Of a stretch of 64,000 nucleotides of DNA, positions 1 to 64,000 are shown piece by piece (within the stretch, counting starts at the first letter, position 1; each line of letters begins with the position of its first letter). The DNA is taken from positions 1,629,127 to 1,693,126 of the forward strand of contig NZ_CP142850.1 of assembly GCF_036287235.1 (NCBI RefSeq), in the 5' to 3' direction. A program made the translations under genes and the position numbers. The notes under the pieces are model-generated. The model made no database searches. It was not told the DNA's origin and saw nothing but the letters and a program-made list of their open reading frames with translations. This DNA comes from Exiguobacterium sp. 9-2. GTDB lineage: Bacteria; Bacillota; Bacilli; Exiguobacteriales; Exiguobacteriaceae.

Positions 1-761
1 ACATGAAAGACAATCAGCTAGCGTTGAACCTCCGTGAACCTTCGACGAAAAGTTCGAAAGCACTACGCGAAATTCAAGCTGGACTGTCATCCCTGCAACC
101 GACGATGCAACTCGAGACGAACTATCTGTACGGAGATGTCGATCAATCAACGTTTGATGCGCTTGGCTTCGTCTTTCTATCGCTGTTCTCATTCTTCTTC
201 GTCTTCATCTTGTCAGCAATGGCTCTCGTCAAGGAACGCAGTGGCGGCACGCTCGAGCGGTTAATGATGACACCGATTCGCCAAACCGACGTCATCTTCG
301 GCTATACGCTCGGTTATAGTGTCTTCGCCTCGATTCAGGCGATTCTTGTCGTCCTGTACGCGACGACCGTTCTTGACTTACCGTCTGAAGGTTCGATCAT
401 CTGGGTCTTCCTGACGATGCTTGGACTTGCCGTCGTCGCGGTCTTGTTCGGGGCAACGATTTCGATTTTTGCCCAGTCTGAGCTGCAGGTCGTCCAGTTG
501 ATTCCCTTTACGATCATTCCACAAATCTTCTTCTCGGGTTTGATTCCGCTCGATCTAATCCCGTACGGACTCGGTAACATCGGATATATCACCCCAATTT
601 TCTACGGAGCGAGTGCGATCAAAGAGGTGCTCGTCTACGGCAATGGGTGGTCCAGTATCTGGCCGTACTGGCTCGGACTATTCCTTTATGGAGCAGCCTT
701 GTTCCTGTTGAACATGCTTGCTCTTAATAAGTATCGCGGACACCAAAAAAGACACGGCTGA
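1..761 (+). CDS. ABC-2 type transporter permease, 5' end outside window
   Basis: Membrane subunit of an ABC exporter of the ABC-2 family. Visible residues include at least five hydrophobic segments and the family's cytosolic stretch KERSGGTLERLMMTPIR (about residues 76-92 of the visible part), typical of drug or antibiotic exporter permeases. ABC-2 permeases of this class usually run to about 370 residues with an N-terminal membrane helix and a large loop. Here only about 250 residues are seen and the first in-frame ATG at position 3 has no ribosome binding site, so the gene most likely continues upstream of the window, where the ATPase partner is also expected. Substrate unknown. Its stop codon lies inside a bidirectional terminator hairpin. 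Confidence 0.85.
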   Translation, partial: MKDNQLALNLREPSTKSSKALREIQAGLSSLQPTMQLETNYLYGDVDQSTFDALGFVFLSLFSFFFVFILSAMALVKERSGGTLERLMMTPIRQTDVIFGYTLGYSVFASIQAILVVLYATTVLDLPSEGSIIWVFLTMLGLAVVAVLFGATISIFAQSELQVVQLIPFTIIPQIFFSGLIPLDLIPYGLGNIGYITPIFYGASAIKEVLVYGNGWSSIWPYWLGLFLYGAALFLLNMLALNKYRGHQKRHG

Positions 762-786
762 TTACACAAGCCGTGTCTGATTTTGC
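745..786. terminator. Bidirectional terminator overlapping both convergent stop codons
   Basis: Nine-base arms GACACGGCT (751-759) and AGCCGTGTC (769-777) enclose a 9-nt loop. An A-run lies on the left and TGATTTT on the right, so it can end transcripts from both strands. The stop codons of the two convergent genes (759-761 and 762-764) are inside the hairpin. Confidence 0.85.
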
Positions 787-1463
787 TTAAGCTGTTCAAG
801 AAAAACAGTCCTTCGAGAGGGATCGAGTGTCTGCTCTGCCACGTCGGCATATCGAACGAGTTGATAGATCTCATGCGGGACCGTGACCTCTAAGCGTGTA
901 AACCACTCCGTCAGCGTCTCATATGTCCGCCGTTGTTGCACTGGAGCAAGTGATCGATTGAACGCGCGCACCGCTTCACGAATTTTTGAATCAAGAATAC
1001 TGTCTTTAGATGAGGACTGGACTTCAGGCGTTAGCGGAAGCGATAGAGCGTTTCGTTTCGGTTGATGACTTGATGGGAATGACCACTGCATACGGTTGAA
1101 TCGTTGTCGACGATACAGGTAGATGATGACTAGAGCGACCATCCAAGGAGTCATACGTGCGATTTGATTGATCGCATCTGTCAAGAAACCTTTCCCAAGC
1201 TCAATCGGTTTTTTCTTTTTAGGTTCCTTCCGATATCTTTCGTGCCCAATTTTTGAAGAATCCGGTTGTTTGATGATGTGCTCTTCTTTCACATAGATGA
1301 CTTTTTTAGTCGGTAAGATCTTGCCCGGAATATATACCCAGTTTCCTGTCGATTGATCAATCGGTGGATCGATCAATGCTTGATACGATAGTTTTACACC
1401 CATGACGCCTAAAAATAGGACTAGGCACGTCAAAAAAGTCATCCTAATGATTCGATATCTCAT
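762..1463 (-). CDS. DUF4129-like membrane protein
   Basis: Predicted bitopic or two-helix membrane protein of 233 residues. An N-terminal hydrophobic segment (about residues 8-25) is followed by a polar extracytoplasmic region, a second membrane segment around residues 102-118 (WMVALVIIYLYRR) and a cytosolic tail. The tail carries the DUF4129-like signature: ETLTEWFTRL followed by IYQLVRYADV. The ATG at 1463 is chosen because GGAGG lies 11 nt upstream; the open frame extends 14 codons further without a better site. DUF4129 proteins often accompany transglutaminase or MoxR-type modules, but none is visible here. A paralogue with the same architecture sits at 52442-53068. Function unknown. Confidence 0.7.
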   Translation of the reverse strand: MRYRIIRMTFLTCLVLFLGVMGVKLSYQALIDPPIDQSTGNWVYIPGKILPTKKVIYVKEEHIIKQPDSSKIGHERYRKEPKKKKPIELGKGFLTDAINQIARMTPWMVALVIIYLYRRQRFNRMQWSFPSSHQPKRNALSLPLTPEVQSSSKDSILDSKIREAVRAFNRSLAPVQQRRTYETLTEWFTRLEVTVPHEIYQLVRYADVAEQTLDPSRRTVFLEQLKQNQTRLV

Positions 1464-1545
1464 TTCATCCTGCACCTCCAAACCGAATTGAAATCCGTGA
1501 CACAAGAGCTTTTCCCATATGTTACCATGAAAGGTGGCAATTCAG

Positions 1546-1890
1546 ATGAGTTACGAAAAAGTATTTCAAATGCCGATGCAGAAGCTGTATCAGCTATACC
1601 GTCAAAAAGTCGAGCGTAAGCAACGGACACAAGAGGAACTCGATGACGTGCTGTTCTGGTTGACCGGACACACGAAACCAACTCTTGAACAAGCCATACA
1701 AACCCAAAACGTCGCAGCTTTTTTCGAGCACGCACCCGCCCTGAACGAACGCCGCTTTTTAGTCACTGGCGTCATCTGCGGGATTCGTGTGGAAAATCTA
1801 ACGGATCCGCACATTCGTAACATCCGGATTCTCGACAAACTCGTCGATGAGTTGGCGAAAGGAAAAGCGTTAGCTAAAATCTTACGATAA
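1546..1890 (+). CDS. DUF2200 family protein
   Basis: Small cytosolic protein of 114 residues that I recognise as DUF2200. Family hallmarks visible are the segment VLFWLTGH near residue 35, RFLVTGVICGIRVE in the middle and the highly conserved end LVDELAKGKALAKILR. The ATG at 1546 is preferred over the GTG at 1534 because AAAGGTGG lies 8 nt before it, and the GTG is inside that site. Biochemical function is not known. It is divergent from the DUF4129-like gene and is followed 12 nt later by a small membrane protein gene with its own GGAGG, so the two are probably cotranscribed. Confidence 0.85.
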   Translation: MSYEKVFQMPMQKLYQLYRQKVERKQRTQEELDDVLFWLTGHTKPTLEQAIQTQNVAAFFEHAPALNERRFLVTGVICGIRVENLTDPHIRNIRILDKLVDELAKGKALAKILR

Positions 1891-1902
1891 GGAGGAATGC
1901 TG

Positions 1903-2073
1903 ATGTCTACTTTACTCAGTACACTGGCGATCCTCGTCATGGTGACCAGTGTGACCTATTTCATCGTCTATCAAGTCAAACGAAATAAAGGAACCCATCG
2001 TTCACCCGTCTATCGACTTGCTTTTAGTGGTCTGTTGGTCGGCTTGATGGTCAGTTATTTTTTGTTGACGTGA
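1903..2073 (+). CDS. Small two-helix membrane protein, 56 residues
   Basis: A short open frame beginning ATG at 1903, seven nt after GGAGG (1891-1895), and ending TGA at 2071-2073. The product has two hydrophobic stretches, STLAILVMVTSVTYFIVY and LAFSGLLVGLMVSYFLLT, separated by a basic loop (KRNKGTHR), which suits a hairpin membrane protein with a cytosolic or positively charged turn. I do not recognise a family. Ribosome binding site, spacing and close linkage to the DUF2200 gene support it as real. A regulatory or complex-subunit role is possible but not shown. Confidence 0.7.
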   Translation: MSTLLSTLAILVMVTSVTYFIVYQVKRNKGTHRSPVYRLAFSGLLVGLMVSYFLLT

Positions 2074-2148
2074 GTCGTGATTTTTAGTTTTTGATTTAAA
2101 CAATAAAATCATTAATACAGTATTTGAAATAATGAAGGAGGTATACGA

Positions 2149-2358
2149 TTGAAGATTCGAAAATGGATCCTTCCGCTTTTGCTACTCATCTGTCTTGCTT
2201 CACCGAATGCCGCAACAACATATGTGAAATGGACGGTCGCTCCGACGGGTCACTATCTCGAACGTCTTCAAGCGGCTGACATTCCTTATAAAGTCCGCCA
2301 ACACACGCTTTACATTCAAGAAAAGGATCTGCGCCGCGTCACGTCGTGTTGTACATGA
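2149..2358 (+). CDS. Small secreted or membrane-anchored protein, TTG start
   Basis: A 69-residue product starting at TTG 2149 behind an excellent AAGGAGG site. The N-terminus MKIRKWILPLLLLICLA is a typical signal peptide with a possible cleavage after SPNAA around residue 22. The mature part is about 45 residues, has a TVAPTGHYLERLQAADIPYKV segment in which a Leu-Gln-Ala-Ala-Asp-Ile pattern resembles repeats seen in secreted regulators, and ends with a Cys-Cys pair. Family not recognised. A strong terminator follows at 2369-2401. It has its own promoter-sized gap of 75 nt upstream. Confidence 0.6.
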   Translation: MKIRKWILPLLLLICLASPNAATTYVKWTVAPTGHYLERLQAADIPYKVRQHTLYIQEKDLRRVTSCCT

Positions 2359-2366
2359 CAACGATA

Positions 2367-2403
2367 GAAAACCCCCTCATTTCAGCGAAATGAGGGGGTT
2401 TCT
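2367..2403. terminator. Bidirectional rho-independent terminator
   Basis: Fourteen-base perfect arms (AAACCCCCTCATTT at 2369-2382 and its complement at 2388-2401) with a 5-nt loop lie between the plus-strand small protein gene and the minus-strand FMN reductase gene, serving both. Confidence 0.9.
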
Positions 2404-2416
2404 GATCAATCACGAA

Positions 2417-2959
2417 TTAGCGAATCGTTTTTAATGCCGTTGCCCACGGAATGACTTGATCGAGCATCTGGTTGACCGATGTTTCTTGAACGGCTGCCGC
2501 TTTTAAGACCGATCCATTCTCGAAATCAGTGAACAAGGATAACGCTGGATGCACCCGGACGTCGGCGATCAATAACTCACCTAAGATGCCGCGCAAATGT
2601 TCGGCTGCCCGTGCCCCACCGACAGAACCATAAGAGACGATCCCTGCCGCTTTGTTGTTCCATTCGACACGTAGATAATCGAGCGCGTTCTTGAGTGACG
2701 CTGCAATCGAATGGTTGTATTCCTGGACGATGAAGACGAAGCCGTCTTGTGCTGCGACATCCTTCGACCAAGCAGCAGCACCCGACGCATCCCCATCCTT
2801 TTCACCAAGGAGCGGTAATTTGTAGTCGGCGATATCAAGAATCGTATAGTTCGCATCATCCCGTTGATCAGCCAGTTGTTTGACCCATTTTCCGACTTGT
2901 GGGCTGAGACGTCCTTCACGTGTGGATCCTAAGACGATACCAATGTTTAATTTCTCCAT
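2417..2959 (-). CDS. NADPH-dependent FMN reductase (flavodoxin-like quinone/azo reductase)
   Basis: Cytosolic flavoprotein of 180 residues in the NADPH-dependent FMN reductase family, which reduces flavins, quinones or azo compounds. Visible hallmarks are the N-terminal flavin phosphate loop IVLGSTREGR (residues 6-15), the segment QEYNHSIAASLKNALDYL and GIVSYGSVGGARAAEHLR. The ATG at 2959 is preferred to 2965 because it stands 8 nt from GGAGG, while the upstream ATG is only 2 nt away. It lies about 50 nt downstream of the ring-cleaving dioxygenase gene in the MhqR unit, which suggests a role in detoxifying quinones. The exact substrate cannot be read from sequence. Confidence 0.85.
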   Translation of the reverse strand: MEKLNIGIVLGSTREGRLSPQVGKWVKQLADQRDDANYTILDIADYKLPLLGEKDGDASGAAAWSKDVAAQDGFVFIVQEYNHSIAASLKNALDYLRVEWNNKAAGIVSYGSVGGARAAEHLRGILGELLIADVRVHPALSLFTDFENGSVLKAAAVQETSVNQMLDQVIPWATALKTIR

Positions 2960-3013
2960 TTTCATTACCTCCTCTTGTTTAGATGCGGTTAGTTACATTA
3001 TCGTAATGTTCTC

Positions 3014-3997
3014 TTAAAGGTATTCTTTTTCGATCTTGCGCGTACTCCGGACCGTATCGATCGGACGGACCATTTGTTCAATCTGTGCCCGTTGTGGCTC
3101 GAGGAATGGTGGTAATGATAATTTCTCCCCGACCGTTTCGTATGGCTCATCACCCATGAAACCAGGACCATCCGTTGCCCATTCGAACAAGACACCGCGC
3201 GCGACACGGGCATAGAGGGACTCGAAGAAGAAGCGATCGACGTAACCGGACGTGTTGAAGCGCAGCTGTTGCATCCGCTCGATCCATTCCTGTAAGGCAG
3301 CCGTATCTTCAACGCGGAAAGCGACGTGGTGCACCGTTCCGAATCCTTGACGTCCGCTTGGTAGAACGACGTTGTGCTCAACGATGACTTGTGCGCCGTT
3401 TCCTCCTTCGCCCATCTCGAACAAGTGCAGGGAACCAGCTTGATCGACTTCGCGCATCAACATCGCTTGTTCGAGTACCGCTTTTAAATTGTCGAATTCC
3501 GCGATCCGGATGTGAATTGGACCGAGTCCCGTGATCGCGAACTCGAGGGGTACCGGACCATTTTGCCACGGTGTGCCGGAAGCGACACCTTGATTATGCT
3601 CGTCAGAAATCAACATATATTGTTGCTCATCGAAATCGACGAACGAGAGCGTCTGCTTGCCGAATTGTTCTTTGATACCACGGTGCTTGACGTCATATTT
3701 GTCAAAGCGTTTGATCCAGTATTCGAGTGCCGCATCCGTTGGGACACGGAACGCTGTCTTGAAGATTTCATTCGTTCCGTGTGATCCCTTTTGGATACCA
3801 GGGAAATCAAAGAATGTCATATCCGTGCCGGCAGATCCTTTATCATCGGCGAAGAATAAGTGATACGTCTGGATGTCATCCTGATTGACGGTCTTCTTGA
3901 CCAATCGCATCCCTAGGACGTTCGTAAAGAAGTCATAGTTTTTTTCGGCACTGCTCGTAATCGCCGTCACGTGGTGGATTCCTTTTAGTTCATTCAT
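3014..3997 (-). CDS. mhqO: Ring-cleaving dioxygenase, MhqO-like (VOC family)
   Basis: A 327-residue protein with two vicinal-oxygen-chelate (glyoxalase fold) halves. The first starts at GIHHVTAITS near residue 6 and the second has FGTVHHVAFRVED around residue 220; the histidines and later glutamates are the expected metal ligands. It resembles the MhqO/YdfO/YkcA proteins of Bacillus, implicated in removal of catechols and hydroquinones under quinone stress. Ribosome binding site AAAGGAG lies 9 nt before the ATG. It follows an MhqR-like gene and has its own promoter with a perfect operator palindrome between the -35 and -10 boxes, so it is probably repressed by that regulator. The exact paralogue name is inferred. 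Confidence 0.85.
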   Translation of the reverse strand: MNELKGIHHVTAITSSAEKNYDFFTNVLGMRLVKKTVNQDDIQTYHLFFADDKGSAGTDMTFFDFPGIQKGSHGTNEIFKTAFRVPTDAALEYWIKRFDKYDVKHRGIKEQFGKQTLSFVDFDEQQYMLISDEHNQGVASGTPWQNGPVPLEFAITGLGPIHIRIAEFDNLKAVLEQAMLMREVDQAGSLHLFEMGEGGNGAQVIVEHNVVLPSGRQGFGTVHHVAFRVEDTAALQEWIERMQQLRFNTSGYVDRFFFESLYARVARGVLFEWATDGPGFMGDEPYETVGEKLSLPPFLEPQRAQIEQMVRPIDTVRSTRKIEKEYL

Positions 3998-4020
3998 GAA
4001 AAATCGCTCCTTTAATGGTT

Positions 4021-4049
4021 ATTATCTCGAATTCGAGATATCAGTCTAA
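4021..4049 (-). promoter_or_regulatory. mhqO-like promoter with MhqR-type operator
   Basis: A perfect 18-bp palindrome TATCTCGAATTCGAGATA (4023-4040) sits between a -35-like TTAGAC (4049-4044, minus strand) and a -10-like GATAAT (4026-4021) with 17-nt spacing. The motif closely resembles the MhqR operator known from Bacillus subtilis. A repressor bound here would block RNA polymerase directly. Confidence 0.85.
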
Positions 4050-4055
4050 AAAATT

Positions 4056-4490
4056 TTATTGTTTTTTTGCTTGATAGCCGATCGTTTTGGCTGTCTCGAT
4101 GAATGCTTCGAGGTCTGACGGGGCTATTCCTTGAAATACTTGATTAATCGCTTGCTCGTGCTTTGGAAAAATAGCTTCCATCAGTTGGTGTCCTTCAGAG
4201 GTCAGTTCCGCAAATGTCACACGCCGATCCTCTGGACATGCTTTTCGGACAACGTAATTTTTCTTTTCGAGCTTATCGATGACATAGGTGATGCTACTGC
4301 TCGTGATCAAGACTTTTTTCCCAATCAATTGAATCGGTTGCCTGCCCCTGTGAAACAGCAACTCAAGAACCGAAAAATCCGTTGGGTTCAACCCCCATTG
4401 CGCAACATCCTTCTTGATGACTTCATGTAACGCATCGACTGCGCGCACCATGACCGTCAATGCTTTCATGTTCGGATTCGGTCGTGTCAT
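4056..4490 (-). CDS. mhqR: MarR-family quinone-stress repressor, MhqR-like
   Basis: A 144-residue MarR-type winged-helix repressor. The recognition region IGKKVLITSSSITYVIDKLEKKNYVVRK is followed by the wing PEDRRVTFAELTSEG, as in MarR proteins. The ATG at 4490 is chosen because GAGGTGA precedes it; the upstream GTG at 4499 lies within that site. It heads a minus-strand unit with an MhqO-like dioxygenase and an FMN reductase, matching the MhqR regulon theme of Bacillus. Its own promoter and the next gene's promoter both carry TATCTC-type palindromes, so autorepression is likely. The name rests on this context and motif match. No quinone-sensing cysteine was assigned, though one cysteine is present in the wing (ACPEDRR). 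Confidence 0.82.
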   Translation of the reverse strand: MTRPNPNMKALTVMVRAVDALHEVIKKDVAQWGLNPTDFSVLELLFHRGRQPIQLIGKKVLITSSSITYVIDKLEKKNYVVRKACPEDRRVTFAELTSEGHQLMEAIFPKHEQAINQVFQGIAPSDLEAFIETAKTIGYQAKKQ

Positions 4491-4522
4491 TTCGTTCACC
4501 TCTTTTGTATCTTCAATTCATA

Positions 4523-4569
4523 TATCTTTAATTCGAGATAAATATACCATCCCGATTTTTGTTCGTCAA
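4523..4569 (-). promoter_or_regulatory. mhqR promoter with imperfect MhqR-type operator
   Basis: On the minus strand TTGACG (4569-4564), a 17-nt spacer and TATATT (4546-4541) form a good sigma-A promoter. Immediately downstream lies TATCTCGAATTAAAGATA (4540-4523), an imperfect copy of the perfect palindrome in front of mhqO. This supports autoregulation at a slightly weaker site. Confidence 0.82.
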
Positions 4570-4585
4570 CTGTTTTGAATCACTT

Positions 4586-4634
4586 TAAATGATGATAAAC
4601 ACTTTAGATGTTCGAAGCGTTTATCATCATTTAA
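4586..4634 (-). terminator. Hairpin overlapping the stop of the S51 peptidase gene
   Basis: Fifteen-base arms TAAATGATGATAAAC (4586-4600) and GTTTATCATCATTTA (4619-4633) enclose an 18-nt loop. It covers the stop codon of the upstream minus-strand gene. The T-run is weak, so termination is likely but not certain; it could also be an mRNA 3' stabiliser. Confidence 0.55.
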
Positions 4635-5250
4635 AACAAAGCACGTGCCCTTCTCCTAATCGATAGTGATCTGTCCCAGAAAGAATATACGCCGTGTCAT
4701 CAGGTAATCCGATGGCATGATCCATTTGAGGCAGGTGTTCCTGAAAACGGGTTGCCCGTTTTTCCTGGTTCAAGTGTGGACAGAGACAACCGCTCAGCCA
4801 GCCCTCTCCCGTATCCAGGCAATAGTCTGTTCCGTCCTCACTCGTACGGATCCCGTATTCCATCGCATAGATCGCTCCAGCACTGACACCGACGTACCAT
4901 GTTCCACGCTTAACGGCTTGTTCAAGCAATAGATCCATGCCTTTTAGAGCAAGCGTCTGAACGAGTAACGGGTAATTGCCACCGCCGACATAAAGAATGT
5001 CGGCACGTTCTATTAATCGTCGTTGCGTCGCCATGGATAGTTCGTCGTCAAATAGCGTGACGACCGAGACGATCGCTCCAAGTGCTTCATATGTATCTCG
5101 AAATTGGTATTGGTATAACGATTCATCTCGACTTGCCGTCGGCAGGAAGACGATATGTGGCGCGTGTTTCGTCAGTTGAACGACATACCGATTGATGAAT
5201 TGGTGAGACGGAGCAACCAGTTGACCGCCTCCGATTAGCATGAGGTTCAT
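4627..5250 (-). CDS. Peptidase S51-like protein (dipeptidase E / cyanophycinase superfamily)
   Basis: A 207-residue cytosolic protein with the class I glutamine-amidotransferase-like fold of peptidase S51. The nucleophile elbow GVSAGA (Ser 123) and the preceding ILYVGGGNYPLLVQTL are classic. The ATG at 5250 has AAAGGAG 7 nt upstream, while the open frame begins 21 codons earlier inside the preceding gene. It is the last gene of a three-gene operon with an Lrp regulator and a phosphotransferase. The natural peptide substrate is unknown, so Asp-X dipeptidase activity is only the family default. A second S51-family gene lies at 8769-9431. Confidence 0.82.
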   Translation of the reverse strand: MNLMLIGGGQLVAPSHQFINRYVVQLTKHAPHIVFLPTASRDESLYQYQFRDTYEALGAIVSVVTLFDDELSMATQRRLIERADILYVGGGNYPLLVQTLALKGMDLLLEQAVKRGTWYVGVSAGAIYAMEYGIRTSEDGTDYCLDTGEGWLSGCLCPHLNQEKRATRFQEHLPQMDHAIGLPDDTAYILSGTDHYRLGEGHVLCFK

Positions 5251-5275
5251 CTTTTTTCTCCTTTGCATCGGCTTT

Positions 5276-6034
5276 TTAGAAAAAGGAATACAGTCCGTGT
5301 TCGTAATAATCAAATTCTCGTGTAGTTAGTCGCTCAAATCGATAGCCTTCATAAAAGGCATCGAGGGCTCGCGGATCATTGATGATTGGACTGATGGCGA
5401 GAGCGATATCATACCGCCGATCGCCCGGTCTCATCGCTCCGACATCAATGAACGAGAGCTTTCCGTCCGTCGCAACCAACAGATTGTCTGTCGTACAGTC
5501 GCCATGAATCCAACTGGCAGTTATCGGCTCCGGACAGGAGGACTTTAGTTGTTTCAGTAAATCCATCGTGCCGGACGTCCAAGCAGATGCGACATAACGT
5601 TCCGCTGTCATAAGTCGTTCCGTTAACCACTCCTGTGACGTTCCCCCTGTCGTGCGTTGATGAAACTGGAAAAGATACGTTCCGAACGCTTGCCACAGCT
5701 GAATCCGTTGCTCGCTTGTCGCCTGTCTTAAGGCTGTCGTCAACGTCATCCCGTCTCGCCACTGCATCAAGAGATGGCTTTGCTGTTCCGTCTTAAAAAA
5801 ACTAACGTACTCAGGTAGGAACCCTGGTTCTCGTTGCATCCATTCTTCTAAGACAATTGCTTCTTCTGCGAGCCATCCTTGGTATCTCGCTTCCGTAGCA
5901 GTCTTTAGTAAGTAACTCCCTTTCTTTGCTTCAATCCGGTACACAATCGAAGTTCCCCCTTGCTCAAAAAGCTTTTCGACGTGCCCGATATCCCCCGTCA
6001 GTTGTTCGATCCGTACACGGGTTGCTTCCGTCAT
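5276..6034 (-). CDS. Aminoglycoside phosphotransferase (APH)-like kinase
   Basis: A 252-residue protein of the phosphotransferase (APH/ChoK) fold. The N-lobe has a GGTSIVYRIEAKKGSYLLK segment with the nucleotide-binding lysine near residue 44. The catalytic loop WIHGDCTTDNLL (Asp 179, Asn 184) and the metal-binding IDVGAMRPGDRRYD (Asp 197) are intact. Such proteins phosphorylate small molecules and sometimes antibiotics, but the substrate cannot be deduced. Its ATG overlaps the stop of the upstream Lrp gene (ATGA) and the S51 gene starts 25 nt downstream, indicating one transcript. Confidence 0.82.
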   Translation of the reverse strand: MTEATRVRIEQLTGDIGHVEKLFEQGGTSIVYRIEAKKGSYLLKTATEARYQGWLAEEAIVLEEWMQREPGFLPEYVSFFKTEQQSHLLMQWRDGMTLTTALRQATSEQRIQLWQAFGTYLFQFHQRTTGGTSQEWLTERLMTAERYVASAWTSGTMDLLKQLKSSCPEPITASWIHGDCTTDNLLVATDGKLSFIDVGAMRPGDRRYDIALAISPIINDPRALDAFYEGYRFERLTTREFDYYEHGLYSFF

Positions 6035-6456
6035 ACCGTATATCCCGTGAACGGCACTGGCGTCGACAGTCGAATCCAGGTCGACGGTTTGCCGTAGACC
6101 GATGCGTCATCAAGAAAACGTTCCAGCGTTGTAACGGACGCCGTTTGCAACTTGACCATGAAGTTATAGCTACCGGTCAGGCGATGACACTCGACGACTT
6201 CTGGATGTCCTTTACAAAATTCAATCAAGCCTGCGCAGCGTGTCTCTTCGAACATGACGACCGCGAGTAACCCTTGCGCGAGTGCTTCCGGATTTATGAC
6301 AGCGCGGAATCCTTCGATGATTCCCGCGTCCTCCATTTTTCGGACCCGTTCGATGACGGCAGGTGCCGATAACCCGATCTGTCGTCCGAGTTCCGACCAT
6401 GGAATCCGGGCATCATCTTGCAGAATCCGGACAATCTGTTGATCAATTTGATCCAT
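6031..6456 (-). CDS. Lrp/AsnC family transcriptional regulator
   Basis: A 141-residue feast/famine regulator. The N-terminal HTH spans about residues 1-60 (IDQQIVRILQDDARIPWSELGRQIGLSAPAV) and the C-terminal RAM effector domain includes VVECHRLTGSYNFMVKLQ, a typical amino-acid-sensing motif. AAGGGAG lies 7 nt before the ATG. It is translationally coupled to the phosphotransferase and S51 peptidase genes, so it probably controls that operon in response to an amino acid or small metabolite. A second Lrp-type gene is at 59902. Confidence 0.88.
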   Translation of the reverse strand: MDQIDQQIVRILQDDARIPWSELGRQIGLSAPAVIERVRKMEDAGIIEGFRAVINPEALAQGLLAVVMFEETRCAGLIEFCKGHPEVVECHRLTGSYNFMVKLQTASVTTLERFLDDASVYGKPSTWIRLSTPVPFTGYTV

Positions 6457-6592
6457 TTTTCATCTCCCTTTCGAATTAAAACCACTTTCTTCAAATTAAC
6501 ATGGAATCAAAGGAAAATATAGCCTTTCCCTATGTTCTCCTACTGTGCTCATCAAAATGCTTTTCTTATACTAATTACAGGAGGTGATACAT

Positions 6593-6751
6593 ATGGAATC
6601 AACCTGTGTCCGGTGTCAAGAAACGATTGAAACGACGGTCTATCAGTGCTCGCACGCTTGTACGTTTTGCGAACCGTGTACGAAAGCGCTCGATCATATT
6701 TGCCAAAACTGCGGGGAGATGCTCGAACCCGTCACGCCAGTCGCGACATAA
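6593..6751 (+). CDS. DUF1272 small zinc-binding protein
   Basis: A 52-residue protein, ATG 6593, preceded by CAGGAGGTGATAC with good spacing. Cysteines are arranged as CVRC, CSHACTFCEPC and CQNCGE, the cysteine-rich pattern of the DUF1272 family, which probably binds zinc in a treble-clef or rubredoxin-like knuckle. It is single-copy, divergent from the Lrp operon, and ends in a terminator. No function is known for the family. Confidence 0.8.
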   Translation: MESTCVRCQETIETTVYQCSHACTFCEPCTKALDHICQNCGEMLEPVTPVAT

Positions 6752-6782
6752 AAAGACGGATGCCTCGGCACCCGTCTTTTGT
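6751..6782. terminator. Bidirectional terminator
   Basis: AAAAGACGG (6751-6759) pairs with CCGTCTTTT (6772-6780), with inner pairing of ATGCC and GGCAC. It begins at the last base of the DUF1272 stop codon and lies just before the end of the convergent DUF4188 gene. Confidence 0.88.
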
Positions 6783-6786
6783 CTAT

Positions 6787-7251
6787 TTAGATCGTCTCTT
6801 GTGATTGTCGCTCGGCTAAGCGCTCTTTTGCTTTTTCTTGATGCGGCTTAATCGCCGACTCCCCGAGTGCTTTCGCTAGACCTCGGGTTGGAAGATTGAC
6901 ATACATCGACTCATAATTGCTGACTTCGAACGTCTCATGGAAGATCCCGACCGCTTCTGATGTCCGTGCCTTCTGATTGAATCGTTTCCACGCCGTCAAA
7001 TGACGGGAACCATGGGCATATGCCATCAATTCTTCCGTCGAACGCCAATACTGAATCAACGTCACGGAACGCCAACCGACAAGTGACTCATGCGAAATCA
7101 GACCGACATCGTTTTCATAACACTCTTGTAGCATCGGTCCCATCGCTTGGACCGTCGGTAACCACTGCCGGACAGAACGTAGGCGATTGATCCGTAAACC
7201 GATGATGAACACGACGACGTCTTTGTTCGGAGTCGCAATGATCCGTTTCAT
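6787..7251 (-). CDS. DUF4188 family protein (heme-dependent mono-oxygenase-like fold)
   Basis: A 154-residue cytosolic protein that I recognise as DUF4188, a family with a ferredoxin-like dimeric alpha/beta barrel fold. Visible signature stretches are MLQECYENDVGLISHESLVGW, the tract SVTLIQYWRSTEELMAYA and ARTSEAVGIFHETFEV. The ATG at 7251 is chosen because AAGGAGG lies 8 nt upstream and the start falls one base after the PadR stop; the longer frame extends into the PadR gene. Translational coupling suggests PadR controls it. Substrate unknown; fluid involvement in phenolic or heme-linked chemistry is speculative. Confidence 0.78.
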   Translation of the reverse strand: MKRIIATPNKDVVVFIIGLRINRLRSVRQWLPTVQAMGPMLQECYENDVGLISHESLVGWRSVTLIQYWRSTEELMAYAHGSRHLTAWKRFNQKARTSEAVGIFHETFEVSNYESMYVNLPTRGLAKALGESAIKPHQEKAKERLAERQSQETI

Positions 7252-7252
7252 G

Positions 7253-7789
7253 TCAATTTCCTCCTTCAAGGGTCTCAAGGGAAGCGTCGCACCAGTCGAG
7301 TAACGCCCGTGTCTTCCGAATGCCATAATCAAGCGTCAATAACCAATAGACGGCATCATTCGAGTCAGGATAAGAACGAATCATCGCATCGATCGCTTGA
7401 TACGTCTCAAGCCGTTCTTCGAGCAATCGCGCGTGCTCCTGAATTTTCTGCAAGGTGACCTCTTTTGAAGCATGTCGAGCGAAGTACAGCTTCAACAACA
7501 GGTCGTTCCGTTGCACGGGCAATTCGACGGACGGTTCAGCGACCCACCGCTCGAGCTCCGCATGCCCGTTTTTCGTCAGAGCGAATTGTTTCCGTTCCCC
7601 ATCCGTGACCTCTTCAACGATCAATCCTTCCGCCTCTAACCGTTTCAGCGTCGGATAGACTTGTCCGAAGCTGATTTTCCAAAAGTGATTCAAGCTCGTA
7701 TCGATCGTGTGTTTCATCTCATAACCAGACGTACATCCGCTTGCAAGAAGTCCGAGAATCGCATAACGGGTCATATTTTCTTTTGGCAT
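7253..7789 (-). CDS. PadR family transcriptional regulator
   Basis: A 178-residue PadR-type repressor. The N-terminal winged helix spans residues 1-75 (AILGLLASGCTSGYEMKHTID, then FGQVYPTLKRLEAEGLI), and a C-terminal helical PadR-C domain follows with a coiled-coil-like HARLLEERLETYQAID. It is cotranscribed with the DUF4188 gene, and a near-perfect palindrome sits at its promoter. PadR family members sense phenolic acids or drugs; the inducer here is unknown. Confidence 0.9.
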   Translation of the reverse strand: MPKENMTRYAILGLLASGCTSGYEMKHTIDTSLNHFWKISFGQVYPTLKRLEAEGLIVEEVTDGERKQFALTKNGHAELERWVAEPSVELPVQRNDLLLKLYFARHASKEVTLQKIQEHARLLEERLETYQAIDAMIRSYPDSNDAVYWLLTLDYGIRKTRALLDWCDASLETLEGGN

Positions 7790-7800
7790 CGGTCCCTCCT

Positions 7801-7829
7801 ATATCTAAAAGATAGTATCTTTTAGATAT
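7801..7829. promoter_or_regulatory. PadR operator palindrome
   Basis: Perfect 12-bp arms ATATCTAAAAGA (7801-7812) and TCTTTTAGATAT (7818-7829) with a 5-nt spacer lie 12 nt upstream of the PadR start, covering the likely core promoter. The most economical reading is autorepression by PadR. Confidence 0.8.
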
Positions 7830-7936
7830 AGTTCCCGTTCATTCAAATGCCAAACAGGAAATTTACTGGATGAAGCAGGAATTCTCATTTTAATTCCGAA
7901 TTCTTGTTCACATACTTAATTAAAAGGAGTTCTCAC

Positions 7937-8209
7937 ATGACATACGCTAAAGCTTCTCTCTTCTTTAGTTTGCTCGGTCTGCTCATCGACTCTATGATTT
8001 TCCCGCCGTTCAACTGGTCGTTCGGACCAAACTCGATGCTTACGATACCGATCGGACTTGTCATTTATCTGTTTGGAATCGGACTCGGGATCGTCGCCAT
8101 CAAACGACGCGAACCGGGAATCCTCAAATATGTCAGTCTCGCCTGTTCCGTTCCTCTTAGTGTGTTACTACTGCTATTTCTCGGTTTCATCTTCAGCGGG
8201 CAGATTTAA
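7937..8209 (+). CDS. Small polytopic membrane protein (DUF4190-like)
   Basis: A 90-residue hydrophobic protein with about three membrane segments: residues 4-24, 35-55 (LTIPIGLVIYLFGIGLGIVA) and 66-88. The short charged loop IKRREPGILKYVSLA between the last two resembles the IKK.P..K..A element of DUF4190-like proteins, but the match is weak. ATG 7937 has AAGGAG 8 nt upstream; the open frame begins 11 codons earlier without a site. Only 5 nt separate its stop from that of the convergent phosphatase gene. Function unknown. Confidence 0.6.
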   Translation: MTYAKASLFFSLLGLLIDSMIFPPFNWSFGPNSMLTIPIGLVIYLFGIGLGIVAIKRREPGILKYVSLACSVPLSVLLLLFLGFIFSGQI

Positions 8210-8214
8210 TCATT

Positions 8215-8772
8215 TTACAAGAGTTGTTCATGAGACGTTTTCCCGCTTGCATCGAATGTCAGCTGATGGATCGCTGGACTCGCCATCGCGCTCAGCCACT
8301 CATTTGCCGGTCGTCCAGTGTAGTGTTCGAGCACTAACGCCAACACGAGACCATGCGTCGCGACGACCAATCGGTGGTGCGGGTGGATTTTACGTAGCTG
8401 ATCGATGGCTACTAGAGCACGATTGCGTGCTATTTGATTCGACTCTCCACCTTTTTGCGCGTAATCATCATTTTGGAATGATCGCTTCAACAGTTCTTCT
8501 AGCCGTTTAGGTGATAAACGTTCGTCTGTTTCCTGAAAACACCGTTCTTGAAACGCTGCCTCGTAGATCGGCAAACCTCTTTGCTCAGCGAGTGGGCGAA
8601 CGGAGTCCATCGCCCGTTGCATCGGACTCGAGTAGATGGCGTCAATCGGTATCGCTTTAAAGAACGCTACGAGTTCCTGCGCTTGTTCCTGACCTGCATC
8701 CGTTAATCCCCGCCCTCGATCACTGCCTTTTTTGATCGATTCGCAATGGCGAATGAAATAGAGCGTCCTCAT
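8215..8772 (-). CDS. Histidine phosphatase family protein
   Basis: A 185-residue member of the phosphoglycerate mutase-like histidine phosphatases. The catalytic RHC motif is at YFIRHCESIKKG (His 8), where most relatives have RHGE; the cysteine here replaces the usual glycine. Later family elements are IYSSPMQRAMDSV and the second histidine in VVATHGLVLAL. The start at 8772 overlaps the stop of the upstream S51 gene as ATGA. Substrate unknown, and a second histidine phosphatase occurs at 18277. Confidence 0.82.
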   Translation of the reverse strand: MRTLYFIRHCESIKKGSDRGRGLTDAGQEQAQELVAFFKAIPIDAIYSSPMQRAMDSVRPLAEQRGLPIYEAAFQERCFQETDERLSPKRLEELLKRSFQNDDYAQKGGESNQIARNRALVAIDQLRKIHPHHRLVVATHGLVLALVLEHYTGRPANEWLSAMASPAIHQLTFDASGKTSHEQLL

Positions 8773-9431
8773 CGCAACTGGACCCACTTTCCTTCAGAAA
8801 TCACGTCTACGTTCGAACCGATAACACGGATCGCTGTCGCGTCGTCGATCGCGTACGCCGGATTCGTCAATGTCTCAGCCCAAGATTTGGCAGCTTGTAA
8901 GTGATTATCTGGTAATTGCGGATGATCGAGATGCGGGAAAATTGAAAAGTCAACGAGACCTAATGTTGCGTCCGATTGCTCCGGCGTCTTTTTCCATCCA
9001 ACGAAATCTGTTCCGATTCGTGGCGTAAGGACCATGCTGCCGGCGCTCATCCCGACATAAACACCGGTTAGTTGCGGTAATAGTCGATCGAAGCCCGATT
9101 CGACGAACCAGTGATATAGAAAGAGTGGATCACCACCATTAACGAGAATGACATCCGCTTGTTCGACCGCTGGTTGCCAAATTGCTGGATCAATTACCGA
9201 GACCGCTGATAATTCCAACAGACCGACTGACTTCCATCCTAAATCGACCATCGGTGCCTCATCTTTTCCTTGAATGAAGTTTGTAGCAAGCTCCAATCCT
9301 TTGGATAACGCATATGAAGCTGTCGTGATCGCGATGGCATGGCATTCCTCAATCGGTTTTCTGAGCATCTCGCGTAACGCGTTGTGAATCGATGGATTTT
9401 GTATCCCACCAGACGTTAATAAATAGTCCAT
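8769..9431 (-). CDS. Peptidase S51 family protein
   Basis: A 220-residue S51-type protein. The nucleophile elbow is VYVGMSAGSMVL and the strand-loop ADVILVNGGDPLFLYHW precedes it, as in peptidase E homologues; a later TAIRVIG stretch matches the family's C-terminal strand. ATGs at 9434 and 9431 are adjacent; 9431 has the better spacing (7 nt) from AGGAGG. It is divergent from an alpha/beta hydrolase gene and coupled to the downstream phosphatase. It shares the family, but only modest sequence, with the gene at 4627. Confidence 0.82.
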   Translation of the reverse strand: MDYLLTSGGIQNPSIHNALREMLRKPIEECHAIAITTASYALSKGLELATNFIQGKDEAPMVDLGWKSVGLLELSAVSVIDPAIWQPAVEQADVILVNGGDPLFLYHWFVESGFDRLLPQLTGVYVGMSAGSMVLTPRIGTDFVGWKKTPEQSDATLGLVDFSIFPHLDHPQLPDNHLQAAKSWAETLTNPAYAIDDATAIRVIGSNVDVISEGKWVQLR

Positions 9432-9521
9432 CATGATACCTCCTGTCCTTTGCTTCAGTTTACAATATTTGTTTCTTTCTGGTATCCTTACTTTTATTCC
9501 CACTAGAATAGGAGGAATCAT

Positions 9522-10241
9522 ATGTCTTTCGACTTAATGACGTTACCTGAAACGACGTTACACTATCGTCTGATTCTCGGAACTTCCGATCAACCAACGT
9601 TTATCTTTGAAAATGGATATGGACAAGATCTTTCAACCTGGCAACCAATCATGGATCAAGTTGAAGGACTTGGAACGATCTTGATGTATGACCGTACGAA
9701 CATCGGTGGTAGTATGCAGCATGATTCCGAGACTAGTCGCCAGAGCGTGAATCGCCTTCGCCGTTTGATCCATACCTTATCTCTCAAACCACCCTTTATT
9801 CTTGTGGGTCATTCCTATGGCGGCACGTTAGTTCGACAATTTGCATCGCAATATCCAAGTGAAATAAAAGGTCTATTGCTCATCGATGCAACACCAGAGT
9901 CCTATATTCAACGCTTCTTACCAGTGATGCCAAACACGTTCCAATCCATATACAAAAAACAATTCACGCTCGAATGTACATACAAAGATTTTAAAGAGAG
10001 TATTGAAGCGACGAACGTTGATATCCTCTACCCATTTCCAGTCATTGTTCTGTCTGCTGGTAAAAAAGATCATTATTCGCGTGAGGCGCAACTATTGTGG
10101 CACGAATTGCAACGACAAACTGCTGCACAGTCGATCCAAGGCTTGTTGATCGAAGTTCCAAACAGCCGGCACTTCATTCAACAGGATGCCCCCCATATTG
10201 TTGTCGATGCGTTACATCGTTTGATTTCAGGTGATTCTTAA
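9522..10241 (+). CDS. Alpha/beta hydrolase
   Basis: A 239-residue alpha/beta hydrolase. The oxyanion region is FIFENGYGQDLSTW, the nucleophile elbow GHSYGG (Ser near residue 99) is textbook, and the acid and histidine are likely the Asp in VIVLSAGKKDHYS and the His in VPNSRHFIQQDAP. No signal peptide, so cytosolic. AGGAGG lies 7 nt before the ATG. Divergent from the S51 gene across about 90 nt. Substrate not identifiable. Confidence 0.85.
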   Translation: MSFDLMTLPETTLHYRLILGTSDQPTFIFENGYGQDLSTWQPIMDQVEGLGTILMYDRTNIGGSMQHDSETSRQSVNRLRRLIHTLSLKPPFILVGHSYGGTLVRQFASQYPSEIKGLLLIDATPESYIQRFLPVMPNTFQSIYKKQFTLECTYKDFKESIEATNVDILYPFPVIVLSAGKKDHYSREAQLLWHELQRQTAAQSIQGLLIEVPNSRHFIQQDAPHIVVDALHRLISGDS

Positions 10242-10322
10242 GCTCTTTTCAAAGGAACTATTTCCCATTTCCAAACGTATACTTAATATAAGCTTGATTC
10301 GACACACTGATTGGAGGCACAT

Positions 10323-11030
10323 ATGTATTCGATTCCTAGCTACTTCATACTCTACTTAAAAATCATGCTGACGGATAAGATTCCGGTCTTTTGGTCGTTG
10401 ATTTTCCCGTTGATTCTCGCCTTTGTCTTCGGGTCACGCCTCGACTTCACCGAGAACAGTTTCCTCTCGTTCCTCGCGCTCTTTTGGGGCTATATCTTAC
10501 TTTCGATTTACGTGAATGGCATCGGACTCCAACTTGCCCGGATGCGGGAGCATGGTTTGATGAAGACGTATATCATGATTTCCGGTAGTAAGATTGGTTG
10601 TATTCTCGCACTCGTACTCGTTCAGCTCGTGTTTGCAGCCGTTAGTTTGACGGTCTTTACGACGATCTTGATGCTTGTATTCGGCTTCTTCTCACCTTTG
10701 ACGTTGTTACTCGCTTATCTCGTCTTGTTGCTCAGTATCCCGCTTGCTTTTGCAAGTATCGCCTTGACGATGCTTCCGGCAAAGATTTCGAGTATGTCGA
10801 CATTAATCAACATCGTCATGTATCCGCTGTTCTTGTTCGCAAGTAACCAACCGGATCGCTGGTACAGTTACTTGAATCCTTTTTATGTCATGAAAACACT
10901 TGGTCTCGCTGTCTCTGAGCACGTTACGGGAGCATCGTTCCTTATCTTGACCGTCGTACTCGTCGTTTATCTGTTATTTGGTCTATTCTCTGTCAAACGC
11001 TTTAATCTCATGTCATTGCTGACTCGATAG
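10323..11030 (+). CDS. ABC-2 type transporter permease
   Basis: A 235-residue integral membrane protein with about six hydrophobic segments, the first LKIMLTDKIPVFWSLIFPLILAFVFG as in ABC-2 permeases. ATG 10323 is selected because GGAGG stands 5-6 nt upstream; the TTG at 10311 lies within that site. The ATPase gene starts 10 nt downstream with its own GAGG site. Together they form a two-gene exporter; the cargo is unknown, though such pairs often export peptides or antibiotics. Confidence 0.82.
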   Translation: MYSIPSYFILYLKIMLTDKIPVFWSLIFPLILAFVFGSRLDFTENSFLSFLALFWGYILLSIYVNGIGLQLARMREHGLMKTYIMISGSKIGCILALVLVQLVFAAVSLTVFTTILMLVFGFFSPLTLLLAYLVLLLSIPLAFASIALTMLPAKISSMSTLINIVMYPLFLFASNQPDRWYSYLNPFYVMKTLGLAVSEHVTGASFLILTVVLVVYLLFGLFSVKRFNLMSLLTR

Positions 11031-11040
11031 GAGGATTCAG

Positions 11041-11745
11041 ATGCACGTCCAACACATACGCTTCAACTATCCGAAATCACCTGATCTGTTACACGATGTC
11101 TCCTTTTCGCTTGTTCCCGGGAAACTGAACGTCTTGATCGGGATGAACGGTGCCGGGAAAACGACACTGTTTGATTGTATGACCGGTGCCTTACCGATTA
11201 CATCTGGTGAACTTGATTTACCTCATATTTCAGACATTCTCTATTTGACGCAATTCATCTATTACTCGGATGAATTAAAGGGCAAGGATGTCGCCGTCTT
11301 CGTCGGTCGGCTCGCCCGCTTGAAAGCATATCGCAAGCAAGAAACCTATACGCGTCATCTGAAACAGCCACGAGAGCTCGATTTATTCGCTCATCTGTGG
11401 GAGATGAAAATCGGTAAGATGTCCGCTGGCGAAAAGAAATGGTTGTTCGTCACACTTTTGACGACAATTCCACGTTCGCTTTACATCTTTGACGAGCCGA
11501 CGAGCGGAGTTGATCCGGCAACACGACTTCATATCATGCGACGCTTCGAGCAGATGACCGCAAGTGGACAAACGTGTCTCTTCTCGACCCATCAATTACA
11601 CGATCTATTACATACCGCTGCCCACGTCATCTTCCTCCATCAAGGTCGTATTTTGTATGAAGGTGACTTCAAGGAGTGGTTGAATCGATTTGAGACGACG
11701 GATCCAGACGTCGCGTTCGTTCAAATGCTTGAACTGGCAGGGTAA
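11041..11745 (+). CDS. ABC transporter ATP-binding protein
   Basis: A 234-residue ATPase that would energise the preceding permease. Walker A GMNGAGKTT is at residues 34-42, the signature reads MSAGE (127-131) instead of the canonical LSGGQ, Walker B with catalytic glutamate is SLYIFDEPTSG (146-156), and the H-loop is STHQLHDL. The nucleotide-binding core is complete. A terminator follows directly. The variant signature is common in exporter ATPases and need not impair activity. Confidence 0.9.
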   Translation: MHVQHIRFNYPKSPDLLHDVSFSLVPGKLNVLIGMNGAGKTTLFDCMTGALPITSGELDLPHISDILYLTQFIYYSDELKGKDVAVFVGRLARLKAYRKQETYTRHLKQPRELDLFAHLWEMKIGKMSAGEKKWLFVTLLTTIPRSLYIFDEPTSGVDPATRLHIMRRFEQMTASGQTCLFSTHQLHDLLHTAAHVIFLHQGRILYEGDFKEWLNRFETTDPDVAFVQMLELAG

Positions 11746-11748
11746 CGC

Positions 11749-11780
11749 AAACCATCTCTTTATTGAGGTGGTTTTTTTGT
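11749..11780 (+). terminator. Rho-independent terminator
   Basis: AACCATCTC (11750-11758) pairs with GAGGTGGTT (11765-11773), followed by a run of T's, just downstream of the ABC ATPase stop. Confidence 0.9.
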
Positions 11781-11848
11781 AATATTTGAAATACAGGTTT
11801 TCAATAAACATGTACAGGATATACATAGTTAAAGGAGGTGTGGGTGTT

Positions 11849-12172
11849 ATGAAGTTTTTTAGTGGTGCCCACTTTGTCAATCTTGTCGAGCACCATTTCT
11901 CAGAAGAGAATTTCGGAATGCACATTGATTACATGACTGCCAATTCTGCTAAATTGACGCTTACTTTTAAAGAGACGGTATCTCCGATGAATAGTGCGTC
12001 GGTCAGTCAGGTTGGAGAAATTCATTATCAACTCCATTTACCAACACTCGAAAAACGTATATTGATTCATGGTCCTTACATTCGAACTTACCAGCTATTT
12101 CTTGGACCAGGTGAGTCCATGCAAGAGTTCAAGGATCTTCTGCATGACATCGCGCAACACCATCAATGTTAG
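11849..12172 (+). CDS. Hypothetical protein, 107 residues
   Basis: A soluble protein of 107 residues with no recognised domain. It begins MKFFSGAHFVNLVEHHF and is rich in histidines in the first 20 residues and at the end (HDIAQHHQC). The ATG at 11849 has AAAGGAGG 10 nt upstream. It precedes the sugar ABC importer by 55 nt but is not obviously part of it. Function unknown. Confidence 0.55.
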   Translation: MKFFSGAHFVNLVEHHFSEENFGMHIDYMTANSAKLTLTFKETVSPMNSASVSQVGEIHYQLHLPTLEKRILIHGPYIRTYQLFLGPGESMQEFKDLLHDIAQHHQC

Positions 12173-12227
12173 TTGAAAACATGTATTTATTACATTTGTT
12201 CTTATTTTGTAGAAGGAGTGATGAAAC

Positions 12228-13478
12228 ATGCGTACTCATAAAATATTTCCACTGCTTTTATTAAGCGGTTTATTGTTACCGCTTACAGGATGTGGTGACG
12301 GTAAGAATGCAGATGGCAAGATTGAGATTAAGTTCATCAATGGATTCACAGGTGGCGATGGTCAATATATGACGAAAATCGTCAAAGGATTCAATGCAAG
12401 TCAGAAAAAGTATAAATTGGTCCAATCGCAAGAGAAAGATCATTATACGAAATTCAAATCAGGAAAATACGATTTAGTTGTCATTCATGAAGCAAGTTTA
12501 CGAACGTATCAGTCGGATCAAATGATTCAGCCCGTTACCGATTATATGAAACAAGCAAACATCAAAGAGAACGATTTCTTAACATCTGGAGTGGACTCTG
12601 CCAAAGTTGGCAATAAAATGTACGCCCTGCCGTTAGACATTCATCCACTCACGATGTTTTATAACAAAAATTTAGTTAAATCTATGCCTAAAACATATGC
12701 TGATCTTGAACAATTGAATGAACAACTTCAAAAGAAAGATGATCATCTCTACGCATTCGGTCTTCCATCAAGTGGACTGACACCATTCTATCTAACTGTC
12801 GCGGCTGCACAAAATGACATTCAACTCGAACGTGATGGCTACCTTGATTTTGCGCAACCTGCCTATGCAGATGCGTTGATGAAATATCATGATATGATAT
12901 TCGTCGATCAAATTTCACCTAAAAAATTAGGTCTAGATGGCGAATTCCAATCTTTCATGAAAACTGCATCGAATAACGCCAATCAGACCGCCGTATCATT
13001 TACGGGTCCTTGGTATTATTCGGCAGTCAAGGATAAATATAAAGATCAATTAGGCATTGGACCAATGCCCCTCTTATTCAAATCAAAAGCTACGACAGGA
13101 AATGCCCATACGATCGCCGTCAGTTCTTCTGTTCAGGATCAAGAGGTCAAGAAAGGAATCTCTTCTTTCTTTAAATACCTCTACACTCCGAAACACTTAG
13201 CCAATTGGGCTGAATCGGGTCAAACGCCTTCTCACAAAGAGACATTAAAATTGATTACTGATGATCCATCCCGGTATGCACTCGCAGCTGAAAATCAAAA
13301 GCAATTGAAAGATTATGTTCGTGCACCCCGGGTCTATCAGTTTGATGAGCAGATGCGGTATATGAACGAAGTCGTGTTCGCAAAATTAACGAGTGATCGT
13401 AATCTGACGAAAGATGCCTTAATGACAGAACTGAAAAAAGCGACCAAACAGGCTCAAGAAATTGCTAAATCCAAGTGA
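12228..13478 (+). CDS. Sugar ABC transporter substrate-binding lipoprotein (family 1)
   Basis: A 416-residue extracellular solute-binding protein of the MalE/UgpB class. The signal peptide ends with the lipobox LTGC (Cys 22), so the protein is lipid-anchored on the outer face of the membrane. Internal family landmarks are KYDLVVIHEA, KMYALPLDIHPLTMFYNKNL and the ligand-domain SFTGPWYY. It is followed by two permease genes (17 nt gap, then 4-bp overlap), making a three-gene importer. Ligand unknown. No ATPase gene is present; a shared MsmX-type ATPase probably drives it. Confidence 0.85.
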   Translation: MRTHKIFPLLLLSGLLLPLTGCGDGKNADGKIEIKFINGFTGGDGQYMTKIVKGFNASQKKYKLVQSQEKDHYTKFKSGKYDLVVIHEASLRTYQSDQMIQPVTDYMKQANIKENDFLTSGVDSAKVGNKMYALPLDIHPLTMFYNKNLVKSMPKTYADLEQLNEQLQKKDDHLYAFGLPSSGLTPFYLTVAAAQNDIQLERDGYLDFAQPAYADALMKYHDMIFVDQISPKKLGLDGEFQSFMKTASNNANQTAVSFTGPWYYSAVKDKYKDQLGIGPMPLLFKSKATTGNAHTIAVSSSVQDQEVKKGISSFFKYLYTPKHLANWAESGQTPSHKETLKLITDDPSRYALAAENQKQLKDYVRAPRVYQFDEQMRYMNEVVFAKLTSDRNLTKDALMTELKKATKQAQEIAKSK

Positions 13479-13495
13479 GTTAAAGGAGGAGACCA

Positions 13496-14494
13496 ATGTA
13501 TTTGACACGACGATCACGTTGGTTCGGATTGCTCTTTTTACTTCCGTTCCTTATCTGTTTCGTTTTATTTTGGTTACTCCCGCTAGTGTATGGCATCTGG
13601 ATGAGTCTACATGATTTCAGACTGTCTTTTGGAGAAAATGGTTTCGTCGGTCTCTCGAACTATCGGGATTTACTTGTTAATGAGACCGTACATCAACGTC
13701 TCTTTTTAGCAACGTTAACGAACACATTATGGTTCATGGTTTACAGCGTACCGTTACTTGTTATCTGTAGTTTATTGCTCGCGCTCTTAATCCGTCATCT
13801 TCCACGACAATTTAAAACATTCTTTCGGACGATTTTCTTCATGTCCTACTCCATCTCGGTGACAGCAGTATCTGCCATTTATCTTTGGTTGTTTGCGACG
13901 AATGGTGGATTCATCAATCGATTGTTACTTGATCTCCACCTCATCAACTCACCAGTCAATTGGACCAGTGATCAACCGTTTGCCTGGGTCGTCATCGTCA
14001 TTGCGACTGTATGGTGGACGGTCGGCTTCAATATGTTACTCTTCTTGAATGCACTGGAAGAAGTGGATCACACGTTATACGAAGCAGCTAGCTTAGACGG
14101 CGCGTCTCCCTGGCATCAGTTTATAAGCATTACATTACCGACGATTCGACCAATTACATTTTTTGTCCTCATTACGACGTTAATCGCTTCTTTTAATTTG
14201 TATGGACAAACGCTTTTGATTACCCGAGGAGGACCAGAGCAATCGACGACCTCATTGATCATGGGAATCAATACGACCGTATTCGGTCAGAATCAGTTAG
14301 GAATGGGAGCAGCGATGGCACTATTAATGGGATTCATTATGATGATCATTACCGGTATGCAGTTCTTTGTATCCTATATGGCAACAAAAAAAGAACCTGT
14401 CTTATCGAAATCCGTTGCCCAAAAGAAGTCAACTTCTTCAGCTACAGACATTACTATCAAGAGCGATGCTGAAAAGGAGCGGAAGATCACATGA
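13496..14494 (+). CDS. Sugar ABC transporter permease, MalF/UgpA type
   Basis: A 332-residue inner membrane permease. Six core membrane segments are visible, and the cytosolic EAA loop reads EAASLDGASPWHQFISITLP, where the ATPase would dock. AAAGGAGG lies close before the ATG. A charged Lys/Ser-rich C-terminal tail of about 35 residues follows the last helix. The next permease overlaps by 4 bp, showing coupled translation. Confidence 0.88.
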   Translation: MYLTRRSRWFGLLFLLPFLICFVLFWLLPLVYGIWMSLHDFRLSFGENGFVGLSNYRDLLVNETVHQRLFLATLTNTLWFMVYSVPLLVICSLLLALLIRHLPRQFKTFFRTIFFMSYSISVTAVSAIYLWLFATNGGFINRLLLDLHLINSPVNWTSDQPFAWVVIVIATVWWTVGFNMLLFLNALEEVDHTLYEAASLDGASPWHQFISITLPTIRPITFFVLITTLIASFNLYGQTLLITRGGPEQSTTSLIMGINTTVFGQNQLGMGAAMALLMGFIMMIITGMQFFVSYMATKKEPVLSKSVAQKKSTSSATDITIKSDAEKERKIT

Positions 14495-15321
14495 GACACA
14501 AAAAAACGACGACGATCCTGTTGTTGACCGTAGCCAGCTTATTATCGATCATTTTTTTACTTCCGCTTGTCTGGATGATATTAACATCATTTAAAACGTT
14601 AAGTGATTCGCTGGAAAGCGCCAGCCTACTACCGAAATCTTGGACGCTTGAAAATTACCGTCTCATCTTAAACGCTAGTAGCGAGTCTCCCTTAATTCGA
14701 TGGTTGTTAAACACGACGATCGTCACTGTCCTAGGAACATTACTTGTTTTATTTGTCGACGTGTTAGCCGCATACGCTCTAGCACGCCTTCAGATTCCAG
14801 GTCGTAAAATCATTCTCGCCATCGTCGTCATCGCTTTGACGATTCCAGGCATCGTGACATTGTTCCCAGCGTTTTATCTCTTTAGACAAGCAGAATTACT
14901 TGATTCCTATGTTCCTCTCATCGTGCCCTATGCTGCAGGCACACTTGGTGTTTTTCTGATTTACAACTTTCTGCGGACATTTCCGAAAGATTTAGAAGAG
15001 GCCGCTTATCTCGATGGGGCGAATCAATGGCAGGTGTTGACGAAAGTCATTCTACCTACCTTGCGCCCTATCATCACGACGCTTGGAATCGTCACCTTCC
15101 TTGCGATCTATAATGATTTTCTGTGGCCATCGCTTGTAACGAATGAAGCAGAAATGAAAACGATGACACTTGGCATCGCTACACTCGTCCAAGGATCAAA
15201 CTTTGTCAATCCAGCAGCCATGATGGCTTCAACTGTCATCGCAACCTTGCCAGCGCTATTACTCTTCATCTGGGCAAATCGTTTTTTCGTCAAAGGGATC
15301 ACCCATTCTGGTCTGAAATGA
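14491..15321 (+). CDS. Sugar ABC transporter permease, MalG/UgpE type
   Basis: A 276-residue permease and partner of the preceding one. The EAA loop is EAAYLDGANQWQVLTKVILP, followed by the usual PII element. Six hydrophobic segments. Its start overlaps the upstream gene's stop by 4 bp, with AAAGGAG 11 nt upstream. Together with the lipoprotein it imports an unknown sugar or oligosaccharide. Confidence 0.88.
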   Translation: MRHKKTTTILLLTVASLLSIIFLLPLVWMILTSFKTLSDSLESASLLPKSWTLENYRLILNASSESPLIRWLLNTTIVTVLGTLLVLFVDVLAAYALARLQIPGRKIILAIVVIALTIPGIVTLFPAFYLFRQAELLDSYVPLIVPYAAGTLGVFLIYNFLRTFPKDLEEAAYLDGANQWQVLTKVILPTLRPIITTLGIVTFLAIYNDFLWPSLVTNEAEMKTMTLGIATLVQGSNFVNPAAMMASTVIATLPALLLFIWANRFFVKGITHSGLK

Positions 15322-15344
15322 CCTTAAAGAGGAGCTGCTATATC

Positions 15345-15572
15345 ATGCGAGCATTACGACATATAAACATGGAACAACGCATGAATGCCGTCCTCGATTG
15401 TTTGGCAGCCGCAAAGGACTACCAACGTATCGCCGGACGGCATGATGTATCGTATCAACAATTGTATAACTGGGTTCAGCGGTACGAGAGCGGCGGTATT
15501 CCCGCCCTGACGGACCGTCGTGGTCGGAAGTTACGAAGCGAACGACTTATTTCGACTCAGCATACGCCTTAA
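15345..15572 (+). pseudogene. Truncated HTH gene (IS3 OrfA-like), fragment
   Basis: A 75-residue product carrying only an HTH of the IS3-family OrfA or related adaptor type: SYQQLYNWVQRYESGG then LTDRRGRKL. Full-length relatives continue with a coiled-coil leucine-zipper tail that is missing here; the last 10 residues come from the end of the convergent SRPBCC gene. It could still be a small DNA-binding protein with a good GAGGAG site, but truncation is more likely. No OrfB transposase, inverted repeat or target duplication was seen nearby. Confidence 0.5.
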
Positions 15573-15957
15573 ACCGATCAAGAATCGCCTGCCAACCCGC
15601 TTGTTGCATCTCAGGCGGGTTGATCGTTTCGGCATCAAACGATTCAACGATCTCTGTTTGGTCTCCGTTTCGAGAAAAGTCGATTGTCACCTGACGACCA
15701 TCCTCAAGGACATAGGCGATATGTTCATGCGGCACAATTGACTCATATGTACCCGTGAAATCAAATCCCATGCTACCGTCTCTTGCTTCCATGCGATTCG
15801 TGAATTGACCACCGACCGTCAAATCATTTTTTGACGCCGTCGTATGCCAATCGTCAGACGCTGCGTTCCAGCGTTTGATGTCTTCCGGCGCGTTCCAAAG
15901 CTCCCATACTGTCTCGACCGGACGGTCAATCACAGCTTGAATCGTTAGTTTCGTCAT
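15547..15957 (-). CDS. SRPBCC family protein (AHSA1-like)
   Basis: A 136-residue START/SRPBCC-fold protein. Hallmarks are the N-terminal VDRPVETVWELWNAPEDIKRWN pattern, the GFDFTGTYESIVPHEHIAY strand and the C-terminal EMQQAGWQAILDRFKAYAE helix. Such proteins bind hydrophobic small ligands, but the ligand is unknown. AAGGAGG lies 7 nt before the ATG. It overlaps the end of a truncated HTH gene on the opposite strand. Confidence 0.85.
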   Translation of the reverse strand: MTKLTIQAVIDRPVETVWELWNAPEDIKRWNAASDDWHTTASKNDLTVGGQFTNRMEARDGSMGFDFTGTYESIVPHEHIAYVLEDGRQVTIDFSRNGDQTEIVESFDAETINPPEMQQAGWQAILDRFKAYAESK

Positions 15958-16034
15958 TATTCTTCCTCCTTATAATTTAAGTTCCCTCCTTTTTCGAGAA
16001 CGCCTAAACAAATCCCTTGTTTCAACCAATTAAT

Positions 16035-16259
16035 TCAGAGGTGATTTTGGCTCTTTGTTTTCCATATCACAAACAAAAGAATTGCCGGTATGAGACAGAT
16101 GATTGCATCGGTAATGGTCGGGAGGCGTAATGTTGGACTTGTTAAAAAACGAATGCCCTCGATCGTCCAAACCGTTAATAAGAAGGCTGTCAACGTTGCG
16201 AGCCGCCAGTGTCTCGGGATATTGATCCAGTAAGCGAGGAGCCGCTCCGAAAGTTTCAT
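16035..16259 (-). CDS. Small membrane protein
   Basis: A 74-residue protein with two hydrophobic segments, LATLTAFLLTVWTI and ITDAIICLIPAILLFVIW, with a short basic N-terminus (SERLLAYWINIPRHWR). Two ATGs are possible: 16265 forms a 4-bp overlap with the upstream gene but is only 1 nt from the AAGGGAG site; 16259 is 7 nt away and is preferred. It follows the beta-helix lipoprotein gene in one transcript. Function unknown. Confidence 0.6.
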   Translation of the reverse strand: MKLSERLLAYWINIPRHWRLATLTAFLLTVWTIEGIRFLTSPTLRLPTITDAIICLIPAILLFVIWKTKSQNHL

Positions 16260-16261
16260 CT

Positions 16262-17542
16262 TCATTCTCCCTTTCGAACTGCTTTCAAGAAGCTTTGTTC
16301 CGTTTTATAGGAGGCGTCGCGCCACATGAAACGTTTCGTATGGTTGAACGTATTTTTTTCAAACTGGTTCCCAGAACTCGTCTTAAAGTAATGAGCGACA
16401 CTTAAAGGACCGTCGAATGTATTCCTGATGATTGTATTGTCACGCACATCGTGCTGGACAAGCAATTGACCACCCTCGAGTCCTTTCGTATCATTCCCGA
16501 TCAGCTGATTTTGCTCGATCCGGACACGTTTTGTACCGCCCCGCTTCGTGTCATAACCACCGATCGCAATTCCGGTGTAGACGTTTTGCCGTATATCATT
16601 CTGGCGGACGATGACATCTTCTGCGTATCGTCCCGCATGTTCACTCGTCACTTCAATCCCGATATCACTCGCTTCGACGAGATTCTTCTCGATCGTCAAA
16701 TTCTTCCCACCATCGACATAGATACCGGCTGCATTATATTCCTTCCCGTAAGCAGGATTCCCGTAGCTCGACGTCCGGTAGACACGATTTTCCGACACGA
16801 CGCCCTCACGGACGTAGTCGTCTTTCTTCGACTGGGCGATGCCTTCATACCCGATCAAATCAATACCGATATTGTTGTTATCCCGTAAGATGTTCTTTGT
16901 CACACGAAAATGTTTGACATTTCCGTTTAAAACAAGTGCTTCGCTGAAACCAAGGCGATTCTGTTCGACTCGGTTTCCGGAGATCGTCAGGTGACGAATC
17001 GCTCCCGATCCGTAGACGGCGATCCCGTGTGCATTTCCTTCTTTCGCGAGCGTCTTAATGTGGCGAACCGTATTGTTTTTTAACGTGATGTGTGATCCTG
17101 ATCCCGTGACCAAAATGCCGATCGGTGTCGCATCCGACCGTTTCGACTGAACGGCTTCGATCGTCAGTCCTTGAATGGTCACGTATTGCCGATCCTTGAT
17201 CTGGATGATTGGTAAGGTTGCGTCCCGATCTTTGATGTTCTTCCCGCTTAAGACGACCCGTTCTTGTTTGTAATTACGAAAGATAATCGGATGTTGTTTC
17301 TTTCCGCTCTGTGTAACATTCAGAGCTTCTTGATACGTTCCCTTACGCAGATAGACGGTCGTTCCGGCCGTCGCTTTTTTTGTCGCTTGTCGTACCGTTT
17401 TAAGCGGATGCTTCAACGTGCCGGTATTTTTATCGGTGCCGTTCGGTGCGACGTATAACGATTTTGCCGTCGATTCGGCCTCTTCCCCTGTCGACGTACA
17501 ACCGACGAGCAGTATGGACGCTAATAACCATTTTCCTTTCAT
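16262..17542 (-). CDS. Right-handed parallel beta-helix lipoprotein
   Basis: A 426-residue secreted lipoprotein with lipobox LLVGC (Cys 15). A DUF1565-like start, LYVAPNGTDKNTGTLKHPLK (about residues 28-47), leads into repeated N-rich turns such as LKNNTVRHI, ISGNRVEQNRLG and VRQNDIRQNVYTGIAIGG that mark a pectate-lyase-like beta-helix. This fold binds or cleaves polysaccharides. No catalytic motif was recognised, so hydrolase or lyase activity is unproven. ATG 17542 is chosen because AAAGGAGG stands 5 nt upstream, whereas the frame opens 17 codons earlier. A small membrane protein gene follows. Confidence 0.8.
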   Translation of the reverse strand: MKGKWLLASILLVGCTSTGEEAESTAKSLYVAPNGTDKNTGTLKHPLKTVRQATKKATAGTTVYLRKGTYQEALNVTQSGKKQHPIIFRNYKQERVVLSGKNIKDRDATLPIIQIKDRQYVTIQGLTIEAVQSKRSDATPIGILVTGSGSHITLKNNTVRHIKTLAKEGNAHGIAVYGSGAIRHLTISGNRVEQNRLGFSEALVLNGNVKHFRVTKNILRDNNNIGIDLIGYEGIAQSKKDDYVREGVVSENRVYRTSSYGNPAYGKEYNAAGIYVDGGKNLTIEKNLVEASDIGIEVTSEHAGRYAEDVIVRQNDIRQNVYTGIAIGGYDTKRGGTKRVRIEQNQLIGNDTKGLEGGQLLVQHDVRDNTIIRNTFDGPLSVAHYFKTSSGNQFEKNTFNHTKRFMWRDASYKTEQSFLKAVRKGE

Positions 17543-17660
17543 GTTTTCCTCCTTTATTTGACAGTGTGATTCCTGGTACAATATAGGTATCATTTCTAAT
17601 TTTTTGAATATTTTTAATTTTAACCCGATTTACTATGACTATGGAAAAGAGGAACACGTC

Positions 17661-18240
17661 ATGAAATATGCGCTTTTATTTACTCTTCCCTTCTTGCTTG
17701 CTGATTGTGCAACGGAAGCAACCGTCCTTCCCAAAAAAAACCGTCGAGATCAAAAAGTCTTCTTTCTCGATTACTCCCGCTACTACTAAGAAAGAAGCGT
17801 TCCAACAACAGACATTTTTCTTTACTGGTACACTCGATCACCCACTGCAGCTTAAAGCGGTCCAATTTGACGATACAGAACCACCAGAGGTGCTAATCGA
17901 CAAATCGATTCCTGCCGGTACATATGATCGCACACCGTTCCAGTTGACGTATGATTTGAACCTACTCAACGATTCGCATGCCTTCACCTATTCGCTTGAT
18001 GCGAAGAATGGTATTCCTGAGACGAAAACGGTCTATATCTTACCTCAAAACGTCCAGACTGACAGCGGTCAATTCAATGATCAAAAACAGACGAATGTTT
18101 CGTTCTATCCCTTACTCCTCAAACGCTATACGACAGGAGAATCGATCATCGGTCGCTCAATCGACACGTTATCCTCTCTTCACCTAAAGGTCAGAAAACA
18201 AGAAGGCGCAATTTTGATCTATTTGATGAAATCACGATAA
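17661..18240 (+). pseudogene. Frameshifted lipoprotein gene (A8 tract)
   Basis: From ATG 17661, with AAGAGGA 7 nt upstream, the first 26 codons encode a lipoprotein signal ending LLADC and continuing TEATVLPKK. An A8 tract (17733-17740) then places the long downstream frame, which runs to TAA 18240, out of phase by one base; deleting one A would give a continuous 192-residue lipoprotein. The C-terminal part contains an Ig-like beta-rich tract (FTGTLDHPLQLKAVQFDD, TYDRTPFQLTYDLNLLND). Either the gene is inactivated, or transcriptional slippage or phase variation at A8 restores it, or the extra A is a sequencing error. Confidence 0.7.
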
Positions 18241-18243
18241 GGA

Positions 18244-18280
18244 GAACGGCGGACCGAGAAAAAGTCCGCCGTTTTTTTAG
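18244..18280. terminator. Bidirectional terminator
   Basis: ACGGCGGAC (18246-18254) pairs with GTCCGCCGT (18264-18272), followed by a T-run that contains the stop codon of the minus-strand phosphatase. It ends the broken lipoprotein transcript and probably the phosphatase too. Confidence 0.85.
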
Positions 18281-18891
18281 TCCGCTATGACATGCGACAT
18301 GTCAGCTTCTAATCGAATCACGGCTTCCCCATCCCTGTATTCAACGATCGTCAAACTCGTTCCATGAATGAACGGTGGATCCCATAATGTCGCGAATGGT
18401 TTCTGATGGAGATGTGTTAGCAAAATATTCAGGAAGATGCCATGCGTAACGATCAAGATGTTCTCGTCTTCCTTATGGTCAGCCAGTCGTTCCAAAAACG
18501 ATAGGATGCGCTCACGAACCTCGTCAAACGACTCCCCGGATTCCGGTATGTATGCGTGTGGAGTTTGCCAAAACGAAGTATGCGCGATGGGATGCGCCAC
18601 TTCAATTTCCGCTGCCGTCCTTCCTTCCCAAGTGCCCATGTGCATCTCTCGTAATCGATCATCGACGGTGACTGGAATCTTTGGATCAAGATCCATCATC
18701 CGAACTGTTTCTCGGACGCGGCCAATCGGACTGATATAAAGGTGATCTAAATGTACTTCACGTAAGCGGTGACCGAGGTCCCGTGCATTCTGTCTGCCTT
18801 TCGCTGTTAAGGGAGAGTCTTCCCAGCCTTGCATGCGTTTTTCTAAGTTCCATTCCGTCTCGCCATGGCGCGTAATATAAAGTGTTGGCAT
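18277..18891 (-). CDS. Histidine phosphatase family protein (PhoE/GpmB-like)
   Basis: A 204-residue phosphatase. The catalytic RHGE is at LYITRHGETEWN (His 9), the second conserved part is IYISPIGRVRETVRM, and the distal histidine is in ILIVTHGIFLNILL. An EMHMGTWEGR motif typical of phosphoglycerate mutase-like phosphatases is present. AAAGGAT lies about 8 nt upstream of the ATG. Substrate unknown. Its gene is convergent with the frameshifted lipoprotein. Confidence 0.85.
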   Translation of the reverse strand: MPTLYITRHGETEWNLEKRMQGWEDSPLTAKGRQNARDLGHRLREVHLDHLYISPIGRVRETVRMMDLDPKIPVTVDDRLREMHMGTWEGRTAAEIEVAHPIAHTSFWQTPHAYIPESGESFDEVRERILSFLERLADHKEDENILIVTHGIFLNILLTHLHQKPFATLWDPPFIHGTSLTIVEYRDGEAVIRLEADMSHVIAD

Positions 18892-19035
18892 CTATTTCAT
18901 CCTTTCGACTTCTAGTTTCTTTCAAAAGTGTATCAAAACCTGGCTGTTTTTTCCTGTACCTAGAGAAAACAAATCCAAAAGAGAAATCCACCAATCCGTT
19001 CGGTATGATGAAGATAGACATAAAGGAGGAATTCG

Positions 19036-19923
19036 ATGAATCGTCAACAAATAATTGACCTTGCCGAACAGATTCGCTCGGGAGAGGAACGTCCTAAAGT
19101 CACACCCCCTCAACCACCGCAAGCTATAACGAGTACGTTACAGGTGCCGACATCGATCGGCGATGTCCGAGTATTGCTGCACTCGCCGATCGATGCAGCA
19201 GACATATTACCTGGATTTATCAGTTTCCATGGTGGCGGTTTCATCACAGGAACGCCAGAGATGGACAAACCATGGAATCTGTTTCTTGCTGAGACCGTCA
19301 ACTGTCATGTTTTTAATATCGAGTACCCATTAGCACCGGAGCATCCATTCCCCGTTCCAGTCCACGTCACCTATGAGGTCGTCCAGTGGATATTTCAACA
19401 TGCTGATACGCTACACCTCGATGCTGCGCGCATCGCGATCGGGGGACATAGTGCTGGTGGGAACCTCGCTACTGCCATATCGTTATGGAACGCCGAGCAG
19501 ACACATCCGGTTCCGCTCATCGCTCAAATCCTTGACTATCCTCCACTCGATCTCGCAACGGACCCAGCGGACAAACCGTTTTTTGAAGAAGCCATACCTA
19601 CTGAGCAGGCACGTCAGTTCAATGCGATGTACATCGCTCGTGCGGAGGATGCGTATCATCACCTTGCTTCGCCACTCTATGCGGCTCAACTTGAAGCATT
19701 ACCGAAGACACTCATTTTGACGGCTGAGCACGACTCACTGGCGCAGGAAGCTCAGCAGTATGCTAAACGACTTCAAGCAGCAGGTGTTCACGTCGAACAC
19801 CAGGAATTTGCCGGACAACCCCATGCCTTTACGCATCACGGTGACGCAAACGTAGCGCTTCAGGCTTGGCAACGGATTGCTGATTTTCTTAGACATGTCT
19901 TTCAGTCTGCTAAACGTTCGTAA
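19036..19923 (+). CDS. Alpha/beta hydrolase, HSL-type esterase/lipase
   Basis: A 295-residue esterase of the hormone-sensitive lipase family. The oxyanion-hole motif HGGGF is in SFHGGGFITG (about residue 77), the nucleophile elbow is GHSAGGN, and the catalytic acid and base are the Asp in TAEHDSLAQEA and the His in GQPHAFTH. No signal peptide. The ATG at 19036 has AAAGGAGG 6 nt upstream. Short-chain acyl ester hydrolysis is expected; the natural substrate is unknown. A terminator shared with the MHS transporter follows. Confidence 0.88.
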   Translation: MNRQQIIDLAEQIRSGEERPKVTPPQPPQAITSTLQVPTSIGDVRVLLHSPIDAADILPGFISFHGGGFITGTPEMDKPWNLFLAETVNCHVFNIEYPLAPEHPFPVPVHVTYEVVQWIFQHADTLHLDAARIAIGGHSAGGNLATAISLWNAEQTHPVPLIAQILDYPPLDLATDPADKPFFEEAIPTEQARQFNAMYIARAEDAYHHLASPLYAAQLEALPKTLILTAEHDSLAQEAQQYAKRLQAAGVHVEHQEFAGQPHAFTHHGDANVALQAWQRIADFLRHVFQSAKRS

Positions 19924-19943
19924 CGTTGCATCACAAATTCATG

Positions 19944-19986
19944 AAAAACAACAGTCCCTCACTCCATCGAGTAAGGGACTGTTCGT
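19944..19986. terminator. Convergent terminator
   Basis: AACAGTCCCT (19950-19959) pairs with AGGGACTGTT (19974-19983), with a wobble-extended inner stem. The A-run on the left is a strong T-run for the minus-strand MHS transporter; the plus-strand side is weaker. Confidence 0.75.
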
Positions 19987-19993
19987 ATTATCG

Positions 19994-21394
19994 TCATTCT
20001 TTTTTGTCGTCTTCTTTCCACCACAGCGCATCTTCCGGATTTTTTGCGACTTCATGTACTTCCTGTTCCGAAGCAACCGTCGGATGTGATCCTTTGAGCG
20101 CCTTACCTGCTGTGTTCTCAAAGAAAAAGAAGAATGTGATGAAGCCAATGACGCTGACGGCTGTCAGGTAATAGGCTGGAGCGAGTGGATCTTCTGTCGT
20201 GTGCACAAGCCAGGTCGAGACGAGTGGGGTCGTCCCACCAAAGATCGACACTGCGATATTAAAGGTAACGGAAAGCGTCCGGTACCGCACATCTGAATAA
20301 AAAATACTTGGCAACAGACTTGGCATTGTTCCCTCGAAAATTGACAAAAAGAAACCAATAATGAAGATCCCGATGCCGACGAATAACAACCAGTCTTGCC
20401 CGATTAGGAAGAATGAGAGGATTGATGTTAAGGCTAACCCCGTCAATCCAAGCAGTACCAATCGTCGATTGCCGCGCCGATCGCTCAAGCGCCCGAACGA
20501 GAAAGCAAGCGGAATCATAATGATCATGACACCGGTGATTAACATCGTACTCGTTGCACTCGGTAGACCGATGATTTCATCCAAATAAGACGGCATATAG
20601 GATAACAACATATAGTTCGTGATGTTATAGAAAGCAACGGCGATAAAGCAGACGATGATGTCTTTCCGGTGTTCTTGGATGATCGTCCGAAACGTCGCTT
20701 GTTCCTGTTCACTCTCATCGATCTCATTCTCGAAAATCGGTGACTCATCCAAGTGTCGCCGAAGATAAAGACCAAATAATCCGAGTGGTGCGCCTAAGAT
20801 GAAGGGAATACGCCATCCCCAAGATGACATTTGATCGTCTGATAGAGAGACGAACAAGATCGTCGCTAACACGGAAGCAAGAATATACCCAGCTAATGTT
20901 CCGATTTCAAGACCACTACCGTACGCGCTCCGGTGTTTATCGGGTGAAGACTCGGCGATATAGACCATCGCACCAGCATATTCACCACCAGTCGAAAAGC
21001 CTTGCAAGATCCTTGCCAACAGTAAAAGAATCGGTGCCCAGACACCGATTTGATCGTATGTCGGCAGCAGACCAATCAACAAAGTCGAAAATGCCATCAT
21101 GACGATCGTCGTCGTCAAGACGACTTTTCGTCCTAGACGGTCGCCCATTCGTCCAAAGATCAATCCGCCGAGTGGTCGCATCAAAAAGGCGATCGCAAAC
21201 GTCGCAAACGTAAAGACCAGCTTCAGTTCATCATTTTCTACACCACTAAAGAAATTTTGACTGATAATGACGGCGAGGTAGGAGTACAACCCAAAATCAA
21301 ACCACTCCATCGCATTGCCGATTCCGGTCGCATAGACACTCTTTTTCGTTTGTGCCGGATCAACGACATTGACATGTTCCCTTCTGAATCGCAT
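19994..21394 (-). CDS. MFS transporter, metabolite:H+ symporter (MHS) family
   Basis: A 466-residue twelve-helix transporter of the MHS branch (ProP/shikimate/citrate relatives). The conserved N-terminal [20 protein letters not shown] and the loop [14 protein letters not shown] are diagnostic. [18 protein letters not shown]-like segment ([16 protein letters not shown]) and a second loop [14 protein letters not shown] follow. The acidic tail ends [11 protein letters not shown]. Osmoprotectant or organic-acid import is typical of the family, but the substrate cannot be read. The ribosome binding site is weak (AAGGAAGTGAG). Confidence 0.85.
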
Positions 21395-21570
21395 GAAGTT
21401 CTCACTTCCTTTTCAATGAATGCGTTACGATTAACAACTCACCTCACCTGTACGACCATCGATCGCTTTCATTATTTTCAACATATGATTTCATGAATAA
21501 GATTCCCTCTATGCTTCACAGATAAACGCTCCTCGACCTCAACCATGTACAATTTCCAACTGGGTCATAA

Positions 21571-21600
21571 AAATAAAAAAAGATCCCCCATGGCGGATCT
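21571..21600 (-). terminator. Terminator of the 21599 lipoprotein gene
   Basis: AGATCC (21581-21586) pairs with GGATCT (21595-21600), and the plus-strand A-rich tract before it becomes a T-run on the minus strand. It overlaps the stop codon of the lipoprotein gene. Confidence 0.7.
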
Positions 21601-22288
21601 AAAAGTCATCGGATATCTTCGAAATCGGACTGTCTGGAGATGCCGTGATGAGTCGAAGCAGAACTTTTTCTGGTCGATCACTGATGAGCCAGGTGACGGA
21701 GGTCCCGTTTCGATAGGCAAGATTAAGTTGTTTCCCTTGCTTTTGAATATGTACTTTCAACCCATTGATAGTACGTGTTCGTTCTCCGAATCGAGCTGGA
21801 ATACGCTCATTTTCCAGTCGAGTCTCAATCACTGTATAATGACGATTCGTTACAAGTTTCGTCGCCATTTTTTTCTTATTCCCTTCCCATGATAGACTCC
21901 CTGCGATCGTCTCACCTTTTGTTGGTTGATCTCGAATGAGTTCCATCGAACTTCTTAATATCCAGTTCGACTTCTTTTCATAAATCATCAGCGTATCGTA
22001 TCGTCCTTCGATTATGCTTGCTAGCAGTAGACTATAGTCGCCGAATCGCGCGTTCACTCGGAAATCGTCTTTCTTTAACGTATAGGTTGACTTGTCACTC
22101 AAGTCATACTTAAATTGATGCTCGGCCGTCTCTGCAGCAGTCGGATAGGACCCGCTGTCAAACACACTTGTACCATCAACGTGAACCTTTTCCTTCACTT
22201 CGATATTTTTTTCTGGCGCGCAACCGCTGATACAGAGGAGTCCCATTAGTATGAGCGGTATTGTTTTTTTATAACTGATTCGTTTCAT
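21599..22288 (-). CDS. Hypothetical lipoprotein, 229 residues
   Basis: A lipid-anchored extracytoplasmic protein. The signal peptide ends ILMGLLCISGC (Cys 23). The mature domain is beta-rich with no recognised family; features include WEGNKKKMATKLVTNRHYTV and WLISDRPEKVLLRLITASPD near the end. AAGGAG lies 8 nt before the ATG. It is a single-gene unit that ends in a terminator. Function unknown. Confidence 0.7.
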   Translation of the reverse strand: MKRISYKKTIPLILMGLLCISGCAPEKNIEVKEKVHVDGTSVFDSGSYPTAAETAEHQFKYDLSDKSTYTLKKDDFRVNARFGDYSLLLASIIEGRYDTLMIYEKKSNWILRSSMELIRDQPTKGETIAGSLSWEGNKKKMATKLVTNRHYTVIETRLENERIPARFGERTRTINGLKVHIQKQGKQLNLAYRNGTSVTWLISDRPEKVLLRLITASPDSPISKISDDF

Positions 22289-22308
22289 CGCATAAGCTCC
22301 TTCTTATC

Positions 22309-22839
22309 TCATGTACATATATGTAGACCTGGATCGTCTTGCCATCCTTTTTCGATCACCCGTCGCTGAAAAATCGAATGACGCGCGGTGCCGGTTTGAA
22401 AAGATGGTGTCGGGCGAATAATTCGATCTGTAAAGTCATCTGCTCCATATGGAAGGTAAAGTTCAAAGTCTGGTCGTCTCGTCACGCCGATTGCTGTGAC
22501 GGTCTCAGGAAACTGTGAAATCGCATCCTTTGCGGACTGATAAGGTGGTAATCCATTGACGAGATGCATTCGCGTTTGATTTTTAACAGACCACGGCAAA
22601 TCCAATAATTTTCGTAACTGTTCTTCATGACGTTTTTCCGTGGCTTCCGAAAGATCAGTAGGATCGAAATAGACGATATCGATGTCCGATGTCGCCTGTC
22701 GTTCGACGTTCCAAATTTTCGAACGTAAGACACCGGCACAGATCCACCAATCAGGCAAGTGGAGTGTCGCTACCAACGCTAGCATCTCTTGTAACTCATG
22801 ATCGTTTCGTAATCGCTGTTCAATTTCTTTATGATCCAC
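22309..22839 (-). CDS. Nucleotidyltransferase family protein (NTP_transf_6, DUF925-like)
   Basis: A protein of about 176 residues in the NTP_transf_6 (DUF925) family. The acidic motif TSDIDIVYFDP provides the metal-binding aspartates, and GVLRSKIWN and YQSAKDAISQFPETVTAIG are family landmarks. Activity is inferred only. Two starts are possible: ATG 22845 is 2 nt from GGAGG while GTG 22839 is 8 nt away and better spaced; either way the gene begins inside the end of the upstream quinone oxidoreductase gene, so translation is coupled. Confidence 0.78.
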   Translation of the reverse strand: MDHKEIEQRLRNDHELQEMLALVATLHLPDWWICAGVLRSKIWNVERQATSDIDIVYFDPTDLSEATEKRHEEQLRKLLDLPWSVKNQTRMHLVNGLPPYQSAKDAISQFPETVTAIGVTRRPDFELYLPYGADDFTDRIIRPTPSFQTGTARHSIFQRRVIEKGWQDDPGLHICT

Positions 22840-23815
22840 ACTCATCTCCTCCGATTCGTAGAACTATTTTCCCTTGATACTGTCGGGATTCCATCAACTG
22901 ATGTGCCTCTTGCACTTCTGATAGTTGAAACTCGTGAATCATCGGCATCTTCAATTTCTTATTTTCGAGTAGAAGCAGGATATGGGATGCAGCCCGTTTA
23001 ATCCGATTTGGATCCAATTGACGCGTCGTTCCAAGGCTAAATCCACGAATCGTCCGGCAACTGGCATGGACATCAGTCGTCGAGAGTTCACCTGCTGATC
23101 CGCTACTGTTACCAAATTGTACGAGTGTCCCGTAATTAGCGAGACAATCAAGACTTTTTCGCGTTACGTGACCTGCGACAGAATCAAAAATGACATCTGC
23201 TCCCTTCCCATTCGTCAACAAAAGGACGTTTTCGGCAAAATCATCATATGTGAATACATGTTCCACACCAAACGATTGTACGTATTTTATTTTCTCAAGA
23301 TTTCCTACTGTTGCGATGAGTTGCTTCACACCTCTATGTAACGCAAGCTGAATCAATGCAGTGCCTACTCCACCTGCTGCACTATGAATAATGATTGTGT
23401 CCGTCGGCTTCACTTGACCAATTTCAGTCAATAACATCTCGCTCAGAATTCCTACTGTAGTAAATAAGATTGCTTCCCGCAACGAGATCGATAGTGGGAC
23501 TCGATATACGAGTCGCTCGTCCGCTCGAACGATTTCGGCATATGATCCGGTTTTTGCAAATGCCATGACACGATCGCCTATTTGAAATGCCGAATTTGGG
23601 TTAGAAGCTATTACAATGCCGGTTACGTCTAAACCAAGTACGACCGGAAATGTACCCGTTGCTTTTCCTCCTCGGCGTTGTTTTATATCAGCAAAATTCA
23701 CACCCGCCCAAGCAACTCGAATCAAGACCTCTCCAGGGTTAAGTACTGGATCCAAACATTCATCTTGTTGAAGCACGTTAGCCTCTCCGTATGTATGTTG
23801 TATGATACGTCTCAT
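22829..23815 (-). CDS. Zinc-free quinone oxidoreductase-like alcohol dehydrogenase (MDR)
   Basis: A 328-residue medium-chain dehydrogenase of the QOR type. GroES-like half: VAWAGVNFADIKQRRGG; Rossmann half with the nucleotide motif HSAAGGVGTALIQLA, then AKGADVIFDSVAG. The zinc ligands of classical alcohol dehydrogenases are absent, fitting NADPH quinone oxidoreductases. ATG 23815 has AAGGAGG 6 nt upstream. Its end overlaps the nucleotidyltransferase start. Physiological substrate unknown; quinone or enone reduction is the family default. Confidence 0.85.
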   Translation of the reverse strand: MRRIIQHTYGEANVLQQDECLDPVLNPGEVLIRVAWAGVNFADIKQRRGGKATGTFPVVLGLDVTGIVIASNPNSAFQIGDRVMAFAKTGSYAEIVRADERLVYRVPLSISLREAILFTTVGILSEMLLTEIGQVKPTDTIIIHSAAGGVGTALIQLALHRGVKQLIATVGNLEKIKYVQSFGVEHVFTYDDFAENVLLLTNGKGADVIFDSVAGHVTRKSLDCLANYGTLVQFGNSSGSAGELSTTDVHASCRTIRGFSLGTTRQLDPNRIKRAASHILLLLENKKLKMPMIHEFQLSEVQEAHQLMESRQYQGKIVLRIGGDECGS

Positions 23816-23869
23816 CTTATTCCTCCTTATCACCCTTTCATTTTACCTCATATTTCCATTTAACAACAT

Positions 23870-23914
23870 AAAAATAGACATCTGCAACCGACGGATTGCA
23901 GATGTCTTTGATTT
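23870..23914 (-). terminator. Terminator downstream of the DMT transporter gene
   Basis: GACATCTGCAA (23877-23887) pairs with TTGCAGATGTC (23896-23906). Left A-run gives a T-run on the minus strand for the DMT gene; the right side TTTGATTT is also T-rich. Confidence 0.8.
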
Positions 23915-24836
23915 ACAGCCGAATCAATACGATACCACCAAGCATGATGAGCAAGCTGACGATTTGCACACCTGTGACCGGTTGTTTCTTTGCACCGAAC
24001 CAACCGAAACGATCAATCAACAGACTGCCAGTCAGTAAACCAATCGTGACGATCACGACAGCGAGACCTGTACCGACGAGCGGAACGATGAAGGCATTGC
24101 CGGCAACGAATAATGCACCAATCAATCCACCGATCCAAATCCAGGCGGGGAATGGTTGCGAGCGATCAATTTGCCACTTCGTTCGTAAAATCAGATTCAG
24201 CAACAACAAAGCGATCGTTCCGATGACGAACGAAATCAAGGCACCTTTCACAGCTGAACCGAGAACACTTCCAAGATGACCATTGATAGCCGTTTGAGCA
24301 GCACCCAACGTACCAGTCAGAATCCCGAACACACGCCAGAGAAACAACGATTTTTCTGTTGATGCCATCTGTTGCTTGTGGCGCCGTGCTAAATAGTCAC
24401 CGAGCGCGACCGTTCCGACGACACCGAGTAACACAAGCGTTGCACCGATGATCCGCGTTAACGAAAGTGTCGTGACGTTCGCTTCAAACAATCCGAAATG
24501 ATCAATCAACAGTCCCATGATGACCTGACCAAAAATCGGCATGATGACCGTTTGGACGCCTCCGAGTCGCGGAAACAACAAGATGTTCCCGGTCAAATAG
24601 ATGACACCGAGTACCCCTCCAGCCCAGATCCAGTACGGTTCATCGGCAGCAGCTGTGAGACCTGTGAGGTTCCCGTCGACCAGCAACACAAGAATCAATA
24701 AGAATAATGAGCCAATCGAAAAGGAAATCAGCGAAGCGAGGAATGGCGAACCGACGACGCCCCGCAATCGCGTATTGACACTCGTTTGAACCGGTACGAG
24801 CAAACCGATGATAAATCCAATGATGATTGCAAGCAT
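23913..24836 (-). CDS. DMT family transporter, tandem DUF606 (YdcZ-type)
   Basis: A 307-residue integral membrane protein made of two homologous DUF606 halves, each beginning with a PVQTSVNTRLR- or AAQTAINGHLG-type segment (around residues 17 and 167). About ten membrane helices are expected. Many bacteria encode single-half paralogues in pairs; here they are fused in one gene. Substrate unknown. AAGGAGG lies 7 nt upstream of the ATG. The gene is monocistronic with its own terminator. Confidence 0.85.
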   Translation of the reverse strand: MLAIIIGFIIGLLVPVQTSVNTRLRGVVGSPFLASLISFSIGSLFLLILVLLVDGNLTGLTAAADEPYWIWAGGVLGVIYLTGNILLFPRLGGVQTVIMPIFGQVIMGLLIDHFGLFEANVTTLSLTRIIGATLVLLGVVGTVALGDYLARRHKQQMASTEKSLFLWRVFGILTGTLGAAQTAINGHLGSVLGSAVKGALISFVIGTIALLLLNLILRTKWQIDRSQPFPAWIWIGGLIGALFVAGNAFIVPLVGTGLAVVIVTIGLLTGSLLIDRFGWFGAKKQPVTGVQIVSLLIMLGGIVLIRL

Positions 24837-24907
24837 ACGAGGACCTCCTTATTCATGTGCCCTTTCATCATACGGCAGTCTCGCACGCTGAAGCGACCGG
24901 AATGCTC

Positions 24908-24937
24908 AAAAAGGAGCCGGTTCAACGACCGGCTCCA
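24908..24937 (-). terminator. Rho-independent terminator
   Basis: GGAGCCGGT (24913-24921) pairs with ACCGGCTCC (24928-24936); the adjacent A-run is a T-run on the minus strand. It ends the transcript containing the gene at 24942-25412. Confidence 0.85.
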
Positions 24938-24941
24938 CGAA

Positions 24942-25412
24942 TTAAATCTTTTTCCACGACTTCGGATGCGTCCGCAATTCCTTCTTCGTCGGATGCTCGA
25001 CATCGAGACGTTTTCCGTTTCGTTCAAGTAGCATATCTGATACGAGCAAAGCGATAGCAAACACGACGTAGACGGCAAAACTTAGGAAAAATGGTAAATC
25101 GAATACGATTAGTATTGGAAAGAATAATCCCATTAAAATGACAAACAGAAAATCCGTTACATACTGCCATTGAATGATTTTCTTCATCTGTGGTTCTATC
25201 GTTAAAGCCATATCACGTTCGACTTCTTGCGAGTGGATCCGCGCAATCCAGACTAGTGCTACAAATAATAAAAATAGTGGCCAGTACATGTCCCGATTGG
25301 CGACGACCAACAGGATGCTAAAGCCGTACAGTAACGAGCTGTACAAACATGGTTTAGCGAGTTGACGTTTTTCTTCTTGAATGAACGCGATACGTTCGGC
25401 TTTCGTTTTCAT
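24942..25412 (-). CDS. Membrane protein of unknown function
   Basis: A 156-residue protein with four hydrophobic segments arranged as two hairpins (about residues 24-60 and 88-125) and charged termini (KTKAERIAFIQEEKRQL; KRLDVEHPTKKELRTHPK). No family recognised. The site GGGGGA precedes the ATG by 5 nt. It follows the small anchored protein gene at 25444 and the FtsX-type permease gene upstream on the same strand, and may be part of that transcript. Confidence 0.6.
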   Translation of the reverse strand: MKTKAERIAFIQEEKRQLAKPCLYSSLLYGFSILLVVANRDMYWPLFLLFVALVWIARIHSQEVERDMALTIEPQMKKIIQWQYVTDFLFVILMGLFFPILIVFDLPFFLSFAVYVVFAIALLVSDMLLERNGKRLDVEHPTKKELRTHPKSWKKI

Positions 25413-25443
25413 TTAAATCCCCCAACTGATTCAACGTACCTGT

Positions 25444-25761
25444 TTAATCTGATCGAACGGTTCGTGATCGACCAATGTATTCGACCTTATTCTGAAATAC
25501 GCGGTACATCCGGTATTCTCCAGTCGGTGCCGATTTCAATTGAACGGCAATCTGGTGACGTCGTGATTTTGATGATTCGGACGCTACGAAATAAGGTTTG
25601 ACTGACGCGATATTGTCGCGCCCGAACTGCTTCGTCACGTGCCGAACGACTTGCACTTCAACAATATGCTCATAGGTTGCATCCCGTTCATCTGCGATCA
25701 TCCACCAACCAACACCGCCAATCACTACAAGTAATAAAATCGCCCCGATCGTTTTTCGCAA
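25444..25761 (-). CDS. Small membrane-anchored protein, TTG start
   Basis: A 105-residue protein starting at TTG 25761, six nt after a GGGGG run. The N-terminal helix TIGAILLLVVIGGVGWWMIA anchors it and the rest is a soluble, basic extracytoplasmic domain (QVVRHVTKQFGRDNIASV, VQLKSAPTGEYRMYRVF) that resembles small DUF-type exported proteins. It is 30 nt downstream of the FtsX-type permease gene. It may assist that ABC system, but this is only contextual. Confidence 0.55.
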   Translation of the reverse strand: MRKTIGAILLLVVIGGVGWWMIADERDATYEHIVEVQVVRHVTKQFGRDNIASVKPYFVASESSKSRRHQIAVQLKSAPTGEYRMYRVFQNKVEYIGRSRTVRSD

Positions 25762-25790
25762 TTCGATCCCCCCGGTTCACTTGCCCATAC

Positions 25791-28235
25791 TTACTGTTTC
25801 AATTCGTGAACGAGGTTTTCCTGCTTCCGTCGGGTGACGAACCAAGCGATGGCTAGGACAAGCACCACCAAACCGGCAATAGTTCCAGCAATCGTCGGGA
25901 CGTTGAGATAGAATGATCCTGTATCATCAATCCGTGTCACGAAGATTGTCGCACCAAGACCACTGATCAGTCCGAAGATGATGCCGCTCCCAATGAACAA
26001 GAGCATTTGAATGAGTGTCAATTGACGCAGCCTGTTTCGAGTCAGCGCAATCGTTCGTAGCAAGGCATACTCGCCTCGTTTTCCACTCACGAAACTGAGT
26101 AAGGCGTTTGCAAGTCCGAACCAGACGGATCCACTCATGACGACAAGCGCAATGATGAAGACGAACCAACGTTCCGTCGTTTGTTGCTCCGCATCATGAA
26201 GCGCGTCAGATAGTCGATTCATTTGCAATGTCGGATAACTTTGCGTGATCTCTGATAATTTTTTTGTCACTTGCGCCTTCTTTAACTTGGATGGAACGTC
26301 GATAAAGACATTCAAGATGTGATCGCTTGGTTGCCGTAGCTCCTCATTCCGCCAATCCACGAGGATGTCTGGTGCTATCTTCTTTTCGATTCCAACGATT
26401 CGGAATTGACCGAGCGAAACACTTCGCTCTTGTTCCCCGTCCCATCGGCCGAGCGGCAACGTATCGCCTTTTTGGAGACTGTGTTTTTTAGCGAAGGTAC
26501 GTGAGATGATGATTCCGTCTGTGTCACTCGTCTGTTCTCCTTCTAAGACGTCAAGACGACGATAGTCCGTCACTTCGTACTCGATTGAGACATATTCTTG
26601 AGGCAACTGGTATTCAAAGGAGCTTCGAGACGATAGGAAGGTCGCTTTTGCGCCAGGTAACTCGGTTTCAATCCGTCGAATCAATTGTAGCGGGTCTCCT
26701 TGCGATCCTTCATCCAAACGACTCTTTAAGACGACCTCCGTCGGATATTGGCTGATGATGTACTTCCGCTCGTTTTGTTGCACCGTCTCAAGGAACGTCG
26801 AGCCGATGACGACGATGATCATCAATACTTGAACGATCAGCATCAACCAGGCGTTTTTCCGAAGTTGCGGCAACACGCCTCGGAAGGCGACGAAACTCGT
26901 CGGTCCCGCTAACCGACGAACAATCGGTTCCGCTCGATGGAGCACTCCTTTCAAGAGCAGTGGCGTCGCAAGATACATCGTCAGTAAAAAGGCGATGGTC
27001 GCACCAAGCCAGGTCATCGCCCGCGCCCCTTCTGTGCTTGCGATCACTTCTGCGAATAAGATCAAGCTAGCAGTCAATCCACTACTAGCAAGGACGAGAC
27101 GTTTTCGTCGTATTGGTCGTGACGCCGTTTTTAGATTTTCTCGTAAGACGTGGAGCGGTAACACATCTCGTTTTCGGTAAGCCGTACTCGCGAGCAACAT
27201 CAGAATCAATAAAGCACTACCTAACGTGATGAGCATCAAGAACGCTCCTTGTTCGATCATGAAGGAGACGATCATTTTCCCTTCCGTTGGCCATACCAGT
27301 TGACCAAGTAACGGTAAGCAAATACCACTCAGGATTGCGAGAACCGTTCCCGATAAGACAATCAAGCCGGATTGAACGAGGAATAACTGAAACAGTTGCC
27401 CGGTTGTCGCCCCAAGCGTCCGCATGATGGCAAATTGGATAGCATGTTTGCGTAAATACAAGTCGAAGTTCGCCATCAAGATGAAGCCGGAGACGACAAG
27501 GATCAGTACTGACAAGATTCCGATGTAGCCGTTCAGCGCCGGTGAGAGCGCTTGCCCCTCCGCAAGTTCAACCCGGAGCTTCGGATTCGCTTTGACGAGT
27601 GTATCGGCATAGTGGACGAAATCCACCTCTTTTTTTAGATTGAGCAAGACGGCTTTCGTTTCGATTGGATGGTTCTTTTTCAGATCAGCATACGAAAGCA
27701 AGACTTGATCGTGCGAAGCTTCAGATGTTTTTGTATTTGGTAAAATCTCACGGATTCGATACGTCGCTTCTCCAACGCGAAGCGTTTGTCCGACACTACG
27801 ATCAAGCGACGTCGCGAGTCGAGCTGACACGATCGCTTCTCCCTGTTTCAAATCGTTCGTGAAATGATACCGACTTTTCGTCAGAGCATCCGAATGAACT
27901 CCTATCGTCTCCACGTCGGCCATCGCTTGACCAGCGACGCGCGCTGTCGTCTGTAAAATCGACTCTGCGTCCAAGACATCGTGATCCTTTTTAAGTTGCT
28001 CAAACACGGACTGATCCGCCTGCTCATCTTCAGGTGTATATTTGACCGTCAGATCGACTTGACCGTATCTTTGTTCACGATCCGCTTCGATTGCGGCTTG
28101 ATTATGTAGTAAAAAAATGACCATCGTTAAGACGAGACCAATCGAAATCATGACGCTTCCGATTGAGGTCAATAGAATCATCGGACTTTTACGGTACAGT
28201 CGGTGAGAAAGACGGAAGAGATGTTGTCGTTTCAT
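25791..28235 (-). CDS. FtsX-family ABC transporter permease (MacB/LolC type)
   Basis: An 814-residue membrane protein with two FtsX-type cores and a large extracytoplasmic domain, as in macrolide-export or bacitracin-resistance type ABC systems. The second core at residues 690-800 has LRTIALTRNRLRQLTLIQML, and the first has FAIMRTLGATTGQLFQLFLV near residue 267; both are hallmark FtsX loops. Its start overlaps the upstream ATPase stop (ATGA). It would act in mechanotransmission or lipoprotein/peptide export; cargo unknown. The length is at the high end for FtsX-type permeases, similar to YtrF/BceB-like proteins with two cores. Confidence 0.85.
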   Translation of the reverse strand: MKRQHLFRLSHRLYRKSPMILLTSIGSVMISIGLVLTMVIFLLHNQAAIEADREQRYGQVDLTVKYTPEDEQADQSVFEQLKKDHDVLDAESILQTTARVAGQAMADVETIGVHSDALTKSRYHFTNDLKQGEAIVSARLATSLDRSVGQTLRVGEATYRIREILPNTKTSEASHDQVLLSYADLKKNHPIETKAVLLNLKKEVDFVHYADTLVKANPKLRVELAEGQALSPALNGYIGILSVLILVVSGFILMANFDLYLRKHAIQFAIMRTLGATTGQLFQLFLVQSGLIVLSGTVLAILSGICLPLLGQLVWPTEGKMIVSFMIEQGAFLMLITLGSALLILMLLASTAYRKRDVLPLHVLRENLKTASRPIRRKRLVLASSGLTASLILFAEVIASTEGARAMTWLGATIAFLLTMYLATPLLLKGVLHRAEPIVRRLAGPTSFVAFRGVLPQLRKNAWLMLIVQVLMIIVVIGSTFLETVQQNERKYIISQYPTEVVLKSRLDEGSQGDPLQLIRRIETELPGAKATFLSSRSSFEYQLPQEYVSIEYEVTDYRRLDVLEGEQTSDTDGIIISRTFAKKHSLQKGDTLPLGRWDGEQERSVSLGQFRIVGIEKKIAPDILVDWRNEELRQPSDHILNVFIDVPSKLKKAQVTKKLSEITQSYPTLQMNRLSDALHDAEQQTTERWFVFIIALVVMSGSVWFGLANALLSFVSGKRGEYALLRTIALTRNRLRQLTLIQMLLFIGSGIIFGLISGLGATIFVTRIDDTGSFYLNVPTIAGTIAGLVVLVLAIAWFVTRRKQENLVHELKQ

Positions 28236-28975
28236 ACAGCCCCCACGAACTGCTCGTATGTCTCTAAGATCGGTGCCACGTCTCCGGTCGACAGCTGATC
28301 GGCGACGATCTGTCCGTCATGGAAATACAGCACACGTTTCGCATGAGCCGCTACGGTCGCATCATGGGTCACGAGCAGGATGCTCGTCTGTTGTTCGCGA
28401 TTGAGTTCTTGAAGCAACTGCATGATTTCAGCAGATGTCTTGAAATCGAGGTTCCCCGTCGGCTCATCCGCTAAGATGATCGGTGGTCGACTGATCAAGG
28501 CACGTGCGATCGCGACACGTTGTTGTTGTCCACCCGACAGCTCTTGCGGTCGATGATTGTTCCACTTCGTCAGTCCGACTCGTTTGAGCCAAATCTCTAC
28601 CTCTTGGTTGATCGTTTTGTCATCCATCCCCTTCAACATCAACGGTAAGGCGATATTCTCATGGACCGTCAAATCATCAAGCAGGTGAAACGATTGAAAG
28701 ATAAAACCGATGTGCTGCTGACGATACAGTGTCGCAACAGGTTCAGTGAAGATATCGCGTTGTCGTTTTCCCTTTAGCGTCAACGTTCCACTAGTTGGTG
28801 TGTCAAGTGCCCCTACTATATTCAATAGTGTACTTTTTCCGGAGCCACTTGTTCCCATGATGGCGATGAAACCACCTTCTTCTAACGTGAAGGAGATTTG
28901 TTTTAATGCCTCGACCGTTTCTGTTCCCCGCGTATAGGTTTTTGATAATCGTTCTATTTCTAATAAACTGTCCAC
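28232..28975 (-). CDS. ABC transporter ATP-binding protein, LolD/MacB type
   Basis: An ATPase of 247 residues that couples to the FtsX-type permease. Walker [11 protein letters not shown]-loop [12 protein letters not shown], signature [15 protein letters not shown] and Walker [13 protein letters not shown] are intact. GTG 28975 is preferred to TTG 28978 because the GGAGGG site is 6 nt from it and 3 nt from the other. The ATPase and permease overlap by 4 bp. Family members export lipoproteins or antimicrobial peptides; no two-component sensor is adjacent. Confidence 0.87.
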
Positions 28976-29156
28976 CAAGATCCCTCCAGCAACATGATAT
29001 CATTATAATAACCAATATAAGTATTTTTTAGAAGTAAATACATAAAAAAGCTGTTATACGCAAATTATCATGGGAATAAAAGGAATTGTACTCATTTGAA
29101 CGAGCTAGTCCTAATAAGGAAAAGGCAAACATACAAATTAGAAAGTAAGTGAATAG

Positions 29157-29559
29157 ATGATTTGCACGTTAGATCACTCTATTCAAGAACAAGCTATTTC
29201 TCAATCGATCTCTGGATTTTCGCTAGCGAGCGTCAAAGATCAGGAAGTCGTCTACTCCAATGGATTTGGGATGACAAATCTTAAGGATAGCGGGGTTCCC
29301 GTCACAGCGAACACATTTTTTGAATTTGAATGGAACCGAGATGACACTGTGTATGCACCAGGACAATCTATACTTCACTCAGGATACGGATGAAAATCCA
29401 ATTGTGACAATCGGTTTTGTCGAGAATATAATCGAGGACGTCCATTATATGGTTCTAAATGGACAAACCTGCAATCGGATTGAACAGGGATTACTCGAAA
29501 TAAGGGAGAATGAACACTGCAATACCTTGATTGTCCAAGGCAGTTGGGAGTTTGATTAA
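29157..29559 (+). pseudogene. Decayed beta-lactamase-like serine hydrolase gene
   Basis: The first 50 codons encode the N-terminus of a class C beta-lactamase-related hydrolase (SGFSLASVKDQEVVYSNGFG, VPVTANTFF). The catalytic core with the SxxK and YxN motifs, normally about 250-300 residues further on, is missing. The sequence then resumes with a C-terminal domain (EFEWNRDDTVYAPG, LYFTQDTDENPIVTIGF) that lies in another frame, joined near 29357-29365. So there is an internal deletion and a frameshift, a dead gene. No clear ribosome binding site. It is flanked by the ABC system and the gan operon. Confidence 0.7.
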
Positions 29560-29611
29560 CTGGGAATCAAATCGAGCCCCATCTAAGCTAATCGACTTTT
29601 ACCTCATAAAT

Positions 29612-29660
29612 ACGAAAGGACCTCCCTATCATTTGATAAGGAGATCCTGCGTTTTTCAGT
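29612..29660 (+). terminator. Likely terminator hairpin
   Basis: AGGACCTCCCTATC and GATAAGGAGATCCT form an imperfect stem with a 4-nt loop, followed by TGCGTTTTT. Placed about 60 nt after the pseudogene on the plus strand. Confidence 0.6.
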
Positions 29661-29754
29661 ACTGTTACCGATTTACATCATCTCAGCCTCGGTTTCTGAG
29701 AATATTTTGCAAAATCCGTTCCACCCTATACTTTCTACATATTTTCTGACGACG

Positions 29755-31818
29755 TTATTTTTCGGTGCTACACTTCACAATTCTTACTTCGTACGGTTGT
29801 AGTAACATAGTTCCGATGAGTCGTTCTTTCGTCAAGTATTCTTCGACTGGATTTTTCAGTTCAATCGCTTTGACTTCTTCCGAAAAATTCATGATAAATC
29901 CGTAGATAGACGACGCATCGATTCTCACCTGCACCGAGACACCTTCTGGATGTTCAATCTGAAGAGGCGATAGCAAATTCAACGAAGAGATGATTTCTGC
30001 ATAAAAATCGTTTTGGAATCGCTCCTCCAACCTTCCACCAATGTACCAAGCGACGCCCTCTCCGTGATTATTCCGCGTCACTGCCGCTGTCTCAGCATAA
30101 AAGTCTTCTGTATAAACTCCAACTGTTTCAGCTGTCACTACTTTCAAGACTGTCGCATAATCCTTTAGTTCATATGTCTTATCGCGGAACTTCACTCCAT
30201 TTTTATCCATTGGGTATAGCGTATCGTTTTCAACTGGCTCGATTCCAAACATCGTTTTTAACTCACTTGGCCATCCACCAAAATAAGTTAAGTCAGATTC
30301 ATCAACTAGCCCGGTCAAATACGTCGATATGAGAGTCCCACCTTGCGCGACGAATCGATTTAACCGTTCGATTGTCTCTTGACTGATTAAATAAAGCATC
30401 GGAACGATCAACAGTTTGTAACCATCAAAATCTTGTTCTTTTGTAATGACATCTACCGGAATATCACGCTCGTAAAACGCCCGGTAATGTTCTTGGAGTG
30501 TTTGGGGATAACGCTTCGTGTCATTCGAAAATCCTTGCGCATCGTCAAATGCCCAGTTGTTCTCCCAGTCGTATAAAATCGCAACTTCGGCTGGACGATG
30601 TGTACCAACGACTTCATCTAAATGTTCTAACAAACGACCGACTTCTGCAACTTCTTGAAAGACACGATTATCAGAACTTCCATCATGATCGACGACTGCC
30701 CCATGAAATTTTTCAGATGACCCTCGAGATTTACGCCACTGGAAGTAAAGTACGCTATCCGAACCATGGGCAATCATTTGCATCGAAGATAACAAATGCA
30801 TTCCTGGTCGTTTAGCTTTATTGACAGGATGCCAATTAACGGCACTCGGCGTCGATTCCATTAACAAGAACGGTTGTTGTTTTAGATTACGAAATAGATC
30901 GTTAATAAATCCGACCCTCATCGCCAAACGACTCGTTGACTCCCTGTCGTTATGCCAAGCTGGATACGCATCCCAGCTCACGACATCAACATATTTCGCG
31001 AACTGACTATAATCAAGCGACTGGAAGGGAATCAAGTCATCCGTATCTGCCATGAAATTGGTAGTCACCGGTATATTCGGAGTCACTTCGCGTAATGGCT
31101 GAATTTCATTTTGATAGAAATTAATGGTTTGATCCGTGATAAAACGACGCCAATCTAAATTTAAGCCGTGGACCATGCTTTCGCCGATTGGCGACGGCGA
31201 TTCAATCTGCGACCATGCGTTGAACGTATGGCTCCAAAATGCTCCCCACCAAGCAGCATTCAGCCGATCAAGTGTTTTATATTTTTCTTGTAACCAGACA
31301 CGAAAAGCGGATTGGCATTGATCACAATGACACTCTCCCCCGTATTCATTCGAGATATGCCACATCAATAATGCCGGATGTTTCCCATAACGATTCGCCA
31401 ATAGTCGATTGATGTGTTGCGTTTTTTGCCGATAAACACGCGAACTGAAACAATGATTATGACGTCCGCCATGAAGCTGTCGAACCCGTCGTTCATCGAC
31501 GCGCAATACTTCAGGATATGCTTGCGATAACCATGCGGGCCTTGCTCCACTCGGTGTCGCTAAAATTACATTTCCACCATTTTGATGAATGTCATCTATG
31601 ATTCGATCCAACCACTCGAACGTGTAAACCCCCTCTTCCGGCTCTAATGCACTCCAGGCAAAAATGCCGATGGAGTACGTATTCGTATGAGCGAGACGCA
31701 TCAATTCGATATCTTGGCGTAAGACATGCGGAACATCCAACCATTGATCCGGGTTATAGTCTCCACCATGGAGCATTCGCCTAGCAGACGTTACATAAGA
31801 TTTACCTGATTTCTCCAT
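29755..31818 (-). CDS. ganA: GH42 beta-galactosidase, GanA-like
   Basis: A 687-residue cytosolic glycoside hydrolase of family 42, hydrolysing terminal beta-galactosides such as galactan-derived oligosaccharides. The acid/base Glu 158 lies in WHISNEYGGE and the nucleophile Glu 321 in FLLMESTPSAVNW. Four cysteines (123, 163, 165, 168) match the zinc cluster of the family. It has the family's full length. TAGGAGAGG precedes the ATG by about 7 nt. It is the distal gene of a repressor/importer/GH42 operon whose order matches the Bacillus gan operon without the secreted galactanase. Sugar specificity is inferred from family and context. Confidence 0.9.
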   Translation of the reverse strand: MEKSGKSYVTSARRMLHGGDYNPDQWLDVPHVLRQDIELMRLAHTNTYSIGIFAWSALEPEEGVYTFEWLDRIIDDIHQNGGNVILATPSGARPAWLSQAYPEVLRVDERRVRQLHGGRHNHCFSSRVYRQKTQHINRLLANRYGKHPALLMWHISNEYGGECHCDQCQSAFRVWLQEKYKTLDRLNAAWWGAFWSHTFNAWSQIESPSPIGESMVHGLNLDWRRFITDQTINFYQNEIQPLREVTPNIPVTTNFMADTDDLIPFQSLDYSQFAKYVDVVSWDAYPAWHNDRESTSRLAMRVGFINDLFRNLKQQPFLLMESTPSAVNWHPVNKAKRPGMHLLSSMQMIAHGSDSVLYFQWRKSRGSSEKFHGAVVDHDGSSDNRVFQEVAEVGRLLEHLDEVVGTHRPAEVAILYDWENNWAFDDAQGFSNDTKRYPQTLQEHYRAFYERDIPVDVITKEQDFDGYKLLIVPMLYLISQETIERLNRFVAQGGTLISTYLTGLVDESDLTYFGGWPSELKTMFGIEPVENDTLYPMDKNGVKFRDKTYELKDYATVLKVVTAETVGVYTEDFYAETAAVTRNNHGEGVAWYIGGRLEERFQNDFYAEIISSLNLLSPLQIEHPEGVSVQVRIDASSIYGFIMNFSEEVKAIELKNPVEEYLTKERLIGTMLLQPYEVRIVKCSTEK

Positions 31819-31854
31819 AGATATTCCTCTCCTAAAAAAACTGATTTCTATCTA

Positions 31855-32712
31855 TTACCCTTTTGTTCCACCAGCCGTCAAACCGGCTACGAAATGCTTC
31901 TGGAGCAGAACGAAGACGACAGCGATCGGAATACTAATCAAAATCGCACCTGCTGCAAATGTCGTATAACTTGCTCCCATCGCTTCATTCACTAAGTTAA
32001 ATAGACCGATGGGTAATGTATAGGATTCTTGCGTTCGAAGTATCGTCGATGCCAAAACAAAGTCTCCAAGTGGTCCGGTGAACCCATTCATCGCAATGAC
32101 CGCTAACATTGGTCGACATAATGGCATGATGATTTGAAGGAATATTCTGGTATTACTTGCACCATCCAACTTTGCACTTTCATCTAAGTCTAATGGAATT
32201 GAGTCCATATAACCCTTCATCAAGTACGTATTCATCGGAATTTGCCCGCCTATGTACAATAAAATTAACAACCAATGGCTGTTCATCATCCCTAGAATTT
32301 GCGCTAGTACGAACAAGGCTATGAGCGCCGAAAACTGAGGAATCATTTGAAGTAACAAAAATAACATCAATGCTTTATCACGTCCTTTGAAACGAAAACG
32401 AGAAAAAGCATATGCAGTGAAAGAGACACTAACGACAGTTCCGATCATTGTAAACACACTGATTTTCAATGAGTTCATGTACCACTGGCTATATTGAAGG
32501 CTTTCTTTTCCAGCAAATAATTCACGGTAGTGATCAAAGGTAGGGTTTTTCGGAATGAGCGATGTACTGACCAAACTATTTCCTGGATTAAAACTCGCAC
32601 CTATCGTCCAAAGAAGTGGATAAAAGATGACGACAGACACGACCAACAAAATGACATAGGTGATGGTCATACGAATGAAACGTAGTCTTTTTATATTCGA
32701 CACTAGCGTCAC
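31855..32712 (-). CDS. ganQ: Galactan-oligosaccharide ABC permease, MalG type (GanQ-like)
   Basis: A 285-residue permease with six membrane segments. EAA loop: ESAKLDGASNTRIFLQIIMP, immediately after the GYMDSIPLDLDESA stretch. It starts with GTG 32712 in a GTGA 4-bp overlap with the upstream permease stop; a second GTG at 32703 has better SD spacing and cannot be excluded. It partners the MalF-like protein. Drive presumably comes from an unlinked MsmX-type ATPase. Name by locus similarity. Confidence 0.85.
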   Translation of the reverse strand: MTLVSNIKRLRFIRMTITYVILLVVSVVIFYPLLWTIGASFNPGNSLVSTSLIPKNPTFDHYRELFAGKESLQYSQWYMNSLKISVFTMIGTVVSVSFTAYAFSRFRFKGRDKALMLFLLLQMIPQFSALIALFVLAQILGMMNSHWLLILLYIGGQIPMNTYLMKGYMDSIPLDLDESAKLDGASNTRIFLQIIMPLCRPMLAVIAMNGFTGPLGDFVLASTILRTQESYTLPIGLFNLVNEAMGASYTTFAAGAILISIPIAVVFVLLQKHFVAGLTAGGTKG

Positions 32713-33965
32713 GCTCCTTCCTTAAACGAATTTGTTCGTCTAAACTGCCAAAGCGCAATTGTAATGACAAAAATCGATAGTAAAATCGTTAAAGCCGCGG
32801 CTAGTGCATATTGACCTGATTGCATCGTCAATTTGTAAATCCAAGATACGAGAATATCGGTCCCTCCCGCATTCGATCCAGGTACAGACGGACCACCACC
32901 ATTGAACAGATAAATGATATTGAAGTTGTTGAAATTAAATGTAAACTGCGTAATGATGATTGGCGACATCGCAAGTAACACCATCGGCATCGTGATGAAG
33001 CGGAATTTCGCAAAGATTGATGCGCCATCGATTGTTGCCGCTTCATATAAATCTTCAGGAATCGATTGTAAGACTCCTGTCGTGACAAGAAACACGTAGG
33101 GAAAACCTAACCACCCTTGCATGAAAACGAGTGCCACCCTTGTCCACTTTTCGTTCGTCAGCCAAGGTATGGCGTCGATGCCAAAAAATGCGAGGACATC
33201 GTTGTTAATTGAACCAAAACTATCATTGAATAGTCCCGCGAATACTAGAATCGTCACGAATCCTGGAACTGCCCAAGGAAGGACGAATATTGTTCGGATG
33301 ACTTTTTTAAAGCGAACTTCTTTCTGGTTGACGAGAACTGCTAACAAAATACCTACGGAAATTTGTAATGTCGATGCGACTAATGTCCAAACAATCGTCC
33401 ATGACAACACATCAAAAAATGTCGATCGCCATATATCGACTGTGAATATTTGAAGAAAAGTAGAAAAACCGACCCAATCAGCTAATTTTGCTGGTGGAGA
33501 ATGATAAAGATCATAGTTCGTGAAGGCTAAAGCAAAACTAAATAAAATCGGAAAAATAACCGCAAAAATCAAGAGAAACAATGCTGGACTACTTACTAAA
33601 TAAGGGTATCCTTGTCCAATCAGATTCAAGTAATCTGATTTGAATGAACTTATATGTAATCCATCGTCTCTTTTTTGTCCTGTTCGATATGCATCTCGAA
33701 GATTATAAAAATATAGGGCAAGACCGAACATCAATACAATAATAGCGATGATACCTTGTGCTAGTAAGAATATAGAGTTGTCTCGCGGCACTTCCGTACC
33801 AAGCGTCACGATACCCCACAACCCCATATTCAACAAGTCAGCGAACGCAATTAAAAATGCAATACTTACCGTAAATAACAACACGCCTTTAATCCACTGA
33901 CGATGATACAATTGCCCGAGTCCGGGAATCACTGACAAAAGCATACCTATTCTACGATGTTGCAC
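32709..33965 (-). CDS. ganP: Galactan-oligosaccharide ABC permease, MalF type (GanP-like)
   Basis: A permease of 418 residues, larger than most MalF proteins because of an N-terminal pair of membrane segments around residues 10-90 typical of GanP/MalC proteins. The EAA loop is EAATIDGASIFAKFRFITMP near residue 311. Starts: GTG 33965, 8 nt from GAGG, is preferred over GTG 33974. The pair with the GanQ-like permease is translationally coupled. Confidence 0.85.
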   Translation of the reverse strand: MQHRRIGMLLSVIPGLGQLYHRQWIKGVLLFTVSIAFLIAFADLLNMGLWGIVTLGTEVPRDNSIFLLAQGIIAIIVLMFGLALYFYNLRDAYRTGQKRDDGLHISSFKSDYLNLIGQGYPYLVSSPALFLLIFAVIFPILFSFALAFTNYDLYHSPPAKLADWVGFSTFLQIFTVDIWRSTFFDVLSWTIVWTLVASTLQISVGILLAVLVNQKEVRFKKVIRTIFVLPWAVPGFVTILVFAGLFNDSFGSINNDVLAFFGIDAIPWLTNEKWTRVALVFMQGWLGFPYVFLVTTGVLQSIPEDLYEAATIDGASIFAKFRFITMPMVLLAMSPIIITQFTFNFNNFNIIYLFNGGGPSVPGSNAGGTDILVSWIYKLTMQSGQYALAAALTILLSIFVITIALWQFRRTNSFKEGA

Positions 33966-34040
33966 GCCTTTCACCTCTTCACAAATTATTTAGCAACAGA
34001 CTGCATCAATGGGCTAACCGACGGATCGGAGTCATCCTTT

Positions 34041-35309
34041 TCATTTTGAGCTGTGCTTCGCTTTAATTTGTCCTTCAATGGTATCAACGGCTTGAGTCAT
34101 CGCCTGTTTCGGTTCAGCTTTTCCTGTTGCGATAGTTTGAAGGGCTGCATCGACTGGTTTCCAAACTTCATTCATTTCCGGGATATTTGGTGTCAACTCA
34201 GCAAATTTTGATTGTTCTGCCACGGCTTGAGCTGCTGGACTTTTTGTAACGATCGGGTCATTCGCCAATGCACTGATGGCAGGTACTTCTTTAGTGATTT
34301 CGAAGCGTTTTTTTGAATTTTCTTCGTTCGTTAAATAGAGCGCTAATTTTTCAGTAAGCTCTGCGTGTTTTGAATAGCTACTAACGTTATAACTTTTTAC
34401 ACCTAAAAATGAACTCATATTTTTCCCATTTTCAAGCTCAGGAAGTTTGGCGACCCCAAAATCGATGCCCGCTTTCTCAAATGGTCCAACATTCCATGGA
34501 CCAGAGATGATAGCTGCTGCCTTTCCTTCCATAAACAGTGATTCCAAAACGTTAATCCCTTGTTCACCAATAATTCCCGACGGAAACAGCTTCTCCTTGT
34601 AGAATTTTTGAATGTGGTTTGCTCCTTCGATTGCGCCAGCATTCGCTAAACCGATGTCTTTTGTGTCGTATACTCCACTTTCCGAACGCTTGAATATGTA
34701 ACTGCCATATCCACTCATGACACTCTGCGCATAATAAACTTGGTCAAACAATGCTAAAAAACCGAACGACTTTTCAGTTTTCATCTTTTTCGACAATGTA
34801 TACCAATCTTCTATCGTTTTAGGTAACGCTTTATCTGAGACTAATTTCTTGTTGTAATATAGAATCGTCGTCTCCACAGCTTTAGGCACGCCGTAAATTT
34901 TGCCCTTGACGATTTGTGAATCAAGTGCAACATCCGTATATTGAGACTGGACTTCTTTCGGAACCTTTATTTCTTTTATGATTCCTTCCGTTACTGCCGT
35001 TCCGATTTGGTCTCCAGGCATCGTCAATAAATCGGGACCTGTTCCGGCAGGTCCGTCCAACCGGAGATCTTCAATTTGTTTTGCGTACGGTTTTTCAACA
35101 ACTTTGATGTTAACATCATTCTCTTTTTCAAATCGTTTCACAGCAGACTTGATTCCTTCGCTTTTTTCGATATCTTCCCAAACAATCAATTTGATTTTTC
35201 CATTTTGAGTCTCTGTATTTTTTGCTTCATCTTGCGGACCACACGCAGCTAACGACATACTCAATACAAAACCACTAAGCACAGCAGAATATTTTAATTG
35301 TTTTTTCAT
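34041..35309 (-). CDS. ganS: Galactan-oligosaccharide-binding lipoprotein, GanS/MalE-like
   Basis: A 422-residue extracellular solute-binding protein. Signal peptide MKKQLKYSAVLSGFVLSMSL ends in lipobox LAAC (Cys about 23). Family landmarks are IKLIVWEDIEKSEG, KGKIYGVPKAVETTILYYNKKL and AAAIISGPWNVG. ATG 35309 has AAGGAGG 12 nt upstream, a longish spacing. The first gene of the operon after the repressor, with a promoter, cre-like box and operator array just upstream. Binds a galacto- or other oligosaccharide; inferred. Confidence 0.85.
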   Translation of the reverse strand: MKKQLKYSAVLSGFVLSMSLAACGPQDEAKNTETQNGKIKLIVWEDIEKSEGIKSAVKRFEKENDVNIKVVEKPYAKQIEDLRLDGPAGTGPDLLTMPGDQIGTAVTEGIIKEIKVPKEVQSQYTDVALDSQIVKGKIYGVPKAVETTILYYNKKLVSDKALPKTIEDWYTLSKKMKTEKSFGFLALFDQVYYAQSVMSGYGSYIFKRSESGVYDTKDIGLANAGAIEGANHIQKFYKEKLFPSGIIGEQGINVLESLFMEGKAAAIISGPWNVGPFEKAGIDFGVAKLPELENGKNMSSFLGVKSYNVSSYSKHAELTEKLALYLTNEENSKKRFEITKEVPAISALANDPIVTKSPAAQAVAEQSKFAELTPNIPEMNEVWKPVDAALQTIATGKAEPKQAMTQAVDTIEGQIKAKHSSK

Positions 35310-35348
35310 AAAAAAACCAAACCTCCTTAGAGAATTGTAAAACACAAA

Positions 35349-35362
35349 TGAAAGCGCTTTAA
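35349..35362. promoter_or_regulatory. cre-like CcpA site
   Basis: TGAAAGCGCTTTAA matches the catabolite-responsive element core TGWAARCGYTWNCW except the last two bases. It lies about 40 nt upstream of the GanS-like start codon, just downstream of the -10 box, so it would place catabolite repression on the gan operon. Confidence 0.72.
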
Positions 35363-35369
35363 CAAATAA

Positions 35370-35439
35370 AATATAACACTCTAAAAAGATTTAGTAAATA
35401 ATTTTAGTAAATAATTTTAGTAAAAAATTTTACTAAAAT
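35370..35439 (-). promoter_or_regulatory. gan promoter with phased repressor operator array
   Basis: On the plus strand, three half-sites TTTAGTAAAW start at 35390, 35403 and 35416, exactly 13 bp apart. The third combines with TTTTACTAAAAT to form a 26-bp palindrome (35414-35439) with 12-bp arms that meets the repressor's stop codon. Minus-strand -35 TTTACT (35398-35393) and -10 TATATT (35375-35370) with 17-nt spacing are overlapped by the first half-site. A LacI-type repressor could bind several sites cooperatively. Confidence 0.75.
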
Positions 35440-36431
35440 TAAATGGTGCTTTTTCTCATAATTAACTCAGAACCTATATACAATGTTTTTACTACTTTTC
35501 GTTTTTCAATGATTTGTTCAAGTAATAAGTGAATCGCGTTTTTACAAATTTCTTCAATATCAATATTGAAAGTCGTCAAGGGAGGCGAAACATACTTCGC
35601 GATACTCGTATTATTCACACTGATCAGGCTGACGCGGTTCGGGACATCAATTTGTTTTTCGTGAAGTGCTTGCAGACAGCCGACGGCGATTGGATCTGCC
35701 GCTACAAAAAAAGCGGTTGGCATATTTTCACCAAGGCGTTCAATCGCTTGACTCATTAAAAAATAGCCATTATCAACTGAAAAACCATGATGACAGAAGA
35801 TAAATGTCTCATTTAGCATTCCTTCTTGCTGCATATACTTACGAAAAGCACGTTCCCGCCCATCCATTTCTTCTACATTTGTATCAGCATTCTGAAAAGT
35901 TCCACCGATAAATCCAATTTCTTTATGTCCCTGCTGCTTCAGAACTTCAATTGTCTTTCGTGTGATTTGGTCAAGGTCTGGACGCACCGAATCATAGTGT
36001 TCAGCATCTGGTGTCGAATCTATGAAGACTCCATTAGTCGTCAACTCTCTTAAATATTCCAGTTCTCGATCCATAAAAGAACCCACTGCAATAAATCCCT
36101 CGATGTTTAGCGGAATCTTTTCAATCCCATCCGCTACTTTGTAGGTCGTTAACTCCATGTTATTCTCCCTAGCCAATCTCTCGATCGCAATTCGCATCGT
36201 GTGAAAATAAATATCTTCAAGCTCCTCTTTATCTGTCAACCAATACAAAAAAGCAATATTTTTAACGAGTGATTTCATCGTCTTTTTTTTGTAACCAAGC
36301 TCTTCAGCCACCTCAAATATCCGCGTTCGCGTCTCATCACCAACCGATAAACTTAAATCATTATTTAATACTCGTGAAACTGTCGAAATGGAACAACCTA
36401 CTTTTTTAGCAATATCTTTAATCGTCGCCAA
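35439..36431 (-). CDS. ganR: LacI-family transcriptional repressor, GanR-like
   Basis: A 330-residue LacI-type repressor. The N-terminal HTH MATIKDIAKKVGCSISTVSR and hinge (VGDETRTRIFEVAEELGY) are typical, followed by the periplasmic-binding-protein-like sensor domain with TAFFVAADPIAVGC and RVSLISVNNTSIAKYVSPPL. The start is a TTG at 36431 behind AAAAGGAG; no in-frame ATG lies nearby. It is the first gene of the gan locus and likely regulates both itself and ganS. Name inferred from position and family. Confidence 0.85.
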   Translation of the reverse strand: MATIKDIAKKVGCSISTVSRVLNNDLSLSVGDETRTRIFEVAEELGYKKKTMKSLVKNIAFLYWLTDKEELEDIYFHTMRIAIERLARENNMELTTYKVADGIEKIPLNIEGFIAVGSFMDRELEYLRELTTNGVFIDSTPDAEHYDSVRPDLDQITRKTIEVLKQQGHKEIGFIGGTFQNADTNVEEMDGRERAFRKYMQQEGMLNETFIFCHHGFSVDNGYFLMSQAIERLGENMPTAFFVAADPIAVGCLQALHEKQIDVPNRVSLISVNNTSIAKYVSPPLTTFNIDIEEICKNAIHLLLEQIIEKRKVVKTLYIGSELIMRKSTI

Positions 36432-36457
36432 ATGATAACACTCCTTTTAAATTTAGA

Positions 36458-36480
36458 TTTAAGTAAAATTTTTAAGTAAA
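36458..36480 (-). promoter_or_regulatory. Second operator pair upstream of the repressor gene
   Basis: Two TTTAAGTAAA half-sites start at 36458 and 36471, again 13 bp apart, about 27-50 nt upstream of the repressor start. Same phasing and a similar core to the array upstream of ganS suggest autoregulation. A -10-like TATAAT lies further upstream on the minus strand. Confidence 0.62.
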
Positions 36481-36625
36481 ATTAAAAATTTTATATTTTT
36501 AAATTATACCTTTCTTTTTTTATATTACTTCATAATTCATAAAAAGAGGAAGGAAACCATAATGAGAAGAAAAGAATGCATTAACGATGTTGAGCTTTTT
36601 TTAATTACAAAACTAAGTGTTCTAC

Positions 36626-36686
36626 AAAAAGAAAAACGAAGAAACTACACATCTCAGACGATGATAGTTCCTTCGTTTCTTTTTTA
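36626..36686 (-). terminator. Cytidine deaminase terminator
   Basis: AAACGAAGAAACT (36634-36646) pairs with AGTTCCTTCGTTT (36666-36678) with one wobble pair; A-rich and T-rich flanks are on both sides. It ends the fetAB-cdd transcript on the minus strand and insulates the repressor gene. Confidence 0.82.
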
Positions 36687-36715
36687 AATCAACGAATTTT
36701 ATTCCATTCTTATAA

Positions 36716-37138
36716 TCACGAACGAACATATTTAAGTGGAATTAAGTCTGCAATCCGCACTTTCGTCAACTGATCGTCGATCGTTAAGAGGACAAATGCG
36801 TCCGGTGCATAGTCGGAAATCAATTCGCGGCACATGCCGCACGGACTGACGACACGAATCGTTCGGTCCGTCTCATCCGAATAGGGATATCGGACAGCGA
36901 CGATCGTCTCAAAATCCGTCAATCCATCCGTGATGGCGGAACCGATCGTAATGGCTTCCGCGCACACCGTCACCCGTCCGATATACGCTTCGACATGAAC
37001 ACCCGTTTTCGTCGCGCCATCTTTTGTCCGCAACGCAGCTGCGACGTGATGTTTATCGTCAGCATAACGGCTTTGAATCGTTTCGGTTGCTAGTTCGACC
37101 AGTTGTAGGTCGGCTTCTGTAATCGGATAAGTCTGCAT
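36716..37138 (-). CDS. Cytidine deaminase-like protein
   Basis: A 140-residue zinc-dependent deaminase of the Cdd superfamily. Zinc ligands and the catalytic acid are TVCAE (Cys 59, Glu 61) and PCGMC (Cys 100, Cys 103). HVEAYIGRV stands in for the usual NVEN-type region, so the protein may be closer to blasticidin-S-deaminase-like branches; substrate remains open. AAGGAG lies 7 nt before the ATG. It starts 10 nt after the FetB-like gene, an unusual operon partner. Nucleoside salvage is possible. Confidence 0.78.
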   Translation of the reverse strand: MQTYPITEADLQLVELATETIQSRYADDKHHVAAALRTKDGATKTGVHVEAYIGRVTVCAEAITIGSAITDGLTDFETIVAVRYPYSDETDRTIRVVSPCGMCRELISDYAPDAFVLLTIDDQLTKVRIADLIPLKYVRS

Positions 37139-37148
37139 AACGTACTCC

Positions 37149-37919
37149 TTACGTGTCTTTTTTCTTATAGGTCAAACCGATGAATTGTGCTTTTTCATTG
37201 AATAGTCGACGGTAGGATAGAAAACCAACGAGGACCGATGCCATCGCCGCCGTCGTCAAGATCAGGAATAGAATCAATAGTTGATAAAGGACAGCTTCCA
37301 TTGGATCCGCGCCACCGATGATCAACCCACTCATCATCCCTGGCAGTTGGACGAGCCCCATCGTTTTTTGCGCTTCGATTGTTGGAATCATACTTGTCCG
37401 GATTGCGCCTTTTAAGCTCGTATCAATCGCTGTCTTCGCATCTCCACCGAGTGAAAGAATCAGTTCGATGACCTCGTCGCTTCGTTCGACCTCGTCCTTG
37501 AACTTATTGAGAAACAATAAGGACAAGATCATACAGTTTCCGATGACCATCCCGCTGATTGGAATGACTTGCTGGGCTTCGAACGGAATGATTCGTAACC
37601 CGAGCAAAATTCCCATCGTCAATGCTTCGACCGCAATCAGTGTGAACAAGATGATCCACTGGATCCCGGGAATCCCGTCCCCTTTACGGATGACGTTCAG
37701 TGTCGCTGCACCGATCATCAACAGAATCATCAGTAACATGAAAATTGGACTGCCGCTTTCAAAGACGAACGTCAGAATGTAACCGATGATCAAGAGTTGA
37801 ACGATTGATCGAACGGTTGCGATGAGGATGTCCTTCTCTAGACCAAGCCGTAACGTCCGTGCTAAGACGAGGGGGATCAAAATGAAGATGAGCGAAGTTG
37901 CCAGTTGGAGGTAACTCAT
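37149..37919 (-). CDS. fetB: FetB-like ABC permease (UPF0014)
   Basis: A 256-residue membrane protein of the UPF0014/FetB family, with about seven segments and the hallmark SLGGDAKTAIDTSLKGAIRTSMIPTI-type cytosolic loop (I see LSLGGDAKTAIDTS and KTMGLVQLPGMMSGLIIGG). In E. coli FetAB is an iron exporter; here the same role is inferred. Its start overlaps the ATPase stop by 4 bp. Confidence 0.82.
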   Translation of the reverse strand: MSYLQLATSLIFILIPLVLARTLRLGLEKDILIATVRSIVQLLIIGYILTFVFESGSPIFMLLMILLMIGAATLNVIRKGDGIPGIQWIILFTLIAVEALTMGILLGLRIIPFEAQQVIPISGMVIGNCMILSLLFLNKFKDEVERSDEVIELILSLGGDAKTAIDTSLKGAIRTSMIPTIEAQKTMGLVQLPGMMSGLIIGGADPMEAVLYQLLILFLILTTAAMASVLVGFLSYRRLFNEKAQFIGLTYKKKDT

Positions 37920-38617
37920 ACCGATTCCCCCTTCAAGAATGCTTGCGTCTCTGCTTGACCATTTGAAGCGAGTTCCTTGAATGCACCAGACTCGATCAAT
38001 CGTCCATCCTTTAAAAACCAGATGTCGTCGCTGACCCGCTTTGCTTGCTCTAAGTCATGCGTAATCCAAATGATTGTCGTCTGTAACTCCTGCTGTAGAT
38101 CAAGGATTAGCTTCTCAATCTCTTGTACCATCCGGTAATCGAGACTTGCCGTGATTTCATCGAGCAACAGGACGTCTGGACGATTGACGAGTGTCCGTGC
38201 GATTCCAAGTCGGCTTCGTTCGCCACCGGACAAATCTTTGACCGGTCGCTCAAGTTCGACGGATAGTTCGACTTGCTGTAGCAAGCGTTCCGCTTCTTCG
38301 CGTGGCAACGATTCACCGAAGATCGATTTCGGCAAATTGATATTATCGTAGACGGTTCCTGGAACCATCGGCGCGCTTTGGAACGCCATTCCGATTCGTT
38401 TGCGGACATCGAGTAGATTCATCTGCTCAAGTGGTTCGCCTCGAAAGCAAATTTCGCCGCGATCGGGAGAAATAAGTCCGTTGATGTGTTTCAATGTCGT
38501 GGATTTTCCGGCACCACTCGGTCCGACGAGCGTCGTAATGACACCTTCTCGGAACTCACCCGTTATTTCGTGTAAGATGTGTTGATAGCTGACTTCGTGA
38601 AACGTAAGAATCGACAT
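37916..38617 (-). CDS. fetA: FetA-like ABC ATPase
   Basis: A 233-residue ATPase partnered with the UPF0014 permease. Walker A GPSGAGKST (residues 32-40), signature LSGGERSRLGIARTL and Walker B VLLLDEITASLD, where DEI replaces the canonical DEP, as is common in FetA/YbbL proteins. The overlap ATGA with fetB and the gap of 10 nt to the deaminase gene mark an operon. Iron export role is inferred from family. Confidence 0.82.
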   Translation of the reverse strand: MSILTFHEVSYQHILHEITGEFREGVITTLVGPSGAGKSTTLKHINGLISPDRGEICFRGEPLEQMNLLDVRKRIGMAFQSAPMVPGTVYDNINLPKSIFGESLPREEAERLLQQVELSVELERPVKDLSGGERSRLGIARTLVNRPDVLLLDEITASLDYRMVQEIEKLILDLQQELQTTIIWITHDLEQAKRVSDDIWFLKDGRLIESGAFKELASNGQAETQAFLKGESV

Positions 38618-38639
38618 ACTGTGTGTTCACCTAACTTTC

Positions 38640-38685
38640 TACAAATTTCGGGTAATGCTCCTGTAATGTTGTACCCGAAAATCCG
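38640..38685 (-). terminator. Possible terminator or 3' hairpin of the Nudix gene
   Basis: TTTCGGGTA (38646-38654) pairs with TACCCGAAA (38672-38680) around a 17-nt loop. The T-run is weak, and the hairpin lies about 40 nt upstream of the FetA start. Confidence 0.45.
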
Positions 38686-38713
38686 TCACCTTAGTACGTC
38701 AAGCAACACTTCC

Positions 38714-39154
38714 TTACGTATGGATGATCTCTCCAGCAAAATCATACGGTACCGTTCGACCAGCAAAGAGCGATTCTTTTGATGCTTCCGGTAAATTGAG
38801 GTGTTTGAACGCTTCTTCACGGTCCATCCAGACGAGTCCGGAAATTTCTTCTGGAACATTCGTCTTTAATTGACCGGAAGTGATTTCTCCCGCGAAGAAG
38901 AAAAAGAGACAATGCTCCCCCGCTTGCGGGAAGAATGCTTCTGCCACATGGACGATGTCACCTGGTATGATTGTAAATCCTGTCTCTTCCAGAACTTCAC
39001 GCGTGATTGCAGTATGTAGCGTTTCGTCACGTTCGACCGTCCCACCGGGCAATGTATAGTAGTCGCCGTGATCGCCACGATTCTCGACCATCAATAATTG
39101 ATCGCCTGTGGCATTGAATAATGTCGCATAGACGATGTTTTTACGGATATTCAT
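38714..39154 (-). CDS. NUDIX hydrolase
   Basis: A 146-residue Nudix enzyme. The Nudix box is GGTVERDETLHTAITREVLE followed by ETGF, matching GX5EX7REUXEEXGU. Preceding EHCLFFFFAGEIT is a family strand. It would hydrolyse a nucleoside diphosphate linked to another moiety; substrate unknown. A second Nudix gene is at 58896. Confidence 0.88.
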   Translation of the reverse strand: MNIRKNIVYATLFNATGDQLLMVENRGDHGDYYTLPGGTVERDETLHTAITREVLEETGFTIIPGDIVHVAEAFFPQAGEHCLFFFFAGEITSGQLKTNVPEEISGLVWMDREEAFKHLNLPEASKESLFAGRTVPYDFAGEIIHT

Positions 39155-39208
39155 GTTCGTCCTCCTATCGTTTTGTACATCTGCTATTTCTGATCAAACG
39201 TGTTCTTT

Positions 39209-40807
39209 TTAATATGTCTTTTCCAACTCATTTGCCCAAACTTCGATTTGACCTTCTAGGAACGCCATCAACTCCTTCAGTTCCGCATCACTTGGTAAGA
39301 AAGATACACCCGCTCTCGCATAGACGTCTTGAACCGGATGGGTTTGACTAAGCGCCAAGGCTGCGATGAAGTCTTTCAGCGTTTGGTCAGGGTCTTTCGT
39401 GAAACGATGATACAACTGAAGAGCGGCAATCTGAGCAATCGCGTACTCGATGTAATAAAACGGCGTCTCAAAGAGATGGATGACACTCATCCATTCGTGG
39501 CCTTTCCAATCGGATGTTTCCGACCAATCAATGACGTCCGTATCGTATGATTCTCGGAGATAGGCATAATAGGCATGTCGTTCTTTTGGATCATGATCGG
39601 GGTGAGTATAGAGCCATGATTGAAAACGATCGACGATGATCGTCTCGGGTAAGAACTCAACCATGGAACGCATCTGTTCGAGTTTTGCCCGGGCAACGTC
39701 TTTTTTATCTGGAATCACCTGATGCCATTCGTTCATCGTCAACAACTCGAGCGACATGGCAGCAAATTCCCCTACTTCGAGCGGAATCGGTTGCAGTCCG
39801 TCGTATGTTTCTTTCATCGCATCATGATGGACGGCATGGCCGATCTCATGCATGAAGATGACAAGATCATCAAACGTATCGATGCGATTCATGAATAAGA
39901 ACGATTGTTGTTCGACCGGTAAATACTCACAAAACCCTCCGCCAGCTTTGTTCGACCGGGCACCGATATCGAGATGATTCCTATGTCGCATTTCTTTTAA
40001 TACGTCCGCAAAGTATGGATGCACGCTCTCGAGAATTGCTTGTGCCTTGTCTAAGAATGAAGTGTCAGAACCGGTCGCGTGATGATCAATCTGTGTATAG
40101 GCCGATTGCCGGACGTCCCACGGATGGAGCACCTGTTTGCCGAGAAACGTTTGTTGTTCGCGCTGAAATCGCCGTTTGACCGGTAGAAAGTCGGATTGAA
40201 TGATAGTGGCGTAATGATTGACATCTTGACTCGTATAATCGACGCGTCCGAGTTCTACAAAAGCTAGTTCCTCGTATCCGATCTTACCACTTGCAGTGGC
40301 ACGCGCTTGTCGTAAATCAACGAGTCGTGAAAACAACGGTTGAATGACGGATTCTTTCATGCGGAACGCTTCCTCAATCGATAAGAGCGCTTGTTTTCGA
40401 GTGGATTCATCCGCGTCAAATAAAGCAGCATGAAGATCGGAAACCGACTCTCCCGATTTTGTCAGCATCGTCGCCTCAATCCGGAGATAGTCTTGAATAA
40501 GACAAGCTTCCTCCTCTGTCGCACTTGTTGCTCTGAGTGATTGTTCAAAACGTGCTCTCGTTCGAAGTGTGACGTCATCGCGCGAGACGAGATCCATTTT
40601 TACGGAACGTCTCAACGTATCGAGCTTATCCGATAGCTGCTGACGCCCTTGTTCGTATTCAGAAGTGGTACCGAGGTCTGTAACGTCCTGGAGATACGCG
40701 ATTTTTTGTTTGAGCAATGTCTCTTCCATTTGGAGAATCGAAGCGATTCGATGCGCAACATCCTTATCATTATAAAAAATATCATTTACAGGTGACTGAG
40801 ATTTCAT
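39209..40807 (-). CDS. M3 family oligoendopeptidase
   Basis: A 532-residue cytosolic zinc metallopeptidase of the M3 family (PepF/oligoendopeptidase type). The zinc motif HEIGH is at residues 320-324 (FMHEIGHAVHHDA), with the third ligand in the E that follows around residue 347. It degrades short peptides. The ATG at 40807 follows an in-frame stop, and the nearest AAAGGAG lies 15 nt upstream, an unusually long spacing. No signal peptide. Confidence 0.87.
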   Translation of the reverse strand: MKSQSPVNDIFYNDKDVAHRIASILQMEETLLKQKIAYLQDVTDLGTTSEYEQGRQQLSDKLDTLRRSVKMDLVSRDDVTLRTRARFEQSLRATSATEEEACLIQDYLRIEATMLTKSGESVSDLHAALFDADESTRKQALLSIEEAFRMKESVIQPLFSRLVDLRQARATASGKIGYEELAFVELGRVDYTSQDVNHYATIIQSDFLPVKRRFQREQQTFLGKQVLHPWDVRQSAYTQIDHHATGSDTSFLDKAQAILESVHPYFADVLKEMRHRNHLDIGARSNKAGGGFCEYLPVEQQSFLFMNRIDTFDDLVIFMHEIGHAVHHDAMKETYDGLQPIPLEVGEFAAMSLELLTMNEWHQVIPDKKDVARAKLEQMRSMVEFLPETIIVDRFQSWLYTHPDHDPKERHAYYAYLRESYDTDVIDWSETSDWKGHEWMSVIHLFETPFYYIEYAIAQIAALQLYHRFTKDPDQTLKDFIAALALSQTHPVQDVYARAGVSFLPSDAELKELMAFLEGQIEVWANELEKTY

Positions 40808-40884
40808 CGACGGATTTCACATCTCCTTTCAACTTATTCCAGTATACAGTTTATGCCAACGATATGATCATTTTACGAATAAAT

Positions 40885-40945
40885 GACTATTATGTTGTCT
40901 TTTTTGACTATTATCGTTGTCAAAAAGACTATGATAAGTTACATT
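40885..40945 (+). promoter_or_regulatory. XRE promoter with 21-bp repeated operators
   Basis: GACTATKAT occurs at 40885, 40906 and 40927, exactly 21 bp apart, i.e. on the same face of the helix. TTTTTGAC-N10-GTCAAAAA (40901-40926) forms a perfect inverted repeat that spans the middle copy. A sigma-A promoter TTGTCA (40917-40922), 17-nt spacer, TACATT (40940-40945) overlaps it. Confidence 0.75.
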
Positions 40946-40966
40946 ATATAGGAGGTGAATCCCTAT

Positions 40967-41173
40967 ATGAAATCCCGTTTAAAAGAATTACGTGCTCGCC
41001 ACGGATGGAATCAGTCTGAACTGGCACGGCGCGCGAACATTTCGCGCCAGACGATCAGCTTAATCGAACGCGAAGAATTCATGCCGTCGCTACTGATCGC
41101 CGTCAAAATTTCTCGTGTGTTTGATACACCGCTAGAAGACATCTTTTATTTCGATGAGGAGGAATTAACATGA
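40967..41173 (+). CDS. XRE family small transcriptional regulator
   Basis: A 68-residue HTH-only protein (SRLKELRARHGWNQSELARR then NISRQTISLIEREE), with the usual end FDTPLEDIFYFDEEE. The ATG at 40967 is 11 nt from GGAGG; GTG 40955 is within that site. It overlaps the DUF3169 gene's start by 4 bp, so regulator and membrane protein are co-made. Autoregulation through the repeated operator is likely. Confidence 0.85.
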   Translation: MKSRLKELRARHGWNQSELARRANISRQTISLIEREEFMPSLLIAVKISRVFDTPLEDIFYFDEEELT

Positions 41174-41868
41174 ACAAGGAAGCAGGCAAGGTCATCATCG
41201 CAGCTTTACTCGGTTTCATTAGCAGTTATTTCGTCATGTTTGTCCTCAAAAATACCAATTTGTCACAGTTTGAACGATCGCTCTATCTTGATTACATATT
41301 CACTGGTCTTTTCGTTATCTTGACGATCTTGACTCTCAGTTACGTCGTACGCTATTTACAAATTCGTCAATTGACTCGACGATCCGTTTCTTCCGACGAA
41401 GAGGACGCGATTGACGATCAAGTGAATCGCTACTATGCGGACGGCATGATGATCGTGCAGTTCTCCAATCTCCTCAGTATCGGGCTCGCTTCTTTTAGCA
41501 TCATTGAAAACCAGTTCGGTCTTCATTTGATACTGAGCGGATTCTTTTTCGTCATCAGTTGTATTGCCTCGATTTATTTTCTCAATCTTATGCGCCAGAT
41601 CTATCCCAACCGCTATTTCCCAAAATATTCGGAAAAGAACTATGCTGAAAAGCTATTCGCTGCCTCAGATGACGGAGAACGTCACGTCATGTTCGAAGGT
41701 CTGATTCGGTCACAGTCCCTGTTACAATTTTTATTGATGGGTATCATTGTCGTATTAGTCGTGTATTCGTATGAGACCGGTCAATCTCAGATCTTTGCAA
41801 TCAGCTTATTGATTATCGCCTTGATCTGGAGCAACGCAAAATATTTTCTCCATGTACGCAATCGCTAA
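41170..41868 (+). CDS. DUF3169 family membrane protein
   Basis: A 232-residue protein with about six membrane segments and family features such as EERTRRSVSSDEEDAIDDQ-like loop (I see RSVSSDEEDAIDDQVNRYYA) and LMRQIYPNRYFPKYSEKNY. DUF3169 proteins typically follow a small XRE gene in Bacillales, as here. Function unknown; possibly a membrane stress responder or bacteriocin-immunity-like protein. Confidence 0.82.
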   Translation: MNKEAGKVIIAALLGFISSYFVMFVLKNTNLSQFERSLYLDYIFTGLFVILTILTLSYVVRYLQIRQLTRRSVSSDEEDAIDDQVNRYYADGMMIVQFSNLLSIGLASFSIIENQFGLHLILSGFFFVISCIASIYFLNLMRQIYPNRYFPKYSEKNYAEKLFAASDDGERHVMFEGLIRSQSLLQFLLMGIIVVLVVYSYETGQSQIFAISLLIIALIWSNAKYFLHVRNR

Positions 41869-41906
41869 AAAGGAGCATTCAGTCAATCGACTGGATGCTC
41901 CTTTAC
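41869..41906. terminator. Rho-independent terminator
   Basis: AAGGAGCAT (41870-41878) pairs with ATGCTCCTT (41895-41903), with further inner pairing of TCAGT and ACTGG. The stem contains the stop-adjacent bases of the DUF3169 gene and precedes the end of a minus-strand small protein gene. Confidence 0.85.
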
Positions 41907-41912
41907 ATGCCT

Positions 41913-42062
41913 TCAAAAATCACGATGATTTTGTTGTTGATGGACATCATGCTGGTTCAGTGTATATTCCTGATCGTCGAGCGAGCGATGTTTCGATTGA
42001 CTCCGCGCTGAAATGAACCAGACGACTCCACCAACGGCGAGAAAAATAGCAATAAAGATCAT
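41913..42062 (-). CDS. Small membrane protein, 49 residues
   Basis: Minus-strand frame from ATG 42062 to TGA 41913, with AAAGGAGG 6 nt upstream. The product begins MIFIAIFLAVGGVVWFISAR, one membrane helix, followed by a polar tail rich in Gln and His (LNQHDVHQQQNHRDF). No known family. Good ribosome binding site and terminator support it. It may act as a small membrane regulator. Confidence 0.65.
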   Translation of the reverse strand: MIFIAIFLAVGGVVWFISARSQSKHRSLDDQEYTLNQHDVHQQQNHRDF

Positions 42063-42162
42063 AGACACCCTCCTTTAGATTCCTTTTTTACTTTATTCTT
42101 CCAACACCCTGGTTTTTCCTTTACGATAAGATAGAAGATTTAAATATATAGGGGGCGATAGG

Positions 42163-42345
42163 ATGTTTGGTAAAGAACCGACATGTATGCATTGTGGCAA
42201 AACGATCGAAGGAAACGAAAAAGTCTACATTCAAATGCGTTATCCAAAACATCGCGGGATGACGGAAGTCAAAGCTTACTTAAAAAGCGAAGGTCGTTTC
42301 ATCTGCGAAAAATGTTTCGCTGAAAAGACAGAGTCAAAGGGGTAA
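42163..42345 (+). CDS. Small zinc-ribbon protein, 60 residues
   Basis: A 60-residue protein with two CxxC knuckles: CMHC at residues 8-11 and CEKC at 49-52, consistent with a single zinc-ribbon. It has no membrane segment. It is six nt upstream of the epimerase gene and presumably cotranscribed. The family is widespread in Bacilli but uncharacterised. A weak purine-rich site precedes the ATG (AGGGGGCGATAGG). Confidence 0.7.
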   Translation: MFGKEPTCMHCGKTIEGNEKVYIQMRYPKHRGMTEVKAYLKSEGRFICEKCFAEKTESKG

Positions 42346-42351
42346 GCACTT

Positions 42352-43215
42352 ATGAACCTGAAAGAGAGTACGATTTTAGTTACAGGAATGACCGGAACGC
42401 TTGGCTCTCGTGTTGCGCGACGTTTTCTAAAAGAAGCGCGTGAAGTGCGCGGTTTGTATCGCTCTCAGGAACAAGCGGATCAATACGCTTTCAAAGGTGT
42501 CCACGCAGTCATCGGTGAACTCGGTGATCCGAATTCGCTTCTTACAGCACTTCAAGGCGTCGATCTGTTGATTCACTGTGCTGCCTATCTCGGAGATGAT
42601 CCCGATTTAGCACAGGAAGCAAATGTTACAGGTGTACAATATCTCGCAGATGCTGCGACAAAAGCTCGTGTCAAGCGCATCATTCACATCTCGACGACTT
42701 CCGTGTACGGCGAAGTCGTGAGTGGACATTTTACGGAAACGTCACCGCTCCTACCGTCCGAACATGTCTACATCCATACAAAGCAGGAATCCGAACGCCT
42801 GTTACAGGAATATACACCCGATTCCGATTTAATCATCTTACGTCCAGGATCAATTTGTGCCGAGGAGCAGTCCTACTGGGGGGATCGTCAAGTCGAGCGG
42901 ATGAAGGAGGCGGATGTGATTACCTGGGTGCACCCGGACGATGTCGTCCCGTGGGTCCATACGGATAATCTAGTCGAAATGATCGTCCTTGCCGCAACGA
43001 ATGCGCATAATGGGGATATCTTCAATGCGATCGATGCGAATCTACCTGAGACGGATTTTCGGATGAAGTTGATCACAGCAAGTGACAAGCCGTACCAAAC
43101 ACCGAAGCGTCCGGCGGAATGCGCTACTTTCTCAAACGAACGAATCAAACGACTCGGATATGTTCCGATTCGTACTCCTGAATCAACTATTGAACAGTTG
43201 GTCAAATCGTTTTAA
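42352..43215 (+). CDS. NAD(P)-dependent epimerase/dehydratase (SDR)
   Basis: A 287-residue extended SDR. The cofactor loop GMTGTLGSRVARR is at residues 12-24, and the catalytic Ser-Tyr-Lys triad is in ISTTSVYGE and VYIHTKQES. It would act on a sugar-nucleotide or similar carbonyl; substrate unknown. AAGGGG lies close before the ATG. A terminator follows. Confidence 0.85.
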   Translation: MNLKESTILVTGMTGTLGSRVARRFLKEAREVRGLYRSQEQADQYAFKGVHAVIGELGDPNSLLTALQGVDLLIHCAAYLGDDPDLAQEANVTGVQYLADAATKARVKRIIHISTTSVYGEVVSGHFTETSPLLPSEHVYIHTKQESERLLQEYTPDSDLIILRPGSICAEEQSYWGDRQVERMKEADVITWVHPDDVVPWVHTDNLVEMIVLAATNAHNGDIFNAIDANLPETDFRMKLITASDKPYQTPKRPAECATFSNERIKRLGYVPIRTPESTIEQLVKSF

Positions 43216-43218
43216 TAA

Positions 43219-43258
43219 CGAAGAGGCATCGAATCGAGTGATTCGGTGCCTCTTTTTA
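43219..43258. terminator. Bidirectional terminator
   Basis: AAGAGGCATCGAATC (43221-43235) pairs with GATTCGGTGCCTCTT (43240-43254) including a G·T pair, then TTTTTAT; between the epimerase and the convergent APH-like gene. Confidence 0.85.
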
Positions 43259-43261
43259 TGC

Positions 43262-44245
43262 TTATCTTACCGACATCCACTTGATCCAGAGATTCCGGTC
43301 GTGCGCTCGTAATTCTTTTACTGTTAAAACGACTTGTTCTGTTCCAAGTACTCGTTCCGCTTCAGGGATCCCACTTTTCCCGAGTGAGCGCTCCACATTA
43401 AAATTCAGCCAGTCCAGCTTTCCTTGAACACTGCTATCGATGACGTGTGTCCAGTCGACATCAGGCAAACGTTGGTTTGTCGCGTAACCGTCAAGAAATG
43501 CGTTAAATCGAACGCGGTCAAACGTATTGTTTTCCTGCTTCGACCAATAACAGGCTGTCTCGAACACGTCGACGGCTCGATGGATCAGACCCGCAGACTC
43601 CCAGTCAATTAGGACTGGACCCGTTGGTGTCCAGAGGACGTTCTTTGGATCGAGATCACGATGACTGACGATCCAGTCTACTGGCAGTTGTTTCTGTGCT
43701 TTCTGTGCTAATCTTTCAATTCGTTGCAAATGTTCCTGCTCTTCCATGAATAGCTGCAGCCACTTTCCTTGCTGCCGTTTTCCTTCTTCTAAATGACCGT
43801 TCCAATCGATTGAAGTACTTGAGGTATCCGGCTTTATAAAGCCAGTCGTCGCTATAGAAAGACCGTGAAATCGTCCTAATTGAACTCCGATTTGTCGTGC
43901 ATGTGCCGGTCGAAGCTGGTCGGTTGATAACGTCTTGCCATCAATCCAGTCAAACAAAAGGTAATCCGAGCCGTCAATCGTCTGTACCGCTTGATCGTTG
44001 ATGCGACGTGCTGGTAATGCTGCTAGGTGAAATGACGCTTGCATGGCGACATCTTCTGACATTTTAAAATTTTTTCGCGCTTCAGTCCGTTGCATGATGT
44101 CGGGATTCAATCGTTTTAAGAAGTAAGATCCAGTCGTCGTCTGTAATCGCCATGTCTCATGCATGAGTCCGCCAGTCAATCGTACAGGTTCGCTAATCAT
44201 TTGCCCTATTGTAAAACGTTCACAAATCAAATTCATCGTTTGTTG
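43262..44245 (-). CDS. APH-like phosphotransferase
   Basis: A 327-residue phosphotransferase of the APH/ChoK fold. The catalytic loop is WIVSHRDLDPKNVLW, with Asp and Asn positions intact, and the metal-binding part is VLIDWESAG. The N-lobe contains SYFLKRLNPD. Starts at 44248 and 44245 are adjacent; 44245 has better spacing from GGAG. The substrate is not known; homoserine kinase or choline-kinase-like roles are possible. It is divergent from the glyoxalase gene. Confidence 0.8.
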   Translation of the reverse strand, partial: QQTMNLICERFTIGQMISEPVRLTGGLMHETWRLQTTTGSYFLKRLNPDIMQRTEARKNFKMSEDVAMQASFHLAALPARRINDQAVQTIDGSDYLLFDWIDGKTLSTDQLRPAHARQIGVQLGRFHGLSIATTGFIKPDTSSTSIDWNGHLEEGKRQQGKWLQLFMEEQEHLQRIERLAQKAQKQLPVDWIVSHRDLDPKNVLWTPTGPVLIDWESAGLIHRAVDVFETACYWSKQENNTFDRVRFNAFLDGYATNQRLPDVDWTHVIDSSVQGKLDWLNFNVERSLGKSGIPEAERVLGTEQVVLTVKELRAHDRNLWIKWMSVR

Positions 44246-44337
44246 CATCATATTCTCCATTTCGTTCGTTCCAACCGATCCGTGAAATGCTACACTAGTC
44301 TTACATGATTTCATTGAACTCGAAGGAAGGTTTTAGT

Positions 44338-44736
44338 ATGAAACAAATTCATCACATCTGTATTCAGACGACGGACTACGCTGCGTCTAAACATTTTTAT
44401 GAACAGCTTGGGTTCTCCCTCGTTCAAGAGTCACCTGGTTTTCACGACCGCGCCTTTAACAGTTGGTTACGTCTCGGTGACTTCTATATCGAATTGCAAA
44501 CACCCAAATCGGGTCAGCCGTTCACTGATTATACAAAACAAGCAGCGGGTCCCGTCCATTTCGCACTTTACGTTGACGACTTGCAAGAAGAAGTAGCACG
44601 CCTCGAACGACTCGGGATGCCTTTCCTACCGAAACACGGCGGAAACATCTACTTCGTCGTCGATGGTCATCTCAGCAAATTAAAAGCACCCGAAGGAACA
44701 ATCATCGAATTACGGGATACGTTTGCGATCTCTTAA
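44338..44736 (+). CDS. VOC family protein (glyoxalase/bleomycin-resistance fold)
   Basis: A 132-residue vicinal-oxygen-chelate protein. The N-terminal IHHICIQTTDYAASKHFYEQLG is the family start, with the histidine ligand, and later GPVHFALYVDDLQEEVARLE and a C-terminal EGTIIELRDT with the glutamate ligand. One domain; probably dimeric. It may isomerise or cleave a small metabolite. ATG 44338 has AAGGAAGG 7 nt upstream. Confidence 0.85.
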   Translation: MKQIHHICIQTTDYAASKHFYEQLGFSLVQESPGFHDRAFNSWLRLGDFYIELQTPKSGQPFTDYTKQAAGPVHFALYVDDLQEEVARLERLGMPFLPKHGGNIYFVVDGHLSKLKAPEGTIIELRDTFAIS

Positions 44737-44744
44737 TTTCGATT

Positions 44745-44774
44745 CAACCGCCCATAATAAGGCGGTTTTTATAT
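44745..44774 (+). terminator. Rho-independent terminator
   Basis: AACCGCC (44746-44752) pairs with GGCGGTT (44761-44767), followed by TTTTATAT. Ends the VOC gene transcript. Confidence 0.85.
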
Positions 44775-44807
44775 TGTCCAAATCAGTACTTTGTGTTACT
44801 ATATAGT
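44774..44807 (+). promoter_or_regulatory. PadR-DUF1048 promoter with ACTATATAGT palindrome
   Basis: TTGTCC (44774-44779), a 17-nt spacer and TACTAT (44797-44802) make a plausible promoter. The palindrome ACTATATAGT (44798-44807) overlaps its -10 box and would suit repressor binding. Confidence 0.6.
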
Positions 44808-44858
44808 GGTAGTCGTTAATACTAAGTAGCTGATTTATTAAGTATCGAGGTGAATAAT

Positions 44859-45200
44859 TTGGAAAATATCACAGAATTGCTCAAAGGTATACTTGAAGGA
44901 TGTGTACTTGAGATCATTAGCCGCGGTGAAACTTATGGTTATGAAATCACTCAACAGTTACGTCAACTCGGATTCTCAGATGTCGTGGAAGGTACAGTCT
45001 ATACAATCACGATGCGCTTAGAAAAGCAGCAGCTCGTTCATATCGAAAAAAAAGCATCAACAATGGGACCTCCTCGAAAATTTTATACGCTAAACGAAGC
45101 AGGACACGATCGTTTACGTATCTTTTGGGAAAAATGGGCGTTCGTATCTGACAAAATGCAAGAACTGCAGCAGTTAAAACAAGAAGGGAGTACGAGATGA
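44859..45200 (+). CDS. PadR family transcriptional regulator
   Basis: A 113-residue PadR-type regulator with only the winged-helix domain (CVLEIISRGETYGYEITQQL, then EGTVYTITMRLEKQQLV) and a short helical tail, the PadR-s2 class. TTG 44859 is preferred because GAGG lies 8 nt upstream; GTG 44850 is inside that site. It is translationally coupled to DUF1048. Family members in Listeria and Bacillus control neighbouring transporters or membrane proteins. Confidence 0.87.
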   Translation: MENITELLKGILEGCVLEIISRGETYGYEITQQLRQLGFSDVVEGTVYTITMRLEKQQLVHIEKKASTMGPPRKFYTLNEAGHDRLRIFWEKWAFVSDKMQELQQLKQEGSTR

Positions 45201-45541
45201 TGAGAATATTCGAGCGGATCACCGGTAGTATGGAAGCTAAACGAGAATGGCGGTCGATGGAGAAGCGGGCTAAATCTCTTCCTCCTCGCTACTATGAGGC
45301 TTATCAAGCGATTCAACGCTATTTAAATGTCACGGGTGGACTAACGAGTTGGCAAAGTAGTCATCGTGTACTGACCGTCGTCCTCGAGTTGATGGAACAA
45401 GCCGCCTTCGAGCAAAAACCAGTGACAGATTTCACTGGAGAGGATGTTGCTGCGTTTTGTGATGAGTTAGTGAAGGACGAGCAGTCTTGGCAAACATCGT
45501 ACCGTCATAAATTGAATGAAACCATTCGTCAGAATTCATGA
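45197..45541 (+). CDS. DUF1048 family protein
   Basis: A 114-residue protein that I recognise as DUF1048. Family features include ITGSMEAKREWRSMEKRAKSL near residue 9 and LELMEQAAFEQKPVTDFTGE. It is largely alpha-helical and lacks a membrane segment. It overlaps the PadR stop by 4 bp with ATG at 45197. DUF1048 and PadR pairs are common in Firmicutes. Function unknown. Confidence 0.82.
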   Translation: MMRIFERITGSMEAKREWRSMEKRAKSLPPRYYEAYQAIQRYLNVTGGLTSWQSSHRVLTVVLELMEQAAFEQKPVTDFTGEDVAAFCDELVKDEQSWQTSYRHKLNETIRQNS

Positions 45542-45545
45542 AGAT

Positions 45546-45588
45546 GCAAAAAGTAAAGGGATGTATCCGCCACATCCCTTTTTTTATT
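45546..45588. terminator. Bidirectional terminator
   Basis: AAGGGATGT (45556-45564) pairs with ACATCCCTT (45572-45580), with A- and T-runs on either side, between DUF1048 and the convergent membrane protein gene. Confidence 0.88.
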
Positions 45589-45590
45589 CA

Positions 45591-45944
45591 TCAAATCCGT
45601 CGATTGACAAACCATAATGCGATTGGAAAGAACAAGATTTGTCCTCCTAATGCAAGTAATAAAGCAAATTGAATGTCTTGAATGACCGACAGATTAACGA
45701 GTACCAAAATCAAGTAAAGATAACCGATACTAATTAAATAGGCGATATGTCCACTACGTATTTTGACCTCGTTTTGCCGCTCATCATACGGTTCGTCCGG
45801 TGAGAAACTCACCGCTGTGATGCGTGAGGCAATACCTGCTAAAATCAGGACGATACCAAGCATTTTCATTTCTGGGATCTCCATCGTCATGTATATCCCT
45901 ATTCCAATTAACGCAAGATCCAACAATATATTTAATCGCTTCAT
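45591..45944 (-). CDS. DUF2178-like membrane protein
   Basis: A 117-residue protein with four membrane segments. The central SPDEPYDERQNEVKIRSGHIAY fits the DERQ-type motif of DUF2178-like proteins. It overlaps the XRE regulator gene's stop by 4 bp. Function unknown; regulator/membrane protein pairs of this type are often poorly understood. Confidence 0.72.
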   Translation of the reverse strand: MKRLNILLDLALIGIGIYMTMEIPEMKMLGIVLILAGIASRITAVSFSPDEPYDERQNEVKIRSGHIAYLISIGYLYLILVLVNLSVIQDIQFALLLALGGQILFFPIALWFVNRRI

Positions 45945-46156
45945 TCTATTCCCTCCTCGTTCGTTCGATTCGGTGTAAAGATGTCTTCGATTCGCCGTTC
46001 AAACAGATCAGCTAGTGAAAACGCGAGGTCGAGTGACGGATTATACCGCTCTTTTTCGATGGAAATGACCGTCTGACGCGACACGTTCAATCGTTTTGCC
46101 AGTTCGCCTTGCGACCAACCTCGTTCTTCGCGCATCTCCTTGACCTTATTTTTCAT
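45941..46156 (-). CDS. XRE family small transcriptional regulator
   Basis: A 71-residue HTH protein: VKEMREERGWSQGELAKRLN then VSRQTVISIEKER, ending FERRIEDIFTPNR. ATG 46156 has GAGGTGA 4 nt upstream. Its promoter (TTGACA and TATAGT, 18-nt spacing) is at 46176-46205, only about 15 nt from the start codon. It is coupled to the DUF2178-like gene. Confidence 0.87.
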   Translation of the reverse strand: MKNKVKEMREERGWSQGELAKRLNVSRQTVISIEKERYNPSLDLAFSLADLFERRIEDIFTPNRTNEEGIE

Positions 46157-46175
46157 GATTTCACCTCGTAGTCCC

Positions 46176-46205
46176 ACTATATGTAAATAACATACCACCT
46201 GTCAA
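46176..46205 (-). promoter_or_regulatory. XRE promoter
   Basis: Consensus TTGACA (46205-46200) and TATAGT (46181-46176) on the minus strand with an 18-nt spacer. A strong sigma-A promoter, so repression rather than activation is expected. Confidence 0.8.
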
Positions 46206-46212
46206 GTTTCCT

Positions 46213-46668
46213 TTACACCCTCTTCATACGCTCCCACATGATATACCGATCGTCTCTCCCGACCTGAATCAATCCCGCTTTTTCGAGTACTCGGATTGAT
46301 GCTTGATTCGTCGACTCCGTCTTCGCAAGTACCCCTGTCACTTCCGTTTGTTCAAACGCCCATTCAATCAATGCTTGAACTGCTTCCGTCGCAAACCCTT
46401 GATTGAGATACGCTGGTAACAGACCATAACCGATTTCGACCGCTTGTCGTATGTCCGGCTTCCCCTTGAATCCGATATCCCCGATTACTTGACCATCCTT
46501 TGTCATGACGAGCCAGCTGCCCCAGTATAGTAGCGAGGGATCTGACGCTATTGACATCAAATGATGCTGAACTTCCGGTCCGTTATCGTAGTGCTGTTGT
46601 TGTAAAGGTGTCACGTCATTCGCTATACATGGATGAAGCGTCAATCGCTTTGTTTGAAGGGTTATCAT
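46213..46668 (-). CDS. GNAT family N-acetyltransferase
   Basis: A 151-residue GNAT of the RimJ/RimL-like class (LQTKRLTLHP start). The acetyl-CoA motif is VEIGYGLLPAYLNQGFATEAVQAL and the later ASIRVLEKAGLIQVGR is the conserved end. It would acetylate a protein N-terminus or a small amine. ATG 46668 has AAGGAG 8 nt upstream. It is downstream of DUF3147, probably in one transcript. Confidence 0.87.
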   Translation of the reverse strand: MITLQTKRLTLHPCIANDVTPLQQQHYDNGPEVQHHLMSIASDPSLLYWGSWLVMTKDGQVIGDIGFKGKPDIRQAVEIGYGLLPAYLNQGFATEAVQALIEWAFEQTEVTGVLAKTESTNQASIRVLEKAGLIQVGRDDRYIMWERMKRV

Positions 46669-46684
46669 TACTTTGTCTCCTTTT

Positions 46685-47029
46685 TTAGGTTTGCCACCAC
46701 TGTTGTAGGTAACGTTGGATATACCAACAAACGATAAAAAGACTTGTTGCACCGAGTATACTGTAAAAAACAGGAATCCCTAAGCGAATTAACCCATATA
46801 AGACGGCAAGCAATAAGAACGTCGCTGGTAATCCGAGTAACACACTCTTTAAAAATGTACTCAGTTCTGCCCGTTCACTTCCCTGTTTAACGAGCCAGGC
46901 AAAGCTGATCAAACTGACTACGGGCAACGCGGACAACACACCACCCAGTGACGGTGAACGCCGGGCGACTTCCGTGACGAGACCGATGACCAGTGCGCTC
47001 GACAGCACCTTAACGAGAAAAGCAGTCAT
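46685..47029 (-). CDS. DUF3147 family membrane protein
   Basis: A 114-residue protein with about four membrane segments and DUF3147 elements GLVTEVARRSPSLGGVLSALPVVSL and GLIRLGIPVFYSI. ATG 47029 is inside the end of the MarR gene, with GGGAGG 6 nt upstream, so translation is coupled. The open frame extends upstream but has no site. Function unknown. Confidence 0.8.
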   Translation of the reverse strand: MTAFLVKVLSSALVIGLVTEVARRSPSLGGVLSALPVVSLISFAWLVKQGSERAELSTFLKSVLLGLPATFLLLAVLYGLIRLGIPVFYSILGATSLFIVCWYIQRYLQQWWQT

Positions 47030-47414
47030 CTGCCGCCTCCCGCAACAATCGAAACGCCTGTTCAATCGCCTGTTGGTCTGTTTTTGACATCGTAGCAAGG
47101 ACTTGATTCAACCGTTCAGGATCGAGTTCCGTATGACGACGAACGATTGTATCTCCTAAGTCTGTCAAACCAATCGTCACTTGGCGTTGGTCTTCTGGAT
47201 TCCGTTTTTTTTCGATATAGCCTAATCTGTCCAACTTTTTGACGTGCTCGGACGTCGTATTATGTGAGAGGCGAAATGCCTCGGCAATCTGCTTGATCGT
47301 CGGACTCACCGCAAATTGAATGTATTGCAAAATACGCACACTTTGGTGAGACAGGTTTTCCTCGAACCTAGGATGTAGTTGATAATAGATTTTTGCAAAA
47401 TCAGCTGAAATCAT
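47010..47414 (-). CDS. MarR family transcriptional regulator
   Basis: A 134-residue MarR-type regulator. HTH: PTIKQIAEAFRLSHNTTSEHVKKL, wing EKKRNPEDQRQVTIGLTDLG. A 23-bp palindrome lies just upstream. It is coupled to DUF3147 and probably the GNAT gene. Ligand unknown. Confidence 0.88.
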   Translation of the reverse strand: MISADFAKIYYQLHPRFEENLSHQSVRILQYIQFAVSPTIKQIAEAFRLSHNTTSEHVKKLDRLGYIEKKRNPEDQRQVTIGLTDLGDTIVRRHTELDPERLNQVLATMSKTDQQAIEQAFRLLREAADDCFSR

Positions 47415-47443
47415 GATGCTCCCCCTTATATCGTATAATCCGA

Positions 47444-47466
47444 ATATATCGTAAATTACGATATAT
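47444..47466. promoter_or_regulatory. MarR operator palindrome
   Basis: ATATATCGTAAATTACGATATAT is described by arms ATATATCGTAA (47444-47454) and TTACGATATAT (47456-47466) around a single A. A further TATATCGTATAA half-site at 47428-47439 lies nearer the MarR start. It is between MarR and the divergent frameshifted lipoprotein gene, and could control both. Confidence 0.8.
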
Positions 47467-47488
47467 AATCAGAGAAAGAGGTATTTTC

Positions 47489-47844
47489 ATGAAAAAAGTG
47501 TTAGCTACTATCGTATTGATCATTCTTTTCTTAGTGGATGCTTAGCGGAGACGACGATGACAACGACAGACCTCATCGCGGCAGAAGCCATTGAACAAGA
47601 TCAAGACGTCATCCGCTTGAACGATCGCGTGTATCGACTAGATCAGGTCGTAATCGTCTCGATTCTTTCTTTGACTCCTGGACTACGTATCCAAAAAATA
47701 GCATCCGAAAAGACGCTCGAGGACGGCATGGCAACTCATCTTAAGAGCGGTACGGTCATCTATCAAGAAAAAGATGATACGATGTTTATATATGTGCAGC
47801 GAAACAAGAAGTGGTATCGCTATCAATCCATTCCTGAAGGATGA
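47489..47844 (+). pseudogene. Frameshifted small lipoprotein gene
   Basis: ATG 47489 (AAAGAGG 7 nt upstream) opens a signal peptide MKKVLATIVLIILFL that runs into stop 47543-47545. Shifting frame after T4 (47526-47529) gives the lipobox LSGC and continues through LAETTMTTTDLIA into the 95-codon frame beginning ATG 47557 and ending TGA 47842-47844. One lost base, most simply one T, explains it. The downstream frame could be translated from ATG 47557, which has a GGAG nearby, but would be without its signal. Alternatively a sequencing error. Confidence 0.7.
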
Positions 47845-47856
47845 GGAGGAAGACAG

Positions 47857-48624
47857 ATGCAGTATCCAACGACATTGGGCACGAAAAATGGCTACATCCA
47901 CAATCCAACTTCCGCTGAAGCGATTCCTGTCCGTTATCGTGCCGTGATTCAGGACGTCGTCGCCTATGTACAAACCTTATCCGCGTTTCATGGCGTGTAC
48001 TTGTATGGCAGCGTCGCCAAAGGAACGGCGCGTCCCTTTGAATCCGACCTCGATTTTACACTGATTTTGACAGAACCGTTGACGGAAGAAGAACACATGC
48101 AGTTAGATGAACGGACAGAACATTGGCTGACGAACTATCCATTTGTCACCAAAATCGATTATGACATCGGTCTGCTTGGCGACGTCATACGGGATGACGA
48201 AGCACTTCGCTGGGGCGTCTGGTTGAAGTCCGTCAACTTATTTTTGGCAGGCGAAAATCTCCAAAGTCGATTTCCGTCCCTTCGTCCGACATGCGCTCTT
48301 GGTTTCGCGTTAAACGGTGGGTTATGCGAACAGTTGAAAACTGATTTATTTCTCCTAGAAACAGGTCAGGTCGCTCTTCTTGATTCGGATTCAATCGTGA
48401 AACGGATTGTTCGGAGCGCCTATCACCTCATCTTAGAGAAAGATCAAAGCTTCGTGCATGACCTAGAGACACTCCGACCGATCCTGTTTCATTATTTTCC
48501 TAACGAACCGTGCTTTTTGTCACTGTTCGCCGCTTACGATACGCAACAAATCGTCTCGCTGGAAGATGTCCGTTATTTTATTGATTGGTTCTCAACTCGG
48601 ATGTCGGACGAGTCAATTCTTTAA
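47857..48624 (+). CDS. Nucleotidyltransferase domain protein (aminoglycoside adenylyltransferase-like)
   Basis: A 255-residue protein with a Pol-beta nucleotidyltransferase domain. The GS motif YLYGSVAKGTARPFESDLDF carries the two catalytic aspartates (around residues 63-65), followed by VTKIDYDIGLLG with the third. The C-terminal half is helical as in ANT(9)/ANT(3'')-type enzymes. It may adenylylate a small molecule or antibiotic, but the substrate is unknown. GAGGAGG lies 7 nt before the ATG. The end overlaps the convergent methyltransferase gene by 12 bp. Confidence 0.8.
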   Translation: MQYPTTLGTKNGYIHNPTSAEAIPVRYRAVIQDVVAYVQTLSAFHGVYLYGSVAKGTARPFESDLDFTLILTEPLTEEEHMQLDERTEHWLTNYPFVTKIDYDIGLLGDVIRDDEALRWGVWLKSVNLFLAGENLQSRFPSLRPTCALGFALNGGLCEQLKTDLFLLETGQVALLDSDSIVKRIVRSAYHLILEKDQSFVHDLETLRPILFHYFPNEPCFLSLFAAYDTQQIVSLEDVRYFIDWFSTRMSDESIL

Positions 48625-49296
48625 TCGAAACAAACCGGTCCACAATCCAGCATGATCAAATAATGCCTCTGGATTGTCGACGGGTTTCATTTCCGTTAGT
48701 TCGATGATGTCGAATGCATCGAATATGGAGAGTAATCGCTCTTTCGTATAGCCAAGTCCACCTTGGAGACTATTTTCCTGATAGACTTCCCAGTCCGTCA
48801 ACGTCGATCCGCCAAGCGGTCCGCCCGCAATAAAACAGGTCAGCCCAAAATATCCTCCTGGTCGTAGCATCTCTTTCAGTCGCGTCACGTAGGTCAAACG
48901 GCGATGTGGCGCCATATGGTGAAAACAGCCTGAATCGTAAATGAAATCATATGTATTCTGTTCCGTCGTCTCTAGAAAATCTTGCTTTCGAAACGCAACA
49001 TGCGCTCTAGTCTGTTGTGCTTGTTCCGTTGCCCATTCTAACGCGGTTGCTGAAAGATCCAGTCCTGTCACCGAGAAATCGTGTGTTGCGAGATAGATCG
49101 CATTTCGCCCCGGTCCTGTTCCGAGATCTAGAACGTCATCTGGCGAGATCCAACCCTGTTCGACGTAGCGAACTAAGTTCTCATCAGGAATATTCTTAAA
49201 AAACGGGACCGGTTTCTTCCGATCTTTATAAAACTTGTCCCAAAACGGTCCTGGTTCACGCAGTCGCGCATCGAGCATCTTTAAAATATCCTCCAT
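48613..49296 (-). CDS. Class I SAM-dependent methyltransferase
   Basis: A 227-residue methyltransferase. Motif I is VLDLGTGPGRNAIYLA (about residues 57-71), motif II has FDFIYDSGCFHHMAPHRRL, and the following RPGGYFGLTCF is the post-II strand. Target unknown. The ATG is preceded by AGGATATTTT, a weak site. Convergent and overlapping with the nucleotidyltransferase gene. Confidence 0.85.
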   Translation of the reverse strand: MEDILKMLDARLREPGPFWDKFYKDRKKPVPFFKNIPDENLVRYVEQGWISPDDVLDLGTGPGRNAIYLATHDFSVTGLDLSATALEWATEQAQQTRAHVAFRKQDFLETTEQNTYDFIYDSGCFHHMAPHRRLTYVTRLKEMLRPGGYFGLTCFIAGGPLGGSTLTDWEVYQENSLQGGLGYTKERLLSIFDAFDIIELTEMKPVDNPEALFDHAGLWTGLFRLKN

Positions 49297-49506
49297 CGTA
49301 TCAATCGTCTAAATTTCTGTCCTTGATCAGTCACCCCTCTTTTCTTCTATAATAAAATATTCGTATATCACCTCTGATTCCCCTGTATTTCCTGGATGAG
49401 AATGCGCTCTTTTTCTTACCTTACGATATTGTTAGTATGTTCTCGAAATCGCTCATGCTACACTAGCCTGTAATTGAAACAACCATTCAAAAGGGAGATA
49501 TCTTGC

Positions 49507-50142
49507 ATGCGTCAACATCCGACTTCCACTTCTACCTTAGCAACGGATGAGAAGATCATCCGCTTGATTCAAGGTCTTCATCAAATGCACCATTCACCTA
49601 TGAAAGCTACCCATTATCAAAAGTTAGCGGCTCAACTTCCTTACCCATCACTTGAAGAAATCAATGCACGATTCGGCTCGTGGGCACACCTTTTAGAGAA
49701 AGCTGGCATCATCAAGGCTTCCCATTTATCGACGAAAGACCGGATGACGTTGAATCGCCCGGCTGCGGTCAAACGAACGAAACGGTGGTCAATCGAAGAA
49801 AGCGTCGCCTTTTATGTCGCACAAAAAGGAACGAACATGACGATTCGCTCCTACACGGAATTACGGGATTTACATCCAGAGATGTTAAGTGCGAATACGA
49901 TCATTCGTCGGTTCGGTACGTGGAAAAAAGCCTTAGCACACTTCGACCTCACCTCGAACGGTTTCTTCACTGACCAAGACTGCCTAGAAGCACTTAAACA
50001 AGCTGCAGAAACTCATGGACCGCTATTGACGAGTCAGCAGTATGCTAAGTGGGCACGTGCGCACCAAGCACCTTCACTGACTTTATTGATTGAACGTTTT
50101 TCAAGTTGGCGTGAAGCTTTGCGTCGTCTTGATAGCGAATAA
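49507..50142 (+). CDS. Homing-endonuclease-associated repeat protein (HNH-repeat), no nuclease
   Basis: A 211-residue protein made of three tandem repeats of about 50-60 residues, each ending in a similar element: INARFGSWAHLLEKAG, IIRRFGTWKKALAHFD and LIERFSSWREALRRLD. This RF-x-(S/T)-W-x-x-x-(A/L) pattern is that of the homing endonuclease associated repeat, which binds DNA in HNH-type nucleases. No HNH motif is visible, so this is probably a DNA-binding protein derived from such elements. ATG 49507 has GGGAG 9 nt upstream. Orphan, with its own terminator; function unknown. Confidence 0.72.
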   Translation: MRQHPTSTSTLATDEKIIRLIQGLHQMHHSPMKATHYQKLAAQLPYPSLEEINARFGSWAHLLEKAGIIKASHLSTKDRMTLNRPAAVKRTKRWSIEESVAFYVAQKGTNMTIRSYTELRDLHPEMLSANTIIRRFGTWKKALAHFDLTSNGFFTDQDCLEALKQAAETHGPLLTSQQYAKWARAHQAPSLTLLIERFSSWREALRRLDSE

Positions 50143-50190
50143 AAAGGATCGTGCCCGCTGATTATTTCGACGGGACACGATCCTTTTTGA
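50140..50190. terminator. Bidirectional terminator
   Basis: AAAAAGGATCGTG (50141-50153) pairs with CACGATCCTTTTT (50176-50188), with inner CCCG/CGGG pairs. It ends both the repeat protein gene and the convergent DUF4362 gene. Confidence 0.9.
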
Positions 50191-50604
50191 TTATTGTTTT
50201 GGTAATCGTAGCAATTCATGATCCGTTCCTTCAGCGCATTTACTTAACGCATAGATTGCCTCTTGCTTCACGATCGTTTTATCGAGTTGCTGACAGACTT
50301 CATTCTTTCGATCGTCGTCTGTTGAACCGAACTGATCACGTGATGCATCAGACGAATACTGATACGTCTTGCCGTCATACTCGACGTCATACACAATCGG
50401 ATCTCCCTCGGTCGTGTAGGCTGTGATGCGAATCTGATCTGATTTTCCTTGCTTCGACTTATTCAAAAAAGACTCGAATCGGTCGCTGTTCTCAACACCT
50501 TTCTGGACGATGATGTCGCCGTTCTCCTTTGCCTCTTCCATCGTGTACTTTCCGCAACCTACTAAGAATAGGATACATAAAGCCAAACCGATCTTCCGCA
50601 CCAA
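50191..50604 (-). CDS. DUF4362 lipoprotein
   Basis: A 137-residue lipoprotein, signal MVRKIGLALCILFLVGC with Cys 17. The mature domain resembles DUF4362: AKENGDIIVQKGVENSDRF, TAYTTEGDPIVYDVEYDG, then CQQLDKTIVKQEAIYALSKC with a likely disulfide. It starts at TTG 50604, 8 nt after AAGGAG. The next gene downstream in the transcript direction is the repeat protein's terminator. Function unknown. Confidence 0.78.
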   Translation of the reverse strand: MVRKIGLALCILFLVGCGKYTMEEAKENGDIIVQKGVENSDRFESFLNKSKQGKSDQIRITAYTTEGDPIVYDVEYDGKTYQYSSDASRDQFGSTDDDRKNEVCQQLDKTIVKQEAIYALSKCAEGTDHELLRLPKQ

Positions 50605-50619
50605 AACATCGACTCCTTC

Positions 50620-51126
50620 TTACTGTTTCGTCAATAGGTGATCTAGGCGATACAGTTGCGACGTGAAACCTTCCTTCATTCCCATCCCCAGCACTTCTTG
50701 CACAGCTGCTTCCGTTTCGTAGGTCGATTCAAAGACGATCAAGGTCGTTTCTCCATGGTCAATGAATGTCGTGACATTTTCACTACATGGTAAATTTTCA
50801 GAGATAGCTCCTGACGCGTCGGAGAAGTAATCGGCATGACTATAGGTGTTCGGGGCATCGATATGTCTAAAAATTGCTTTCCCCCACGACTCCATGCCAT
50901 AAAAATCACCTTGTGTCGGATCGACACACCGCATGCAATAATGCCAAACGCCGTCCGGTTGAAATTCGAACGATTTGATTGTCGTCTCCCAGCCTTCTGG
51001 TCCCCACCAGGCTTCGAGTTGCTCTTTTTCCGTGAATGCGGCAAAGACGATTTCTCGCGGTGCCTCACAAACCCATTCCATTCGTAGCACCTTACCATCA
51101 ATCGATGTCTTCAGTTCCTTTTTCAT
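50620..51126 (-). CDS. SRPBCC family protein (AHSA1-like)
   Basis: A 168-residue START-fold protein: WVCEAPREIVFAAFTEKEQLEAWWGPEGWETT is the classical start, DPTQGDFYGMESWGKAIFR follows, and the end EVLGMGMKEGFTSQLYRLDHLL is the AHSA1-type helix. ATG 51126 has AAGGGAG 9 nt upstream and lies inside the end of the ArsR gene. ArsR/SRPBCC pairs are widespread in Firmicutes and Actinobacteria. Ligand unknown. Confidence 0.85.
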   Translation of the reverse strand: MKKELKTSIDGKVLRMEWVCEAPREIVFAAFTEKEQLEAWWGPEGWETTIKSFEFQPDGVWHYCMRCVDPTQGDFYGMESWGKAIFRHIDAPNTYSHADYFSDASGAISENLPCSENVTTFIDHGETTLIVFESTYETEAAVQEVLGMGMKEGFTSQLYRLDHLLTKQ

Positions 51127-51463
51127 TCGTCTCGTCTCCCTTCGCGGATGATTGCATCCGCTGCAAATGTTCATCTAGACGATACATACGTGCTTCCATC
51201 TGAGCCAATGTGTTACTCCACGTGACAAGTTCTCGAAAAGCTTCTGGACGAAGGCTATACAAGCGACGATTCGCCTGCCGCTCGACAGTGATTAGTTCTG
51301 CGTCAAGCAACAGCTTTAAGTGCTTCGAGGTTTGCGGTTGGCGTAAGTGTAGTTGATCGGCTAACTCATTGACGGAGCGAGGACCATTTCGTAATGCTTC
51401 GATGAGTTGTAATCGTATTGGGTCACCGAGTGCTGAAAATCGTGCGGACATCCGCTCGTTCAT
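51098..51463 (-). CDS. ArsR family transcriptional regulator
   Basis: A 121-residue ArsR-type winged helix: RFSALGDPIRLQLIEALRNG, then VNELADQLHLRQPQTSKHLKLLLDAELI. No metal-binding cysteine motif is visible, so it may sense something other than metals. It is coupled to the SRPBCC gene. A promoter with TTGGAA and TATAAA (18-nt spacing) on the minus strand lies just upstream. Confidence 0.87.
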   Translation of the reverse strand: MNERMSARFSALGDPIRLQLIEALRNGPRSVNELADQLHLRQPQTSKHLKLLLDAELITVERQANRRLYSLRPEAFRELVTWSNTLAQMEARMYRLDEHLQRMQSSAKGDETNEKGTEDID

Positions 51464-51599
51464 ATCCGTTCACCTCTTTATTTTATACATTCCCAATTCA
51501 GAATATTCCAAACTAAGAATATAAAAAGTGCAAAATGATTGTCAGACGCGTTCAAATAACGTACGTTCTAAACAACCTGTATGAAAAGAGCGTGAACCA

Positions 51600-52454
51600 A
51601 TGAAGACCGAATGGATGGAAGCATTTCTCGTCACTGCAGAAACCGGAAGCCTGACGAAAGCAAGCGAGGTACTGCATATGACGCAACCAGCATTAAGCAA
51701 ACAAATCAAAAGCCTTGAGAGTGCACTCGAAGTTTCACTGTTGCATCGATCAGCACATGGTGTCACGTTGACGCCTGCAGGCGAAATCGTCTTTGACGAA
51801 AGCCGTGAATTGCTTGACCGGATCGATCAGATGAAACGACGAATCGGTACGATCGACGAACGGACGACCCTGACGCTCGGATCATGGCCAAGCGTCGCGA
51901 TGACGTATCTCCCCCGTCACGTCTCGCGTCAAGCGACGGCCCCGGATCTCAAGTTGAAGACGGCGCATACGACGATCGATTTGATGCAAGGTCTTGAAGA
52001 ACGGCGATACGATGCTGTCTTACTCGACGATCGTCACCATGTCCATCCGTATCATACGACGCATTTGTATACGGAGAATTTTTTGCTTTACGTGCATCAA
52101 GACGATGAACGATTCGCGGGCTGTACGTCTGTGGCGTTTGAGCAAATTCGTGACGCCTCTTTCTTATCGCTTCCGATCGATTGCGATTCGACGAACATCC
52201 TAAAGGACGCGTTCATCGAGCGAGGTGCCGTCTATCAAGCAGAAAACGAGATGGAATTCGGATCGAGCGTCCTCGGTTTCATCCGTGCAGGACTTGGTAT
52301 CGCTCTATTGCCGGAGATTTTCCAAGATGGACTGTCACCTGAAATCAAGACGTTACCGGTCGACGGGTTTGATGTCGTCCGCGAATTGTCACTCGTCTCA
52401 CGAGACGCCTCCCATCATGCCATCCTGCTTGATTTACTCGGTCAGTCGCGTTGA
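51600..52454 (+). CDS. LysR family transcriptional regulator
   Basis: A 284-residue LysR-type regulator. The HTH is AFLVTAETGSLTKASEVLHM then TQPALSKQIKSLES, and the LTPAGEIVFDESRELL linker follows. The effector domain contains LGIALLPEIFQDG. It is monocistronic with only a weak purine-rich site (AAAAGAG). It ends 13 bp inside the end of the convergent DUF4129-like gene. Inducer unknown. Confidence 0.87.
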   Translation: MKTEWMEAFLVTAETGSLTKASEVLHMTQPALSKQIKSLESALEVSLLHRSAHGVTLTPAGEIVFDESRELLDRIDQMKRRIGTIDERTTLTLGSWPSVAMTYLPRHVSRQATAPDLKLKTAHTTIDLMQGLEERRYDAVLLDDRHHVHPYHTTHLYTENFLLYVHQDDERFAGCTSVAFEQIRDASFLSLPIDCDSTNILKDAFIERGAVYQAENEMEFGSSVLGFIRAGLGIALLPEIFQDGLSPEIKTLPVDGFDVVRELSLVSRDASHHAILLDLLGQSR

Positions 52455-53068
52455 AGATGCACTTGTAGTTCATTCCTTAGATCATCGACCTGATCTTGCG
52501 AAATCTCTGAATCCGGTGTCTCGCCGTAACGGACGAGATGATAGATCGACGGATCGAGCGTGACATCAATCCGTTGTAACCATTCGCCGACCGTCTCTTC
52601 AGAGCGGCGGCGTTTTTGTCGTGTCAGCTGCCGATCGAATGTTTGTAAAAGCCGGCGAATCTCTGACTCTGATTCTTCACCGACAAATGTTTGTCGTGTC
52701 GAACGATTCTGTGTAAACACTGGAGGCGGATCCATGAGATCGTCGACTACACTCTCCTGTTTGCGCCGTTTTCGTAAACGCTTCAAGAAGTAGCGTACAC
52801 TGAAGAGGACAATCAGTAGTATGACAAGACCGACGACGCCATAAAAGGTAGCCACTCCTAATGCATCCTTATCCGCAAATCCCTCGCTTCGTACATCTAT
52901 CTTTTGTTTGGTCGGTTTACCTTCTTCTCCTCCTCCATTAACTATAATTTGGGCTTGAGAAGTTGCTGGATCATAAAAGAAATAACGGTAGACTTCCGTT
53001 CCGACCAATTGAATAGCTAAAAGACTCACGAGTGCTATACATAATGTCATAACTAAACCACGCTTCAT
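52442..53068 (-). CDS. DUF4129-like membrane protein (paralogue of 762-1463)
   Basis: A 208-residue protein with an N-terminal membrane helix (LVMTLCIALVSLLAIQLVG), a short extracytoplasmic region with VNGGGEEGK, a second helix (VATFYGVVGLVILLIVLF) and a cytosolic tail with the same end as the protein at 762: ETVGEWLQRIDVT followed by IYHLVRYGE. ATG 53068 has AGGAGG 6 nt upstream. Its stop lies inside the convergent LysR gene. Function unknown. Confidence 0.7.
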   Translation of the reverse strand: MKRGLVMTLCIALVSLLAIQLVGTEVYRYFFYDPATSQAQIIVNGGGEEGKPTKQKIDVRSEGFADKDALGVATFYGVVGLVILLIVLFSVRYFLKRLRKRRKQESVVDDLMDPPPVFTQNRSTRQTFVGEESESEIRRLLQTFDRQLTRQKRRRSEETVGEWLQRIDVTLDPSIYHLVRYGETPDSEISQDQVDDLRNELQVHLQRD

Positions 53069-53186
53069 CTCATCCCTCCTTTTCAATATTTTACCATTAT
53101 CATTTCGGAATGCATTGATTTTTCTTTCTTTTCAGTCTATTTTTTATTAGAGTAAGTGATAACTCTCATTTAAAGGACGTGACATC

Positions 53187-53954
53187 ATGTATCTTCCTAG
53201 TTTTTCGTTAACGAATCAAACATTTCTCATCACCGGAGCTGGGCGAGGCATTGGACGGGCACTTGCTATCGGGATGGCAGAAGCTGGTGCCGACATCATT
53301 CTCGTCGCCCGGACGGAACGCGACTTAAAGGAGACAGCGCAAGAAATCGAACGACTCGGTCAAAAAGCTTACGTTTTCCTGTGTGACATCACTGACCGGA
53401 AACAAGTCGTCGAGACGGTGGCTCGAGCTTATGAACAAGTGCCGCAGATCGATGGGCTCGTCAACAACGCCGGGATGAACATTCGCTCGAAGGCACTTGA
53501 CGTAACGGAAGACGAGTGGGAAACGATCCAACAGACGAATCTGAAATCCGCTTTCTTCTTTGCTCAAGAAATCGGGAAACGGATGCAAGAGACAGGTGGA
53601 AGTATTCTCAATATCGCCTCCGTCGCGGGGCACGTCGCTTTACGGACCGGTGTCGTGTATGCGACGACGAAGGCGGCGATGATTCAGATGACGAAGGTAT
53701 TAGCCCTTGAATGGGGACCACAAAACATTCGTGTCAACGCGATCGGACCGTGGTATTTTAAAACACCGCTGACGGAACCCTTACTAAAAGATCCTACATA
53801 TCTGCAGGAGATCGTTGACGTGACACCACTCGGTCGGGTGGGTGAATTAGAAGAGCTCGTTGGTCCAGTTGTCTTCTTATCATCTGCCGCTGCCCGTTAC
53901 GTGACGGGACAAACACTTTATGTTGATGGCGGGATGACGATTAAAGGTTTTTAA
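53187..53954 (+). CDS. SDR family oxidoreductase, gluconate-5-dehydrogenase-like
   Basis: A 255-residue short-chain dehydrogenase. Cofactor loop TGAGRGIGRALA (residues 17-28), NNAG motif in DGLVNNAGMN and the catalytic Ser-Tyr-Lys in NIASVAGHVALRTGVVYATTK. The end SSAAARYVTGQTLYVDGG is typical. NAD(P)-dependent; carbonyl substrate unknown, and sugar dehydrogenase is only one possibility. A good GGACG-like site precedes the ATG. Confidence 0.87.
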   Translation: MYLPSFSLTNQTFLITGAGRGIGRALAIGMAEAGADIILVARTERDLKETAQEIERLGQKAYVFLCDITDRKQVVETVARAYEQVPQIDGLVNNAGMNIRSKALDVTEDEWETIQQTNLKSAFFFAQEIGKRMQETGGSILNIASVAGHVALRTGVVYATTKAAMIQMTKVLALEWGPQNIRVNAIGPWYFKTPLTEPLLKDPTYLQEIVDVTPLGRVGELEELVGPVVFLSSAAARYVTGQTLYVDGGMTIKGF

Positions 53955-53957
53955 AAC

Positions 53958-53998
53958 AGAAGAAGACGGATGCGCATCTGCCCATCCGCCTTCTCATA
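53958..53998 (+). terminator. Hairpin after the SDR gene
   Basis: GAAGACGGATG and CATCCGCCTTC form a stem with one or two mismatches. It lacks a clear T-run, so terminator strength is uncertain. Confidence 0.5.
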
Positions 53999-54016
53999 TC
54001 TGAAAGGAGTTTCATC

Positions 54017-54814
54017 ATGCCAAAACGTATTGCACTCGTAGCTGGTGCCTCCCGTGGCGCCGGACGTGGCATCGCTTATGCTTTAGGTGACGCCGGAATG
54101 ATTGTTTACGTCACGGGACGAAGTACGAATGAACAGACGACGGACAATCGTAGCGAGACGATCGAAGAGACGGCTGCTGGTGTCACGGCACGCGACGGAC
54201 TTGGCATCCCGGTCGTTTGTGACCATACAAGTCTTGATGATATCGATCGTCTCATTCAGCAGATCCAACATCAACATGGTCGAATCGATCTCCTCATCAA
54301 TTGTGTATTCGGTGGTTCGGAAAGCCACTTGCCGTCCGGAACCGGACGACGGTTTTGGGAGCGACCACCGGAACATTGGGACGCGATGATGTCCGCCGGA
54401 CCAAAAGCGTATTTGTGGACGATTCGGGCTGCGATGCCATTACTGCAACAGAGTCCAGCCGCGCTCGTCATCAATTTGACGTCATTCACACCAGATCAGG
54501 TGGCCGGAAATCTTTATTATGATTTGGCGATGCAAACGATTAATCGGATGACGCACGTCATGGCGCAAGAGTTAGCTCAAACAACTATCTCTGTCATCGC
54601 GCTCTGCCCCGGTTTCATGCGGACCGAACGGGTTGTCGATGCCGGTTTCGCGAGTGCCGCGACTGAATCGACGACCTATATCGGACGAGCCGTTACAGCG
54701 CTGATGGCGGATGACGATGTTAGACGTTATTCTGGACAAGCCATCTTCGTTGCCGATCTCGCGAAGACCTATCACTTTACGGATCAGGACGGGACGCAGC
54801 CACTACCGTTTTGA
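54017..54814 (+). CDS. SDR family oxidoreductase
   Basis: A 265-residue classical SDR. GASRGAGRGIAYA is the cofactor loop, followed by RSTNE. The substrate-side elements are LINCVFGG and a YYDLAM-like active-site region (GNLYYDLAMQ). It may share an ancestor with the preceding SDR, though they are not very similar. AAAGGAG lies 8 nt before the ATG. Substrate unknown. Confidence 0.85.
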   Translation: MPKRIALVAGASRGAGRGIAYALGDAGMIVYVTGRSTNEQTTDNRSETIEETAAGVTARDGLGIPVVCDHTSLDDIDRLIQQIQHQHGRIDLLINCVFGGSESHLPSGTGRRFWERPPEHWDAMMSAGPKAYLWTIRAAMPLLQQSPAALVINLTSFTPDQVAGNLYYDLAMQTINRMTHVMAQELAQTTISVIALCPGFMRTERVVDAGFASAATESTTYIGRAVTALMADDDVRRYSGQAIFVADLAKTYHFTDQDGTQPLPF

Positions 54815-54840
54815 CCTATACCGTCAGAGGAGTGTAAACT

Positions 54841-55866
54841 ATGTGTCCTGAAGATAATCAATTGATTTCGCTCGCTTTATCACGATTTGGGATTTCATAT
54901 GATTCTGCTCTAGATCATTCAATCTCTTTATCGACTTTCGGAATTCATGGTGACAAACATTATCGAATAATCTGTAATAGTAACGCTTATTCTTTACGCC
55001 TTCTTGCGGATGATCGATATAGTTCTGAGACAGAACTTGCCTCTGCATCTGATTTGAATCAGCAATTATACGTAACTGATAGGATACGTGAACACGGACT
55101 CCCCTTCATGAAACGCGTTCAACCGACAACTGACTCAAATACATTTTCAATGATTCAGGATGATGCTGGTCAAGCATGGCGCTGTGTCCTCTTTGATTGG
55201 ATAGACGGCACACATATTACTGCACAAACCAAATCATCAGCGTCAAAAATGGGTGCGTTGCTAAGACAACTACATGATATACCGGTCGATTCGCAATTTT
55301 CTTTTCCGGTCGTTGACCATACCGTCGCCTATCAAAAATGGCATCATGATTTATCAAAGGTGGATACTGTCATCACCTCAATAGAACAACAAAGGTTAGG
55401 TAACTATCTCGATCTCGTCCAGTTTCATATCTATCAGGCACAACGCAGATCGAAGAACGATATGCTACCTGTTTTATCAACAGACCTCAATGCACTAAAT
55501 ATCTTATGGAGGAACGATCATATCGTCGGAATCGTTGATCATGAACATATCGGTTACTCTGATCGTATACAAGACCTCGCATGGATCCTTAAATGGTATG
55601 CACGAAATGAAGGGATTCATTCTTTTAGCGTGTCTCCTGAACTAGTGCAAGCGATTTTAGAAAACTATGACATGAATATTTTTGATCACGATGATTTTGT
55701 TCGACTTGAATCCTTACTCTGGCTTTCGGGTTGTTTCAATTTCCATTTCGTCCAACAAACGTTCAACCTTTTATCTGATTCTATCGTTACAAACGAGGAA
55801 TTGAGCAATCACCTAGAACGTTACCTTCAAAGAGGAAAAGCTCTCGTCTCACTACTAGCAAGATGA
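54841..55866 (+). CDS. APH-fold phosphotransferase-like protein with altered catalytic loop
   Basis: A 341-residue protein of the phosphotransferase (APH) fold. Normally the catalytic loop reads HxDxxxxN; here it is LSTDLNALNILW, where the His is replaced by Ser, though the Asp and Asn remain. The following VDHEHIGYSDRIQDL has a metal-binding Asp. The region is AT-rich compared with its neighbours. AGAGGAG lies 8 nt upstream. Activity may be altered or lost; substrate unknown. Confidence 0.72.
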   Translation: MCPEDNQLISLALSRFGISYDSALDHSISLSTFGIHGDKHYRIICNSNAYSLRLLADDRYSSETELASASDLNQQLYVTDRIREHGLPFMKRVQPTTDSNTFSMIQDDAGQAWRCVLFDWIDGTHITAQTKSSASKMGALLRQLHDIPVDSQFSFPVVDHTVAYQKWHHDLSKVDTVITSIEQQRLGNYLDLVQFHIYQAQRRSKNDMLPVLSTDLNALNILWRNDHIVGIVDHEHIGYSDRIQDLAWILKWYARNEGIHSFSVSPELVQAILENYDMNIFDHDDFVRLESLLWLSGCFNFHFVQQTFNLLSDSIVTNEELSNHLERYLQRGKALVSLLAR

Positions 55867-55883
55867 TCAATCGAAGGACCAGG

Positions 55884-57131
55884 TCACTTCCGTTCCGGTC
55901 GTACTGAATCAAAGACCTCTTTCGCATCAAAGAATGGATCGAGTACGCTCGTCTTTCCAGCAACGGCTTGGCGTAAACGAATCCCATCAACGTTGATCCG
56001 GGCTTGGCGGAAGTAGTCGGGACCAATTTGCTTCCACGCATGTTGACTCGCATCGACATTAAAGAAATAGCGGAACCCGCTATCGATGAGCAAACGATAT
56101 TTCTCACCCGAATAATCGTGCCAATCCCCGACATCACTGCCGTACGGATAAATCAATTGCGTCGTTTTTCCGATCAGCGGTGCAACGTCTTGTTTGTAGC
56201 GTTTAAGATCCGCGCGAATCGTCGTGACTGATTCTTTCCCGACCCAAATATGTCCGTACGTATGACTCGCGAACTGCCAGCCGTCCTGTTTTAATGCGAC
56301 AGCGGTCTGCTTCGCTTGATTTCGTGCCGTTTCAACCTTTTCATTGTGTCCGTATTGATTGTAGGAGGAACGATAACCGAGCACCCCGTTGTAACCTGTG
56401 ATGCCGAGCAACCCTTTTGCTCCTTTATAGGAAAAGTCAGGATGAGACTGGACGAACGCATCAACGAGCGGTACGAGATCATAAGCACCATCCGGCTTTC
56501 CGACCATCTCGTTGACGATTTTACCATCCTTCACTTTCAAATTCTTCGCAAATCCATCCCCTTCCATGTATTCATAATAATTGACGTCGTCCTGAGAAAG
56601 AACGAGCGGTTGTTTTCCTTTTGGTAAACGGACGGGTGTCTCGACGATCTTCCCGTTCATCTCTTTTGCTAAATCCGTCGGTCGGACGAGTACATAGTTG
56701 TTTTTGTACAATGCATCCAAGATTCGTTCGAACTCCTGTTGCGTCACCATGTAATCATCGTATCCTGCTTCCTTCCGGTCGCCGTCAAATGCTCGTTTTG
56801 GATCGGCAATCAATGAATGGAAAAAGAGATGCGGCACAGGTTTCGTCACAGGCAGGAGCGCCTGCTTTTTCTGTTCGTATTCTTTCGTTCTTTGTATCGT
56901 CTCTTTTGTGCGTACAGGTTTTAATACCTTGATTGCTCGCTCATAATCGTACTGGGCAGCGTAACGCTCAGCACGCTGTATCGTCTTTTCTATGTATGCT
57001 TGCTGAGTAGCTTGCCTTTTTTGTTCAGTTTCTCGTGGTTTTTCAGACTTTTTCTCGGCGACTTCGCTTCCCCCACATCCACTTAGTAGTAAACTTAGCA
57101 CCACACCGCTAATGATCCAGTTCCGTTTCAT
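55884..57131 (-). CDS. Polysaccharide deacetylase lipoprotein
   Basis: A 415-residue lipoprotein, lipobox LLSGC (Cys 18). After a charged spacer (TEQKRQATQQAYIEKTIQRA, residues 33-52) lies a NodB-like catalytic domain. Motif 1 is LSQDDVNYYEY with the metal aspartate in place of the typical TFDD, and motif 2 is FASHTYGH, the two histidines that bind metal. LIYPYGSDVGDW follows. It would remove N- or O-acetyl groups from a surface polysaccharide. ATG 57131 has AAGGAG 9 nt upstream. Confidence 0.82.
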   Translation of the reverse strand: MKRNWIISGVVLSLLLSGCGGSEVAEKKSEKPRETEQKRQATQQAYIEKTIQRAERYAAQYDYERAIKVLKPVRTKETIQRTKEYEQKKQALLPVTKPVPHLFFHSLIADPKRAFDGDRKEAGYDDYMVTQQEFERILDALYKNNYVLVRPTDLAKEMNGKIVETPVRLPKGKQPLVLSQDDVNYYEYMEGDGFAKNLKVKDGKIVNEMVGKPDGAYDLVPLVDAFVQSHPDFSYKGAKGLLGITGYNGVLGYRSSYNQYGHNEKVETARNQAKQTAVALKQDGWQFASHTYGHIWVGKESVTTIRADLKRYKQDVAPLIGKTTQLIYPYGSDVGDWHDYSGEKYRLLIDSGFRYFFNVDASQHAWKQIGPDYFRQARINVDGIRLRQAVAGKTSVLDPFFDAKEVFDSVRPERK

Positions 57132-57323
57132 GTCTTTCGACTCCTTCATTAATTTTGACATTTTCATTCTCTATTATTTTAACTGTTCCCGATTGTTCAG
57201 TCGATTAACTATTTTTCGAGTCATTCCGTTTCGTTATGACTGTCCATCCAAAGCGGAACTTCCGTTCACTCGTCTTGAGGTGTTTAATAAAGAACGTAAC
57301 GAAATTCACGGAGGTGCAACAAG

Positions 57324-58739
57324 ATGATTGAAAAGAACTTAATTAATGGGGAATGGTACGATAAGTCAGAAACGATTCCGGTCTATGACCCAGCAACGAA
57401 AGCATTGCTCGGACATGTTCCGGCAAGTTCAGCGGAAGACGCACAACGTTCCGTTGACGCAGCGAGCGAAGCATTCGTCAAGTGGTCAAACGAAACAGCA
57501 GACACACGTGCAAATTTAGTCGATGCCTGGTATCGCTTGATCAATGAACACCGCGAGGAACTCGCCCGAATCATGACGACGGAACAAGGGAAACCGTATG
57601 TCGAAGCGCTCGGTGAAGTCGATTACGGCAATCAATATGTTCGTTGGTACGCTGAAGAAGCACGTCGGATTTACGGTGAAACGATTCCGGCTTCCGTTCC
57701 AGGAAAGCGACTGTTCGTCGAAAAAGAACCGGTTGGTGTCGTTGCAGCAATCACACCGTGGAACTTCCCGGCAGCGATGATCACACGTAAACTCGCACCG
57801 GCTCTTGCAGCAGGTTGTACGATCGTCCTTAAACCATCGGAAGAGACACCGTTTACGGCACTTCGCCTCGTTGAACTAGCAGAAGAAGCAGGTATCCCCA
57901 AAGGTGTCATCAACGTGCTAACAGGTGATGCAGCAACCATTAGTGGCGTCTGGCAAGCAGATTCCCGTGTTCGCAAAATCACGTTCACAGGTTCAACAGC
58001 CGTTGGGAAATTGATCATGCGCCAAGCAGCCGATACGATGAAAAAATTGTCACTTGAACTCGGTGGTCATGCGCCATTCATCGTCACTGAAAACGCAGAT
58101 CTCGACAAAGCCGTCGAAGGTGCGATGCGCTCGAAATTCCGCAACGGTGGTCAAGCGTGTGTCGCAACGAATCGTTTCTACGTGCAAGCATCGGTTCTTG
58201 ACGCATTCACAGAAAAGTTCACAGCTGCCGTCAAACAATTACAAGTCGGTAACGGCATGGACGCTGATTCGACAGTCGGTCCATTGATTAATGCGAAAGC
58301 CGTCGCGAAAGTCAAAGCACACATCGATGACGCTGTCGCAAAAGGGGCAACAATTTTGACAGGTGGTACGATTGACGAAACAGTCGGCTATTTCGTTACA
58401 CCAACGGTACTTGCAAATGTCACGGAAGACATGCTCTGCATGCAGGAAGAAACGTTTGGTCCGCTCGCACCGATCTCTGTTTTTGAGACACTCGATGAAG
58501 TCATCGAACGGGCGAACAACACACCATACGGACTTGCAGCTTACGCGTTCTCAGAACGCATCGATGAAGCGTTGCTGCTCGGAAAACGACTCGAATACGG
58601 AATCGTTGGTCTGAACGATGGCGCACCATCTGCTGCACAAGCTCCATTTGGTGGCTATAAAGAGAGTGGTCTTGGCCGCGAAGGTGGCGTCTACGGCATC
58701 GAAGATTATCTCGAGGTCAAATACTTGTCACTCGGTTAA
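57324..58739 (+). CDS. gabD: NAD(P)-dependent succinate-semialdehyde dehydrogenase, GabD-like
   Basis: A 471-residue aldehyde dehydrogenase. Catalytic Cys 279 is in GQACVATNRFYV, general base Glu 245 in LELGGHAPFIV, Asn 147 in TPWNFPA and Lys 170 in VLKPSE. Length and the motif FGPLAPISVFET fit GabD-type enzymes, which oxidise succinate semialdehyde to succinate. The name is the best match by motif. GGAGG precedes the ATG by about 10 nt. It is monocistronic with a terminator at 58786. Confidence 0.85.
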   Translation: MIEKNLINGEWYDKSETIPVYDPATKALLGHVPASSAEDAQRSVDAASEAFVKWSNETADTRANLVDAWYRLINEHREELARIMTTEQGKPYVEALGEVDYGNQYVRWYAEEARRIYGETIPASVPGKRLFVEKEPVGVVAAITPWNFPAAMITRKLAPALAAGCTIVLKPSEETPFTALRLVELAEEAGIPKGVINVLTGDAATISGVWQADSRVRKITFTGSTAVGKLIMRQAADTMKKLSLELGGHAPFIVTENADLDKAVEGAMRSKFRNGGQACVATNRFYVQASVLDAFTEKFTAAVKQLQVGNGMDADSTVGPLINAKAVAKVKAHIDDAVAKGATILTGGTIDETVGYFVTPTVLANVTEDMLCMQEETFGPLAPISVFETLDEVIERANNTPYGLAAYAFSERIDEALLLGKRLEYGIVGLNDGAPSAAQAPFGGYKESGLGREGGVYGIEDYLEVKYLSLG

Positions 58740-58782
58740 TCGATTAAAAATTTCGCTTGAAACAAACGATCTTTGCTCATAG

Positions 58783-58820
58783 GTCACCCCTCATTTCTAT
58801 ATCGAAATGAGGGTTTTTGT
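58783..58820 (+). terminator. Rho-independent terminator
   Basis: CCCCTCATTTC (58787-58797) pairs with GAAATGAGGG (58804-58813), then TTTTT. Confidence 0.88.
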
Positions 58821-58895
58821 ATGGCTGATGCTTGCATACGACATTTAAGGTATGATTGACATCGAACGATTTTAGGGGAAAGGAGCTACGGAAAA

Positions 58896-59351
58896 ATGGA
58901 TGTCATCACCTTCGGGCAGAAAGAACAGAATCAACACTACATCACGAGATCTGCTGTTTATGCGGTCATGTGCGACCCTCAAACAGATAAAATCGCCGTC
59001 ATTCAAAAAAAGGACGGCAAGTTGTTTCTTCCGGGTGGCGGTATTGAGGCCAATGAGACGCCAGAAGAATGTTTAAAAAGAGAGGTACTTGAAGAAACGG
59101 GAATGGACGTCAATATCGGTGATTTCATCGGACGAGCCAATCAATATTTCTATTCACAAAATGAAACGACATATTATTTGAACGAAGGGCAGTTCTATCG
59201 TTGTGATGCTGGAGAGGAAGTACAAAGTCCAATCGAGGATGATCATGTCTTACAATGGATCGATCCGGCTGATGCAATCGATCATCTATTTCATGAACAT
59301 CAAAGATGGACTGTTCAGAATGCACTAAAGAAAAAATATAAAAGTGTGTAA
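58896..59351 (+). CDS. NUDIX hydrolase
   Basis: A 151-residue Nudix enzyme. The box is GGGIEANETPEECLKREVLE followed by ETGM. It resembles the NUDIX hydrolases of Bacillales with IAVIQKKDGKLFLPGG at the start. Substrate unknown. AAAGGAG lies 10 nt upstream. A convergent AhpD-like gene ends 12 nt away. Confidence 0.88.
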   Translation: MDVITFGQKEQNQHYITRSAVYAVMCDPQTDKIAVIQKKDGKLFLPGGGIEANETPEECLKREVLEETGMDVNIGDFIGRANQYFYSQNETTYYLNEGQFYRCDAGEEVQSPIEDDHVLQWIDPADAIDHLFHEHQRWTVQNALKKKYKSV

Positions 59352-59362
59352 AAAAAGTAAAA

Positions 59363-59791
59363 TCAGGGACTATCAATTGGCTGTAAATTCATGATTGCTC
59401 CGTAGTATTGAGATGCTGTACAAAACGTAATGAATGCACATAATTCACTGATTTCTGGAATAGTAAATGTTTCATTCATGAGTAAAAATATTGAATCAGG
59501 GATATTTCCTTTCACCTTTAAAAAAAGATCTGCAAATCCAGTTGCTAAAATCATTTTTTCATCCATCATTTTTTTCTTTGGCTTTCCTTTTGCCTTGCAA
59601 TATGCACATCCATTTGATTGCGCTAATGTTCTTCTAACTTGTTCTTTCACATCCGAACTTAAGGCTCCCTCTTCAATCAAATCTTTTTCTAGCCTTGTCC
59701 AACTGGATAAGATTTTAGGATTATGACCTAGTAATTTTTGAAATGGTGTTTCTCCTATTTGGGATAAAGGTATTTTTGTCATTTTATTCAC
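59363..59791 (-). CDS. Carboxymuconolactone decarboxylase/AhpD-like protein
   Basis: A 142-residue protein with the CMD/AhpD-fold CxxC motif NGCAYCKAKGKP (Cys 58 and 61), but the histidine that normally follows is not evident. SLAQ-type context LEKDLIEEGALSSDVKEQVRRTLAQ is present. Such proteins act as peroxidase- or reductase-like thiol enzymes. The coding region is AT-rich. It is divergent from an Lrp gene, a likely regulator. Confidence 0.78.
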   Translation of the reverse strand: MNKMTKIPLSQIGETPFQKLLGHNPKILSSWTRLEKDLIEEGALSSDVKEQVRRTLAQSNGCAYCKAKGKPKKKMMDEKMILATGFADLFLKVKGNIPDSIFLLMNETFTIPEISELCAFITFCTASQYYGAIMNLQPIDSP

Positions 59792-59901
59792 TCCTTCTAC
59801 AATAATTTTATATAATGATTAAAAATTATCACATTTCATTTGAAACAAATATCGAACTAATACTTTATATCCAACAACTTATTTTAAAGGAGGATTTACA
59901 T

Positions 59902-60333
59902 TTGAAAATCGATATGATTGATCGACAAATATTAAATGAACTGGCTCAAGATAGTCGACTGTCGATGCGTTCATTAGCTAAACGAATTAATTTATCAGCT
60001 CCTTCCGTAACAGAGCGTGTCCGACAAATGGAATCTTTTGGACTCATTAAAGAATACAGTTTAAAAATCGATTACGAAAAGCTAGGTTCTCCTATTGAAT
60101 GTTTAGTAGAAGCAACCATTAAAGAAGGACGGTACGATTCATTTAAAAATCATATTCAGCAACTTACTAACGTTGACTTTTGTTATCGAATATCTGGTGA
60201 TTCTTGCTTCATGCTAAAATTACATTTCCAAACGTTTCAAGAGGCAGAATTTTTTATAGAACAAATCCATCCTTATGCGCATACAGTTACTCGTTTTATT
60301 TTTTCAGAAGTTGGCACTCAAGTCGTGATATAA
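59902..60333 (+). CDS. Lrp/AsnC family transcriptional regulator
   Basis: A 143-residue Lrp-type regulator, TTG start at 59902 with AAAGGAGG 8 nt upstream. The HTH is IDRQILNELAQDSRLSMRSL, then APSVTERVRQMESFGLI, and the RAM domain has FCYRISGDSCFMLKL. AT-rich. It is divergent from the AhpD-like gene and presumably regulates it. Confidence 0.87.
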   Translation: MKIDMIDRQILNELAQDSRLSMRSLAKRINLSAPSVTERVRQMESFGLIKEYSLKIDYEKLGSPIECLVEATIKEGRYDSFKNHIQQLTNVDFCYRISGDSCFMLKLHFQTFQEAEFFIEQIHPYAHTVTRFIFSEVGTQVVI

Positions 60334-60382
60334 AAAAAGACAAGAAGAGCATTAAAAGTTTGCTCTTCTTGTCTTTTTTTAA
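60332..60382. terminator. Strong bidirectional terminator
   Basis: Nineteen-base arms AAAAAAAGACAAGAAGAGC (60332-60350) and complement (60362-60380) with an 11-nt loop, between the Lrp gene and the convergent antiporter gene. Confidence 0.95.
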
Positions 60383-60385
60383 ATA

Positions 60386-62401
60386 TTATTCAACGTATTC
60401 GTAGAGAACGACACTCTCGATATAGTGAATGAAGCGGCGTAACTCCTTCTCCTCTTCGTTCGAGAGATCCCCTTCTTTTGACATATTGGCGATTTCAAGA
60501 CGCTGGACTTCGATGGCTTTCAAGCAGAGCTCTTCCTTCTGCTGATCGACGTCCTTGCCACCGATTGGTGATGACCAACGCGTATGTTTGAAACGAAGTC
60601 GTTTATAGAACTCAAGCACACTTTGAACGACGTCTGGTGGATAAGACGTGCGGCAATTCTCGAGACGTTCGATGACTGTGCCCATGACCTTTTCATACAG
60701 ATCATGCTCGACTTGCGTCATTTGAATTAACGCATCCGATGACATGTTCGATCGTTTCCGTTTCCACCACAATTTACGAATCGGCTGGACGATCTGGAAA
60801 CGCGAATCCTTACCGATCGCCTTGCGACGATTTTCAATCGAGCGGAAAACATCCTTTTTCAGCAGATCCGGCACCTTGTTCTCAGCGACGAAACGTTTTG
60901 ATTCTTCCTTTTCCCACTGGACGGCTTCAAGACGAAGTGCCTTCAACTGATCATTGAATTGATCGAGCTCTTCTTGACTTTTTTCCTGCGCGCGCAACAA
61001 CCGGAGCATCACATGATACTCATTGAGTAAATCAAACGCAACGACCGCATTGTCTTCGTCCGTCACTTGTTTGATCTCTGAGATCGCCCGGCGAATCATC
61101 CGTTGTTTTTGGGCATTCAGGTCGAGTGCGATCGGCGTTGCCGCCTCACCACGGTTCAATACCGGTAAGAGAATCGTCGCGAGAACGAGCGTATAGATGA
61201 TGACACCCGCTGCAAGGAAGATAATCAATGAGCGTTCCGGGAAGGCTTCGCCGGACTCCGTCAAGAACGGTAATGACAAGACCCCGACCATCGTGATCGT
61301 TCCGCGAACCCCGACTAGTGTCGTAATCAAATCCTGCTTAAAGACCGGTCGACGATGATCGCGGTCCTCTTTTTTAAAGAACCGATGATCGAACCAATTG
61401 AAGAACATCGTCCAGACGAGACGGATCGCGAGAATGAATGAACCGATCTCGATGACATATAGCATCAGACGCCAGTTGTTGATCGCGTCATCCGCAAAAA
61501 TCTCGCGTGTCGCTTCTGGCAACGTCAAACCGAGCAATAAGAAGATAATCCCGTTTAACGTATACGCAATCATCGTCCAGATGTTATCCGTCAACGTCTG
61601 CTCTTGCGCAAAGAACGTTTCTGTTCGTTCTTTGATCAAGGCATGCAAGATACCACCTGTGACGACGGCGATGACGCCTGATGCATGAAATCCTTCTTCA
61701 GCAACGAAGAAGATGATAAATGGTGTCAGGATTTGCAGTAAAGCGTAGAAGACGACATCTTCAATACCCGCTCGACGCAAGCGTACCTTGAGAAAGTTCA
61801 TCGTGAGCGAAATCAACAATCCGATCAAGGCTCCAACGAAGAACATGTAAAAGAACTCTGTTGTCGCACTCTGAATCGAGAAGTAACCCGTGACAACAGC
61901 GGCAACAGCATAACTGAACGCGACTAATCCCGATGCATCATTAATCAGCGATTCTCCGCGAACGAGTGTCAAGATTTGTTCTGGAATCTGGACACGTTTT
62001 GCAATTCCGTTGACGGCAATTGGATCCGTTGGCGATAAGATTGCGGCTAAGGCAAACGCAGCAGCGACTGGAATGACCGGAATCAACCAATTGATGAAGT
62101 ATCCTCCGACGATCGTCGTCAATAAGACGAGGATGATTGCATTACCGAAGATCGCTGTGCGCATCCGCCACAAATCTTCGCGTGGAAAGTGAGAGCTATC
62201 GTTATAAAGTAACGGAGCAATAAATAACAGGAGGAACCATTCGGATTCGACCTCAATCGTCAAGCCACTCATCAGGAGAGCAGCGACGGTTCCGGCAATG
62301 ATTTGGATCAAAGCCGTTGGGATGAAACGGATGTAATGTCCGACGACTTGCGTCAGTAAGATGAGCGCAAGCATCAATAAAATCAGTGATAGTGTTTCCA
62401 T
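60386..62401 (-). CDS. CPA1-type Na+/H+ antiporter
   Basis: A 671-residue cation/proton antiporter of the CPA1 family. About twelve membrane segments occupy residues 1-420, with the conserved FALAAILSPTDPIAV and ESLINDASGLVAFSY (Asp residues of the ion site). A long cytosolic C-terminal helical region (residues 440-671) with KSQEELDQFNDQLKAL probably regulates it. It exports Na+ and sets pH homeostasis. GGAAGGGG precedes the ATG. Confidence 0.88.
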   Translation of the reverse strand: METLSLILLMLALILLTQVVGHYIRFIPTALIQIIAGTVAALLMSGLTIEVESEWFLLLFIAPLLYNDSSHFPREDLWRMRTAIFGNAIILVLLTTIVGGYFINWLIPVIPVAAAFALAAILSPTDPIAVNGIAKRVQIPEQILTLVRGESLINDASGLVAFSYAVAAVVTGYFSIQSATTEFFYMFFVGALIGLLISLTMNFLKVRLRRAGIEDVVFYALLQILTPFIIFFVAEEGFHASGVIAVVTGGILHALIKERTETFFAQEQTLTDNIWTMIAYTLNGIIFLLLGLTLPEATREIFADDAINNWRLMLYVIEIGSFILAIRLVWTMFFNWFDHRFFKKEDRDHRRPVFKQDLITTLVGVRGTITMVGVLSLPFLTESGEAFPERSLIIFLAAGVIIYTLVLATILLPVLNRGEAATPIALDLNAQKQRMIRRAISEIKQVTDEDNAVVAFDLLNEYHVMLRLLRAQEKSQEELDQFNDQLKALRLEAVQWEKEESKRFVAENKVPDLLKKDVFRSIENRRKAIGKDSRFQIVQPIRKLWWKRKRSNMSSDALIQMTQVEHDLYEKVMGTVIERLENCRTSYPPDVVQSVLEFYKRLRFKHTRWSSPIGGKDVDQQKEELCLKAIEVQRLEIANMSKEGDLSNEEEKELRRFIHYIESVVLYEYVE

Positions 62402-62457
62402 GGAAGACCCCTTCCTCTATTGTTTCTTTCTAGCTATATCGTAACATAGTTTTTTGA

Positions 62458-63366
62458 TCAATTCTGTCCGAACGGCTTATCGGACTGTTGCACAGCGATC
62501 ATTTTTTCTGCTTGACGAATCAATTGTTCGCGGAGATCCTGCGGTTCTATGACTCGAACTTCCGGACCGAGCCGCATCAATTGTCGTCCTAAAAAAGTGA
62601 GCTCGCGAATCGGAATTTGCCATGTTCGGTCACGACGAAGAGGTAAAATGCCTTCGAGCATTCGTTCACCTAAAGAAGTTAATTCTAGTTTCACCGTCGT
62701 CATCGGTACATGTGTCATGTTCTTTTCTAAATCAGAAAAGGTCAAATCAGTTGCTGGCAACTCATGAAGCGATACACCTAGAACTCGGTCGACACGGAAC
62801 TGCCGAAATCCACGGTCAGTCCGTCCATAAAAATACCAGCGATTCTGTTCGAACGATAAACCAATCGGATCTACAACGATCATGCGTCGTCCTTTTGTCG
62901 TCTCATAGAGAATATTCCCCATACGTCCGCTCTCTAAAAGGTCGAGTAACGCAGGATTTTGCGGTGACGGTGGTGTATCGACCGCTTGAAATCGAAAGCG
63001 GTCTTTCCATTTTACAATCTGTTGCTCCGTCATCTTCGGTAACTCGTTCGCATAGCGTTCAGCGACTTCCTGGCGGATCGTCCCGAACGGAAAATCTGGA
63101 ATCTGACCGACCCATTCGAGTAGCATGAACAAGACAATCGTCTCTTCATTTGTCAAAACGAGTGGCGGCATATTCCGGTGCGGCAGCATCCGGTAGCCCC
63201 CGGCTATGCCCGGTTCACTGTAAATCGGATAACCATTTGCTTCAAGAACGGTCATGTCTCGTTGAATCGTCCGGATCGATACCTTACATTCTTCCGCTAG
63301 CATACGTGCAGAAAAGTGTTCCCCCCGGTTTAATAAACGGACCAAACGCCATTGTCTCGTATTCAT
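62458..63366 (-). CDS. WYL-domain HTH transcriptional regulator
   Basis: A 302-residue regulator. N-terminal HTH_11: WRLVRLLNRGEHFSARMLAEE then CKVSIRTIQRDM, followed by a WYL domain containing PIGLSFEQNRWYFYGRTD and the arginine of VDRVLG. WYL domains bind ligands, often DNA-damage or nucleotide signals. ATG 63366 has GAGGAGG 6 nt upstream. The adjacent palindrome suggests autoregulation and control of the divergent DHFR-fold gene. Confidence 0.87.
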   Translation of the reverse strand: MNTRQWRLVRLLNRGEHFSARMLAEECKVSIRTIQRDMTVLEANGYPIYSEPGIAGGYRMLPHRNMPPLVLTNEETIVLFMLLEWVGQIPDFPFGTIRQEVAERYANELPKMTEQQIVKWKDRFRFQAVDTPPSPQNPALLDLLESGRMGNILYETTKGRRMIVVDPIGLSFEQNRWYFYGRTDRGFRQFRVDRVLGVSLHELPATDLTFSDLEKNMTHVPMTTVKLELTSLGERMLEGILPLRRDRTWQIPIRELTFLGRQLMRLGPEVRVIEPQDLREQLIRQAEKMIAVQQSDKPFGQN

Positions 63367-63380
63367 AAAGTTCCTCCTCA

Positions 63381-63408
63381 AATGACGACATCTTTTGTCG
63401 TCATTATA
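63381..63408. promoter_or_regulatory. Operator palindrome between WYL regulator and DHFR-like gene
   Basis: AATGACGACA (63381-63390) and TGTCGTCATT (63396-63405) are perfect 10-bp arms around 5 nt. A minus-strand TATAAT -10 box (63408-63403) overlaps the right arm. Confidence 0.78.
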
Positions 63409-63448
63409 CGCTAAGATGAAGTCACACAAATCTTAAGGAGGAATTTTA

Positions 63449-63973
63449 ATGTCTCAATCTACGACCGTACTGTATATCGCTTGTAGTCTTGATGGAAAAA
63501 TTGCTAGACACGATGGTTCCCTCGACTGGTTATTTGCTGTTGCTGGAGACGGTGATAATGGCTATCAAGCTTTTTATGAACAGATTGGTGCCGTCATCAT
63601 GGGTCGAAAAACGTATGAGGAAGTCCTTCAACTCAGCGAGACGTATCCATACGCGGATATTCCAAGTTATATTTACAGCCGGACACAACGAACGTCAGAG
63701 ACGGTCACCTATACGGATGAACCGCTCGATCAATTACTTGAGCGGATCACACCGACAATTGATGGCAAGGTCTGGCTTGTTGGTGGCGGCGAATTGATTC
63801 AAGAAGCGCTACGGTTACAGTGCGTCAGTTCAATCGAACTCGCGATTGCCCCTGTCATTCTCGGAACGGGCATCCCGTTATTCCCAGAAGGAACCGTTGA
63901 AACGAAACTTCACTTGAAGGACAGTCGTCAATCGGGACAATTCCTGATGGCGACATATGATGTCTTGACTTAA
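63449..63973 (+). CDS. Dihydrofolate reductase/RibD C-terminal family protein
   Basis: A 174-residue protein with the RibD-C/DHFR fold, in the YwjB/YyaP group. SCSLDGKIARHDGSLDWL-like start (IACSLDGKIARHDGSLDWL), GAVIMGRKTYEEVLQL and VWLVGGGELIQEAL are family markers, the last two contacting NADPH. Likely NADPH-dependent reductase with unknown substrate. AAGGAGG lies 8 nt before the ATG. Divergent from the WYL regulator. Confidence 0.88.
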   Translation: MSQSTTVLYIACSLDGKIARHDGSLDWLFAVAGDGDNGYQAFYEQIGAVIMGRKTYEEVLQLSETYPYADIPSYIYSRTQRTSETVTYTDEPLDQLLERITPTIDGKVWLVGGGELIQEALRLQCVSSIELAIAPVILGTGIPLFPEGTVETKLHLKDSRQSGQFLMATYDVLT

Positions 63974-64000
63974 ACAAAACAACAGCCAGTTCGAGAAATC

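Follow-up and report, generated by a model that had tools for sequence, protein, structure and literature searches.

The window analysed here, a 64,000-nucleotide stretch of the Exiguobacterium sp. 9-2 genome, contains three regularly spaced repeats that very probably form the operator of an AyrR-type autorepressor acting on an ayrR-ayrA operon, in which stress sensed by AyrA would derepress the genes. This reading draws on the sites themselves, their 21-bp spacing, their conservation, their overlap with the promoter consensus, and their occurrence as a single copy per genome.

The 9-mer GACTATKAT occurs as GACTATTAT at positions 40885–40893 and again at 40906–40914, and as GACTATGAT at 40927–40935, with start-to-start distances of 21 and 21 bp. 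The initial annotation of this region had described three copies at exactly 21 bp, with a perfect inverted repeat in the middle that overlaps the -35 element, and all of this was borne out: the copies start at 40885, 40906, and 40927, the arms TTTTTGAC (40901–40908) and GTCAAAAA (40919–40926) are 100% complementary across an N10 spacer (whole repeat 40901–40926), and the -35 element TTGTCA (40917–40922) lies within this repeat. The exact doublet GACTATKAT-N12-GACTATKAT matched the window only twice, at the overlapping pairs within the triplet, and was likewise confined to the triplet in the 3.06-Mb genome. With three mismatches allowed, the expectation in the window was 0.16 and none of 100 shuffles reached 3, while genome-wide matches at this tolerance were near the level of a reversed-pattern control. 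The triplet is a real feature and not a product of chance, as the comparisons across loci given below also indicate.

Each functional unit is a dyad of 18 bp, TGAC-N10-GTCA, with the 9-mer as its left part. Three such sites are present on the plus strand: the upstream operator O1 (TGACTATTATGTTGTCTT, 40884–40901), with a strong left half and a degenerate right half; the central operator O2 (TGACTATTATCGTTGTCA, 40905–40922), located inside the perfect repeat; and the promoter-overlapping operator O3 (AGACTATGATAAGTTACA, 40926–40943), delimited by the window sequence together with cross-locus comparison. The right halves of both O1 and O3 are the weaker ones in the window.

The right halves of the two downstream sites coincide with a promoter. 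A consensus scan identified a sigma-A-like pair overlapping the repeat on the plus strand, comprising the TTGTCA -35 element, which is the right half of O2, a 17-bp spacer, and a TACATT -10 element (40940–40945), which is the right half of O3. Cross-locus comparison supported the latter, with a TACAAT-like -10 (≤1 mismatch) found 17 bp downstream of the -35 in 34 of 52 distinct loci, so that the conserved promoter TTGTCA-17-TACAAT corresponds to the right halves of O2 and O3 across loci. An alternative -35, TTGACT (40904–40909), was rejected as it lacks a conserved -10 at 17 bp. Given this arrangement, binding at O2 and O3 should block RNA polymerase. Transcription is predicted to start at ~40951–40953, within the ribosome-binding site (AGGAGGTG, 40950–40957, plus strand), which would imply a very short leader; with the predicted start this close to the ribosome-binding site, the promoter may have been assigned wrongly.

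The gene following this promoter (40967–41173, plus strand, ATG start at 40967) encodes a 68 a.a. XRE/Cro-like repressor (HTH_3, E = 7.5e-16) that aligns with AyrR-type proteins and is 67% identical to a staphylococcal one. It shares an ATGA overlap at 41170 with the next gene (41170–41868, plus strand), which encodes a 232 a.a. DUF3169 membrane protein of the AyrA type (PF11368, E = 2.1e-15) with six transmembrane-like segments by hydropathy. The loop between TM4 and TM5 carries DDGE, a version of the D-E(a/g)E motif with E changed to D in the second position; across 91 sequences, the D of this motif is invariant (100%) and the last E nearly so (99%). Together, XRE and DUF3169 are the AyrR-AyrA pair described in Staphylococcus aureus, an identity that the initial annotation had not recognized. 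An inverted repeat (ggagcattcagtcaatcgactggatgctcc, 41873–41903, plus strand), also present in a genome without the operon (G001), is the probable operon terminator. No AyrB/AyrC ABC-transporter genes follow DUF3169 in the window, the next genes on the strand encoding a 60 a.a. CxxC protein (42163) and an epimerase-like protein (42352). A second small XRE gene followed by a 117 a.a. putative membrane protein lies on the minus strand (45591–46198); this XRE shares 48% identity with the first across 61 a.a., and no TGAC operator was found at the pair.

Within Exiguobacterium, the XRE-DUF3169 pair is present in 11 of 19 genomes, all 11 of which keep the central site TTTTGACTATTATNRTTGTCA, the downstream GAC, and TTACA, even where the DUF3169 protein of the carrier is only 37–38% identical. 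A 24-bp O2 pattern was found in one place per genome in all 11 carriers and in none of the eight non-carriers. Further targets in the genome were considered and rejected, given that O2 matches at three mismatches were few, with many common to non-carriers, and the 24-bp pattern marks a single place per genome. The G001 genome (L270) provides a natural empty site, where the operator, XRE, and DUF3169 are missing together as one block, the gap being bounded by the promoter region of a divergent peptidase gene and the conserved terminator. The G016 genome (L010) has an O1–O2 spacing of 20 bp through a one-base deletion. The region in L060, from a second genus of the family, reads TGACTATATGATTGTTCA-ttt-TGACAAATATAATTGTCA-ttt-TGATTATTATCATTTACA, which corresponds to three 18-bp sites with 3-bp gaps.

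Beyond the family, loci were collected in named genomes by protein similarity alone (HMM of the XRE protein), giving 80 loci from ~30 genera, with DUF3169 downstream of XRE in 78 and an O2 match at ≥14 of 15 positions in 74. After removal of near-duplicates, 53 distinct upstream regions remained, and TGAC occurred at exactly -21 from O2 (the left half of O1) in 35 of these and at +21 in 18, but only once at an offset other than these. No offset exceeded 2 counts when the upstream flanks were shuffled. Stricter clustering to 20 upstream regions gave 11 at -21 and 7 at +21. Information content was ~0.05 bit in flanking columns, 2.7–3.0 bits at the half-site G and C of O2, and 1.8–2.0 bits at those of O1, and the consensus was aTGACaA.taTa.tt.tcaTTTTGACaAaTATA.TTGTCAAAATGA.aAa.ATa.ttTAcAaT. 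The layout of three sites at 21 bp was found in Exiguobacterium and the second genus of its family, Staphylococcaceae, Bacillaceae, and Planococcaceae, and, with changed half-sites, in Paenibacillaceae. Conservation of the repeats at orthologous loci was the point on which the initial annotation had said its claim could fail; the comparison was run and the repeats are conserved across ~30 genera, lending strong support to their assignment as the operator of the adjacent XRE protein. The recurrence of the same spacing upstream of the same gene pair in so many genera points to a real on/off switch of a known kind.

Not every component of the triplet is kept. Many species have a poor left half of O3, and about one third of loci, including an S. 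aureus-like one (L289), lack O1, suggesting that three sites are not always needed. A search immediately upstream of the repressor gene in Streptococcus-like loci gave no TGAC operator. A nearby ABC ATPase was detected in only 6 of the 80 loci by a crude motif scan. We also noted three loci (L068–L070) in which a related XRE lies beside a weak DUF3169 match with a different palindrome, TTTACATTATGTAAAG.

In Paenibacillaceae, the sites of most loci are TGTA-N10-TACA, with the 21-bp register unchanged. Among 152 typed loci, TGAC-type repressors have Ser at residue 31 in 120 of 121 (one Phe), and TGTA-type repressors have Ala in 31 of 31; residue 31 is predicted to lie in the recognition helix, and positions 23 and 39 likewise separate the two groups. 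The TGTA/Ala31 loci, which comprise Paenibacillaceae and related AyrR loci, are L074–L094, L109, L110, L113, and L294–L312. De-duplication left only seven distinct TGTA upstream regions, and some genomes were typed twice via different locus ids, so these counts reflect few independent events. The two groups are also partly confounded by ancestry, though Paenibacillaceae contain both types: L315 and L316 combine Ser31 with TGAC sites, and L313 and L314 combine Ser31 with hybrid sites. It is possible, and we put this forward tentatively, that a same-face array at 21 bp held by dimer-dimer contact is a conserved property of AyrR across Bacillales that has survived the change from TGAC to TGTA with Ser31 to Ala31, and that outside staphylococci the switch controls only itself, with DUF3169 as both sensor and effector of membrane stress.

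In the mechanism we propose, XRE binding, repression, cooperativity, and the inducing signal are carried over from the S. aureus system or deduced from geometry. Dimers of the 68-residue XRE protein would bind the three 18-bp TGAC-N10-GTCA sites, and as these lie 21 bp apart (two helical turns), neighboring dimers would sit on the same face of the DNA with 3 bp between sites. When occupied, O2 would cover the -35 element and O3 would cover the -10 element together with the spacer, excluding RNA polymerase, while O1, outside the promoter core, would most likely help to load or hold O2 via contact between neighboring dimers. The ayrR-ayrA operon itself appears to be the only target in the genome. 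DUF3169 (AyrA) would then sense membrane or secretion stress, leading to the release of AyrR and derepression of the operon.

The spacing could instead be a by-product of promoter geometry, in which half-sites were recruited from the -35 and -10 elements and dimers make no contact. With a 17-bp spacer, exactly 21 bp separate the -35 GTCA from the -10 TACA, and this would by itself fix the O2–O3 distance. Cro-sized proteins often bind without cooperativity. We consider the by-product account rather unlikely, given that O1 lies outside the promoter core and still keeps its register, at exactly -21 in 35 of the 53 distinct loci and at -20 or -22 in none, and that the register persists where the half-sites have changed to TGTA. 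The position of O1 favors contact between neighboring dimers on the same face as the better explanation of the pitch, and the cooperative, one-face binding that the initial annotation predicted for the XRE protein would be in keeping with the conserved 21-bp spacing, especially for O1.

A divergent M3-family oligopeptidase gene (39209–40807, minus strand) shares its intergenic region with XRE, and M3 is divergent in most Exiguobacterium carriers, raising the question of whether the sites regulate this gene, or both genes as in the lambda OR region. Enzymes that digest signal peptides are among the relatives of M3 peptidases, a kinship that would fit a secretion-stress circuit. The two features dissociate, however: G001 retains the peptidase with its promoter-like TATACT but has neither operator nor XRE, while the locus of the carrier G014 lacks such a peptidase. 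In other genera the upstream genes are unrelated, and O1 lies ~50–67 bp upstream of the predicted M3 start site. The peptidase was therefore rejected as the operator target, and its regulation by these sites is improbable. Binding by a different regulator, or retention of AT-rich promoter sequence by common descent, would suit an AT-rich region that overlaps a promoter consensus, but is most improbable given that conservation is concentrated on the half-site G and C, that the site occurs solely beside XRE-DUF3169 in the 19 genomes, and that residues of the adjacent XRE protein change along with the site sequence.

While the regulatory pair itself is known, we did not find the conserved operator layout described in the part of the literature that was accessible. 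The autorepressor reading supplies a sequence definition of the AyrR operator, where the accessible papers speak only of a putative binding site, and allows AyrR targets to be listed in any genome; for Exiguobacterium, this list has a single entry per genome and so brings into sharper focus the question of what AyrRA does in the absence of AyrBC. Both cooperativity and specificity can be tested directly by way of the conserved 21-bp pitch and the TGAC/TGTA switch.

The closest known system is the S. aureus ayrRABC (cro/cI) operon, in which AyrR represses the operon by binding upstream of its own gene, and AyrA is needed for induction by uncleaved preproteins with stable signal peptides (Craney and Romesberg, PMC5727409). 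Repression, and derepression via AyrA upon signal-peptidase inhibition, have been demonstrated for S. aureus only (PMC5727409). Like the window, this operon encodes a ~67 a.a. XRE protein followed by a six-TM DUF3169 protein with the D-E(a/g)E motif, and its repressor acts upstream of its own gene, as is predicted for the window; unlike it, the window has no AyrBC transporter genes, and so the output differs. In S. aureus, cis mutations at -62 (G to A) and -68/-67 (AG to TA) have been linked to signal-peptidase-inhibitor resistance, with the wild-type repressor failing to complement the -62 change (Morisaki et al., PMC5013292). The locus L289 was assigned as S. aureus-like and staphylococcal by matching every published landmark: the promoter has G at -62, AG at -68/-67, and AGGAGT with G at -14, and the genes comprise a 67 a.a. 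repressor with R11/E34/N53 in a four-gene operon. At this locus, position -62 falls on the G of the O2 TGAC, with -68/-67 just to its left, such that the published repression-lifting mutations would map onto or beside the central site, fitting resistance-linked promoter changes onto the AyrR operator. L289 also shares with the window the central TGAC-N10-GTCA, its overlap with the -35 element, and O3 at +21, whereas O1, well formed in the window, is not evident there.

The second-best solved match to the window XRE protein was CylR2 (1utx, a 66 a.a. XRE protein; E = 1.6e-11), which, together with the small membrane protein CylR1, has been proposed to act as a two-component-like switch that involves no phosphorelay in Enterococcus faecalis (PMC3709268). 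Both systems pair a small XRE protein with a membrane protein; however, CylR1 has three predicted TM helices, and the target is the cytolysin operon and not only the pair itself. The classical three-site analogue is the lambda OR region, with adjacent operators for a small HTH dimer that overlap promoter elements. The lambda sites lie ~23–24 bp apart and serve two divergent promoters, whereas those in the window are spaced at exactly 21 bp and serve one clear promoter.
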